Source: Rhizophagus irregularis (lineage: Eukaryota > Glomeromycota > Glomeromycetes > Glomerales > Glomeraceae). From it: a stretch of 64,000 bases of DNA. Under the pieces are notes generated by a model. That model made no database searches and had not been told where the DNA came from. It saw only the letters and a list, made by a program, of their open reading frames with translations. Shown in pieces: positions 1 to 64,000 of the stretch. The stretch is from positions 1,488,001 through 1,552,000 of the forward strand of contig NC_089440.1 of NCBI RefSeq assembly GCF_026210795.1. The letters are read 5' to 3'. Both the position numbers and the translations under genes were made by a program. Each line of letters begins with the position of its first letter. Position 1 is the first letter of the stretch.

Positions 1-1059
1 TTTTCGTAATCTTCATTATTAAATTTAAAAACCGTAATCTATTAATCTTTTAGCAATTAACTGAACAAAATTTTTAAAAATTAACCATATATGTGCATAA
101 TAGTAACGACTTGCACGTGATTCACATAGAATTTAGCGCAATATTCTACACACGTGATAATTGGACTCTAGTGAAACCAACTAAAATTCTTACGCGTAAA
201 GTTTAGTAAACGCGACCAAAGAAAAAAAAAATATTAGTACATTGTTTTACCGTAATAGAAATTCAAGTCGTACAACCAAATTTATCGAAAACCTATGAAA
301 CTTCAATCTTATTTTATATCATGAAAAAATCATTTTTAAATGAAAAAAAACATTCAAAAATTTAAATTTATATTGTTTTTTAAAAAAAAACCAATGAAAA
401 TATTTTTCCTCTCTTTTTTTTTTTTAGTTTATTTGTTTTTTTTTTTTTTAGAATAAGTTTTTTTTTTGTCCAACTTTTTTTTTTTTCGCCAACCCAGTGG
501 CGCCACAACACTTCAAATAAAATAAAAAAAAACCAACACCCCGAATAATAGTTTATAAGTAAAAGAATCGCTAACCGAAAATAACCCGTAAAAAAGTATA
601 GAGAAAAAAAAATAAAAAATGGAATTTTTTTTGTTTTTTTTTTTTGACGGTTAACAAGTTCAATGAAAAAAAAAACTAAATAAGGGGAAAATTGAATGAT
701 AAAAAAATGAAAGGTGATTTTTCTAACTCGCGTGAATATGATTAAAGTAATATATGCAAAAAAAAATGCGAGTATTATGGTTATAATGATAAAAATGTTA
801 TATTCAAGGAAGATGTTCTAATGTAGAAGAAAAAAAAATATACAAAGAAGATTCATAAGAAAAATCCGATATAACACAATCTTCACAATGAAACCCAAGT
901 TATTTAAAAATTAAAAAAAAAAAAAGAGAGATAGAATAAATGATAGATATCATACTAGATTATATAAACAAAAAATAAAGGTATCTTCTGGATTCAGAAG
1001 TACTTTTTTTTGGAAAGAAATGAATGTCCTTGCAGAAAAAAAAACCCTCCCCTAAATGC
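1..1059. other. AT-rich intergenic, no gene seen
   Basis: Dominated by A and T homopolymers and short AT-rich words; I see no open frame with coding character. It lies downstream of the bHLH gene. Two CACGTG hexamers occur near 115 and 153. Confidence 0.6.
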
Positions 1060-2437
1060 TCATAGACCAATTGCGTATATTTTATCAAGAGTTTGTTTTT
1101 GTCGATAAAGTGTACCCATTCTATGAAAAAAGATGTGATGAAATCGAAAGTCAGTATATTTCTTTAATTTAATAAATGTATAAACGAACAATCAATCATA
1201 TTTACCTTTTCTCTTTTTCTAATTCCGCGTTCAAATATACGCAGGTTTGAGTTAGACGATTGATTTCATCAAGAAGAAATGACTCCTTTCTTTGCATATT
1301 TTTCATATGTGAAACGGCTATATATAAAAAAATATTTATTATTACACGCCCAAAATAAAAAAGAAACGCGTAGATTCAAATTAAATACCTTTTTGTAACA
1401 AAACGGCTTTACTCAATTTACGACCAGTATAAGTTGTCGGAAGTTGTCTGCGAAGTTCTTCGAATCCATCTTTGATTTCAGCACGTCGTTTTTGTTCTGA
1501 TTGAATATGTATTTGACGCCGAAACTCAACCTGTGACATTGTACTATTTTGGGTACAAGGTAATATTAGATGATTGCAACTATAATTTAATTGAAAAAGA
1601 GAAAAAAAAAATGTGAAATCACAAAGAATTTACAACAGAAAATGTCGCGTCATATCTTTTTTTAAGTCCAAGAAAATTTTGAAATTGATACTTGCCTTAC
1701 ATTATCATCAACATCATCACCACCATCCATCGACGATGTTTCACATTGCTCATCACGTGTTGATTTTCTCCGTCGTTTACAACCTGACTTTGCACTTTCA
1801 TATTTTTCTTTACTATATTGAAAAAATTCTGGAACATCCAACTCATCAGCAGTTGGAGAATCACGATATTCAAGTAACGAAAGTGGTGATGAAGGTGAAT
1901 GAGAGGGAGAAATTATTTGAGAGACTTGTGATGGTTGTGAATTATCAATAGAATACATGTTTAATGATAAAGTTGGATTCATGCTCAATGGAAGGGGTGG
2001 AGGAGCAAAAGTAACCGAGGATACTGGAACCGTAGGTACTGACGCCGGTGGTGGACAAGTGAAAGTAAAATCTAATTCACGAGGACATATTTTTAAATAG
2101 AACATCGAGAAAAAAAAATCTTTATTTAGGATAGGATTTATCATAAGTTTCGGGTAAGACTTTTTATAGAAATATTTTAAAATGTCAAAAAAAAACATAA
2201 ACTTTTGTCCCGAAGAAAACATTTATTATTTTTCAGAAACTCAATTACTTTTGGCACACTTCTTTGTTTCATTTTTTAACGTTAAACTTTCTCGAATTTC
2301 GCGTAACAATATTCCCAAAAATTATATAAAACGAATGAAATAGTACCTGAATTGATTACCACGGGAGTTTGAACAACGGTTTCAGGTGGAAAAACAAAAG
2401 CCGTGGAGGCGGAAGTAAAAGGCTGTTGGTGATGCAT
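1060..2437 (-). CDS. MLX/Mondo-like bHLH-leucine zipper transcription factor
   Basis: Five exons on the minus strand give 258 residues: 2437-2347, 2071-1701, 1530-1389, 1317-1206 and 1120-1060. All junctions are GT-AG and in phase. Residues about 31-154 are Pro/Ser-rich and probably disordered or activating, with a basic stretch (KRRRKS) near the end. The bHLH begins around residue 158 with basic region HIQSEQKRRAEIK. It shows the H-E-R pattern (H162, E166, R170) that specifies the CACGTG class of E-box. Helix 2 carries RKLSKAVLLQKA, very close to the SKA(I/V)xLQK signature of animal Mlx and Mondo, and a short heptad-like helix follows. Such proteins dimerise and bind E-boxes, in animals to couple sugar metabolites to transcription; the partner and ligand here are unknown. 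The product is nuclear by inference. The short last exon (19 codons) is the least certain part: without that splice the protein stops right after the zipper. Confidence 0.85.
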
Positions 2438-3815
2438 ATTGAATAAAATTTTTTTTTTTTTTGGCGCGAAAGCTTGAAAACAAAAAACGTAAGAAATAAT
2501 TTCTTTTTGGAGATAAGCAACGAGGGTGTTTTTGTTTTAATAACAATAAGATAAAAGTTGCTCTTTTTTCTCACACAAAAAAGTTACTTTTTTTGATTAT
2601 TGTTTATTATTATTAAATAGAATAGATATGGTGTTTTTAATTTCTATTCTATAATTGTTTTTTCTAAATTATTATATTAAATCGTTAAAAAATTAAACGG
2701 AAAAGCGGAAGTTATAAACCGTGATATGGAAGAATTATGAAAAATTTATGGAGGAAAAGTATTGGTGATTGATCAAATTAGGGAATGGTTTATGAGGTGA
2801 AAATTATTTATCGTTCTTTCTTGCCAGAAAAGAAAAAAGGATGTGTAGGAAGAAAAAACCTTCAAGACGGTGATGAATTCAAGTGTATTTATCCGTTTTT
2901 CAGAAGATTTTTTTTTTTCAATCTAAGGGGACTGTATTTAAAAGGGCCCAAAATTTTTTTATACTATAATAAATAGCATATAAATAATAAATAAAAATTT
3001 TTTGTCCCCCAATTTTCGCAATTTCCGTCACAAGAAAAATTTTTTTTTTTATTTATTTTTTTTTATCTTATGTGGTACCCTTCTCTTTTCTAAAAACCCA
3101 AAATCTTATTATTTATATATATATTAGTTTAAAAAAAAATTTTTTTTCTCATCAATATAATTAGATATAAATAATTTTTTTTTTTTTTTTTGGAAGTAGT
3201 TTTTTCGTAGTATAAATAAAATATATTATCAAACATGTGATAGTCTTGTATTGTAAAATTTTTTTTTTTGTTTGAATTGAAATAAAAAGTCAAAAAAGTT
3301 GGAGTGGCTGGAAATATACTAGATGTAGTTTTAAAAACAGGTTTTTTTTTTTTCAATTAAAAAAAAATTTTTTTCAACTCTTTTAAATAAAGTTTTTTTT
3401 TTTTTTTTATGTTTAAAAGAAATAAAAAAGTAGGATTAGCAATTAGCATTTAGTAAATGTCACGAAAATCCAAATTGTTGTTCATTTATATGCTTGGAAA
3501 CCACGTCGAATTATGGATACTAACAATAGAGGCTAGTATTTATTATTCGGAAAAAATCTTCTCCCAATTGATCGTTTTTATTTTTCGACGACGATCCAAA
3601 CAAATCAATTATTATTTGTATTAAATATTTCCAGTTGAACCTTCTTGACATTTTTATTTGAAAAAGAAAATAAAATAATTCAAATTAATTAATTGTAGAC
3701 TAGCTTTCAGTATATTTTAATAAATTTTTTTTTTTTCTTTTTTTTTTTTCCTCGAACAGATGTTGGTTTTAAATCAAAATATTGTTTTAAATTTTAAAAA
3801 AAAAAAAAATATTAC
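2438..3815. other. AT-rich intergenic, nothing assignable
   Basis: Homopolymer-rich DNA upstream of the bHLH gene. It presumably holds that gene's promoter close to 2440-2600. The open frames here are short, Phe/Lys-rich translations of T and A runs and I do not regard them as genes. Confidence 0.5.
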
Positions 3816-4615
3816 CAAATGTTACTTCAATTTCTTTCTCGATGGTTTGTTTCAAACTTGATAAAATATTGCCCGAACATAATAATCCGGGATGCATCTG
3901 TTGTATTATCTTTGACAAAATTTCTTGTAATCTTGCCTGTTTACGTTTATAGTCTTGTCCACGCGTATTTATTTAATAAATAAAAAAAGTTTTTTTATTT
4001 TCGATAATTTTAGTGAGTTAAAATATTAAAAAACTTAACGAATTATATCGTTTTCTTCCCCATTTGTACGCACAAATCATTTTCTTTCGTTAAATTATAA
4101 AAATAAAATAAATTTGTTTCCTAACAAAATATAAATAAAATTAGTAACTCCCTATTTTAAAGAATGTTGATCTAGCTCCAGTCAAGCTAGTTCATCATTA
4201 TGAACATCAATCCCTAAAACAAATATAATTAAAATAATACAATAAAAAAATCGGAAATTTTCGGTATTATATTAAAAAGTTCATCTTCTTTATGAACTTT
4301 CTTGAATCAGTTCCGGTTTATGTAATTTGTCTAAATATAGAAATACTGTGATATTACTAACGTTTTGCATAATCCGGTAACTTAGGCGTTCTTAAAGGGG
4401 TCGAAGATGTATTCTTAAATTGAAGAGTCGAGAAAAATTCCAAAGTGAGATGTAATAATTTGTTTTTCTTGTAAAAAAGAAAAATATTCATAAATCTGGC
4501 CACGCGTACTATAATTAGACAAGTGGCGGTTTATCATCAACTTGATTTTGCCACGCGAATTAGGTCCAGTGCGTTCTCTATTGGAAAAAAAAAAAAATTT
4601 TTTTTTTTACCAGCC
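3816..4615 (-). CDS. Unassigned coding-like patches, probably exons of one unknown gene
   Basis: Three minus-strand patches read much more like protein than the homopolymer DNA around them. One, about 4586-4400, starts after a CCAATAG acceptor and reads RERTGPNSRGKIKLMINRHL, then STRGQIYEYFSFLQEK. A second, about 4500-4350 in another frame, reads RTPKLPDYAKR. It can splice (donor GTTAGT near 4361) to a short exon ending IDVHNDELA and a stop near 4185. A third, about 3965-3816, reads RGQDYKRKQARLQEILSKI followed by IIQQMHPGLLCSGNILSSLK, with a faint resemblance to the first helices of histone H2B. The first two overlap in different frames, so either an intron or an indel separates them. I could not build one phase-consistent model. 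The family is not recognised. Confidence 0.3.
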
Positions 4616-6097
4616 ATCTCCCCTTTTTTTTTTGTGTGGTTTAAACCTTTTCGGATTCTTTCGATTTTGGTAAGATGGACAATGCATTATCTAATCGATT
4701 ATATACTTTTTTTTGATCGCGCGTAAAAGAAAGTTGATAAAAAAAATTCTTGTATCAGATTTGTCGGATTAAATTTATATTTAAAGAATCATGTGATGCA
4801 ATTTTGATGTAGTATAATATATATATATATATCATGTGAATTAAACTATTAACGTAAGCTCGATTAAACTTTTCTCCGAATGACAGCCACAAATTAATTG
4901 GTGCTTTTTTTTTTTAAAAAAAAAAAGTCTCAAAGAATTAAAATGAACTTCTAACAAAAAAAAAAAAAAAAGTTTTAATAGATTACAAAAAAACTCGATA
5001 ATGTCACAACTGCCACACGAGAACTTTTTTACTTTAACGGAATAGTATACCAAACATCTGCATGATATGTTGAATAATTAATGAATTGATTCGATAAACC
5101 AATTTTTTTTTTTCTGTTCTTACCCCAACCCCCAAAAAAAAATTAAAGTTTTTTTTTTGTTAACAAAAAAAAATCTATTATAAAGATAACCGCATGCATA
5201 TAATCGATGGATAATGCAGTTCAATGTTTCGTCGCTTTGTGTATCCTTCTCCGTACCGTTAATACTCTTTGTCTGATGAAAAGCAATAAATGTGATAAAG
5301 ATTTGATAATTATTAGATGTTGAATTAGCAATAATTCATCGAACCATTATATGATTTATATCAAGCTAATTAGAGAAATTCGATAATTTCTATTAATTTC
5401 TATGTAAATATTAGTAAATTAAATTTTAAGTCATTTAAAAATCGGATAACTTGTTAATCTTCTTGTTTTCTCTTAGTAAACATTTACCGCCGACATAACA
5501 AAAAGTACAAGAATATACATAAAATCGGTGTAATTTTCGAAACGGTATCTCATGCAATTACAGTTGGATGAGTGATACAGTATCAAACTATACAATATAT
5601 TTAACAGTTGATTATGTGAGAATTTCTTGTTGTTATATTTATAAAGTAAAAATGTGAGGGTTTCACAAATAGATAAGATTTCTTTGTTGATTTTTTTGGA
5701 AAATCAGTGTCGCGAACTTTAAAGAAAAATTTCTATAGGGTATTATCTGCGAGTGGACAAAGACTCTCAAAAGTAAACACGAGGAAATAATTCCAAGTTA
5801 AACGAATAGTCATGTGGTGAAACTCTTTAAAAATAATATTTCGCGACATGATATTACAAATATATTAAGCTCCCAGGTAATCGTTTAATGGTTCATTTAT
5901 TCTCTAAAAAAGAAAATTTAAAGTTAATAAATTTTCTTTGTCCCAAACCACAATTTTAAAAAACAGGTTTAATATTATCCATTTTTGAAAGACAAGTAAT
6001 AACTGAAAACTTTGTAGGACAAATATGGACTAATTTGGAAGAATAACTAGAATAACTCTAAATTACAAGGCGCCATGTAAAAATGGAAACCCCCCGA

Positions 6098-6163
6098 AAA
6101 ACGCGCAATATTCGTCATGTAAACTTTTGAGTCGGTATACACGTGACAGATATTGCGCGTTTT
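6098..6163. repeat. 14-bp perfect inverted repeat with 38-bp loop
   Basis: AAAACGCGCAATAT at 6098-6111 is mirrored by ATATTGCGCGTTTT at 6150-6163. The pairing continues imperfectly inward (GTCATGTA against TACACGTGAC). The CpG-containing arms stand out in this AT-rich setting. It may be a small foldback element or a structured regulatory site; the sequence alone does not tell which. Confidence 0.6.
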
Positions 6164-8741
6164 ATTGTATAACTTTAAAAATTCGAAAGTTCTTTTATTG
6201 TAATAATTTTTTTTTTTCAATATAATTTAAACAAAGTAGGTTCCAAACGCGAAAGTCTCTTTTACGACTTACAAGATTCAATTATCATTACAATTTTTTT
6301 TTTTTAAACCGTATCACCCACGTATTTTTGTTATATTACATAACTACGTATAATTCTTCTAATATGATAAGCATTGATCTCCTTGATCTTTAGAAAATCA
6401 ACAGACAATTGATAATCATCATAATCAATGTTTGAAAATTCGGTTGCCGAGATATTCTGATATTCTGATATATCTGATTATTCTGATATGCTGATTTGAC
6501 GTAAGACTATAAATTAATTATGAAATATTACGAAATTTTTTTTTTTTTTTTTTTTTTAGAATGTGAGAATTTTTAATGGACTTCTTGTGTTCCGGACTTG
6601 CGGTAATCCGAATTTTTTCTCTTATTATTTATTGGAATACAAATATTAATAATAATGAGTGTACCACTAAAACCGTAACAATCCTTGATTATCATCATTA
6701 TATTAACTTCAGACTCGAGAAAAAAAAAAACTTTATTTTATTTTACTTTCGATTTGGGAAATTTGGCTGGATCTTTTATTGTTTATTGGTTCTCTACTGT
6801 AAATGTTTTTTTAGGGTTTTGGCAAAAAGTATTTGGGTCTCGAATTCCGGACTGACACTTTTTTTTTTTTATCAAATAATTTTTTTTTCTAGGTTTTTTT
6901 TTTTTTTTTGATTTTTCAGCATTAAAACAACTAAAGAAACGATCGTTGAAAAAAAAAAAAAAAATTATTAAATCAGAGTTACATCAATAGAAACAAAACA
7001 AGAACAATCTAAACAATTAACCTATTATAGGACTTTTAAAATCAGATAAATAAATAAATAAATAGATAAATTAAATTAGAATATTCTTATATTGACAGTT
7101 TTTATAATCATTTTTCATAAAAAAAATTATTTACTATTTAAATTTTTTTTTTCCTTCTTCTTATAGACTCGACGACTCGACGACTTATGACTTTTATTCA
7201 TACATATATTCACATTTATTAAAAAAAAAATACTGTCATAATTATTTGAATTTCGATTACCAATCATTTACATTTCATTCATTTCATTAAAATTATATAT
7301 TCGTATATCCGTAATTGACGAATAAAAGTATTAGAAAATTGTATTCCCAATGATAATCCTGAAAAATTCGCTTTTGATGATGATGATCTTGTTCTAAAAC
7401 GGTGACGAAGTGATGACTGTCTCACCAAATTTCCAGCGTCAAAATTCTTCATTTGACATCACTTTCATAAATGGTAAATCATACATTTAATACATGCAAA
7501 CACATATTATATAATGTAGAAAGTTTTATAAGATCATCAACAATCAACATCAATCAAGTTTCCTTGTCAAGTAATTGACAGGTTATTAATAATTAGTTTC
7601 TATTTATAATAAGGAAATCTATAAAAAGAATAATAAAAAAAATTGACGCTCTTAATTTTTGATTCTCATCCAAAATATTCCAATTTTAATTATTACAAAC
7701 AATGAAAATCCTCTTTTTTTTTTTGATGATCCACCGATTACAGAACACGAGTTTTCTAAATTCCAATTTTGTTTAATTTTTTTATTTTGTTTATTACAAA
7801 TATTTATTTATTTTTTTTTTCTTTCAAATTCGGCACAACATTTTAGAAAAACTTATATATATATATATATATATATGTTATATATATATTACATATTATA
7901 TATATATATCTATTAAAAAAAATAATTTTTTTTTTTTGACGGTATTAATTCTAAGTACAAATTTTATAGTATTAGAATTATTAGACAAATTTCACCCTTT
8001 CATCCCCTGTCAGTTCAGTTATAAAAAAACATTCAGGGACTTGTACAAAAAAATTTTTTTTTAGACGTGTCAAAATCCCGAACACTTTTATCGAAAACAG
8101 GTCATTTGACAAATTGTCAAATTTTGATAGTGCCCCCCCCCCCCTTCACACAATTTTGATTCATGTTAAATTTCCTTGGTTTTTTTTTGACTTGTATTTA
8201 AATAAGAATTTTTTTTTTTTTTTTTTTTTTGCTTTAACCTTTCCGCTTTAATTTTTAAACTTTGAAATCATAAACGAGTTTCATTTTACAAAAATAATTT
8301 TTCAAAAAAAGTAAAAAAAACAATAAATAAATAAACAAATAAATAAATGGTCGGAATATTTGAAAAGCGTAATTGACCTCCAGGAAATCAAAGAGAAAAA
8401 AAAGGTGAAAGTTTATTTAAGGTTCAAATTTATTACGAACAAGAATAAAATACTTTAATAGTTGTGTTAATTTTTTGAATTTATTTATCTAGGTTATCAA
8501 ACCTACGTTATTGAAAACTTTATACAAGGTGATATTATGACTTCGCACCAACTTACCGACTTATCCAACTTGAAAACCATGTGGCAGTGAAAATTCTTTG
8601 GAAAGAATGTCTCATCGAGAGATCTATACTTGATTCGGAAATTTTATGACAGTGAATTGGTGAATTGGATCATCCTCTTATTATTATTATATTTGCAGAT
8701 AGGTAATCGTATCAAAATGGCTCTATAATAGATAAACTGCA

Positions 8742-8786
8742 GATACAATAGATACAATAGATACAATAGATACAATAGATACAATG
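8742..8786. repeat. Tandem 9-bp minisatellite, five copies of GATACAATA
   Basis: Five head-to-tail copies of GATACAATA, the last ending in G. It is intergenic and no function is suggested. Confidence 0.85.
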
Positions 8787-9691
8787 ATGATATATTTAGT
8801 TTTAGAAGGGTCTGTGATCTTTCTTGGAAAAAGTTATGGTCAATCAATTCAAAAAATTAATGATATTTTATTTATGATCTTAACGAAAGTATTGTTTGAT
8901 AACAATTATTAAATTAATGGAATTTGTTTTTATTAATTTAAAAAAATGTTGCATTATAGTAATCGCTTTTTGGTAGTGTACCATTATTAGGTGAATGAAT
9001 CTTTGATGTGACCATTCATACAATTTTCTTAATAAAATACCCAATAATTTTTACTTATGGCAAATTGCATGCATCGAATGCATGAATGAATGTTCGTTAT
9101 GGGAGTAATTTTATTCACGTGAATTATAGATAAATTTGATAACTGTATAATTGGGTACATTGAGAGATTAACTACAGAAATATAATTTACAATGAGTATT
9201 ACTTTTATATAGTTCTTTTCTTTATTTTATTTTCTAAAGATTTATATTAAGTCACGAATAATTTATTATTTAGTAGTGTACAGTATAAAATTATATAACC
9301 AATACAAATGTCCCGATTTTTTTTTTGGTAAAATTTATTTTACCACTTTTTTTTCATCTTATCAGATCACCTACATAATTACTAGTAGTATGTTATTTTT
9401 CAGCGATAGTTCTAGGAATCTTGGTGATGGTGGAAAAATATTGGAAAAGAACTTGGTGATTTTTTTCGAGATCATTGAAATTGTCTTTCCCGGATCATGT
9501 TTCTATATATATAATCTTCATGTTTGTTTGTTTGGGTTCCTCTGGTTTTTTTTGATTCCATTTAAGCCTTTTCTTTTACCATCATCTCATCATCTCCCAT
9601 GATTCTGATTCATAAAATATTCATTTTATTTTATTAGGAATAGCAATTAAAAATAGGTAAAATTTTAGGAAATTATAAGATGTTTGTCTAT

Positions 9692-9857
9692 ATGGTACCC
9701 AAAGTCGTGACTGCCATTATATTGCACTAAATGCTTTGGTTAATAAGCTAATTCTTATAGAAACAATACATTTTGTTGAATTAAATTCAGCAATATGTAT
9801 GTTCTAGTGTACAATATCCTATATATTAAAAATGATATCACGACTTTTTATTACCAT
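9692..9857. mobile_element. Candidate small foldback/MITE (about 166 bp)
   Basis: The left end ATGGTACCCAAAGTCGTGA (9692-9710) and the reverse complement of the right end (ATGGTAATAAAAAGTCGTGA, 9857-9838) match over most of their length, including a perfect 10-bp AAAGTCGTGA. A second inner pair (TATTGCACTA against TAGTGTACAATA) supports a foldback. I see no clear target-site duplication, so assignment to an element family is open. Confidence 0.4.
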
Positions 9858-10174
9858 TTCATTACATTGTCTTTTATACACAGTTCTTTATATTTTTAAG
9901 CTAAATTTTTTTTCTTTTTTTTTGTCAAATAGTCTGTCGTCTCAGCGTTGGAAATTAATACTGGCTAAATATCAGCTCTGAAATATTTAATAAAGACGTG
10001 AATATATTCAACAACCTTACTATATTCATTATAACCGACGTAACAGAGCAAACTCATTTTTAAAAGCACGCCATGATCCGTGATCCGTGTAAGCATGTTA
10101 TACATTTTATAACTGATTAACATTTTATTGTAACGCGTGAAATAAAAATTTTTTGCTATCAGCATTTTTTGATA

Positions 10175-11445
10175 ATGCGAAAACTAATTTTTCGTAATGC
10201 GCTTTTTCATTCAAAATATTCAAATTTTAGAAAGAAATCATTATTTGGTCTAAATAAACTTAAACCTTTAATGGTGAATACGGTTCAAAAACGAAACTTG
10301 TCACAATTTAGAGATTTTACTTTTTTATCTTCCAATGAAACGATACAACAATTCTCATGGAAAACTATGTTATATTTAGTTTTTGGAGTTCCATTGGGAA
10401 TATACCTTTATAAGGTTTGGTATGTTGGTGATATTCTTTTAATAAATGAATCAAAAAAAAAACTTTATTTTCTATTTAATAGTGTACTGTATTAACGTTA
10501 TTCCAAAATAAGTTGATATATATGCCATTTTTACCTTGGGATGGACGTAAGCTCCCATTCGATGAGTCATTAATTGATAAAAGGTTGGTATGCAAACAAG
10601 TAACAGTTGAAACTATTGATAAGTGTAAATTAGCTGGAATTATTTTAACAAAATCTGTGGAAGGAGAAGTTGATGTACGTTATAGAGACGATGTTCCAGT
10701 TATGATTTATTTTCAAGGGTAAGTTACATATATGTTCATGCGGACTTAAATCACTTAATAACTTGATCATCAGCTCATCAGTGGTCTTAACTGATATATT
10801 TACTCGGTCATATTAAATAGTAATGCTGGTAATACACTACTTCGATTACCGCTTTTCTCTCGTCTTTTACTTCCTCCAACAAGTTCAATCCCAAATTTGT
10901 ATATAGTCGCTATAAGTTATAGAGGTTATTGGCTTTCAACTGGTTCACCTTCTGAGTATGGGCTTCAAAAGGATGCAATAGCAATTTATGAATTTGTGAG
11001 AAAACTTTTCCCAAAAAATCCTCTTTATGTTTATGGTCATTCCTTGGGAGGTGCTGTTGGACTTTATTTGGTTTCTCAATCAAATATTCAAAAAGATTTG
11101 AGAGGAATTATCATTGAGAATACTTTTACTTCTATAAAAGATATGGTTACAACTATTTATCCTCAAAATTGGTTGCCCTATAAATATCTTGTACGTTTAC
11201 CATTTGTACTTTGGAATAAATGGGAAAATTCTCGAGTGATTCAGGAAGTTACAGCTCCAATATTATTTTTATCATCGCGTAATGATGAAATTGTTCCTCA
11301 GGAACAAATGTTGGAATTATACAAATTGGCTGGTAAATCTGAAAAGAAGATATGGGTTAATTTTGACAAAGCATTACATATGGATACATATGTACACAAA
11401 GGATATGTGGAAGCAATAAACAAGTTCATAAGTGAAACAAACTAA
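10175..11445 (+). CDS. Alpha/beta hydrolase, ABHD13/Bem46-like, membrane-anchored
   Basis: Three exons (10175-10414, 10483-10718, 10821-11445) give 366 residues. I start at the ATG at 10175; the two codons before it (TTG, ATA) are not starts. The N-terminus is basic, followed by a hydrophobic segment (MLYLVFGVPLGIYLY) that fits a signal anchor, then FQNKLIYMPFLPWDGR, typical of the ABHD13/Bem46 group. The oxyanion region is QGNAGN. The nucleophile elbow is GHSLGG with Ser233; Asp314 (RNDEIVP) and His345 (ALHMD) complete the triad. The fold is therefore expected to be active as a serine hydrolase. The natural substrate of this family is not well defined, so I give no reaction. It probably sits in an internal membrane with the hydrolase domain on one side. 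Its stop codon lies only 45 bp from the stop of the converging reductase gene. Confidence 0.9.
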
Positions 11446-11490
11446 TATATTATTTCAGACGATATATAAAATACATAAATATAAAGTATT

Positions 11491-13177
11491 CTAAACATTT
11501 TTGGATTCTATAATAGGTTGAGCAAGATCTGTAGAAAATTTAAAGTAAAATAAATTAATAAAAGAAAATTATTAATGAATGATAATAATTATCAAGCTTA
11601 TAATATTTACCTGGACCATTATTAATGGGTACTATCCCAGTTGGATTGATTTGTTTGTGACTTTCAAAGTAATGATGCTTAATATGATACATATTAACGG
11701 TATCAGAAACTGAAAAAAAAAAGAAAAAGTTAATTATAAAATTATTTGAATTTAAAAAATTTAAATATCATTTATTACTAACTTTTTGGCATTTGATAAA
11801 TTTGCCTAGCCCAACGAAGAATATTAGGATAATCATGTGCAATTGTTTTCTTGTTAGTTTTAAAGTGTGTATGATATACGGGATCAAACCTAATAATAAT
11901 TATTATTATGAATACGTCGTCGGTTATTGTGAAATTTTATAAATATAGAAAAAAAAAAAGATCAAAAAATTATGGAATTACCTAATAATTGTTGTCCAGA
12001 GTCTAATATCAGCTTCAGTAAAAGTATTTCCTACAAGAAATTCATTTTTTGAAAGGATTCCTTCCAATCGATCCAATGACTTAAAAAGTGGTTCAATATT
12101 ACGATTATCTAAATAATAATAATAATTAATTAGTAAAATAATTTGAGATATTTTGATAATTAATCATCTTCTGTTATAAATTGCTTACAAGCTTCTTGAG
12201 TCGTAGCGAAACCGCATTTGTACACGCCGTTATTAACCGTATCATAAACCCATTCGTTAATTTCATCAATTTGTGTACGTAAATTCTCGGGATAATAAGT
12301 TACTCCTTTGGTTTCCGGAGTAAAATCATCGAATGCATCATTAAAAATGCGGATAATTTCACTAGATTCATTATTAACTATCAAAAAAGTCACGTGAAAT
12401 AAGAATCATACGATGTCGATTAATCTAAAAATAGAAATCACTTTTTTTTTTACCTATTGTTTGAGTTTTTTTGTCCCAAAGAACAGGTACAGTAAACCTA
12501 AAGAACAATATAAAATTTAGTATTTTGATAAAAATTTTCTCACAATGTGAACTATTTACCTTCCACCGTAATTGGGGTCACTTTTGAAATATAATTCTCT
12601 AAGATATTGAGCGTTATTAACATTATCTGGAATGGCACCAGGAGTTTCTTCAGGGGTGTTAAATTTCCATCCTTTTTCGCCCAAAATATAGCTGACAACA
12701 CTCAACCCTATCAAATTATCAAGACCTTTAAGTGAACGGACGATAACGGTTCGATGTGCCTAATCAATTAACTTTAATTAAAAAATTAAAAATTAAAAAT
12801 AAAATGAAGATAAATAAGTTAAGTTACCCAAGGACAAGCCCAACTAACATACAAGTGATATCTGTCTCTGTATTTTTTTTTTAAAAAAAAAGAATTATGG
12901 TAATTATGGTTAATGGGTTAAAGTTTTTTTTAATTAAAAATAATAAACAATAAAATTACTTTTCAGCAGTGTAGATTGCATTGGGGTCTTTGCTGATTGT
13001 ATTACGAAATGAAGAGGCTTTTCTGCGGAATTCACCATCAGGTGAGGCCCATTTAAGAATTTCAGGTTGGTCCTTACTATATAAATAAAGGAAAAAAAAA
13101 ATAAAATAAGATAAAATTTTAGATGTAGATAATCTATATAATTTAAACATTTTTTTTTTTTACTTGAGGGTGGACAT
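11491..13177 (-). CDS. Glutathionyl-hydroquinone reductase (xi-class GST, ECM4-like)
   Basis: Ten exons on the minus strand give 324 residues: 13177-13164, 13076-12960, 12867-12828, 12759-12560, 12497-12454, 12377-12189, 12108-11982, 11889-11783, 11709-11611 and 11528-11491. All phases agree. Family hallmarks are present in order: WASPDGEFRRKASSFR, RYHLYVSWACPWAHRT with the catalytic Cys55, the glutathione-binding VPVLWD, and in the all-helical domain TEADIRLWTT and YQMPK, ending with the HHYFESHKQINPTGIVP tail of this class. Members reduce glutathionyl-hydroquinones back to hydroquinones, releasing oxidised glutathione, and protect against quinones in the cytosol. Exon 6 ends at a GTAAGC donor inside an otherwise open frame; reading through would stop after 12 codons and lose the helical domain, so the splice is well supported. 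The first exon is only 14 bp. Confidence 0.93.
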
Positions 13178-14779
13178 AGCGCGAATGAATTCAAAATTGG
13201 CTTTACAAAGTCTATTTAAAGAATAAAGTTCAGTAAATTTGACATAAAAACTAAACGGATTTATATAATAATTTGATCGATTAGCAAATGAATAAAATTT
13301 TGGCATTAAAAAAAAATTAGACCCTTGTTTAGTGTCAGTAACTTACTATATATATATAAAAAATTAAATCATCATTATTCATCAATTATTATTAATCGAC
13401 TTGATATTTGCTGACAATTGTTAAATGTCATAAGTAACCAATAAGGTACACAAAATAGGTATTACGCAATCAGGATACTGCGACACTCTTTTTAATTTTT
13501 TTCTGATAAGATGTACATCTCTCCAAAAAAAAATACTACCATAAATATCCAATTTCCTTAAATTTTTTAAAAGGCGTTCCTTAATTAACCATTTCAGAAT
13601 TTAACTCCCACATTGGTGACTCAAAAATCACAAATTCGATCACTTTACGTCTTTGCATATTATTCATGCATGTGATACTTCACTTTTTACTTTTGGTATG
13701 GCGTATATATATGCATTAAAAGAAGTCTTCTCTAGCATTATATGACGAACTATCGTTAAGGTAATGATTTTCATCCTCTACTGCGGTGAATACAAGTATT
13801 TTACGTATTTTACACTGCATACATTTGAAACGAGAGGATTGTTACAGAAATTTGTTCATGTGACGTCTTTATTATTTTAAAATTCATTGAGTCTGCCGCG
13901 AATTGCCGCGCGAATCTCTCAGTGAATCAATTTGCAGATTTGTTGTTCAAGAAAAATAAGGAAGGTACCATAATAAGTTAGCTTTAAACTATAACTATTT
14001 TAAAATCCATTAGAAAGAGTTATGTATATCCTGAATTAAATATCCACTTTTATTTAAGATATGCAGGTTTATCTGATAACGTTTTTTAATCTTGTTTATT
14101 TATATCGGATAATTATTTTAAAATAGTAATGATGTACCGGTTCAAAATTTTTGATTTGCCGTTTTCGGAACTTCGGCAAATTTTGATGAACACTAAACTG
14201 CGGAATGACAATAGAATATGAGAAAATTTCACAGTATCTTCACAGATCTTTAAATATAATATGAATTTCATGGATTCTGATAAGAATCTTTTTTTTTTTT
14301 CATCTTTTTTTTTCGATATTTGTCTATGACGTAACTACCAAAGAATCAAACTTCGGGAATACATTGGAAATATAATGTTTCTTTGATAAACCACGTTTTT
14401 TCAACCTTGCTCATAGAAGTACATTGAAGGAAAATCAGTTATCATTGTACTACTATTTTTTTTTTTCTCTGAGGATTTGCCAAATTCAAATTCTCCGTGA
14501 TACAAATTTAATGATTAAATTACTTTATATTAAGTCACTCACAGTTAAAATTGATATCATTAGGAATTTGTATCACGAAAAAGTTTTAGATACTACATAA
14601 ACATACAAATATGGAATATTTATTAAACAATGACGTGTTCCCCATAACCAATTAAAACCATCAAAATTTCCCATGAGTTTTTTCTTTATATAGAGTTAAA
14701 ATTCGTCATTCTTAAAAAAAAAAAAAATTTTTCCCAGAATCTTTTCTTTTTTGACTAAATCTATATTTTTTTTAACGCT
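13178..14779. other. Intergenic, presumed promoters
   Basis: No coding frame supported. The left end is upstream of the minus-strand reductase and the right end upstream of the bZIP gene. A T-run and the sequence ATATAGAGTT near 14688 precede the bZIP start. Confidence 0.5.
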
Positions 14780-16477
14780 ATGGATCCTTTCTTCTCTGCT
14801 TCAACAAACTTTGATAATTCAAATTCTGTTTTCAGTATGAATGATAACAACTTTCCTTGGGATTTTACTCTCGAAGATAATTTAGAAGCGCAAAAGTTAT
14901 TGGCTGCTGCTATTGCACACAACGATCAGTATAGATATGACGACGACCAAAAACGAAAGTTAGAAATGTTGGAAGACGTTGTTCAACAAAATCCTTCAAA
15001 AGTTAGTCGTAAGTAATAGTGAAAATTCTTTTATTTGTACATTCTCTTAATCGAGAATCTCTTAAGAGATTTAATATAAAAAAAATTTTTATTTTTTTTT
15101 ATTTTTTTTTAATATTAATTATATTAATTTACAAACTTTTTCTATTGTTCTTTATTAGATAATCTAAATATTTCTTCTGTACCACATCCAGATCTTACAG
15201 CAGAAAGTAAATAAAAACCTATTATTATTTGATTAAATTTTTATAAAAGACTGACATTTTATTTAATAATAATAAAAGCTGAAGCTGAAGTTAATAAAAC
15301 AGGTTCCGATGTACAGTCTGAACAATCGACTGAACCTCAGAAAAAAAAACCGGGTAGAAAACCATTAACTAATACTCCTAGCTCAGTAAGTTTCTTATTT
15401 GTATAATAATACATTTATTTTTTTACAATTTTATTTATAAATATTTTTTTATTTATATCATAGAAACGTAAGGCACAAAATAGGGCTGCTCAACGTGCGT
15501 TTCGAGAAAGAAAGGAACGTTATGTAAAAGAACTCGAAAATAAAATCAAAGAACTTGAATCTGTGTCAGCAAAAAGTGCTCAAGAAAACCAACAATTAAA
15601 AACACTTGTTGAACAATTACAGGCTGAAAATTTCATATTAAAACAAACAAGTTTCACCTTTGATTTCCCAATTGATAAAGTGAATGATACGCCCCTTGAC
15701 AAAGACATTAGTGAACTTCTTGCATCAACGCCTGCGACAACATCGGTATCAAAGACAAGTACATTAAGTATCCCTACATCATATACACCTCCATCCTCAA
15801 ATGAGAGCGATGAAGAACCAAGTTCACCGTCTGGTACAGGTTCTGTTGGGGATTCAGATAATAATTCGGAAATAAGAGATACATCGGCTGGAAATTCTCC
15901 TAAACAAGTACCTGATACTAGCCAAATAGAGCCTACAACTATCAATCCCCTCCCATCATCTTCACAGTCACACTCTTCTAAACCTCAAAGTGCAGAAGAG
16001 TTTTGTGAAAAGTTTACAGATAGTTTTTGCAAAGATAAAGAAAAAAATAAAAAATCAAGTTCAACGGGAGAATCCAGTAAATTACCATCCGCATTCACAC
16101 AATATCGGGATCCAACACCGTTTACTCCTAATATTGATAATCCTTTCTCCGAATCTACTCCATTACCGCCGCTTTTCGAAGATAATTTCCAAGGTTTTGG
16201 AACTTTCGAACCAATGGCTACTCCATCTGAAGAACACAGAAATCCTCTAGGTGGCAATTTTGGTTCATCGTTGGATGAAATTAGTAATAAAAGATTTTTA
16301 TCATGTAATAAGGTATGGGAAAGAATACAGCAGCACCCAAAGTTTGACGATTTAGAGGGTGATGAAATCGATCAACTTTGTTCTGCGCTGAAAGCTAAGG
16401 CAAAGTGTTCAGGCAACGGTCCAGTTGTACCTGAAGAAGAATTAGAAGCTGTTTTGGTTAAATTGGAAGACAAATAA
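14780..16477 (+). CDS. AP-1-like bZIP transcription factor (Pap1/Yap1 family)
   Basis: Four exons (14780-15008, 15159-15206, 15279-15385, 15464-16477) give 465 residues. The basic region reads KRKAQNRAAQRAFRERK (residues 129-145), with the NRAAQRAFR signature specific to fungal Yap/Pap1 proteins, followed by a leucine zipper to about residue 185. A long Ser/Thr/Pro-rich middle follows. Two cysteines at C309 and C317 (FCEKFTDSFC) resemble the n-CRD, and the C-terminus carries C409, C434 and C443 (SCNKVW, QLCSAL, AKAKCSG), matching the c-CRD. In this family, oxidant-driven disulfides between these domains mask a nuclear export signal and hold the factor in the nucleus to induce antioxidant genes. 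That regulation is inferred from the conserved cysteines. Neighbouring genes include a glutathione-linked reductase, but no link is shown by the sequence. Confidence 0.93.
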
Positions 16478-17854
16478 GATTATACTCACATTACAAAATT
16501 CAAGTTCCAGCAATTTATTTAGGGTTAGGGTCGTAATCTACGTTCAATAATATTCGTATGAAATAATTAGAAAGCAGCATAAAAATCAATAATCATAAAA
16601 AAAAGAAGATCGAAGATTTCTTCTACCAATAAGAAAAAGAAAGCTGAAGCTGTATTTAATGCGTACAGTTAAGGATTTTTTATTCTTATTTAATATTGGT
16701 AGTTGGACAGTTGGGCTTTTTTTATTATTATTACGCATTGTTATTTTTTTTTTTTCTTTTTTATTATTTTTTTTTCTTTCTTTTAATTTCAATAGCAAAA
16801 ATATCCCCTAGAATAATAATCGTTACATTTATATACTGTTTGTGCATTTGATTTGCGAGTTGAAAGTAGATATTTAATAGGTAAATTTTACTTTATGTAC
16901 ATAGTTTATTTCCCTTTTACTAACCTGGTTAATTTCCCAGCATTTTATTTTAAATCTTTGCTGACAAAAAGTATCTATCAAATTTATGAGTAAAATTTTT
17001 GTCATTTATTCTTGTAATAAAAAAGTTGAATTTATTTAAAATTTTATTAGTTTAGTTTTTCTTTATTTTATGTAAATTTAGCTTTATTTCTTATTATACT
17101 CACAAAAAAGATATATACACAGCATATAAAAATAATTTACTGATTCTTTTGCAAATTAATGATGCAAGATTAATAAAATAATTGATAAATTCTCAAGTTA
17201 TAATTTAATTCTTTATTATCCGAAAACATAAAATTTCTTAAAGTTTAACCGGTTTACTATATTCAAGCTCACCCAATTTTTTCAATAACGAAAATATCGC
17301 TCTCACATTGTTGTGAATATCAAATACATCCAATTTATTATATGATTAATTAACATCCCAAGAACTAATAAACAATTAATTCATCTTTGCTATTAAAGTT
17401 ACGAGGACATCTTCTGGATGAATGAAGAATTATTATTGAGTTCTATTCATTTTATGCTTTTTTTTTCTTGAGAAACGACTTTCGCTATGGTGGAATGGTA
17501 CCTGAATCTTTACGTTAGAATATTCAACTTTCCTAATACTATAGATAAATTGATAGAACACAACGACCACTACTCTTCATTAACAAAGTCATTCCCTGCT
17601 CTTTTGGTTTTCACATGCCACGTTGACAAAGTATTTCTGCGTTACAAACGAAATGTTAAGGAAAATTGATCGGGGTTTTCATCATTCGTTCTTTTTTTGT
17701 TAAACATGTGCTCACAATCACGTGACTTTACCATATATGCACTTGTTTGTTTTTTTAGAAGTTTGTTTTTATTCTAGAGCTTGAGGTTTTATCGTAAAGT
17801 GAAAGTTTATTAATATTAATAATTAAATAAGTTTCTAAGAAAAAAACACCAAAA
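16478..17854. other. Intergenic
   Basis: AT-rich spacer with the 3' flank of the bZIP gene and the 5' flank of the BCL7-like gene. A 60-codon ATG frame at 17487-17669 has no recognisable features and I leave it out. A TCACGTGA-like site (AATCACGTGACT) lies near 17717, about 135 bp before the BCL7-like start. Confidence 0.5.
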
Positions 17855-19654
17855 ATGTCAGCAACTAGACCTTCACGCCACCATGGATTTCGAGGATATG
17901 GTGCAGCGGACCATGATCGTTTAAAACGTTCATTATTACAACCAGTTCAATCATGGTATCATAAGATGAATTTTTTTCCCAATTTTGAATTATTTTATTA
18001 TATTATATATCTAATACCAAATCTTATTATTTGATATATTAGGGAAAGGAAGTGGCAATATCCTTCTAATGGAGTGAAAGGTTTCAAAATAATGAAATGG
18101 GTTAAATGTAAGGAATTTATCAATTTTTTTTTTAAAAAAAAATGTCAAATTATCTTGACGAATGATGATTAAATCATTATTGTCGTATAATTCAAGTTAC
18201 TTTTCGAATAATCGGGATAATAATTCAAGATTCTTTTTTTTTTTGTATTGATTTTAGCTGATAGAAAAATAACTTTTAACGATGATGATGATGATGATCT
18301 AGGAGGTGTAACAACACCAGCTCGTCAACCAATTATTGAGGTAAAATAATATATTTATAAAGCCTTAGACGGTCTTTTAAATTTATATTAATATTAATAA
18401 CATTAAATTTAGGATACACCAACACCAACTGCATCAATTATACAACCACCAACAGAAGCATCAACACCTCAACCATCAGAGACCGAACCTGACTCTACAA
18501 ATTTCTTGAGACCACTGCCACATTTATTATCAATACCAAAAGCACCATCGTTGCTTCGTGAAGCATCACAAGCATCATTCACATCAGTTAGTACTCCTGG
18601 AGAAACAATTACGACAAACAATAATAATACACCACATGATATGGAATCATCTGTAGGAAATAGTCCTGAAATGGAGGATGAAGAAGAACCAATGGAAGAT
18701 ATTATCACCTCACAACAAATTTTCAAAAAGAACGATCAAGCTAAAGATAATAATATAGAATTCAAAGAAAATACAAAACAAGTTAGTGATAATATTAATA
18801 TCAGTAAAATATATAATAAACAAACAAGTATTGTTAGCGGAATATTTGATAAAAATCAAGGTAAATCGACTAATAATTATGATGAAAATGTTAATCAAAA
18901 TGACGAGGAAGAAGATGACGACGATGATGATGACGATGATGATGATGATGAGGAATATATGGTTCGAAATGATGAATACATTGTTGTTCAGAATGAAAGT
19001 TATAATGGTCAAACTGAAGGATATGACGGTCAAGGTGAAGATTATGATCAGGTTGAAGATTATAGTGGTAATATAGATGATGATGATGATTATGATTATG
19101 GCGAGAGGACAGATGAATATGGTAGTCAAGCAAATAATGAATATAGTAATCAACCAAATAATGAATTTAATAATCAGGCAAACAATGATTACGGTAATCA
19201 ACCAAATAATAATTTTGGTAATCGGGCAAGCAATGATTATGGTGATCAGACAAATAATGATTATGATAGTCAAGCAAATGATGATTTTGGTAGAACAACC
19301 GAATATGGAATTAGTGAATATGGGAATACAAGCGAGTATGGAAGTAATGAATACTTGGGAAGAACAAATGAATTTGGAAGCCAAAATGCGGATGATTATG
19401 AAGAATCTTTAAGTGCTTTGAGTGATTATGACAAACAACCTAATGAATATACCGATTTGCATATTAAATATGGAGAACAACAAAGTAATATACCAAGTCA
19501 AATAAGTGAATATACTCAACCACAAAATCCTTATCAAGAACATGAAGTAATAGATTTTATTAAACATGAAAAAGCAAAAGATGTACAAGAAAATGACATT
19601 GAACAAGGTCAATTTAATTTGGAAGTATTTACAAAAAATATTCAAGATTCTTGA
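17855..19654 (+). CDS. BCL7-domain protein, putative SWI/SNF-associated subunit
   Basis: Four exons (17855-17955, 18043-18107, 18258-18340, 18413-19654) give 496 residues. Residues 26-56 read SLLQPVQSWERKWQY and GFKIMKWVK. This matches the BCL7 N-terminal domain, in which W-E-K-K-W and a later K-W-V are the conserved core (here W34, W38, W53). Animal BCL7 proteins are small subunits of BAF/SWI-SNF remodellers, so a nuclear chromatin role is inferred. After a Thr/Pro-rich linker there is an acidic run of about 11 Asp (residues about 251-261), then a Tyr/Asn/Gln/Gly-rich region with seven 8-residue repeats (residues 322-377). The tail is much longer than in animal BCL7 and looks disordered. The domain match is short, so the family call is good but not certain. 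Confidence 0.75.
19127..19294 (+). repeat. Seven coding 24-bp repeats (8-residue N/Q/Y-rich unit)
   Basis: In-frame units follow the pattern [A/P/T][N/S][N/D][D/E/N][Y/F]x[N/S/D][Q/R], starting ANNEYSNQ, PNNEFNNQ, ANNDYGNQ. They sit in the low-complexity tail of the BCL7-like protein. Codons vary between units (GAT/GAA, CAA/CAG), so the array is not a very recent expansion. Confidence 0.85.
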
Positions 19655-20118
19655 AGCAAATTTATTTAAATATTTATTCCTTTTTTTATTAAAAAAAAAT
19701 TATTAGAATTTTAATTTGTAAATTTATATATAGATTTTTTTTAATTAATAAAGGATTATTTTTTTTTTATTTTCTTAATTCTAATTGATATATTTAAAAT
19801 AATTTTAATAAATTATAATATATCAATTAAAATATTAATTTTCAAATTTAATATTTTATAAAATAAAAAGCAAAATAAATAATGGAATTGAATTAAAAAA
19901 ATTACCGTAACCGTAATATTAGTCATAATAGTTGCACATCAAAAAAAGCGAAAAATCGGGTATAGCGTGATAGCTGAAATTTCTTTATGGTTACAAGTTT
20001 TTTTACAATTATAGGCATTGTAAATTTGGTAAATTGCTTAAATAGTTAATAAATAAACAAATGAGTATTGTATGTAATAAAAAAACATATTTTACATAAG
20101 TATTTATCATATAAGTCT

Positions 20119-20226
20119 GAGAATTCAATAATTCGGCAATTTGACATTATGGCAATTTGGCAATTCGACGGCACGTCATTACAGCGGCGTAATACATTTC
20201 TATTTTGCCGCCGGTCCCCATGTATA
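20119..20226. mobile_element. Decayed MITE related to the SUV3-intron element
   Basis: One end reads GAGAATTCAATAATTCGGC and the other TCCCCATGTATA. The element at 45768-45897, read on the minus strand, has GAGAATGTAATAATTCGGC and ends CATCCCCATGTATAGGT. The two ends match in the same order and spacing (about 110-130 bp), while the interior has diverged. Confidence 0.45.
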
Positions 20227-20730
20227 CGATTTCCAAACCTACATTCATGCTTCTAATTTGAATAATTTTGAAGGAGGTGTAGGCGCAGTAAAGTAGTGCA
20301 GTAATAAGTAATTATCTATGAAGCAATTAGCAATTACATCATCCAAGACCAATCCATAGCTAATAGTGTTAATAGTGAGAAAGTTTTTTGTTCAGCAATT
20401 AAAAACTGAAACACCAAACCCAGAACTCCAGAAAATTCTTATATAGGTAAATTCCAAAATAATAACTCTAATCAAAGGTTTTTTATATTGCCATTGTTTA
20501 TATCTAACTTTAAAAATTATAACAAAAATAAATTATTAAATATTAAAAATATAAAATCTCAAATATTTTTAATACAACTTTTTAATTGAAACTTTATTAA
20601 TAAAAAAAACAAATTAAAATATTATTTTACCAACCAGTAGACAGTAGTCCAATCTAGACAATTTTTTTTAAATTGTAAATGTTTATTACTAAATGGCAAA
20701 ATCATAATTGCAATAAATTAAAAGAATATT

Positions 20731-21162
20731 GGGTATTGCTAAATATCACTAGTGGTGATCGTCACCACATATAAAATATTTTTTGAATTTTCAAAAATTT
20801 TTGACTGTGACATTATTCTAATTATAATATAAATATCATTACTATATGTAAATTTATGGGTAGAACAAGTTTGCCTTAGATTATAAAGGCTGTTGTTTAG
20901 ATAGTTTTTGAGAAAAATAGGAAAGTTTGATTTTATAAGCAAAATACAATTTTTTGTTTTAAAAAAGATTTTTTTTAGTCAAATTTTCAAAATTTTAGTG
21001 TGATTAGTATCTACTCAGGTTTGTTTTACACATTTATTATTTAAATTGAAATTTTTGAAAAAAAATTTACAATGTGGTTTTTAACTCTGGCCAAAATTAT
21101 AAATTTCGGCCAGAATTAAGTGGTGTGGTGACGATCACCACTGGTGATATTTAGCAATACCC
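20731..21162. mobile_element. 432-bp MITE, 39-bp TIR, 9-bp target duplication
   Basis: Terminal inverted repeats start GGGTATTGCTAAATATCAC and run 39 bp with one mismatch (position 20). AAGAATATT flanks the element directly on both sides (20722-20730 and 21163-21171), a 9-bp target-site duplication. Each TIR contains a palindrome (GTGGTGA tcg TCACCAC), and the interior holds another hairpin (TCTGGCC and GGCCAGA, about 21085-21115). There is no coding capacity. A 9-bp duplication with long TIRs is what Mutator-like (MULE) elements make, so a non-autonomous MULE is the best guess. Confidence 0.85.
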
Positions 21163-21949
21163 AAGAATATTAATTTAAATGAAAATCAATTATAAATTTT
21201 ATATATAATATTTAAAATTCTATAAATTTGCAAAATTAAACAACTGAAATCAAAAAATGCTAAAATATGCAAATTAATTATTTTATATAATATAAACTTT
21301 CATTAAAATTAAGCATTATAAAGTTTTTATATTATAAAATTAGTAATTTTATTGATTAATTAATCTAAAAAGAAAAAAATCAAAGCTTTTTTATGATTAT
21401 TATGTATATTAAGTATATTCAAACTTTAATATAATAATTAATAATATTTTAGATTTATAAATTTTATTTTATAAAGTAAATGGGTTTTACTTTAATAAAT
21501 ATAAAAATTTTAATATTTTAAATTAAAAGTTTCAATTTTCAAAGGTTTAAATAGAATTCTAAATAATATATGGATAGGCTAGTTGTGAAAGTTACTTATT
21601 GATCATATAAAATTTTCAAAAGTTGCTTATTTCAGAGGTATTTTTTCAAATTTTCTTATCCTATATACCCTTGTTTTTAAATAATTTACTAATTGGATTT
21701 TAATAAATTAATAAATTTTATATTATTGAATTTATTTCAATAAGAAAAATCTAATGATAGTAAAATTACATTTTTAGTACTGATATTAGCTAAATTATTA
21801 TAAGTTAAAATTTAACTATATGTATTTATTAGTTAAATGAAAGATATTTAAAGTACTCTTATTAAGGTTGCTGAATAGCTGAAAACTAAAGGATTTTGGT
21901 AAGTTGGCAAAATGCTAAAATAGTAAAACTTTGCTGAAATTATATAAAG

Positions 21950-22209
21950 AGGACCCCAGATATCTCCAAAACAGGTTATAAGTCACACTTTTGGCAAATT
22001 AGCCCATTTTTCAGGGTTCAAAAAATCATTTTTTGTAAATATCTCAGCATCCAGTGGTCCAATTTGGAGCTACAAAATAACAAAAGTTCATTAAAATTGA
22101 ATCACTAGATGTTGAGATATTTACAAAAAAACGATTTTTTGAGTTTTAGCAAAAAGGGTGTTTTTGGCCAAAGTCCATTATGATCTTTATATTAGATATC
22201 TGGGGTCCT
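21950..22209. mobile_element. 260-bp MITE, 16-bp perfect TIR, 8-bp target duplication
   Basis: AGGACCCCAGATATCT at the left is exactly inverted at the right, and ATATAAAG flanks both sides (21942-21949 and 22210-22217). Inner arms also pair: TTTTTTGTAAATATCTCA at about 22030 against TGAGATATTTACAAAAAA at about 22116, so the whole element can fold back. An 8-bp duplication fits hAT-like elements, but the TIR does not start with the usual hAT bases, so the superfamily is uncertain. Confidence 0.85.
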
Positions 22210-23289
22210 ATATAAAGTCTTATTAAAAAGTTAATGAAACTCTAAAGAAAGTAAAATCTGATAAGACTTATTATAAATACTAAAACTGCTAAAATTTTGG
22301 AAAAACTATAATAAAACTATAGTAAAATCTTAAAGAAACTAATCGTAAGATTTTGAAAAAATTTAAGTAAACAACCTTACTTCTTATAACTATTTAATTT
22401 ATATATAAAAATACTATCTGTAGAAAAATAATAAATAAAATAAATTAAAACAAAATAAACAAAATATATATATTTTTAATTAACTTCTATTATCAACTAA
22501 AAAACTGTTAATAGATTAATATAATATTTTATTATAAATTTTATATTTCAGAAAACTATTTATTTATATAAATGATTAATTAAATTTAAACTATTATATT
22601 TTAATATAACTTTTTATATATCATTACTTTTTTCTTATTCTTGATTTTTACTATATTTGTAAAGATATTTTTATTAATAATTTTACCTATATTTTTTTTT
22701 GAAAATAAAATCCATTTTTTTGAATTGTATCTTTCAAATTAGATATATCTTTATATTTATTATTATCTTTATAAAAGACTATTAAATAATATATAGTGGC
22801 CTATTAAAGAAATACATTCAAATTAAATTTGAATAAGATAAATTTCAAATATAAATAATATAAAATCTAATTTGGATTGATTGATTAGTTTTTTAATTAT
22901 ATGCCATTTATTCCAATATATTATTTATGTGATTTTTCCTGTTTTTTAATTTTACTCACATTAATAATATGTTTTATGGTAAAATAAATGATAAATTAAA
23001 AATTTTATAATATAAATTATTAATTAAATACAAAAAAAGTATCTATTTTTGAACTATACCAGATAAAGAATTTTCTACAATAAAATAATTGTAAAATTTA
23101 GATTCTTCAAGTTAAAAAAAAATTTTGCATTATTTAAATTGCAAAAAAGATTGTACTATTAGTTATTGTAAAAATGTGTAATGATTTCATTTTACTGATA
23201 AATTTTTTTCTATAAAATAAATCATAAAATATAAACTATATATATTAAAAATATACTATATACATAAAAATTTACAGTCAATTAGTTAC

Positions 23290-23324
<35 letters not shown>

Positions 23325-23333
23325 CAAAATTAA

Positions 23334-24808
23334 TTAATTATCATCTCCAAGCCATTGAATCAATTTATCTTTAAGTTGTCCAATTTTTAATGGCTTCGTT
23401 AAATAATCATTCATCCCTGATTCGAAGCATCTCTCTCTTGTTTCTGGAATAGCTGATGCTGTTAAAGCAATTATAGGAATATTTGACATAGTTCTTATAG
23501 CTTTTGATGCATCAAATCCTGACATAATGGGCTAATAAAAGAAAAATATTATAGAAATCAATAATCAATGCATAATTGAAATAAATGTTAAATATAATGT
23601 AACTTACCATAGCACAATCCATTAATATTAAAGAAATTTTTGTTGGAATTTCTTTTGCTAAAGACAATGATAAATTCGAGGATTCCCCACTATATTCTGC
23701 TTGGATCAAATGAACAGCTTCTTGTCCATTTGTTGCTGATAAGGATGGGTACCCAAGTTTTTTGAGTTGGTGTTGAATAACCTATAAAAAGTCGAATGAT
23801 AATAAATAAATAATACTTTTAACGTTCACAAAAAAAAAATTCTTGTAAATAAATACCTTTAGATTGATAGGATTATCCTCCTAATTAAATAAAATAACGT
23901 TAAAATACTATTATAATATTTACTGTAGAAAAAGAAAATAATAAAAAAAATATTTGAACGTACTACACATAAAATACGTTTTGATTTTGAAATAGGGCGT
24001 GATCTAAGAGACTTTGAAGCCCGATTCTTGTCAATTTGATTATTATCTTCTCCGCTAGGTTCCATTCTTTTTAAAGCTGTCCTCTTTGTAGGTTCTGAAC
24101 TAAAAGATGCTGTTCTTTTCAACTTATCTCTACTAGATGCCTGTGATAATTTTTCATTATTATCTTTTGGCGATTGCCTTATAATTGTTAATTCTTTCTC
24201 TACCGGTAATGATGACAAATGTCGATTGTCATTATAATATTTTTCAACTCTTATATCCGCTAAAGGCTTAACGGAATTACGTCTATGATGGTTTGGTGTG
24301 GATGAGGATGATCTAAATATTTTGCTATTATGTAAACAATCCAATAACCTTTTTTGCATTATTGGTTTACATAATGTTACAATTGGTCCTCCAATGTCCT
24401 TGATTAGTTTCTGTCCTATAGCACGTCCGCTTGCAGACCAATATACCATAAGTGTTATGCAAAGTTGGTCTTTTCCGCAGGTATATCTTAATTCTTCAGA
24501 AGCTTTTTTAACTTCCTCTACATTGTCCTCATTGACATTAAAAAATGCAATGTCATATAATGGTCCATTATGAGTTTCACGCCAAACCTTGGCCGCTGAA
24601 ACTCCTTCACTAAAGGAATCAAATGAATCAATTCTCTCTACACTTGATCCAATCAATTTAACTAAAGCATTTCTAGCTGTCTCAACGGGGTCAATTACTA
24701 CTACACGTTTTAATCTTATAGTAGTGGGTAAATTTAATCCAGGCGGAGTCTGTGAGATAGATGTAATAGGTATAGGTGACCAAGATAAAGAAGATTCGAC
24801 AAGCCTTT

Positions 24809-24839
<31 letters not shown>

Positions 24840-27800
24840 TAATATGGAATTAATCAAAATATTTAAATTAATTAAAAAATGAATACCAAGTAAACCAGAA
24901 TCGGCTTCCTTTTCCTAATTCACTTTGAACACCCATTTCGCCTCCATTAATCTTTACAAGTTGTTTACAGATTGGGAGACCCAATCCGGTCCCATCTTGA
25001 CGTCTTGTCATTGAAGCGTCTCCCTGAGAAAAACTTTCCCAAATGACTTTCATAAACCGGGGGTCAATACTAAAAGATTAAAAGATAAAAAAATTGGAAT
25101 AAATATAAATGATTGATTGGAAAACACAAGTTAAATATCTTCAAGTACCCAATGCCGGTATCAATTATTTCAACAAATAATGTCGATTTTTTCGCTGTAG
25201 TATTTTTACTACTTTCATTATCGTTCTTCATTGTAACCTTGAGACAAACTTCCCCTTTGTCGGTAAATTTGATACTATAATGAAGAATATAACAAAAAAG
25301 TTTTTTTTCGTATATCAAATAATTTGACAATTAATGTTATGAAAAATAGTATTCAGAATTGATTATAAAATCGATAGAATATCGTAAAGTAATAATAATA
25401 CTTACGAATTAGATAACAAATTCATCAAAACCTGTTGCAGCCTAGATAAACCAAATAAATAATTTAAATTACGTACGTAAATCACGTAATAATAAATAAA
25501 TAAAACTATTAATTCTTTTACCTCTCGGGATCTGATTTTACAAATTTTGGCAGAGAAGTTGGTTCGCAACATAAAATTAATTCTATGTTTTTGGCCCCAG
25601 CCTTTTCACCAAAAAGCTCAATTGTTTTTTCCATCAAGCTAAATAGGTCAAATGTACTATTCAACAAGGCAACTTTATTCGCCTCTAATTTTGCTGCATC
25701 CAAAATATCATTCACAACTGCTAATACTACATCAGATGCTCTCGTCATGATTTGTACCATATCCTTTTGATCCTCTGAAAGTTGAGAATCTTCGAATGCT
25801 GATAAAATTCCTATAATTGCTCCTAATGGTGTTCTCAATTCTACGATATTAAAACATTATAAAATAATTAGAATATTTTTTATCAAACAATAAATAAACA
25901 TAAACAACACAAACCATGAGAAGTATTAGCCAAAATTTGACTTTTGGCTTCATTTGCTGCCTCCATCGCTTCCATCTGCGCTTCTTTCTTTAATTTTTCC
26001 TCTAAAAGTATAGAGTGATTGATGGCTAAACCAATCTGGTTAGACATTTGTTGCAAAAAACTTTTTTCGCTGTCTAACCAAGTATTATTTGGAGGTCTAT
26101 TTGCAACTACCCATCCCCATGTTTTTGAATCGATTTTAATGGGAAGGGCAATTAGTGAAACTAAATTTTGGACGGCTAATAAATAATAATTTGGAAATAT
26201 TACAACTTCAAGAGTTTCATTTACTACTTCAAGGCTATTTTGATTCAAATTTTCAGTTTGATTATTTTCTTTAATTGGAAAATAGACCAACTTTCCTTGT
26301 AGGTTTGGTTCACTTTGGTCTGTTGATGAAAATGCCATTATTCTTGAATCTTCATTCTCTACAGCAACAATAAAAAATCTATCACATGGTAGGACGTGAT
26401 GAATTTCTTGAACAGCTGTTGAAAGAGTTTCTTGAATATTTAATCCTGATCGACTTATCGAGAACAATAGTCGTTTTGTCTCTAAATGTCGTTTTTGTTG
26501 CAAGAAAAGTTGTCGATGAAGACAACTAAGTTTAATGTTGACGCGTATTCTCGCAATCAACTCTTTAGCACTAAACGGCTTAATTAAATAATCATCGGCT
26601 CCATGTTCCAGCCCTATTTAAGGAAATGTATCGACTATTTAATAAACTAAAAATTTGTTTTTTAAAACCTTAAAAAATGAATACCTTCAAGGCTGGCTTC
26701 TTCTCCAACTTTAGCGGATAACAAAATTACTGGAATCAATCGAGTTGATTTATTATTTTTCAATGATTTTAATAAATCATACCCATTCATATTAGGCATC
26801 ATAACATCTAAATAAAGGAAGATAATAATATGTTAAACTTGTATCATTAATTAAGATGGTTAAATAAATAGAATCCTTACCACTTAAAATTAAGTCTGGT
26901 GGTTTGTCCAGTTTTTTTAAGGTTCTCAAAGCATCAAGACCATCACAAGCACAACAAACATCAAAATCTTTTTTTAAAACCCCAAATATATAATCCCTAA
27001 AATTAAAAAATAATTTCAATTTAAATTTAATCTCGCAATTTTATTAAAAAACTTTATGTCTACCTCATATCAGTGTTATCATCGACGATAAGCACTGTAA
27101 AGTTTTCACCAAAAGTTAAGGGATTGTCTTCCAATGAAGACGGAATAGTGTGACCTTCAGTAGTTAAATTATCATCCAAATCCATGTCTTTATAATCAGA
27201 ATCTTCAATATTGTTCTTTTGAATCCATTGTGCTGATTCTTCCAGAAATAGATCACAATTTGAATATAATTTCTCTCCATGAACAACATGCTCTTTAGTG
27301 TTGTACTCATCATCAAAGTATACTTGATCCGGTGGCAAATGCTCCCATCCAGTTGGTAACCGAACTTTAAATATAGAACCCTTATCAACAACAGAGACTA
27401 CAGATATATCGCCACCGTGTCGATTAACTAATTCTTTTACGAGAGCAAGACCTATTCCGGTCCCTTCATAACTACGTGATTGACGTGATTCAACGCGATA
27501 AAAGCGATTGAATAAATTAGGAATGTGATCATTTGGGATACCGACACCTAAAATTTCAAAATGTGTAAATATATGCTACGTCAAGGAATATTACGTAAAT
27601 TTAAAACCAAGAACTAGATTAATCACCGGTATCAATCACTTCGAGGACAATAAATTCTTTATCATCCTCGTTTTCGGAATATAACCGAACGGTCACACTT
27701 CCAGTCCAAGTATGTTTGAAAGCATTTGAACCTGTAAAAATTAAATGAATAAATAAATATGATAAAATATTTAAGATCAACGTAAAATTTTTTATACTTA

Positions 27801-30234
27801 CATAAATTAAATAAAATCTTTTCATACATATTCTGGTCTATAAAGATACGTCGGGATAACTTTAATTCTTTTGGCACGTCAATGACATATTTTAATTCAA
27901 ATGACTTAGCCATACTCTCGAAACTGGACGCAAGTTCTGCGGTTAACTTTGCTATTTCGGTTTCGTGAAATTGTGCTTTTATGCTATCAACTTCAATCCG
28001 AGAAAACTAGTTCAAAAATAAATTGCATGTTTGATATTCGGCTTTAAATAAATAAAAATAAATAAATAATAAGCTAAAAATAAAAGGAATTTTACTTGTA
28101 ACAATGTATTAACAAGTTTAAGTAATCTACGAGAGTTACGACGGACCATTTGAAGATGTAATAAAACGTCTGAATTATTTGGACAACACGCTATTGCATC
28201 TTCTAATGGTGAAAGCATCAAAGTTAGAGGAGCTATAATATAAAAATGTAAGATTAGTATAATTAATTAAAAATACATACATAATAAAAAAGAAAAAACT
28301 TACTTCTCAATTCATGACTTATGTTTTGGAAAAAATTAATTTTTTGCTTATTTAGGTCTGCGAGAAGTTGGGCATGTTTCCTTTCTCCTTCTCTTAATCT
28401 CCCTTGTGTTAAACTTGTACTTACATGACTAACAGCAAGCTAATATGATTTACCATAGATTTAATCAATTATTTTATGATGGCTTTAAAATATCACAAAA
28501 TTTTAATTACCCGTAAAAACTCCATGTAATCTCTATCAAGTGCTTTTCTTGGATTAAGTCCGCAGACCATGATGGCTGTTGTATTAGTTTCTCCAGCAAA
28601 TGAAGATAGTACCGGTAAGAGTATTGCCTTGGAATCATCTTTAAGCGTTACAATGACATGAGAATTCCTTGTAATAACTTCTTGTAAGTGCCAATGGGAA
28701 ATATCATTATTATTTGAATTATTTTTGTCCATTATTATATTGCCATCATAGATAAATTCATTGGTAAATTCTTCTGACAAAAAATCTGGCAATATTCTTT
28801 TTGAGATTCCATTAACAAAAGCTAATTCTTCAATTTCATCATCTCCTTTAATTGTCATTAATGTTTGGTCATAAGTTGTTGCAATTAATTTAACTTTCTT
28901 AATATTTTTTTGGTCTGGTTTATTATTTATATTTCATTATAAATAAAATAAAATAAAATAAATAAATATAAATTATGTCGTTAATAAAGAATTGAATATG
29001 AGAAATATCCGGTCACGTACGATTATCATCTTCTAAAAGATAAATCATTGCGAATGGTATATCATCATCATTATCCTGTAATGCTAATGATACCAAATGA
29101 CAGGCATTCTCAGCTGATTTTGCACCTAGGAAAAAATAATCCGTATGTACATATGGTTTTTAATTACATGATATTATAATATTCTGATATATGAGATTAC
29201 TCGATGAACGCGATCAGATAAATATACCTGGAGTTCTATTCCCTAAATCTTCAAGAGTTTTTAATCTTCTAACTGCTAATACCCTTTGCGTTGTTTCTTG
29301 AACAGCATTAAAAACTCCAGTAATAGTTCCATCTTCCTTAAATACTGGACTAAGAGTAAATGAAAAATAACATTCCTCAGCATAACCATCACGATGCAAT
29401 AAAAGCATCATATCATCTTGGAATGAACCTATTCCAGTTAAATTTACTCTAATTATAAAGGACAAATTGAAAAATGAATGATAATATAAAAATTAATATA
29501 CAAGTAGTTACGACCCTGCTGACCAACTTTCAATTAATAAGGGAAGTCGATTTCATTTAAGAATTGAAGATATAATCGATAGACGCAAAATTTTAATGAT
29601 TGTCTTACTCTTCAAATATAGGTCCCATGACATCATACGTCTCAGACCATACTTCTTTAAAGGAACGTCCCATTGCTATATAATGAATTAATTAATTAAC
29701 GAATTTTTTATGTAACTTATGTAACTTATTTTATAGTATCTTTAAATACCTTGCGGATGTTTCATTTTTAATATGGGTCGATACACTATACGTATTTAGA
29801 ATAAAATTAGTATTATACCGATATGTGGACATATGATATTTTCTGCTTTAATATCACTCACTTTGATTATATATCATCCTTAATTCGGGCCCATAGAAAA
29901 TGGCAATCGGAAAAACTGAATGTAAACATAGGTCCTGTGGTTAATTTATCAAGAATCAAAATTAGAAATTGACAAAATTTAATGAAATTTTTTTATCATT
30001 TTTTTTATTTATAATTTTTTACGTGTCAATCTTTGACAATTTTGAAATCTTGAAATCTTGACAATCTTGATGTCACATGATTTCGCATGCTTAAATTCAT
30101 ACCACGATAGTTTTCAAAGAGGGTGGCCACGTTGACCTATCTCCAAGTGGAGTTGTTGACCAGTCAAACGAATGGACTAGGTCAGCAACTGGAGCTTCAT
30201 CGGCATAGGGGCTTTCTTTTCCTAGTACTGACAT
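23334..30234 (-). CDS. Dual hybrid sensor histidine kinase (two kinase cores, three receiver-type domains)
   Basis: Twenty-three exons join in phase to 1,647 residues (first exon 30234-30103, last 23531-23334). Order: PAS-like region (about 20-175); GAF-like region (about 180-340); kinase 1 with NISHELR His388, then DTGVGIP and GTGIGLALV boxes; receiver 1 with D696/D697, phospho-acceptor Asp741 (LSDVMMP) and K793; GAF 2 (about 825-985); kinase 2 with NTSHELRTP His1014, DTGIGI and GTGLGLPIC boxes; a receiver-like domain (about 1266-1395) with Asn1325 where the acceptor Asp should be; and a final receiver with E1517-D1518, Asp1579 and K1628. There is no membrane segment, so it is probably cytosolic. 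It should feed a His-Asp-His phosphorelay to an HPt protein; the signal is unknown. The layout resembles Mak2/Mak3-type fungal kinases. An optional extra 5' exon (ATG at 30587, MKEELKRSTMWS) could splice into the same frame. Confidence 0.92.
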
Positions 30235-30587
30235 ATATGTTATTTAAAAAAGCATAAGAATCAATCAATGTATTTTATAATATTTTTTTTTATTGATATA
30301 CAGTATATAGTTAAATTTTATCGTGTTGATGATAAAAAAAAAAGAAAATATTCAAAAAAAGTCTTTTTTTTATTTAAATATAAATTTTTAAAATATCATT
30401 CATATTATAAACAAACACAAATTATCAGTTAGTAATATTACTATTAAATATAATTAATTATGTTACGTAAAATTTAAAAGATCATAATTAAGGAAAGAAT
30501 AAACTTGGCATGGAGATGCCTACATTAAAACAAACAAACATAAAATTTACCTGACCACATAGTTGACCGTTTCAATTCTTCCTTCAT

Positions 30588-33500
30588 GTTTAAATAAATG
30601 AGTGTTACCTTAAAAGGTTTTTTAATAAATATTTATTATAAAAAAAAAAACGATAATTTTGATGTTTTTTCTTTTTTTTGTTCCTTGCTTCAAAGATATC
30701 TTCGAATAAAAGTAAGCCAGACCGTTCCAGACCCGAATGAGTATCCTTTTATGTAAATTCTAAAAAAAAATATACATGTATCACTAATTATATTAAAATC
30801 AATCGGAAAAAAACATCTTCTAAAAGTGAAATTCACACATATAAAAGCATTTATGCAAAACAAAGAATTACTCAATGTTTATGTAACCATCAAAACGAAA
30901 AAAACAATACGTAGATTTGGTGCTTGTGTTTCTTGATCGATGTAACAATTGGCATTGAATATTAAATGGATCTTGAGAAATATTTATAGATAGCTAATTC
31001 GTGAAGATCATGTGATTAAATATTTTTCCAACCCTCAAGCAATTTCCAATCCTCAAAAGAAAGAGAAATCTATAAAGATCAGAAAATCAGAAGAAAAAAA
31101 ACCACCTAAAAAAAAAATTAATAAGGATATCAATTTGTTGACTTGTTTATTGAATCTAATAAATGAAAAAAGGAGAAATGTTGCGAAATTTTAAAAATTT
31201 TGATAAATTTGTCCTACCTTACGAATATTTGTATTATAAACATATTAAATATGCCAGCATTAAGCGTTATATTTTCCCGAAATCCGAACAAGTATTTCTT
31301 CATTATAAAAATCTCTTTTGGTAAAGAAATTACCATTTATAATTTCCAATGATTTGATAAATTAAAATGCTACCAAAACTAAAAACACGGCACATCATCT
31401 TGTGTTATTGATTATTTCAAAACAAATATATGCGCACAAGAAGAACCAATAATGTAGCTATCCAAACGAATTTATATTAAAAACTGGAACTGTTAGTTAC
31501 ATCATACAGAATTATTAACAAAACTCGCTACAAATTATTAATTTATGGTAATATTAAATAAAATTATCTTTTATATTCTTCTTAGAGATGGACCATATGG
31601 ATATTTCTAGTGGTTACCTTAATTTATTGTTTATGACGAACTAAAACTAATAAAGTTAATAAAGCTGCAATAAGTCATCAGCAATAAAATGATTTATCAG
31701 CCAATGGAATTAAAGTTAAAATAGCTAGAAATTCCAACCAATTATAATGAACTTGATAAAATTTTAAAGGTTGCATTTATTGTTTTTTTACAGATTAAGA
31801 ATCTCGGAAAATTCTTATATTTTAAAAGGTATTAAATAAGATTTAATTTAATTATTTAACTGAATATAAAGTAAGAAATTGATTAATTAATTTAAATTGA
31901 GAAATAAATAATTTAAGTATTAGGAATTTTTGGATTTGAATTTTTTTATATTTCCAATTAAATGAATTTTATTAGAATTGAACATGTCTCATTAATAAAA
32001 TTGGAAATGTGTAAAATATAATAATTTTACAGTTTTTATTCCTTTTAATTAAAAATATTATTTATAAAATAAAACATTAAAATTAAATTTAAAATAATTT
32101 TTCTTTGAATTGATAATAGTTCATTATAAAATAAAAATTTTATTTCATGAATTTACTAAGTAATTTAAATTCCACTTACTAATAAAATTATTGTAATTTG
32201 CCACATTTTTTACTATAATAAATTGCAAATTAACTAATATATTTGCTTTATAATTAGATTGTTAATTTTTTACAAAAAAGAAATATTTGAAAATTGCAGT
32301 GAAAATGTTCAGAAATATTCAGAAAATATTTATATTTAGAAAAAATAATGAAATTTAAGATATTTAAGTAATATATTAAGATAATAAAGGTATAAATATT
32401 ATTTAAAAATAATGAAGATAAATTTCAAATAAATTTTAGGATATTATAAAACAAAAAAAAATATTGATACCTACTTTAAAATGTAAAATAAAATATTTTA
32501 TAAGAAAAAAAACAAAATTTAAATAAAATTCAATAATTCTAAATAATATGAAATAACATTATACAAATTTTCATTAAATTTCTTTAAAAATTTTATTTCA
32601 TTCACAAATTTTTATATTTAATTTAATATTAAATATTCTGAATCCTATTATAATAAACATAATAAATAAAATCAAATAATTAAAAATCACATATACTATT
32701 TCATAAAAGCATATGGAATTTTCTTGTTTTTTGATAATCCTGAAATTTCATTTTGGTTGGTTTTATGATAATATGGATGTATTGTTTTGGGAGAATCTTT
32801 GAAAAATTCGTTCATCAAGAACATCAATAACAATATGTTTTATTTTCTCCCAAGTTTAATTTCTTAAAATCTCCAATGGCAAGTTAAAGTCATAAGATCC
32901 TATTTGATTAAGGTTTGATCACTAATAATAACTTTAAAAATATGATTTTACCAGGATGAAACAATATAAAGTCATTCGGACCATATTTCAATACGCGAAG
33001 ATCATAGAATTAAAAAATTCAGTAACATAAATAAGGACCTATGAATAGTTATGGTATAATTTAACTAATGGCTTATAATGAAATTCGGTATTAGTGATTC
33101 AAAAAACAAACAAACAAACAAACTTTTTTAAATGAAATTCAATAGTTTTATTTATTTATTTATTTTTGCCGAATAAAAAAGAACAAAGATGATAAATTAC
33201 TGATACAAAAATATACAAATTCAAATTTCTAGAATAAAATTACAAACAAAAGTGAATAAGAAAAATCACAGACTTCTACAAATTATCACAATTTTAAGCA
33301 TAATTGTTAATTAAAATTATTAAGATTATAAAAAAAAATACATCTTTTTTATAAAATGATTATTAATTAAAAAAAAATTAATAATTAAAAAAAAAAGAAA
33401 AAATAATAATAAAATAACGATAATAAAATATGATGATAATAAATTATAAATTATAAATATAAACTAATAATACATATAAAGAAATCTTAAAATTAGATTC

Positions 33501-33864
33501 GGGTAATGTAATAACGGAAAATGAGGTTTATAAATCTTAATTTGAGAAGAGTTTGCTTAGAGTTTTATATGGTGATAAAAAAAGCTTATGGTGGTGATAT
33601 GTGATAATTTGAGAAGTCTTTAAAGGATTCTCTACGTTTTTGAAGAACTATTGTATCATCTAATTTAAAGGAACACGTTTCGTTTCGATGAAACTTGAAT
33701 CGTAATTTACGATCAAAAAAGGCAAAAAAAAAAAAAAAATTTTTTTTTTGATAATAATATGAAAATATTACAGAAGAGAAAAAAATGTCTTTTTTGGGGG
33801 GGAGGATAAGATATATGAACAAATTGTGTCATGATTATTTACAAAACGAGATGAATCTTTTTTT
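30588..33864. other. AT-rich intergenic
   Basis: Spacer between two minus-strand genes: the kinase promoter at the left and 3' flank of the unknown gene at the right. No coding frame is convincing; the short frames at 30690-30875 and 31012-31194 have no features and the latter lacks an ATG. Strong AT bias from 31.8 to 33.5 kb with no long repeat that I can see. Confidence 0.55.
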
Positions 33865-34728
33865 TTAGAATCTTGTTCGGTTAAATGCATTACGAACGTT
33901 GTTACCGAGTTTTTTCAATTTTCTTCTCCATTTTGGTGGTTTATGTACACACCACTCAGTGAAGGTGCGATTATGAAATGGAAATGAGGAAGTTGAACGA
34001 GCAATTGGTGGTGGTGTTGTAACATTTTCTGGACTAAATTCATTCTTAATTACATTCTTAATGACATTCTTATTTTTTGGTTCGTTATCATCGGTTTCAA
34101 CGTACTCTTCAACAACAACACTTGGACTTTTCTCATCTGAGAAGCCATCATCCATGACAACTTCAACTTCGAATCCTAAAGGTGTAACCCATCTTTGAGG
34201 ATCTCTTTTTCTGTTAAATTCATGTAAATGCTCTTCCATTGTAACTTGAACAAACATATGCCAAAATGATTTATCTCGGAATAAACAAAATGTCCCAGGT
34301 TCATTAACGGAAAATGAAAGTGGATGTAAAGAAATTTGTTCTTCAGCTGTAATTCGACCTTGATTGTATTCAAGTAATGTAATTGATATTATTTGTGGTC
34401 TGTGACGTTTTGAATTAGAAGCGTATATTCGCATTGGTTTTGTTGTTTTGACAGGTTCGAAAAACGCTCGGTATGTATTTGGATCATATGACGTCATTTT
34501 ATATTCGAATTTTGATAATATTCGTCCTGTAAATTATAATTAATTTATTAGAATTAAAATTCTTACTCATTAAAAATATATATATGTGTATTTTGTAAGT
34601 ATATTTGTATATTTACCTTGTTCAATAACTATAGAAACCATCCATTTATCAGTTCCAGGGTGTCTTTTAAATTCATCATCATAAACCATGTTTGATTTAC
34701 CCTTAGGGTTTTGAGGACTGACCTGCAT
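33865..34728 (-). CDS. Unknown two-exon protein, 257 residues
   Basis: Exons 34728-34617 and 34526-33865, GT-AG, in phase. I do not recognise the family. Residues about 14-140 look like a compact domain rich in beta-prone segments (KWMVSIVIEQG, PMRIYASNSKRHRPQIISIT, FCLFRDKSFWHMFVQVTMEE, WVTPLGFEVEVV). A disordered acidic linker with two near-identical NVIKN units follows. The last 30 residues are strongly basic (KPPKWRRKLKKLGNNVRNAF), which could bind membrane or nucleic acid. There is no signal peptide or transmembrane segment. A real gene is likely: the intron is clean, the first exon has a good ATG, and the base composition is less AT-rich than its flanks. Confidence 0.7.
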
Positions 34729-37700
34729 GATTAATGATATATAGGACTGTAGAAAATAATATAGTTTTTATCTATTTAACCGTATTTTTTTAGTTTTTTT
34801 TCTATTTATTTATATTTCTAAGTTCAAATAAAAAAATACATATATATATATATTTTATATATATTTATTTATTTATTTCTACAGAACGAAATTTTTTTCT
34901 TTTTCTTCTCTTCAAGATTTACAAAAAGAAAAAATTTTTTGAGAGAATGAGAACAAAGAAAACCCACATTATATATTGGAAAATTAAAATTCCCCGATCA
35001 AAAAAAATTTAGGTTATTTGTGATGTAATGTTTTATTAAATCAAAAAATCGTCATGATCTACAACAATTTAAAAGTGATGATAATAAAAAAAAATTTTTT
35101 TTTTATACATTTATTTTGGCACGGGTATTTTGATCATAATGATTTCGTAATAAAGTAATAAAAGAACCAAAGGATCAATTATGATATTATGATGAAATTT
35201 ATGAATTCATAAACACTGAGTTTAATGAAATAGTATTGTGGGATTGGAAGACCCTGAACTATTCGGTAACATTTTGGTACCTAAAATTTATGTATTTTAT
35301 TTTGACCTTTTTCGGTTAATAAATAAATCATTTCTTATCAAAACACAGATGGCATAATTTCTACAATTTTTTAACCAAGAAAATCCAAGAATATTTAAAT
35401 GTCGTCATCATGATGCAAATGGGTTTTGATTTCCCCTTTAAGATCATTTCTTAATTAGAATCTTGTGTAATGTGCTTTGGCCACGATAAAGATCCTGATT
35501 TCTCTTTTATGGCATCAGTAATTCACCAACTTTGTCTAATTTTTGTGGCGCTATTTTTCAAAAACTCCACTATCCTTTCCTAATTGAGTTAAATTATGAA
35601 AATGTAAGAAGAGATTCGATGAAAATTTTATTCCCACATACAATGAATTAAATCAAAAAAATTAAAAAAACTCGATTCCCGGAAAATCCTTTCCCAAATT
35701 GAAATTTGACGGATTACTTTTTGGTTTTTTTTTCGTGTCGCATTTCAAATTATCAAAAAAAAAGTAAAAATAAGATGAAATTTCTTGAAATTACAAAATT
35801 TGGCAAAAAAATTGTCATGTCGTTAAATCATATGATTATAATAACAAAAGGTTTCTTGGCAAGGGATCAAAAATCACTTGTAAACCAAATGATCCAAGTC
35901 ATGTTGGTTGATTTTTATTTCACATGCTCCCCTATTATCAAATAATAAAGGGACGTCATTCTGACGAGTAAACTTCTCACATTTTGAAATTTTTTTTATT
36001 TCCCCAGTGATAAAAATGATAAATTAAAAAAAAAAACTTTTTTTTCATCGAATGTTATTTTTATTTCCTGTACAAATTAGGCACTCGTCAATGGAAATTA
36101 GGTAAGGGTAAATCTGACTTGAAAATATTCACGTGTACAAATTGACTTTGACAATTAAGGAATTATGATAAGCCGGCTAACCCAATAAGCGAAGTTTTAA
36201 ATATCACATGTATCTGTCATCGTTAACTTTTAAACATTATATTATAATCACGGAAGTTTTTATGCAGTAAATCTAACATCATGTCTCTGTTACCTAGATT
36301 ATTTATTGTTCTTGGACATGCTAGATTCTGCTATAAAAAATTCCCAAAAATATAATATTCAATAAAAAAGGAGATTCCGAAACTAATTTTATCGGATATT
36401 AATAGAAATTATTTTATTACTTAAAAGCTTAATAATATTATTAACTTTATTAAGAAAATATTATTATATAAAAAAAAAACGTTTTTTCAACTTGGAATTT
36501 TTGATGATTAAGTATGGGAATTTTTTTTTTATTACAGTAACCTATAACTGTATAAACATTATACTATTATTCTTAAATTTTACACTTAATTAGTGGTGAC
36601 TAAATATGATAGATAATTTGATTATTATTTATAATGTTATTTATTTTATAATAGTAATGAATGGGAAGATGAGTAAGGATTGTTCGAAATGTGGATATCT
36701 CTCTTGATTGCACTTTTACTACAGTTTGTAAAATATTTCACAAAAAAAGTTAATATTAAAATTTCCACTCTCACATGATCCGCCCGAATTAACCGGAATA
36801 TAATGATCTACAATCACGCGTGTTACAAAAAATAGCGGTTTCGCAATTCGTGCATCACTGCAACCTTTTATTCTTTTTTTCTTTCAAAAAATAAAAAGTA
36901 ATTAACAGATTAACAGTTAAGAAGGAAATTTATAATATGCTCATTATTAATAGTAGTAATTTTATTTTAAAAATAGGGAAAAAATTTTTTTTTTTTATGT
37001 AATAGTTAGTGTTGCTAACGATCTGACTGACTTGAGGGTTGAGTGTAAAATTTCATTTATTGAATTTTTCATTTCTCTTGACAAATTCAAACAAATTTAA
37101 ATATTTTAAAAATGTGGAATGACCTTGGAGATCAGAGTTTTAATTGATGAGAGAAGGGGAATGTCTGCTAGATCAAATTAATGGAGTTAGTCTCATTAGT
37201 GAATCCACTCTGGAATTCGAAATATGGACAATAAGTTTCAGAAGAATCTTTCAAATCACCCTAATGAAGGAAAGGCCATAATGTACATGTCAGATTTGGT
37301 GAGGTGGTCTGTAAATAGAAATTGGTTTATAATTTAAGAATTTCTTGTCCTATATTGCTAAAAAAAACCAGAAAGATCTGTCTCCAAAGTACAAATGAAC
37401 TAAAGATATTGCAATTTGTTACAATATAAAAGTTCATACAACTATCCCACTTTCCCCATTCTCCTGCATTCAGACATGTTATTTAAGATGTTTTTACTTG
37501 TCAAATTCTTTATTGATACTTGTAATTTATTGTATTCAAGATAAATTCGCAGAACGTGAATGTAAATTAAAATTGGGTGTATGGTAACAGGTTATTCCAC
37601 AAATTACATTAGAAGCAGAAAAGACTCTGCCACCTCTCAACCACCTACTATCCATCATTTTGTATTCTGACACATCAACTTTTGATGGATTTGGAAAATT

Positions 37701-37794
37701 TTCAGCACGCAATTTTATATCATTACTTAAAGGTTTTCCCATAGTCAAATTTGCTGTCGTTGTTTTTTATTATTATATATTTTTTTCTTAAAAA

Positions 37795-37919
37795 TGCCCG
37801 CACATTGGAGTGATGCAGGTCATTCAGTATTTTTGACACTCGGCAATCTTCCAAATCAGGTTCGAAATTTACCAGAAGCCAAAGTTCTTTTGGGATTCTT
37901 ACCCAAGGATATGTAAAAT
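37795..37919 (+). pseudogene. Fragment of a Plavaka/KDZ-like DDE transposase
   Basis: The frame reads PAHWSDAGHSVFLTLGNLPN then QVRNLPEAKVLLGFLPKDM and a stop. The LTLGNLP..VR..P.A..LLGFLP pattern resembles the xTIGNLPxxIRxxPSxxAxxLLAYLP segment of Plavaka-type transposases, which are common in fungi. Only about 40 residues remain and the surrounding frames are closed, so this is a relic. The family assignment is from memory of the motif. Confidence 0.5.
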
Positions 37920-38322
37920 TAATATTGAAATTATGACAGTGGATGTTGGAAACACCGAGATGAAGAAAGATGAATTGAAACTACAATCCGATCATACTGT
38001 CTTAAAGATTGAATTAAAAGATATGATGGATGATTTGAGGTGCAGGATTCGGGAATCAAAACTACAGAATCATTATATCTAGAAAGTGATGATAATTTAT
38101 TTGCCTTTTACAAGAAAATTATGTTTATTAACAATAGATACTTAATATAATGTAAATACAAATATTTTAAATTAAGAAATTAACAAATGAAATAATGAAA
38201 GTAAATAAATAATTTATTTATTTATTTTTTTAGACTTATAAATTTTATTTACAAAGAAAATTTTTTGTTATACTGTTATTTATCAAGATATGGTGGCTAA
38301 ATGCCTCCTGTAAGTATTAATT

Positions 38323-38606
38323 AGTCCGAAGTGTAACGAAGGACTATATTTCTACGCAAGTTGTGTCCGGTAAAAAGTGTCATTCTTGATATTTTTATGA
38401 TATAGACAGGAACCGGGATTACAAGCAAATGCTAGAAGTTCGAATTACAAAGACGAAGCTAAACTAAACGAATGCGAGTTGATCCAACTGGAGAGGAGTC
38501 GTCCCGCCTAATGTCATTCTTGATATATAAAATTTACTGTATGAATCATATTTTTGCTTCGCACGTGGCATTGTGCAACAAAAAAAACTAAATGGCACTT
38601 CGGACT
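38323..38606. mobile_element. 284-bp inverted-repeat element, family unknown
   Basis: AGTCCGAAGTG at the left is inverted exactly at the right (CACTTCGGACT, 38596-38606). The left end also forms its own hairpin (TAGTCC at 38322 with GGACTA at 38341). The 14-mer GTCATTCTTGATAT occurs twice inside (38379 and 38513). The interior is clearly more GC-rich than its flanks. TTAAT-like bases flank both sides, but no clean target duplication is visible. Confidence 0.5.
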
Positions 38607-38978
38607 TAATAACGGATTCCGTTTCCTAGTATAACTTTATTACTGTAATTACTGTAACATATAAAACTATTAATTTTATTAATTTCTATTATATATCAGC
38701 TTTTATGATTATGTCTAGTGGTGTATTCTATTCAAATAAATTTTATATACCAATGCCATAACATATTTTATTCACTATATGTTGAGGTAATGGTAGTTTT
38801 TTTAATTAATTATTATATTGTAGTTTAATTATCCGATAAATATTACTATCAAAAAATAATTTTTTTTACATCTTAGCATGGCAACCATTAACCCACTTAT
38901 TTCTTAGATCATCACTATCATTAAGAATTTTTGAAATTTCCTCCACTAGATTTATGACTAATTGGTAATAAAGTAAAT

Positions 38979-41900
38979 CTAGCAGCTTGTGGTACAACTG
39001 GCATTATTATATTATGGTAATCTTGTAATGTAATACTTTTACGTCTCCTACATATCATAAAGTAAGATTAATAAACATTACAACCATGTGGCTTCAATTA
39101 AAATAATTATTACTTACATATCGGTAATTTTCGGATTTAGTTGAAACAATAAACCCAACATGATAGAACTTCTTGCATAATGTCTTTCAACATTCTTATT
39201 CAAATATGGTTCAAATACAGTCAAATCAATAGGGTCAATCTATATAAAAATAAGACATAAATAAAATTAATATATTTAAAAATAATTATATTTATTAGAT
39301 GTTATTATACAAATACCTTTTGTTTTATAGCTCTTAATGATTGATTAAACATTTCCTCTTTATTTTGATATGCTTTATTGTCATCTTCTTCATCTTGGTC
39401 CGATGACCAGCACCCTTCAAACACTTTTCTTAGAAATTTAATGTCAAATAATAATTGTATAGCTCCTTTCTCAGACACTTTTGTAAAACTTTCCTCATCT
39501 AATGTAAAAGAATTATACTTTTCGATTATTTTCAGAGATAATTCTGCAAAAAAATCCTTGATAATGTCCTAATAAAATTATAAAGATTTATTACCATTAG
39601 TGAACTTTTCAGATCATTTAAAAAATCGGGTTATTGGTTTTACATATGTAAAGTTGGAAAATTAAATTATTGAATTTTAAATATATATACATTAGACTAA
39701 CCTCATGCAAAGTTGGACTACCAATTCTGTTTAATTCTTTACATATATCATATAAGCACCTTAAAAGTTCATTTGAGGATTGTGAAGGTAAAGTTATCTT
39801 TGCACCTTCATTATCACTAGAATTTGCTTTATCTTGCATGGATATTTCTAATGATAATACAATATGTTAAAAATTTTAAAAATTTAGAATGCAAAATTAA
39901 ACAACTAATAATGAATAATGTTTACCTTCCCAAATCAAAGTCTGAATATTTGATTCATTCCAAGGTGAATTATATAACATTTTAAGCACAGCATCTTGAG
40001 CATTATTAGTAATCCATTGCATCCAAGGTTTATGTGCTGAAAAATAAACTTCCATTAATAATTGCCGCAAATTTACTAACCGTGGATCTATATTAAAGAT
40101 CAATATGTGAATTATTAATTATATTTTATTGGCAAATCAGAATCTTCTACGGGATGATTTTTATACCTGGAGCTGAAGACAGACGAGAACTAAAATAATT
40201 TGGCTTATCACGTCCTGTAGTTGTTTGTAAAAGTGTAGGAAGTTCCAAGGATTCATAAGCAATTGTTTGCGAAATTCGGGCAATAAGCAAACGTTTTGCT
40301 AATAAAAAGGACAAAAAATAATCAAATTTTTAGTGTGAAACGTACCAGTATAAAAATTAGAAAACCATTAAATAATTACCATTATTTTCTAAAATGGATT
40401 TATTTTCCTGTGTTTTTTCGAGTATGTCAATTTCTTCTATTAGTCCGTTTAGCTGATTACGATAAGAAATAACTGAATTCATTAACGTTTCTTGAAAAAA
40501 ACTAGACAAATCTTCAGTGTCACTAACAAATAAAAGGAATTATTTAATGCTTGTCCACTCTAGTTGAAATATTTAAAGAAACTTAAAATACCTATGAGCA
40601 TTAAATAATTTTCCATTAAACTTTTTGCCGTAAAATAATTCATCTGTACGATTATTAATTAATGCAAAGACAATTTCCATGTCATCTCGAATATCTCTCA
40701 AATTCTTGTCAAATGTTAATTTTGCTTCACCGACAATGGATGTTTGTGCTAATACGAGACATTCAATCTTTTGTTTAAAACTTGATATCATGTTTTCTTG
40801 AACATTTGCACTAGAAAATATGGAATCATGTGCCCAGATGAATTTTCCCAAATGACGTTCTTTTAATTGATAGATAGTTAAGTAAATAAATACATTATTT
40901 ATATGAAAAAATGCGGAAGTCTTACCTTCATTATTTGGATTAATTAATTTATGTAATCGATTTTTAAGCAATTTTTCGGGTTGCTTAGATAATTCAGCAA
41001 ATGAAGATTGAATAATATCTTGAAATCTTTTATTAAAACCTTGTCTTAGCAAATCATTCCAAATGGAAAAATAATTATTGAAAACAAGATTACAAGCCTA
41101 AAATGGGTTACAATAATCAGAGTTAATAATCTAATTTAGCACTGATTAAAACAAAGAATTTACTCACAAAAGACCAAGACCAAGCAGTTCGTTGAATGTT
41201 TAATATAAATCCTAAACTAGTTCTATGAACCTTGCTTGGGTGTTTAATGGTCGTCGATTTTTCTTCCTCCTTTGAACTTTCATCATCCTTTAAAATATTC
41301 CATATATTTTTTCTTAATTCATTTAAATCTCGAGCACATGTAACTTTTGATAGGAGCATTCCAAGTTTCTCTCGAAATAATTGTACTATATAATCGAACC
41401 ATCCATTCATACGTTCATGAATGTCATCTTGTGTAAAATTTCCACGGGGCCCTGACATATGAAAAAATGGTGTAAAGGTCTGAATTGATTCTGGCAAATA
41501 ACGCATCAGGAGATGAATGTTAGCTGAAGAAGAATATAACCGTGTAAGTGAAACCTTCGAGTCACATGGTGACATTACTGAGGACGGCGTATGTAAATTA
41601 TCCTCATTAACAGAAAATCCTTGTTGAAGCTGGTGAAGGTAAGATTCAAATAATGACAGATCATCTCCTGTTCGAATAAAAACTAATCCTATATGAAAAA
41701 CACTGCTTCTAATTATATGAATCATTTCCTTAAATTGTTCTGTTAAAGATTTCACATCTTTGGTGATTGATTTCTCTAGAAGTTGCGACAACACTGAAGT
41801 TCTCCCATCTAGACACAATTGAAATACATCTTTTTTAGTCACATCATCCAACAACATAATCGCACATAAAGTTTCTGCTAGACTCTTATATAAAAGAGAA

Positions 41901-42961
41901 TTAAAATAGTAAGTAATGAATTTTAAAATTTTATAAAAATAAAAATATATTATACTAGTTTATAATTTACCTGCTCAGATTGTTCTGTTATTTTTAAATA
42001 ATGTCTAGCTTTTTGAAGAATCTGTGACTTAAAATGACTCACAGCATCCCATTGTCTTTGAACAACAGGAAAAGTTACCTACAAATAATTTATTTGATTG
42101 GTAATTGAATTAAATTTATAATATTATTTATATACATAAGATTAAATTAAATAATTACTGAAACGTTGAATGGAGTGTCGTCATGAGCTTGAAGATTCTT
42201 ATACACTAACTTGGCAATAAGATATAAACGACTTGCATTCAAATACTTGTGACTTTCCAATGATCTCCAAATCTATTAAAAAAGATTTTTTTTTTTTAGA
42301 ATAAAAAAATGATTACATCATTTTAATGTTTATTGGAATAATTATATACCTGCTCAGGTACGTCTACTAGTAATTTGATTTGTGCAGCCGAAGAATATAG
42401 GTGATGTTTTTTTTCATCTTTATACATAAAAAACACTACAGTAAGTTTCTATGGCAAATCAAGCAAAGAAAAAGATTTACATTCTACCTTTTGTGCCCTT
42501 GTTGTCTTCATTGACTTGAGTTCGTACGGATCTTTTCAAAGCATGAACATCACAAGAATCTTGCATATGATGCAATTCTTCTTGAATTGACAAAGCACAT
42601 TTACGCATATTAACTATGCTATCAGCAGCATCTATTAGATCACGATATCTTTCACTGAAATTGCAATAATTTAGTCATTTATTAATTCTGATTATGTAAA
42701 CAATTCGCGATAATAACAATGTCACTTACCCGACCATAAGTCGTAATTCTTGCTTCTTTTCCTCGATATCTGATCTATTATATTTAATTACAATTTGCGA
42801 AATAAAATGAAAAAAATGGTATGTAAACGAATATCAAACCTTGTTCTTTTCTCAAGGGACCGAAGTTCGGGAATACTGTGCTTTATGAAAAGTTCATCCG
42901 CATCAGTTGTAGAACTAAAGTCAGTATTAAACCCATATTTCGTCGGTGTTTTTATGGACAT
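38979..42961 (-). CDS. COG1: Conserved oligomeric Golgi complex subunit 1 (COG1)
   Basis: Sixteen exons, minus strand, from ATG at 42961 to a TAG at 38979, giving about 935 residues (human COG1 is about 980). The N-terminal region carries the Vps51/COG1 signature: ELFIKHSIPELRSLEKR, then EEKKQELRLMVGERYRDLID, AADSIVNMR, and later AAQIKLLVDVPEQIW. COG1 is one of eight subunits of the COG tether, which recycles Golgi enzymes by intra-Golgi retrograde transport; it is peripheral to Golgi membranes. The middle and C-terminal parts are helical, as expected. The start of exon 4 has two in-frame AG choices (42435 or 42417). At the C-terminus the frame stops soon after YHNIIMPSC; a shift at a GGG run near 39000 would instead continue with VVPQAARFTLLPIS (see findings). 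It is divergent from SUV3, 178 bp apart. Confidence 0.85.
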
Positions 42962-43139
42962 TTTTAAGAGCGATAATTAGTTATAAATGAATGTTTTTTG
43001 GATAAATATTTATAATAAATCGATCGACGCAAAATTTATTTCTCGTGTGATACTGCGTTTACGCTTATAACCTAATATGGGGGTGGTTTGATAATCTTAT
43101 TTGAGATACCAGATTTTCGGAAAATTATTTCAAAAAAAA
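42962..43139. promoter_or_regulatory. Short bidirectional promoter between COG1 and SUV3
   Basis: The two start codons are 178 bp apart on opposite strands, so this stretch must hold both core promoters and 5' untranslated regions. I see no certain TATA box or other factor site. Confidence 0.6.
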
Positions 43140-46100
43140 ATGAGACCTGTTTTTTATTCTTCTTCAAACGTGAATTCATACCGAATAACATCAAAGTTAA
43201 AATTGCCGAATATAGAGTTTTTTTATTTTCAAAATAGGATTATAACTCCTTTTTCGACATCAAAAACTTTATCGCGTCACGCTTCTCCAAATCCACCAAA
43301 AAACCATGGCGTAATAAAGAACTTATCAAATACTTTATATAAAACACTATCAAGACAAAAAAAGGAAGAGCATAATACAAAAAGAAGTTATTTATCATTA
43401 TTTGAAGAAGCATTGGGCCTTAAAGTAAAATGGAGCGCAGATTTACTATCTGATTTATTATTACGATTTAAAAGTTCAACTGAAATTAAGAAGAAATCTC
43501 TAGAATTAGGTTTATCACCTAGTAAATTTAAAAAAGTAATGCAAAAATTTGTTGGCGAAGTTTGGGATAATAAACTTACCAGATGTAAAACTGAAACTTT
43601 ACAATCTGCTTATAATGCTAATGGGGTAAGTTTTTTTTCAAATTCATCAAAAGAAAGTATATATATTCGTGATTTAATCTTATTGTTGTTATCTAGAAAG
43701 AAGGAGTAAAAAGAGCATTAACGAGTGCATTTTTGGAGTATATTCCAGAATATATGGAAGAGCAGGATAAAGAAAAATATCATTCACTAAAACAATTAAG
43801 TGACTTGAGTTTTCCTGCAGAATGGCATCCGTCTGCAAGAGCTATGCAACGGTATGCTTCATACAATGAATAAATTAATCTTTTCTATAATATTGAAGTC
43901 TTATAACAATTATGTATCAAATTGATAGTAAAATCATCCTGCATGTTGGACCTACAAATTCAGGGAAAACATATAACGCACTTCAAAAGTTAGAAAAAGC
44001 TGAATCAGGCATATATTGTGGACCCCTAAGATTACTTGCTCATGAAATTTTTGATAGGATGAATAACAAAAGTATTCCATGTAATCTTGTAACAGGAGAA
44101 GAAAGAAGGACATTATTAGGAGATCATGTCCCTTTAACCGCTTCAACTATAGAAATGGCTAATTTAAATACTCCATTAGATGTTGCAGTAATAGATGAGA
44201 TTCAAATGATATCTGATCAGCAAAGAGGTTGGGCATGGACTCAGGCACTCTTGGGTTTGCAAGCAAAAGAAATTCATTTATGTGGAGAAGCTTCAGCTGT
44301 TAAATTAGTAAAATCAATATGTGCTAGTTTAAACGAAGATGTCGAAGTTAGAGAGTATAACAGACTTTCAAAACTTGTAGTAGCAAATGAAAGTCTAAAT
44401 GGGGATATAAAGAAAATTCAGAAAGGAGATTGTGTGGTAACATTTTCTAGAAAGGCGATTTTTGGTCTTAAACATGAAATTGAAACAGCTACGGGTCTTC
44501 GATGTGCTGTTGTTTACGGTGCTTTACCACCAGGTAACATATATACTTATATGTAATTCATTATTTTTTTAAAAAAATATTAATATATATTTATAACTTT
44601 TAAGAGACTAGAGCAATGCAGGCTAAGTTATTCAATGATCCAAATAGCGGATATGATGTTTTAGTTGCTAGCGATGCGGTCGGAATGGGCTTAAATCTGT
44701 GAGATTTTGTTATTTGAGTTCTGGATTGAATTTATATTCACGAATTAGATTTAAATTCAACCTTTGGAATTTCAGTAATATCCGGCGAATTGTGTTTGAG
44801 ACTGTAAGGAAATATGATGGGAAGGATATTGGATATGTTCCGATTCCACAAATTAAACAAATTGCTGGACGGGCTGGGCGATATGGGTTTGAAAATTCAG
44901 TTGGTGAAGTTACTGCGTAAGGAGAGTTTTTTTTCCATATTAATAATAATAATAATAAATATTAATACAATCGATTATTTGATAGTTTGGAATCTCAAGA
45001 TTTGAGATATGTCCAAAAAGCAATGGTCACACCTTCTATTGAGTTAGAGGTATTTATTTTATTATCCGTTTTAAAACTTTCTGTCATTTTAAGAGAATAT
45101 TTATGTTAACTTCTAATTAAATAAGGTTGCAGGATTGCAACCTACAATGGAAATGGTTGAACAATTTGCTCATCAATTGCCCGATATTAAACAATTTGAA
45201 AAGCTCTTGGTATGTTTTTGAATTGTTATTGCTTAACCTGAAAGATTTTTTAAATTCGTTTATTTTACTTTTTTTATATATAGGAAAAATTTGAAGACTT
45301 ATCTCGTGTCGATGGACAATTTTTTTTGTGTAATTTTGATACTCAGAAGGTAAATTAAGTAGTTGTTTTTTTTTATTCTTTTTTTAAATCAAAATAATTA
45401 AAAATAAATTATATTTTAGGCAATTGCTAAATCGATTGAACACGTTGATTTGACTATACCTGAACGTTTTATTTTCGCAACATCTCCCGTAAATATATCA
45501 GATCCAAAACTTGTCACTATTATCAAAATGGTATTACGAAAAATATCGACATTTGTTTTTTTAATTTTTATAAATACTAAATTACTTTTTTTTCTTAATA
45601 AATAGTTTGCGAAACATTACAGTGAACGAAAACCAATTTCACTTAATTCAGTCGTGTCTCTTGATGTTAAAGTACCAGAAGATACGTTGGGTCTATCTCA
45701 TATTGAATTGAAACATCGTATAATCATGTTATATTTGTGGCTAAGGTACGATTCCATGGTCTTACATACCTATACATGGGGATGAATTGGGTTCGGCACA
45801 TTACACCAATTTGGCATTACAGCAGTGTGATATGAATCATAATTTGGTGTAGTATATTTCACCATTACGCCGAATTATTACATTCTCATGTATAGGTCTC
45901 ATTTTTAATAAATAAATATATGATTATTTATTAATTTACTTTATTAAAATATGAAAACAGTTATAGATTATCGGAGACATTTTTAAATATTCAAGAAGCA
46001 CTCGAAATGAAATCAAATTGTGAAACGATCATTCATCAATCATTACAATCAATGAAATTCTCAAGAAAACGACATCGTATAACGAAATCCGATGTTAAAG

Positions 46101-46240
46101 ATTCAAAGAAAGCTTTGAAACAATCTAAAGAACGACGATTAGCTCAAGAGAATAAACCTAAATATTCCGTAAAAATAAAAACATTTGGAGACAATTTAAA
46201 AAATAATGATAAATTACAGAAGACTACTACTACTACTTAA
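43140..46240 (+). CDS. SUV3: Mitochondrial ATP-dependent RNA helicase SUV3
   Basis: Eleven exons (43140-43625, 43697-43851, 43929-44533, 44605-44698, 44776-44916, 44986-45049, 45126-45209, 45284-45349, 45420-45530, 45606-45745, 45961-46240) give 741 residues, close to yeast Suv3 (737). I start at the ATG at 43140. The first 50 residues are rich in Ser, Arg, Lys and hydrophobics and lack acidic residues, as in a mitochondrial presequence. The helicase core has GPTNSGKT (Walker A, K227), VIDEIQM (motif II, the DExH variant of this family), [10 protein letters not shown] (motif V) and QIAGRAGR (motif VI). The C-terminal tail is Lys/Arg-rich. SUV3 unwinds RNA in mitochondria, in fungi as part of the degradosome with an RNase. 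The last intron (215 nt) is the longest in the gene because it carries a small inverted-repeat element. Confidence 0.95.
45768..45897. mobile_element. 130-bp MITE in the last intron of SUV3
   Basis: ACCTATACATG at the left is perfectly inverted at the right (CATGTATAGGT). The pairing continues inward (GGGATGAATTGGGTTCGGC against CGCCGAATTATTACATTC) and again in the middle (TTACACCAA against TTTGGTGTA). No clear target duplication. A decayed relative lies at 20119-20226. Confidence 0.7.
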
Positions 46241-46484
46241 AGTTATTATTCATGGCTTTTTTTGGTATAAAAATGATCTACTGCATTATTTGTACTGTAT
46301 TAATTTGAATTTAATTATATTATATTATATTATGCATTTAATTTCAACGTGTTACAAAATAAATTTCAAATAAACCAATAAAATTAATTGAGTAAATCTT
46401 TAACTTAACGACGGAAATATATACACCTCTCTTTTTAACTCTTTTTAATATATTTTTCTTTATAGTTCCTTTTTTTATTTTATA

Positions 46485-48229
46485 ATGTTTGATCCTTTTT
46501 TATTAAATATAAAGTTTTTTTCTTTAAAAAACTTTTTGAAATTTTTGATTTCCTTTTTGATTTTTTATGTATTACAATATTATATTAGATATTTTATAGG
46601 AAAAAGAAATTCACTTCCCGGGCCAATACCTTTACCAATTATAGGAAATTTACATCAAATCGGAATAAGATTTAATAAATTTGCTAATGAACAGACCAAA
46701 AAACATGGAAATTTCTGGGAATTTTATATAGGAAATCAAAGAAATATTGTTATATCACAACCAAGATTAATACAAGAATTATATAAAGAAAATAATAATT
46801 CAATAAATTATTTTACAAAATATAAAGATGTTAAATTAGATTTAGATAATATTACTATAAATTATGGTGCTATATTTAATAATGATCATGAAAAATGGAA
46901 AATTTATAGAAGAGTTTTTGAAAAATCTATTTGTTCCATAAATTTTTTAAAAGGTTTAACAAAATCTATTCAAAATATTTTTAATGAAGTAGAATTAAAT
47001 TGGAATAATGATATTATTTCATTAGATTTATCAGTTTGGAGTAGACATTTTTTAACAGATATTATATTATCAACATCAACAAAAGAATCATCATATTGTT
47101 TTATGAAAGCAATTAATAATAATAATAATAAGGATAATGATAAACGTATTAGTAAAACACGAGAAAAGATGATCAATTCTTTAAATTTATTTAATTCAAT
47201 TGAAACTTATTTTAATTCATTAATTTATTCCAATTCAATTCCTCAATTGATTAGAAATTATTTACCAGGATTTAGAGGTTTATCAGAAAAATTTAGAAGA
47301 AATAATAAATGGTTATTTTATAATTTATTAGAAATTATTAAACAAAGAAGAAAAGAAATCGATTTAATGAGAGAAAATGAACCTATCAATTCAACGGATC
47401 TCTTGGATATTTTGTTAACAATAAATACTCCACGTGATCCAAACGGGTTCGGATTTGGATTTGATGAATTTGATAATGAAAAATCAATGACTGATCATGA
47501 AATTCTAGCAACTATATTAGATATTGATATTGGCGGCAGAGATCCGGTAAAAAGAAAAAGAAAAATTATTATTTTTTTTTTCTTGTTGAAAAATTTAATA
47601 ATATAATTAACATACAATATTATTATTTTTTTTTTTAGACTGCTAGTACATTTTGTTTTGCAGTTTATAATATTTGCAAAAATTCTGGAGTGTTACAGCG
47701 TTTACGTGAAGAAATCTTTGAAGTATTGGGCAACGATTTTTTACGACCAATAACATTCGAAGATTTAAATAAATTCCAATACCTCGAAGCAATAATTAAA
47801 GAAACACAAAGAATAATCCCGTTAAATCCATTAATAACACGTCAAACACATGTTAAAACAGCACTTAATGGACATATAATTGAAAAAGATACTCCGATAT
47901 GGTTACACCAAGAAAAACTTCATAAAGATAAAATTTCTTGGTATGAACCAGAAAAATTTATTCCGGATCGATTTTATAATAGTAATAATAATAAAGAAGA
48001 AAATGATAAAGAAAAAAATAGTTTTATACCTTGGTGTGATGGTATAATTAGAAATTGTCCAGGAAAAAAATTGGCTATAGTTATATTAAAATGTTTATTA
48101 ATATTATTATTTAGAAAATATAATGTTGAATTAATTGATAAAATTAGTCCTGCTAAAGTAGTATATTTTGGTACGAATCGTTCTTTCGATTTGAAAGTTA
48201 ATTTAAAAAAGATAGAAAGTTTTTATTAA
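46485..48229 (+). CDS. Cytochrome P450 with unusual haem-binding loop
   Basis: Two exons (46485-47546, 47639-48229) give 550 residues. The N-terminus has a hydrophobic anchor (FLKFLISFLIFYVLQYYI) and a proline hinge (LPGPIPLPIIGNLHQIG), so it is endoplasmic-reticulum anchored. The I-helix reads IDIGGRDPTAS, with Pro before the conserved Thr. ExxR is ETQR (E409, R412), and the PERF segment is PEKFIPDRF. The Cys loop reads FIPWCDGIIRNCPGKKLA with Cys494. The usual spacing is G-x-R-x-C-x-G; here it is G-I-I-R-N-C-P-G, one residue longer, and the glycines before it are Cys-Asp. Family members are mono-oxygenases; the substrate is unknown, and these changes may alter activity. It is one of the few genes here with a single intron. 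Confidence 0.88.
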
Positions 48230-48437
48230 TTTTTTTTTTTGTTATTTATTACAATAATTCTGATAACTGATAAGGAATTATGTTTTATTTTGCTAGATTG
48301 TTAATAAAATAGAAGTCGCTATAGCAATAGTAGCTTAAATTACGTTACACAGTTATTTAAAATCATGTGATTTTACTTTATAAAGGAAATAGTGTTGCGC
48401 AATTTCCTTTCCGTATTTACTGTAGATCTCTGGAACG

Positions 48438-48908
48438 ATGTCACGGACAGACAAGCCTTCAACAGATTATGTAAAGCTTATAAGTAAAGACGGGTTTGAA
48501 TTTATTATTGAAAGAAATGCTGCGTTAGCCTCCGGTACTATAAAGAACATGTTATCAAGTCCTGGTAAATAAAAATTGAACTATTATTCTTTTTTTTTTT
48601 AAATACTTTTTAAAGTATTGTTAACTTATTTTAGGACAATTCATGGAATCCGAACAGAACGAAGTTCATTTTCGAGATATTACGTATGAAAATTTTTTTA
48701 ATTCTTATCGAGATAATTCGATTTAACGACATACTCTATAACTTTGTTATATATTTTTATAATTAGAGCTGTGATCTTGGAGAAAGTATGTCAATATTTA
48801 TATTATAAAGTTCGATATACCGGATCTCAGACAGAAATACCACAATTTCAAATTGAACCAAATCAAGCTTTAGAATTACTTATGACAGCTGACTTTCTAG
48901 ATTGTTAA
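48438..48908 (+). CDS. ELOC: Elongin C
   Basis: Three exons (48438-48564, 48635-48683, 48767-48908) give 105 residues; each exon is too short to stand out alone. The protein aligns along its whole length with elongin [58 protein letters not shown], and the terminal [13 protein letters not shown]. It has the Skp1/BTB fold. Elongin C partners elongin B and BC-box proteins in cullin ubiquitin ligases, and elongin A in transcription elongation. It acts in the nucleus and cytosol. It converges with DCPS, with 46 bp between the two stop codons. Confidence 0.95.
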
Positions 48909-48954
48909 TTTGAATAATATTAAAAAATACAATAAGAATTATTTTGTATTAATA

Positions 48955-50147
48955 TTAAGTATCAGCTGTAACCCTTGCTCCAATATCATTCATTTGAGAA
49001 AATAACGGATCATTTTCACCCAAAACATAAGTTAGTGTCGCTTTCTTATAATAATCCTTAGCAAACTTCTCCAAATTTTCTATAATGTCATCTAATAGGT
49101 ATGCTTTAGCAATTGCTATTCCCCCAGTAATAGTATCATTTCTAAGATGTGTAACATGGACATGAAAGTGATCTGTAATTTAGGGAAATAAAAAGAATTT
49201 TTTAACTCGGTTCAAAAAAAAAAATAAGACTCGCGTACATATACTTACAATATGATGGCAAATGATGAACAAAAAGGCGTAATTCATCAGATCTTATTCC
49301 AGGATATTTTTGTGGAACGAAATGAAGAATTTGACGTCTTAAATTCTTAAGCAATGGCAAATGCGTGTCATTTAAATCACGTATACAACGAATATCTCTT
49401 CTATGTACAATGGCGACAAGATAAAGATTTTCCAACGTTACAGTGTCCCATTTCATATCCGGTAATAAAATAAATCCAGTTGATTCTTCTTCAACTTCTA
49501 ACACGATCCTTTCAGATTCACTTTTCTTGGACAAAATATTGTAAACCCATTGAATTCTGCTTGTAGGTATAGATTCAATATAAGGTTTAACGATTGTTTC
49601 GTAAATATGAGGAGTTTCTCGAATTAAGAAACGAGGTTGAAAACTGTATTTTCGTATATGCTATTGAAAATTTATACATATCATTAAAAGTAAATATTAA
49701 CCAATGATAAAAGAAAAGAGTTTACCGCTTCAGTAGCAGGCCAAATAAGCGTAGCTTTGAAATCTGGAAATTTTTCGTCCTTTGTCAATAAACCATTGTA
49801 CCAATGGTATATGTCATTATTATCTGTGGAAATCCATTGAAGAATTCTTTCCTTTAAAAGGTTAGGAAGTTCTTGACTGCCAAAATGTAATTTTTCTAAT
49901 AACAATATTGCATCTTTTGGGTCTTCAGATGATGATGAAGATTTAAGTTTTCCTAAAATGCATACTCCTTTTGTACGAGGGTCTTTGACGAAAAAAAAAA
50001 AAAATAATATTTTAATAAATGTTTAATTTTTTTAGACCAACTTTAATAATCACCTTCATTAAGGACTTGAATAAATTCAAATTTTTTTAATTCTTCACTA
50101 GTAGGAGCACGTTGAATTTTAGAATCATCATTGTTTTGAGAGGACAT
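48955..50147 (-). CDS. DCPS: Scavenger mRNA-decapping enzyme DcpS
   Basis: Four exons, minus strand (50147-50054, 49982-49726, 49660-49249, 49172-48955), give 326 residues, close to human DcpS (337). The N-terminal dimerisation domain includes KATLIWPATE and HIRKYS, both typical of the family. The C-terminal domain has the histidine triad YHFHVHVTH; H258 is the expected nucleophile, flanked by H256 and H260, preceded by LRLFVHHLPSY. DcpS hydrolyses the m7GpppN cap left after 3'-to-5' mRNA decay, releasing m7GMP. It works in cytosol and nucleus as a dimer. The catalytic HIT motif is split by the last intron (49173-49248) but is restored in phase. Confidence 0.95.
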
Positions 50148-50348
50148 TTTTTCAGGAATGATGATTTTGAATGATTAACCTGTCTTATCTGTCTTATCTT
50201 TCTTCCTTCAATATGATTGGTTAAAAATCAAGTCACATCATTTTTATCTTTTTACACTTTTTATTATTTTAAAATTTTTAATGTACAAGTATTCTATGAA
50301 TATTTATTAAAAAAAAAACCAAAAAAATTTTGAGTTAAAATCCAACAT

Positions 50349-53009
50349 TTACACCCGAATAATATTTTCGTTTTCTACTCTAGAATCATTACAAGTGCCA
50401 AACATCGTTTCCATCAACTTCAACTTTTTGTTTCTAAACCAATCTATTAATCTATTACTATTACTGATATTTACCGGCATATAATTTTTTCTATTTTCCA
50501 ATTTAACAACATTATCTTCAGAAATTCTAATCCAAAGAGGTTTTTCCCAAGATTTTAATAACAAATTAGAAAATACAACAGGCAAACTAATTAAATAAAT
50601 GAAGATAACAGCCAAAATAGGATTTAAATAAAAACCTAACAACAACAATAATAAATTTATAGGTATTGATAATAAATTACATAAACCGATATAAATAAAA
50701 TTATATTTCATTCGATTAAATAATTTTCTTAAAAAATCGAATAAAGATATTATATCAGTTAACAAATTTCCATTCATGAACATAATATCAGCAGAATAAT
50801 CCATGTTATAATCCGTGGTTAAAGAAGATAATGATATACTAATATCAGCTTTTGATAATGCTAAAGAATCATTTGTATCATCAGCATTTCCTACCATCGC
50901 TACTATTTCATTTGACAATTGTAATGATTGAATAATATTTAATTTTCCTTTTGATGAAAGTTGTGAATAAACAACGTCTATACCACATTTAGAAGCAATC
51001 GATTGAGCAGTCAATTTTTGATCTGCAGTTATCATAGAAACTTTTAATCCCATAGATTTTAATGCATCGACAGTTAATTTTGATTCAGGTTTAATTGAAT
51101 CCGATAGAAATAATGAACCCATAAAAGAATCATTAATAGCGACAAATATTGTTGTTCTACCTAATAATTCTTGTTTTTCTTTAATTATCAAAGCTGATTG
51201 AGGAATTTCAATTTGATATAATTGTGAAATAAATTCAATATTTCCGATTAAAACGTTATAAACTTTTGATGTAGCGTAAGATGAAAAACGAGCGGAAGTA
51301 TTAAGTAAAACATCACATTTAATTCCATGTCCCGGCATGGATTCAAAATTATTAATATCAATATCATATTCATTCTCATTTGAACTTAATAATTGTTTAC
51401 TAAATTCAACTATAGCCTTTCCTATTGGATGATCACTTGAAGATTCTGCAGCCTCAATAATTGTAAAAAATGTTTCAGGAGTGATTTCTGATAAGTTCAG
51501 TTCATAGTGAGCCACATCAAATTTTCCTTGAGTTAATATACCAGTTTTATTAAAAACTACTTCTGTTATTTTGGATCCAACTTCAATTATTCTTCCTCCT
51601 TTAATTAATATACCATTTTGAGTTCCAATCTCTGTACCAATCATAACAATTATTGAACTACTTAAAGTTAATATATAAGGACAAGCCATAATTATAATTG
51701 AGATACTTGATTCTCCCCATAAAATAAAAGAAATGATTCCTAATAATATAATTATAGGAATAAAATAAGTTATACATTTATCCACAAATAATTGAATGGG
51801 TGCTTTATTCGTTTGAGCTTCTTTAACAGATTTAATAATTTGTGATAAAATAGTATCATTTCCTACGCGTACAATTTGCATTTCAAAGTATCCTGATCCA
51901 TTAATTGTTCCAGCAAAAACCTCATCACCACGACGAACATTTTTTAATACTTTATTAATAATATTTTTTCCAGTTATAATTGATTCATCTACGTCAGAAA
52001 CTCCTGATATAACTTTCCCATCCGAAGGAATAATAGTTCCTGGTGTAATTTTTACTATATCACCTACTTGTAAACATTCTGTTGGAATGGTCTTTTTTCC
52101 AGTGATTTCTCCAGTTTTAGAATTAATATAAATAATAGTTGTTATTTCAGGAATAAGGGATAATGATCTTGCTATAGATTTCAAACTTTTTCTTTTGATC
52201 ATATTTTCTAAATAATGATTTAACATAAGGAAAGTTATTAACGTGGTAGATATATCAAACATTATCAAAGGATGTGATGAATTCGTGCTAAAAATTGAAT
52301 AAATCATTGAGACACAAGAAATAATGAATAATAATAAAGTAGTAATTATGAACAACATATCCGTAGTAAATTTTCCATATCTAAGATCTTTAAATGGTCT
52401 AATATAAAAATTTTTTCCAAATCCAAATTGTACAGGAATACTTAATAAAAATGAGATTAAATCACCAATGAATAAACCATGAAATAATTCTATATCGACA
52501 ATACTTTGTATCAAGGAAATGATAATAATTGGTATAGTAAATGATAAAGAATAAAAAAGTGCATTCCTCCATTTTAAAATACTTTTTCTTCTAGTAAAAT
52601 ATTCCAATTGATTTAATTTAACATTATTAATGAATTTACATTTTAATCCCAAACATTCAACTTTTTCTATTATATCTCTTGTTCCTAATAAATTTTTATC
52701 ATATTTTATTAGAGCATTTCCTGTTGCAAAATTAATTTCAACATTTTCTATACCATTCACTTTACATAATTGTTTTTCCATCATATTGATAATTGATGGA
52801 TCATTTAATTTAAATATATGTAATTCAATGTTATCCATTTGTTCATTTATCCCATGCGTTGTGATCGATGTAAGAGAATTCGAATTTGTTGATGTATGAT
52901 TCGATGTTGCGAAAAATGAAAATTCCGTATCCACCGACAACAATGATAATTCATCATCATCTTTCATAAACATATCATTTAAGGTTTCAATATTATTTAT
53001 GTCTTTCAT
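50349..53009 (-). CDS. Copper-type P1B-ATPase homologue with degraded catalytic motifs (likely pseudoenzyme)
   Basis: One uninterrupted 886-codon frame, start ATG at 53009. The architecture is that of copper ATPases: an N-terminal HMA-like domain (about 60-130), paired membrane helices (about 150-235), an actuator domain (about 300-390), helices around a CPx site, P and N domains, and two last helices. But almost every signature is changed. The HMA metal motif is KLNDPSI instead of GMTCxxC. The transport motif is CPY (443-445) instead of CPC. The phosphorylated Asp is Asn487 (NKTGILT for DKTGTLT). The actuator TGES is TGKN (346-349). TGDN is TADQ (661-664). GDGIND is GNADDTND (707-714). Only the SSDHPIGKA box in the N domain is intact. 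It therefore cannot form the phospho-intermediate in the usual way. The long intact frame argues against a recent pseudogene. It has no intron, unlike its neighbours. Confidence 0.9.
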   Translation of the reverse strand: MKDINNIETLNDMFMKDDDELSLLSVDTEFSFFATSNHTSTNSNSLTSITTHGINEQMDNIELHIFKLNDPSIINMMEKQLCKVNGIENVEINFATGNALIKYDKNLLGTRDIIEKVECLGLKCKFINNVKLNQLEYFTRRKSILKWRNALFYSLSFTIPIIIISLIQSIVDIELFHGLFIGDLISFLLSIPVQFGFGKNFYIRPFKDLRYGKFTTDMLFIITTLLLFIISCVSMIYSIFSTNSSHPLIMFDISTTLITFLMLNHYLENMIKRKSLKSIARSLSLIPEITTIIYINSKTGEITGKKTIPTECLQVGDIVKITPGTIIPSDGKVISGVSDVDESIITGKNIINKVLKNVRRGDEVFAGTINGSGYFEMQIVRVGNDTILSQIIKSVKEAQTNKAPIQLFVDKCITYFIPIIILLGIISFILWGESSISIIIMACPYILTLSSSIIVMIGTEIGTQNGILIKGGRIIEVGSKITEVVFNKTGILTQGKFDVAHYELNLSEITPETFFTIIEAAESSSDHPIGKAIVEFSKQLLSSNENEYDIDINNFESMPGHGIKCDVLLNTSARFSSYATSKVYNVLIGNIEFISQLYQIEIPQSALIIKEKQELLGRTTIFVAINDSFMGSLFLSDSIKPESKLTVDALKSMGLKVSMITADQKLTAQSIASKCGIDVVYSQLSSKGKLNIIQSLQLSNEIVAMVGNADDTNDSLALSKADISISLSSLTTDYNMDYSADIMFMNGNLLTDIISLFDFLRKLFNRMKYNFIYIGLCNLLSIPINLLLLLLGFYLNPILAVIFIYLISLPVVFSNLLLKSWEKPLWIRISEDNVVKLENRKNYMPVNISNSNRLIDWFRNKKLKLMETMFGTCNDSRVENENIIRV

Positions 53010-54648
53010 GTTTTTTTTTAATAATAAATCAACGAGTTAACAACACTATGATTTTTTTTTTTAAAAAAAAAAGGAAAAGAAATTTTTTAAGATTTTTTTT
53101 TTTTTTTTTTTATTTATTTGTTTTTTGGCTCAATATATATAATAAATTGAGATTATCTAATAAACTCCCAATGTAGCTAAATGTATGATGTCAAATTTGG
53201 TTTTTTTTTCTGCGATTGAATAAGGTTATTTTATGAAGCTTTAAAAAGTAAATACATATTGAGTTTGTTGCATAGCGAACATAAATCAATGATAAAAAAA
53301 ACTACGAGCATAAGTTAAAGCATTAGTCTAAGCATATTAATATAATCAATAAATCAAGTTTTAAAAAAAATCTCATGAATATCTTATAAATTTGAAGGGC
53401 TTTGTTTAAATAAACTTTATTTTTCGATTTTAATATTACCGGATGTTTAGGTATGTCTAAAGGATGTATGTCTAGGTACAAGCGTTCCGCATATTAAGTG
53501 AGTCACTACATTATAAAATTTTATGACCAACTTATTTTACCTAAAAGAAAAAATGGTTTTATGAAATTTTCTTTTATCGGTTAATAAATCGATACTATTA
53601 TTTCTTTTTTTTTAAGAAAAAAAAAAAATTTTCTTTTTAAAGAAGTTAAAAATAAAGATAATCTCAAAAATTTTAAATTAGTTAAATAAGTTTAAATTAA
53701 TTTTAACATGCATGCATCGTTGAACTTTGATGACCTTTGATGATACTTTTACTTTATATAATACATATTTTAAATGAAATATCTGATAACGTAAATTATT
53801 AAACAATGATGTTTTCTTTTTTTATTGTCTCCGATTAAATTTTATTCTCGAAATAATGTAAAAATATACTTTGGTTTATAATAAATAATAATAGAATCTT
53901 CTTTCTTTATTTGGATGAACGGAGATAAAAGGATCATTTTTTCCCAAGGTTTTTCATTTAATTTGGGACTTTTGGCTTTTCGAGTGCATACATCAGAATT
54001 TTTTGATTGCTGACAATCAAACGCGCATTAAGATAAATAATTTAGCATGTGTAAATTAAAGGCTTATAATATATCGAATTTGAGGGGTACATTACATGGG
54101 TGATACTATAAAATGATGATGCAGTCTTAGAGGTCATGTGTGGAAGTATATTTGGACCCCATGATATCTGTGTAAATGACAACAATTGAGCTCGTCATTT
54201 TCTCATTTTCTTCGGTATTATTTTCTTGTATTAAATAATTTCAATACTAAGATAAACGAATATGGATAAGCATTTTTTACATTATCATTTGACTTGAATT
54301 GATTTATGAAATTTATTAGCAATTTATTAAGTAATTCGAAAAGCTTTAAGCAAACGAAAAGAAAAGAAAAATCACCCCATTTAAATAATTATTTTGTCAC
54401 GAAAACCTTTAATGTAACTGTAATTCTTATAAATTCGGAAAAATAAAATATTATGTAATGCTAATATATATCACGTGATTAACCGTTTTTCTGGTTTATT
54501 TGGAACACAGTTTCAGAATAACAGTCTTTCACATGTTGATGCTTGAATATAAAACTCACGTGAATTATCATAGATCTTCGAAGACCAAAAATTCCTTACA
54601 TACAATATATTTCGCGGTAAGATGTACATTATTATACATATTAAATTA
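53010..54648. other. Intergenic
   Basis: AT-rich spacer between the ATPase promoter and the 3' end of PIN4. No coding frame seen. CACGTG sites lie near 54475 (ATCACGTGATT) and 54559 (CTCACGTGAATT). Confidence 0.55.
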
Positions 54649-55701
54649 CTATTTTCGACCCTCCTAATAATATCAAATTAATAAAAAATTAAAAAATTAA
54701 AAATATATTAAATAATTATATTATATTTCATATTTCATATAATAACTTACAACCAATATTATATGGTATCCAAATTTTGTTTTTATCTGTTTATTAACAA
54801 ATAGAAATACAGATCAGCCATTATATATTATTATATATTAATATTTTTTACTATACACATACCGGTGGATTTGTAAAAATTGGATTGTCTAATAATAAAT
54901 ATTATTAAAATGTGAGATAAATCTGCAAATTAATAAATTATAATTGATAAAGATAAACAATTAATGTACCTAATGTGCTTGGTTGTAATGCGAACGCGGC
55001 ATCTTGGAAATCTCCTACCATCGATCCGCGGTTCATCCAACCTAAACTACCTAGAAATCATTAAATATTATTTATTATTCAAGCCAAAAATCCCCAAAGT
55101 TTTCATGTGACCCAATTAAAACTATTCATTAATATATTACTAACCTCCTTGTTTCGCTTTATCTTCGCTATATAATTCCGCAACCTAATAAAGAATAAGA
55201 TAACGATTATATAATAAAAGTCTTAATTATGATATTGATATAATAGTCTAACATTTGCCTTATCAAATCGCATGTTTTCAACCGTTAATTTATCTAAAGC
55301 TTCCATGATCTATAAAATTTGAATTGAAGGAAAAATAATTGAATTATATGCAAAATTATATTAAATAAAAAAAAATAAATGTTCACAAGTTACTTTGGAA
55401 TGTTTCTCACACAATATATGTCTAACCTGCAATGAAAAAAACAATTTTTCCATTTTAAGGATAAGTAAATGGTTGATAGTTGGCTAAACTTGCTGTGGTA
55501 AATTTAATTTTAATTACTTTCACACTGTTTGCGGCTTTTAATTTATTAGATTTTCCTGAACTTTCCTCTATTGAAACGTTAATTAAAATTAAAGAATAAA
55601 TTGAATTAAAAGGAATTAAACGCAAACATACCCTCAGTATCCGCGGTTTTTTTATTACTTTTTCCTTTACTACTTCCTCCCTGACCTTTTGATTTGCCCA
55701 T
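54649..55701 (-). CDS. PIN4: Parvulin-type peptidyl-prolyl isomerase PIN4 (Par14)
   Basis: Nine very short exons, minus strand (55701-55632, 55567-55518, 55426-55394, 55309-55259, 55184-55145, 55050-54970, 54888-54863, 54786-54751, 54663-54649), give 133 residues (human PIN4 131). The N-terminus is a basic Gly/Ser/Lys-rich tail as in Par14. The parvulin domain follows the family closely: [11 protein letters not shown] (H43, C46), [43 protein letters not shown] and [19 protein letters not shown]4 isomerises prolyl bonds and in animals works in pre-ribosome processing and DNA binding. The fourth intron appears to use a GC donor (AAG/GCAAAT), because this gives [12 protein letters not shown], matching the family; a GT donor six bases on would insert AN. 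Confidence 0.9.
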
Positions 55702-56035
55702 TTTAAATAAGTAAAACTATCCAAAAGAACTTTTTAATGAGGAAGATTATCAAAGAACTTATGATGAAATTCGAGGCTGATTAATTGACCTCGTAAACTA
55801 AAATCGGTTCAGTGCGTGTAACCTGTTTGAACAACCAATCAATTGATGATCTCGTCTTTATTTCATTTTCCCAAAAAAAAAATCCGACTGAAAAAAAATT
55901 TTTTTCCCTCATTTTTACTCCCGCGTTTTTTTTTAGAGTTTTAAAAGGAAAATTGTTTTATTAATAAAAAAAAAAGTATTTTTAAATATATTAAAAATTT
56001 TTTTAAAATAATTTTTTTTTAAAGCAAGCTTTAAT
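55702..56035. other. Short divergent intergenic region
   Basis: 334 bp between the PIN4 start (minus) and the start of the small acidic protein (plus). Presumed shared promoter region with long T and A runs; no specific site recognised. Confidence 0.5.
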
Positions 56036-56515
56036 ATGCAAGTAAAACGAAGTATAGAACAAGTTGAACCCCAACTCTTGCAGGAATTAGTAATTCCAAT
56101 AAAGAGACAAAAATCCAGTTATGAGTGGGAAGTTTTCTTGGAGTTATTCCCCTTCAATTTATCTGAACCTTATACAACAGAAACTCCTATCATAGCTGAT
56201 TATAATAATATTCAAGAAATGGACCTCAATAAATCAGTCGCTCCACATAAACTAGAAGTTGAGTCGATTGAAACACTCGAGTTTTCGGAAGTTGACAATA
56301 GTGAGTATGAAGCAGACATTTCTTCTTCTTCCTCAGATGAATATTCTGATTCTTCTGTTGAAGATTCAGATTCTTATGCTTCAGAAGAAAGCGAATTTGA
56401 AGTAGTTATCAAAAAGAAGAAAAGATGCGGCGCTATGTGGAGTCCGGAATGTCGTCGTGCAAGACGCTGTATTTGCGCTGAAAAAATCGACGACTATGAT
56501 GATTATGACGAGTAA
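56036..56515 (+). CDS. Unknown acidic protein with Cys-rich basic tail, 159 residues
   Basis: Single exon from a clear ATG. I do not recognise it. Residues 1-30 include a possible nuclear localisation signal (PIKRQKSSYEW). The middle (about 75-125) is very acidic and serine-rich (SSSSSDEYSDSSVEDSDSYA), offering many casein-kinase-2-like sites. A Lys run (KKKKR) precedes RCGAMWSPECRRARRCIC, with four cysteines in 18 residues that could bind metal, and the protein ends in Asp/Tyr repeats. A GTAAGG donor-like site lies 4 bp after the stop, so a longer spliced form is possible. Nuclear location is a guess from composition. Confidence 0.6.
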   Translation: MQVKRSIEQVEPQLLQELVIPIKRQKSSYEWEVFLELFPFNLSEPYTTETPIIADYNNIQEMDLNKSVAPHKLEVESIETLEFSEVDNSEYEADISSSSSDEYSDSSVEDSDSYASEESEFEVVIKKKKRCGAMWSPECRRARRCICAEKIDDYDDYDE

Positions 56516-57480
56516 TACGTAAGGGCAGTGGGAAATTGGAGGCTTTGTTTACTATGTTCGCTGGATGCTTATAGGGGTTTTCTGTGGTATTTTCAAGTGT
56601 AAATTTGGGCAACTTAACTCTTTGGATTGGCTAGCGATTATAATTAACGCTACGGGTAAACCAAAAGTGTTGATATTTCAAAGAGGTCTTAGGACGAATC
56701 AGTGGTGATAGTTACTAGAGGCTGTGGAGGCGCAGTTTCGTGCTCTTTCAAGGATCTAGGGTTATTGTTAAGAATCTTCTTGTACAAATTTACTTCTCAT
56801 AGGTTTGAAAGTAACAGTTCTACGAGATAAAAAACGATATACATGGATTTTAATGTCCGTGTTTCATCTTTTTTTTTCTTTAAGATTTGTGCATTTTGTG
56901 CATATAGTAATCAAATCTACGTTTGTTTGATGAAGATTACGATTTGCACATTTACGGTCCTTTTTCGTCGGGGTTATTATTGTCAGAACAACAGGAAGCG
57001 CCGATGAAAAACAAAAGCTCCGACCATCCGCAATTGTTCATCATTCTTGGATTCTTAGATTACATCACCAAAAAAAGACGCGTCATCCTCATTGATAGAC
57101 ATTTCTGTATTCCCGCCGATCCATTCTGGAGGCAAAAACAAAATCATTTTTATTTTTAATTTTTTTTTTCTTTTCTATCATTTCTTTTATTATTATTATT
57201 TTCATAATTTGGTAGACTAAGGGGTTTATTTTTGTACTTCAGCGAATAATTTGTATGGCATTATTCTCCCTCCCTCTCCCTTACCCACAAACAACAAAAT
57301 TCGAGATTCATTAATAATAACAATATATCTGAACGTTTCTAATCGATTTGATCACTATCTTTTCAATTCAATTAAATTAATGGTGTAAGTTCGTCCTTAT
57401 TTCCTTTGATTGTGGGATCTAAGGCTATTATCCAAAATCAAATTATATTATTGTGTATATTTTCAGTGTACGAATGGATA
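56516..57480. other. Relatively GC-rich non-coding stretch
   Basis: From about 56520 to 57165 the base composition is clearly less AT-rich than other spacers here. One plus-strand frame stays open for about 62 codons (56522-56707, ending GLRTNQW) without an early ATG, and a 78-codon frame (56923-57159) begins at TTG only. I cannot support either as a gene; it may be a long 3' untranslated region, a non-coding RNA or decayed coding DNA. Confidence 0.4.
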
Positions 57481-57681
57481 ATGCTACCTATAAATATTAA
57501 GAATGATGTTCTTAAAGGATTTGGACATAAAATCTTAAATTTATCAGGTAATTCTTGTTAATAATATATCTGATCAAGTTATTTATATGCATCTTACCAT
57601 ATAAATTATTATGATATCAAGTTTACCATTCCCAGATTTCCCTTCTGAGATTTTAACCAAAATGTCTCAAAAAGAAATATG
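57481..57681 (+). CDS. Possible small spliced gene or F-box-like fragment
   Basis: Two putative exons (57481-57547 and 57636-57681) join in phase through good GT-AG sites and read MLPINIKNDVLKGFGHKILN, then LSDFPSEILTKMSQKEI. The FPSEILTKM segment looks like the start of an F-box. A further exon after TTTAG at about 57764 could continue CKFLWNFTSLNQPKMFG and stop. The total would be only about 60 residues. No family is certain, and this may be a fragment. Confidence 0.25.
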
Positions 57682-58183
57682 GTAAGCATTAATTTCCTGA
57701 TTCATCTAATGAATTAATTTAATCTCGGTTGTTTTGTTCCCGAGCAATATTATCTAAGCATTTAGCAAGTTTTTATGGAATTTTACGAGTTTAAATCAAC
57801 CAAAAATGTTTGGGCCGATTTAACTTAGTTAGAATTTTTAAACTGTGGCGCTAAAAAGAGAAAACTTATTTGTTACACAAAATAAAGATTCATCAATTTT
57901 TCTTTTGATTTCTTAGTAAACTTTATTTCCTAAACGCGTGATTCATATAAAAAAATTTTTTCTTTTGTGAAACACTCAGCTGTTTTTGTGTATAATGATC
58001 GGACACAAATAATTTCCGATCTTGGAAGCTAAAATAAATTTTTTTGCTAAGCCACAATAATCATATGATTTCAAATTTAAAAAATTTTTTTTTCATTCTC
58101 GAAAACAATAGGCAATAAAAATTCATTTTGTTAATAGTTTTTTTTTTACTTTTTTTTCAAAAAAAAAAAAATTTTGTAAAATT
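57682..58183. other. Intergenic, promoter of the GET2-like gene
   Basis: AT-rich spacer. It may contain a third exon of the small gene to its left. Long T and A runs directly precede the GET2-like start codon. Confidence 0.4.
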
Positions 58184-59888
58184 ATGACAGAAGAAAGTTC
58201 AAATGTAGAAAATCTTTCAAATGTTAATGAAAATGAACAACCTAACCCACCCAAAAAGAGCAGATCTGTTAGTGATGCTGAAAGGCGTAGAGCAAGAAGA
58301 GAAAGAAAAATCTTAAATGATGCTGGTAGTAGATTGCATCGTATAACAGCCACTCATAGTACTAGTTTAAATACATTAGGAGAAACTTCTTCTACTTTAA
58401 GTTCACCTTTTGTTAGTAGGAAATCGTCTCCTCAACCTAGTCTAAAATCTTCTCCAACTAGTATTGAACCACCAGAAAATCCATTCTCTCCAAGAAGAAG
58501 GAATACAGGAAATCTTGGTACGTGATTTTTAAATTAGATTGCGAAAGGATAGATTCATAATGGTGTGTTTAGAAGGATAGAATAATTGAATTTTGAATCA
58601 AGATATTTTTTTTTTTACTTTATAAAAAAAAAAATTTTAAATAGTAAAAAGTTGTAAAAAAATTGTAAATATTTTCAGATATTAATAAATTATCATTTTT
58701 TTCTAATTTTAAAAATTTTTGTTAATATTATTTATGATGATCTTACTATAAAACATCGAATCCATTAAAAAATGGTTGGTTCTTGTGTAGAACCTTTAAC
58801 GTCGACTCAATCAGATGCAAGTATAGCTACTGAAAGAACATTTCCTCGTGTAAGAGTTAGTAGCGATGCCGACCCTCCAGAATGGTCTGGAGGACCATTA
58901 CCGCAAAATTTTTCACAGGAGGATAATAAATCAGCTCGTCCGATAACACAACCCAGATTTTCTCTACCAACTTCGATTTCTCCAACAATACCAACAATAC
59001 CAACAACATCCGATTTGTTAGGTGAAGATGAACCAAATGGATACATTGATCAAGATGAACATATTCGTCAATTTTTTAATAACTTAAATGCAGGAAATTA
59101 TCAGAGAAGAAATAGCAGTACTACTTCATTAGCTTCAACTATTGGAGGTAGTGAATGTCAATATAATCCACTTTTAACTGCACAGGATGAATATGTTCAA
59201 CAAGATATTTTGCAACAACAACAGCAATTACAACAAATTCCTTTTCCTTTTCAACAATTTTTTAGTCCATTTGGAAGTGCAAATCAACAACAAAATTTGG
59301 ATTTACAATCGAAATTATGGCAAGTTATACATTTTGTTGCAATGATATTGTTGGGTCGTTTAATTGTTTGGAAAGAATCATTGAGAGAAAAAGGTGCTTG
59401 GAACAGATTTTATTTATTAAATTATGAAAGACCTGAAGATATAATCGCTGCTGAAAGGATTCCATCTATGGTAGTATTTTTAAGTAAATCTGTAATTAAA
59501 GACTTTCTTGTGCATATATTGAATAATTTTTACATTAATTTATTAAAACAGGGCGCATTTTGGTATTTTATAACTGTGGAACTTATATTACAATCTTCTA
59601 GAATATTCTTTCAACAGGTAATAATTAATAATTTTTAAATTCATCAATACTTAGACATAATATTGTATATACTTAACATAATTTAATATTATATAATAGG
59701 ATCGAGTATTTCAAAGTTCGACATTAGTTCAATTTGCACGTAAATTACCTGCACCATTTTCTGATGTACTTACTGTATTATTAAGATATAATTTAATTTG
59801 GAATAGTCTCTGGGAAGATATTTGTATACTGGTATTTACTGTTGGATTTACTATAATGATTGCTCCTTTCGTAAGTTATTTTGGTTAG
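58184..59888 (+). CDS. GET2: GET2/CAML-like subunit of the tail-anchored protein insertion receptor
   Basis: Three exons (58184-58517, 58791-59617, 59700-59888) give 449 residues. Near the N-terminus SVSDAERRRARRERKILNDA and SRLHRITATHS match the charged RERR motif and SRLxKI segment by which Get2 binds the Get3 ATPase. A long Ser/Thr/Pro-rich linker with a Gln run follows, then three membrane helices: WQVIHFVAMILLGRLIVW, WYFITVELILQSSRIFF and ICILVFTVGFTIMIAPF. Get2 pairs with Get1 in the ER membrane and receives tail-anchored proteins from Get3. An 81-nt stretch (59471-59551) has GT and AG ends, no stop codon and a length divisible by three. If spliced out, the protein is 422 residues and PSM joins GAFWYF. 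The family call rests on the N-terminal motif plus topology. Confidence 0.8.
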
Positions 59889-60103
59889 GATTTTTCTTTT
59901 GAGATGGATTTGTAGAAGTTAATAAATTTAAATTATTGCTATTTCTGTGATATATTTGTGTCCAACAACTGTATTTAGACATTGTGATAACATATTGTGT
60001 AATATTTGTAAGTGTAAAAAAAAAAGTATATTTTTGGAAATTATGAATAAATATTATGCTATTTATTTGTACTTGTAATAATTCGAAAATTTTAAATTAT
60101 TAA

Positions 60104-63100
60104 TTATGTAATTGGTAATAAGTTTCCCATTAATAATACTTGATATTCTTTAATAATTTCTTTGATTTTAACTAAAACCCACGCAGCCATTGATTGTACT
60201 TGTTCGTTTATTTTACTTTCAAATATAGCTTTAAAAAAAATTTTTGACGAAATTATTATTAATATTAATAAGTCCAATTGTAATTATAAGAAGATTAAGA
60301 ATTAACCTACTTGTAACCCATTGTTGTGATTCAACCAATTCTTTACCGAATGATTCCGCTAATTCTCTTTCTGATAATACGTTAAGTATCGCACTTATTC
60401 CAAACAATAATGAAGACAATACAGCTGGATCATCAAAAAATCTCAAAGAAAATATCAAATCCCAAAATTCACGCGTTATTTGTGAAAGAGAAATAGTGTT
60501 TACTATATTAAGAAGAAAGTGAGTTTTGTTATTAAAATTTTCAAAAAAATATTTTTTATTATTATAAAGTAGAAAACTTACTTGAACATTGAACAATCAT
60601 ACCTAACGTAGTGACATATCTTTGAACTAAAGTAGGATCATTCATAAAATTACCACGACTCCTAAAAAAAAGACGAGTCAACGGAAATTAAAAATTTTTC
60701 ATCATACTGAAATTGTTGATATTATCTTCTACCTATCACGTGCAAGATTCCAAAATCCAGTCGTCAGTGGGAAAAAGAAAGTTTTTGCCGCCAATTCATT
60801 AAACCTATTAACAGAAGTTGTACGCATTGATTCGACCAAAGGTTTACTGGAAAACCTGCGAACTTTATCATTTTTTAAAGTTTTTAGAGGAATAAGATTA
60901 AGTTTACTAATTTCTTGAGACAAAGTATCCAATTCTTTCTTATCTTCAATGTTCTTGAATAAAAGTTAAAATATTTTAATAAACGATAAAGTATGATGAG
61001 ACAAAAAATAAACCTAAATAACCTTTTTTACTTGTAGTCCAGCTAATTCTCTCGCTCCTGTTGATAATACTGACAAAATCATATACTTTTCGGCAAGAGA
61101 ATATTTCTTTTCGAAAAATTGTTGAATAATATAGCTATATATATATATATATATATAAATTAACAGAAAAGTAATGTAACAAATTGGAACGTTGCATCGA
61201 ATTAACTTACGGTACAGCAATTTTTGGACTTCCGCATATAAGTGCGACCATCGCTGCGTGTCTGTTCTCTTCAAATCTATTCAAATCAAAGTTATTTTGC
61301 AATCCAATGAGGATCCTGGCTAATTCTACGGCATGATCATCTTTGAATAATAGATTTGTTTTTATTAGCAGAATAAAATAAATTAAAAAAAAAAAATGAA
61401 GGAAGCTATATGCAACCTAACTCCATTCCAAATTCTGATTTTTCCCTAATCAAATTTTCGGCAGCCTTTAATGCTACCTCTAATTTATCCGGGTCATCTG
61501 AAGCTTTTAGATAAAATAATAGATCTATAATATAACTATATAAAATTTGAATTTTGTATATGAGATATAAAACGCAACAAGTTTTTACAAAATAAAAAAG
61601 AAACATCAAATACACTGGTGAGAGTATCTTTTTCTTCTTTGTTTGTGGCATTGATTCAACATTGTCATCATCATCATCATCACTTTCCTCTTTCATCGGA
61701 TAGGGAACAAAGTCGTCTTCATCATCAGAATCAACTACACTTTCGTTAATATTCTCTATTTCATAGAATATATTACAACGTCAATAGTTATAATTTATTT
61801 TTGCTTAACAATTCTTGAAAGAAAAAAAATTATTTTAACCAATCTTGACGGAGACCCCGCTCTTGACTTCATTTTGATGTGTAGCCGATTCGAGTTCATT
61901 ATTGATTGTATTTTCATTCTCTTGATAAGAGAATTTTTCTAAAATCGATTCGTCGTTTAAATTATCAGAAAAAAATAAATATTTAAATATTTCAAAATGA
62001 AAAGATAGAAAGGTAGAAGAGTAGATATATTATACAAAGCATATACCTTCAACATTTTCTTCGTAGTCGATATCGGGCAGGTTTACAATTCCATCCTTAA
62101 GTTCAACCAATTGTCTTAAATATTTCACGTCTTTATCTTCAGGATTTAATTCAAAGTCTAAAACATTTTCTGATACATCAATTAATTTTGATAACATTTC
62201 TGCAGTAACCTATTTATCCATTTTAAAAAACACGTTATTTATTTATATCTGTATGATACTTGTCACAAACGCGTAAATCTCAATTACCCATATTTGAGCC
62301 TATATAAGAAAACAAAAGATGAATTATACACGGACCATTCCTAGCTTCCTCGATTCCTCAGATGTACTCTGTAACCATTGAGTGATTCCAGGTGTGATTT
62401 CCCTTGAAATAGCGGCTTTTATCAAAGTATATTTTGGAAGATATCCAAAGATTATCAGAATGACGCTTGTAATGTCTGTTAAGAAAATAGATTTGACTTA
62501 ACATTATTATTCTATTAATCATTTTTAAATAGATAAACATACATATTTGCGTGGAATTCGACGCGTGCTTAATAAACGTGGGATCGGACCAAGATGATAT
62601 GAGTGTCTTAAGTAATTGTGTAAGATCTATTTTCAGAAGTAACATTAAGAGAAATTAAAATTACGCTCGGAAATAATAAAAATTTTTCTTTTAAGAAGAA
62701 AAAAGTAATATATACCATCATTAACATTTAATTTAAGGTTGTCTGTTTGACAAATAATCTTTCGTAACATATCATCGAATTGATCTTGAAGTTCACCCCA
62801 ACTCAAGAAACAACAAAGAACTCTTACAATGCTAATATGAAATAATTTTCCTCCAATAAAATATTTAAATTTAATTAAATATGATATATTTTCGCTTTTA
62901 TCCCTTTCAATTAATAAACTGAGCAAAGTAGCGACTTTGCGTATTAGATAACGCGATTTATCTGCAATAGATACAGGATTTGTAATCTTTGAAAGATCTT
63001 GACTTTGAGAATTAAGAAGAAAAGCAGTAAGAAATAGCTCAACAGTATGTGACGAAAATGATGAAATGATGTTTCTCCAGATCTTGTAATATATATGAGA

Positions 63101-64000
63101 TGTGGAATTATGAAGACGAATTAGTAGCTTAGAATAAACCATTTGCGCGAGAATTTCTGTTGTTAGTTAAATTTTTATAAAAAAATGGTAATTGGTAAAT
63201 GCTTTCTCTTTTTGAAAAAAAAAAAAATTACAAATTCCCAAATAAATTTCACACTTGAGTGTCCAATTCTGCATATTTTGGAAAATAATTCACTGCATGC
63301 AAATACTAATAACTTAGTCTCATCTTCTAAAAGTTTATTGTCCATAAAATTAACGAAAAAATTTAGGTAAGATTTTTTTTTTATTGAAATTATTGATTCA
63401 ACATAATCAAGATTTTCAATAAAGTTGTAATACATGCCTTCCAAATCACTTTTTCCACTTTTATTATAAATAAGAAGTTCACTATCAGTCGTAAACTTAT
63501 CAAATAAATTTCTATCAGATTATTATTCGTAACATTAAAGATAAAATAAATTATTTTGTTTAAATATTTTGAATATCTAACGGGATACGCTTCATTGAGA
63601 AAATTATTTTCTTCCGTGTATCCTGAGCTCTTATCCAAAGCCATCAAATTCGCGGATCTTTCAGGTATAGAACATATCAAACTTATAAAATCTTTCCAAT
63701 TCGAATATCTTACTCTTAAATCAACTTCTTCATTCTTTAAAATAGCATCAAAAAAGTCCTGAATAGTATAACCTTTCAAAAGTGAAATAATAAACTTTTG
63801 AATTGTTGTAAGTAAATAAATTTGTTGTTTATTATCTAGCTTCAAATCATCCTGTGGTTGAAATGTAGAAAAATGAGATACTAAGACTTTCAATGAAATG
63901 CTTGCTCTTTTTGAATTCTTTGTCCCAGTAGGAACAAAATATTCTTTTATTGCAACGTTATCCTTTAAATCGTTTTGAAAAGTTTGTAATTTGCCACGTA
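60104..64000 (-). CDS. TELO2: TELO2/Tel2, TTT complex subunit (5' end outside the window)
   Basis: The gene runs off the right edge, so the N-terminus is missing. From the 3' end, exons are 60104-60228, 60311-60502, 60582-60661, 60733-60953, 61032-61134, 61211-61340, 61417-61535, 61614-61755, 61840-61938, 62047-62209, 62336-62475, 62543-62626, 62716-63156 and at least two more to the right. Matches to TELO2 include an acidic linker (DSDDEDDFVPYP), the segment DPDKLEVALKAAENLIR, the KYSLAEKYMILSVLSTGARE helix, and the C-terminal RFNELAAKTFFFPLTTGFW and REFWDLIFSLRFF. Tel2 is a HEAT-like alpha-solenoid that works with Tti1 and Tti2 and Hsp90 to mature PIKK kinases such as ATM, ATR and TOR. The splice near 63255 (donor GTGTGA) is the least certain. 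Confidence 0.85.

What the first reader, a model, noticed from the sequence alone, without database searches (positions are those of the whole stretch)
50349..53009. Full-length copper ATPase with every catalytic signature degraded
The 886-codon frame is intact and keeps the P1B-ATPase layout. Yet the phosphorylation Asp is Asn487, TGES is TGKN, TGDN is TADQ, GDGIND is GNADDTND, CPC is CPY and the HMA Cys pair is gone. Loss of many active-site residues with no frameshift or stop over 2.7 kb suggests a retained pseudoenzyme (perhaps a metal sensor, a partner of an active pump, or a decoy) rather than a dead copy. It also lacks introns in an intron-rich region, which would fit a retrocopy.
Basis: partly seen in the sequence, partly recalled or inferred. 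Interest (0 to 1): 0.8.

Follow-up and report, generated by a model that had tools for sequence, protein, structure and literature searches.

The report
Inactive copper-pump look-alike in mycorrhizal fungus
A fungal gene that descends from copper pumps still makes a full-length pump-shaped protein, but the residues needed to take up phosphate from ATP and to carry copper are gone, so it most likely does some other job, such as steering its working relatives.

Summary
Window 50349-53009 (minus strand) is an intact 886-codon frame for a P1B (Cu) ATPase paralogue. The phosphorylation Asp is Asn487, the A-domain Glu is Lys348, CPC is CPY, and the TM7/TM8 copper ligands and all CxxC domains are lost. 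Not every signature is degraded: the N-domain ATP-binding residues and several P-domain residues remain. The genome is very probably Rhizophagus irregularis (two published primers match exactly). Four P1B loci were found, as many as published (CCC2.1-2.3, CRD1); by elimination this is one of the CCC2 genes, reported as a transcribed Cu-ATPase. The two closest, motif-intact paralogues are also single-exon, so missing introns do not show a retrocopy. Neutral decay is disfavoured: matching the conserved-site losses gave on average 16 stop codons in simulation (lowest run 5; 0 seen), indels keep the frame, and codon models with the gene's own composition prefer omega 0.02-0.05 over a neutral phase by 21-27 log units (little preference with stationary composition). 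Best reading: a retained, copper-blind, phosphorylation-dead pseudo-pump that may still bind ATP. A role as partner or regulator of the active CCC2 pumps is inferred. Orthologues in other fungi could not be tested.

The parts
50349..53009 (-). Full ORF of the P1B-type pseudo-ATPase (886 aa, single exon)
52626..52832 (-). Single Cys-less HMA-like domain (aa 60-128); the upstream CxxC HMA domains of the paralogues are absent and no remnant was found in the 5 kb upstream
51966..51968 (-). Lys348 in place of the A-domain Glu (TGE > TGK), followed by 2-residue insertions at aa 349 and 355
51714..51719 (-). Point (aa 431/432) where 24 residues of the TM5-TM6 loop of the paralogues are missing
51675..51683 (-). 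CPY (aa 443-445) in place of the TM6 CPC copper site
51549..51551 (-). Asn487 in place of the phosphorylated Asp (DKTGT > NKTGI)
51144..51473 (-). N-domain (aa 513-622, boundaries mine) with the ATP-binding residues kept: E522, H527, G560, G562, I563, N590
51018..51029 (-). TADQ (aa 661-664) for TGDQ of the paralogues
50868..50891 (-). GNADDTND (aa 707-714) for GDGIND: two-residue insertion, both Asp and Asn kept
50676..50684 (-). LCN (aa 776-778) for the TM7 LYN copper ligand motif
50586..50600 (-). IYLIS (aa 804-808) for the TM8 MAFSS copper ligand motif

Best explanation
The gene is an old paralogue of the fungal Golgi-type copper pumps (CCC2 clade) that has become a retained pseudoenzyme. 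Shown from sequence: the frame is full length; the residue that takes phosphate from ATP (D487N), the A-domain residue that serves its removal (E348K) and the copper ligands of membrane and N-terminus are gone, while the ATP-binding N-domain residues are kept; the frame has stayed open against neutral expectation. Inferred: it folds like a P1B-ATPase, sits in the same membranes, binds ATP without forming a phosphoenzyme, moves no copper, and works through binding other proteins. My first choice is a nucleotide-responsive partner or brake on the two motif-intact CCC2 pumps. Confidence 0.65 applies to 'retained, transport-dead pseudo-pump'; I give about 0.25 to the specific partner or regulator mechanism.
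For: Motif losses and codons. At 85 sites conserved in at least 95% of 29 motif-intact relatives the gene lost 25 (gaps counted as losses); leave-one-out losses among those 29 were 0-13 of 85-97. D>N at this site is a standard dead mutant: in yeast Ypk9p D781N autophosphorylation was abolished (PMC5837089, passages read). Constraint: 0 stops against means of 15.6 and 15.5 and minima of 6 and 5 in 300 neutral runs from each of two proxy ancestors, matched to 23 of 80 conserved-site losses (equilibrium G+C 0.25 and kappa 2 assumed); 17 indels specific to this gene from aa 60 on, 14 of them within aa 60-822, all keeping the frame; omega = 1 on its branch worse by 27.7 log units than a free omega; with its own codon make-up, a neutral second phase is worse than the best omega tried by 26.8 (uniform over sites, best 0.02) or 20.6 (following ancestral site classes, best 0.05) log units. 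None of the 12 neutral settings tried reproduces codon-position G+C, identity, conserved-site losses and stops together. Fold: the AF2 model has pLDDT of 77-90 in blocks over aa 481-700 apart from dips at 541-550 and 571-580; best PDB match is the Cu P1B-ATPase 7r0g, Z 29.0, 639 residues, rmsd 4.9. Transcription: Tamayo et al. 2014 (PMC4196481, passages read) report three CCC2-clade genes plus CRD1 and state that transcripts of all the transporters were detected; G000 shows four loci over the TIGR01525 cut-off (12 of 55 candidates scored), and the search with this protein shows the same four as closest (25 of 25 candidates scored).
Against: No orthologue from another species or strain could be examined, so conservation of the dead state is not shown. 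Synonymous change between the paralogues is saturated (branch lengths at or near the limit of 40), so omega values are rough, and in the best class-following fit the functional phase shrinks to zero, so the time of the loss is not resolved. Under a stationary codon model neither the one-phase (lnL -6957.4) nor the class-following model (-6956.2) beat a neutral second phase (-6955.7), and the uniform-omega model beat it by only 4.2. Its protein branch is 1.13 against 0.16 and 0.18 for the paralogues, GC1/GC2 are 0.32/0.32 against 0.46-0.48/0.37-0.39, and F,Y,M,I,N,K make up 39% against 29-30%: constraint is clearly relaxed. The link to a named CCC2 gene and its transcripts is by elimination. 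That C10 and C26 are active pumps is inferred from their motifs.
Confidence: 0.65

Rival explanations
1. A gene in slow decay: function was lost or became dispensable not very long ago, the frame is still open by luck and residual constraint, and the protein does nothing useful.
For: Six- to seven-fold longer protein branch, strong A+T drift at codon positions 1 and 2, losses in all nine parts examined, and no clear rejection of a neutral phase under stationary codon models.
Against: About 16 stops expected and none seen for the observed conserved-site losses; indels keep the frame; neutral second phase rejected when the gene has its own codon make-up. If 8 of the 23 losses were neutral an open frame came up in 2% and 1% of runs; if 3, in 20% and 18%.
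Confidence: 0.22
2. A still-active transporter with an altered cycle or substrate, for example one that uses another acceptor residue or moves another ion without CPC.
For: ATP-binding residues, K488, D663, K689, D710 and D714 are kept.
Against: The acceptor Asp and the A-domain Glu are both replaced, and ligands in TM6, TM7 and TM8 are lost together. D>N at the acceptor abolished autophosphorylation in Ypk9p (PMC5837089, passages read).
Confidence: 0.07
3. A retrocopy of an intron-containing copper ATPase that decayed after insertion.
For: No introns in the ORF. The C8 paralogue is interrupted.
Against: Both nearest paralogues are single open frames of 1216 and 1171 codons, and the interrupted C8 gene is outside their clade. 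The sense 3' flank begins T-rich; short A runs further on cannot be told from the A+T-rich background.
Confidence: 0.03
4. A copper sensor: the protein binds copper without moving it and signals the level.
For: Cys443 and Asn770/Asn778 of the membrane path are kept.
Against: No CxxC motif, CPC > CPY, YN > CN, MAFSS > IYLIS, 11 Cys in all.
Confidence: 0.03

Closest known systems
CCC2-clade P1B-1 copper ATPases of Rhizophagus irregularis (CCC2.1-2.3; PMC4196481, passages read)
   Same: Groups with the two motif-intact paralogues C10 and C26 (100/100), 45-47% identical to them, single exon like them
   Different: Acceptor Asp, A-domain Glu, CPC, YN, MxxSS and CxxC domains lost; TM5-6 loop shorter by 24 residues
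P4-ATPase-like domain of Plasmodium guanylate cyclase beta (PMC6592433, passages read)
   Same: A P-type ATPase body for which that paper could not identify most signature residues, kept in a working protein
   Different: That one is a P4-like domain fused to a cyclase, and the same passages report that the cyclase part made cGMP without it in P. yoelii; this is a free-standing P1B protein with no added domain seen
Laboratory dead mutants of P-type ATPases: ATP7B C983S/C985S/D1027A (PDB 7xun, 7xuk; entry titles) and Ypk9p D781N (PMC5837089, passages read)
   Same: Changes at the CPC and at the acceptor Asp (equivalence of the ATP7B sites recalled); D>N mutants of ATP13A1 and ATP13A2 reach their normal compartments (legend)
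   Different: Here the changes are natural and joined by loss of TM7/TM8 ligands and N-terminal domains

Membership tests
P1B-type ATPase (by descent) | Sequence in the family by profile and tree | tested here: met
   TIGR01525 389.6 bits over cut-off 346.25; clade with C10/C26 100/100
P1B-1 copper-transporting ATPase (as a working pump) | Phosphorylated Asp in DKTGT | tested here: not met
   NKTGI, AAT codon
P1B-1 copper-transporting ATPase (as a working pump) | TGE Glu of the A-domain | tested here: not met
   TGK
P1B-1 copper-transporting ATPase (as a working pump) | CPC in TM6, YN in TM7, MxxSS in TM8 (motif roles recalled) | tested here: not met
   CPY, CN, IYLIS
P1B-1 copper-transporting ATPase (as a working pump) | N-domain ATP-binding residues E, H, GxG-I, N (set recalled from ATP7B) | tested here: met
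   E522, H527, G560, G562, I563, N590; E, H and GxGI line up with 7si3 (ATP7B) in the alignment
P1B-1 copper-transporting ATPase (as a working pump) | TIGR01511 copper-translocating cut-off | tested here: not met
   356.5 against 397 bits
Pseudoenzyme | Catalytic residues lost | tested here: met
Pseudoenzyme | Open frame and fold kept by selection | tested here: met
   No stops, frame-keeping indels, codon models (little preference); fold compatible. One genome only
Pseudoenzyme | Dead state conserved across species; a non-catalytic function | not testable with these tools
   No other fungal genome was reachable; viral-contig search with the protein found no relative
Retrocopy | Intron-containing nearest parent with intronless copy | tested here: not met
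   Nearest paralogues are single open frames
Retrocopy | Poly-A tract and target-site duplication | tested here: inconclusive
   Sense 3' flank begins T-rich; repeats around the gene are A+T-rich low-complexity matches; target duplications not tested in detail

The most novel reading that the evidence does not exclude
A dedicated, copper-blind P1B pseudo-pump that binds ATP but forms no phosphoenzyme and controls the active CCC2 copper pumps of a mycorrhizal fungus: a free-standing regulatory P-type ATPase pseudoenzyme.
Probability: 0.25. Interest if true: 0.75.

Novelty: new variant of a known kind. Interest (0 to 1): 0.5.

Why it matters
Pseudoenzymes are well known among kinases and phosphatases (recalled). 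For P-type ATPases, a search of the library for papers holding both 'pseudoenzyme' and 'P-type ATPase' gave 0, and the nearest precedent that I saw is a degenerate domain inside a Plasmodium cyclase. If the reading is right, one of the four published R. irregularis 'copper ATPases' is not a pump, which changes how their expansion is read and offers a tractable case for what a pump body can do without pumping.

Tried and rejected
The second (window protein with 5 relatives, mean pLDDT 65.4, pTM 0.52) was used only for the fold.

Orthologue search: viral contigs with the window protein gave 18 pattern matches and no relative; genome contigs with the paralogue alignment gave 24 loci, all with prokaryote titles. 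Neither collection is meant to hold fungi, so this says nothing on absence.

Codon usage as evidence of selection: the gene keeps gene-like synonymous usage (0.051 against -0.073, sd 0.014, for re-drawn synonymous codons), but I judge that a neutral phase of about 0.4 substitutions per codon would hardly move it, so I do not count it.

Domain contrast: at sites where C10 and C26 agree, losses are 30-33% in the A, first P and N parts and 44-58% in the other six; over the nine parts chi-square p is 0.043; the contrast A+P1+N against membrane parts (p 0.0006) was grouped after seeing the data, and against the second P part p is 0.053. Suggestive only. Conserved sites lost 23 of 80 against 212 of 470 others that agree in C10 and C26 (p 0.007), but evolution before the loss of function inflates the second number.

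Tree: 16 of the 30 rows were used. The position within the trio is unresolved: WIN with C10 82/77; C10+C26 not rejected (p-AU 0.38), nor WIN+C26 (p-AU 0.21).

Upstream HMA remnants: tblastn of the paralogues' N-termini against window 52501-58000 gave one hit under E 0.001, and it falls inside this gene's own HMA-like domain.

Rows dropped: of 42 relatives with the motifs, 26 with CPC/CPH-AL and distinct sequence were kept, with C10, C26 and C8. That set was filtered on DKTGT- and GDGxND-like motifs, so their conservation in it is by construction; C10 and C26 were not chosen by motif and carry them. A smaller first version (65 sites, 16 changed) was superseded. The C8 sequence used is an inferred splice.

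A promoter and terminator scan of the 5' side uses bacterial consensus patterns and was not used. Paper searches gave nothing on a natural P1B pseudo-pump in what I saw (0 papers; 12 of 77 listed; 10 of 12 listed).

Full report
What is there. Window 50349-53009 on the minus strand is one open frame of 886 codons, matched at C12:1538352-1541009 in a genome of 146.7 Mb in 32 contigs. It carries the E1-E2 ATPase and HAD hydrolase domains and passes the profile of heavy-metal P-type ATPases but not that of copper-translocating ones. By sequence its best-scoring solved relatives are ATP7B, plant HMA4 and bacterial CopA.

Which organism. Two primers printed in a paper on Rhizophagus irregularis (PMC4153046, passages read), one for RiTEF and one for RiPTR2, match the genome once each without mismatch, and their reversed controls not at all.

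Its family in the genome. A heavy-metal ATPase profile finds four loci over its cut-off: on C26, C10, C8 and this one (12 of 55 candidates scored, so a lower bound). A search with this protein, 25 of 25 candidates scored, puts the same four on top, followed by weaker matches to other P-type ATPases. Tamayo et al. 2014 (PMC4196481, passages read) list four copper ATPases for R. [quoted passage not shown] The window gene groups with C10 and C26 (100/100), so it should be one of CCC2.1-2.3, and C8 should be CRD1. In the passages that I read the paper treats all four as copper ATPases and does not mention missing residues. I could not match gene identifiers, so naming and transcription rest on elimination. 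A review (PMC11953731, passages read) cites work on RiCRD1; that work I have not read.

Introns. C10 and C26 are open frames of 1216 and 1171 codons without interruption, so intronlessness is shared by the clade and the retrocopy idea loses its premise. The C8 gene is interrupted.

What is lost and what is kept. C10 and C26 keep all the motifs compared here. Against them the gene has D487N, E348K, T491I, G662A, C445Y, Y777C, and Ile for the Met and the first Ser of MAFSS in TM8. It lacks their 4 and 3 CxxC motifs; its one remaining HMA-like domain corresponds to one that lacks CxxC in C10 and C26 too. It keeps E522, H527, G560, G562, I563 and N590 of the N-domain, and K488, T661, D663, K689, D710, N713 and D714 (the ATP7B set itself is recalled). 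At 85 sites conserved in at least 95% of 29 motif-intact relatives it lost 25, gaps counted, while leave-one-out losses among those relatives ran from 0 to 13 of 85-97. Three other P-type ATPases of the genome that I had in hand keep DKTGT, TGES and GDGVND.

Is it decaying neutrally? The gene evolves fast: branch 1.13 against 0.16 and 0.18; changes unique to it in aa 60-822 number 227, against 49 and 58 in C10 and C26. But it has no stop. In 300 neutral runs from each of two proxy ancestors, stopped when 23 of 80 conserved sites were lost as observed, the mean number of stops was 15.6 and 15.5 and the lowest 6 and 5 (equilibrium G+C and kappa were assumed). Its 17 specific indels from aa 60 on keep the frame, 14 of them in aa 60-822 (some neighbouring ones may be alignment choices). 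The neutral distances that give about the observed first-position G+C leave identities of 0.17-0.29, where 0.47 is seen, and 41-50 stops. Codon models reject omega = 1 on its branch by 27.7 log units. With a functional phase followed by a second phase that has the gene's own codon make-up, omega = 1 is worse than the best value tried by 26.8 or 20.6 log units. With a stationary make-up a neutral second phase does as well as or better than two of three alternatives and loses to the third by 4.2. Synonymous change is saturated, so I use the codon models as support and rest the case on the missing stops and frameshifts.

Fold. The model, built on six sequences, has mean pLDDT 65.4, with block means of 77-90 over aa 481-700 apart from two dips. 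Its best structural matches are P1B-ATPases: 7r0g Z 29.0 over 639 residues, HMA4 Z 28.2, and the mutant ATP7B C983S/C985S/D1027A Z 25.0. The alignment contains motif-intact ATPases, so this shows compatibility, not proof.

Mechanism. Without acceptor Asp and A-domain Glu there should be no phosphoenzyme cycle: Asp to Asn at the acceptor abolished autophosphorylation in yeast Ypk9p, and such mutants of ATP13A1 and ATP13A2 still reached their compartments (PMC5837089, passages read). Without CPC, YN, MxxSS and CxxC there should be no copper path or copper loading. What remains is a membrane-anchored, possibly ATP-binding body with the shape of its paralogues. The most economical use is as a partner, brake or trafficking decoy of these pumps. 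That step is inference; nothing here tests it.

Precedent and novelty. A degenerate P-type ATPase body inside a kept protein is described for the P4-like domain of Plasmodium guanylate cyclase beta (PMC6592433, passages read). A search for papers with 'pseudoenzyme' and 'P-type ATPase' gave none; searches for catalytically inactive P-type ATPases (12 of 77 listed) and for non-functional copper P1B paralogues (10 of 12 listed) showed me no natural free-standing P1B pseudo-pump in their listings. The library lacks many journals, so this is weak evidence of absence. I file the gene as a new variant of a known kind.

Noticed in passing
46485-48229 (+): Cytochrome P450 gene in two open pieces, on the downstream side of the pseudo-ATPase and on the other strand (Pfam p450 on both).
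   Followed up: no
49205-49534 (-): DcpS_C (scavenger decapping enzyme) piece, next open frame downstream on the same strand.
   Followed up: no
43912-44556 (+): Suv3-type helicase domain.
   Followed up: no
45795-45878; L014:5056-5141: About 87 bases 75% identical between the downstream sides of this gene and of the C26 paralogue (E 1e-9); may be a dispersed repeat or a trace of duplication.
   Followed up: no
L014:708-4070; L013:784-4416: The membrane-proximal HMA domain lacks CxxC in both motif-intact CCC2 paralogues as well, an oddity of this clade in this genome.
   Followed up: partly
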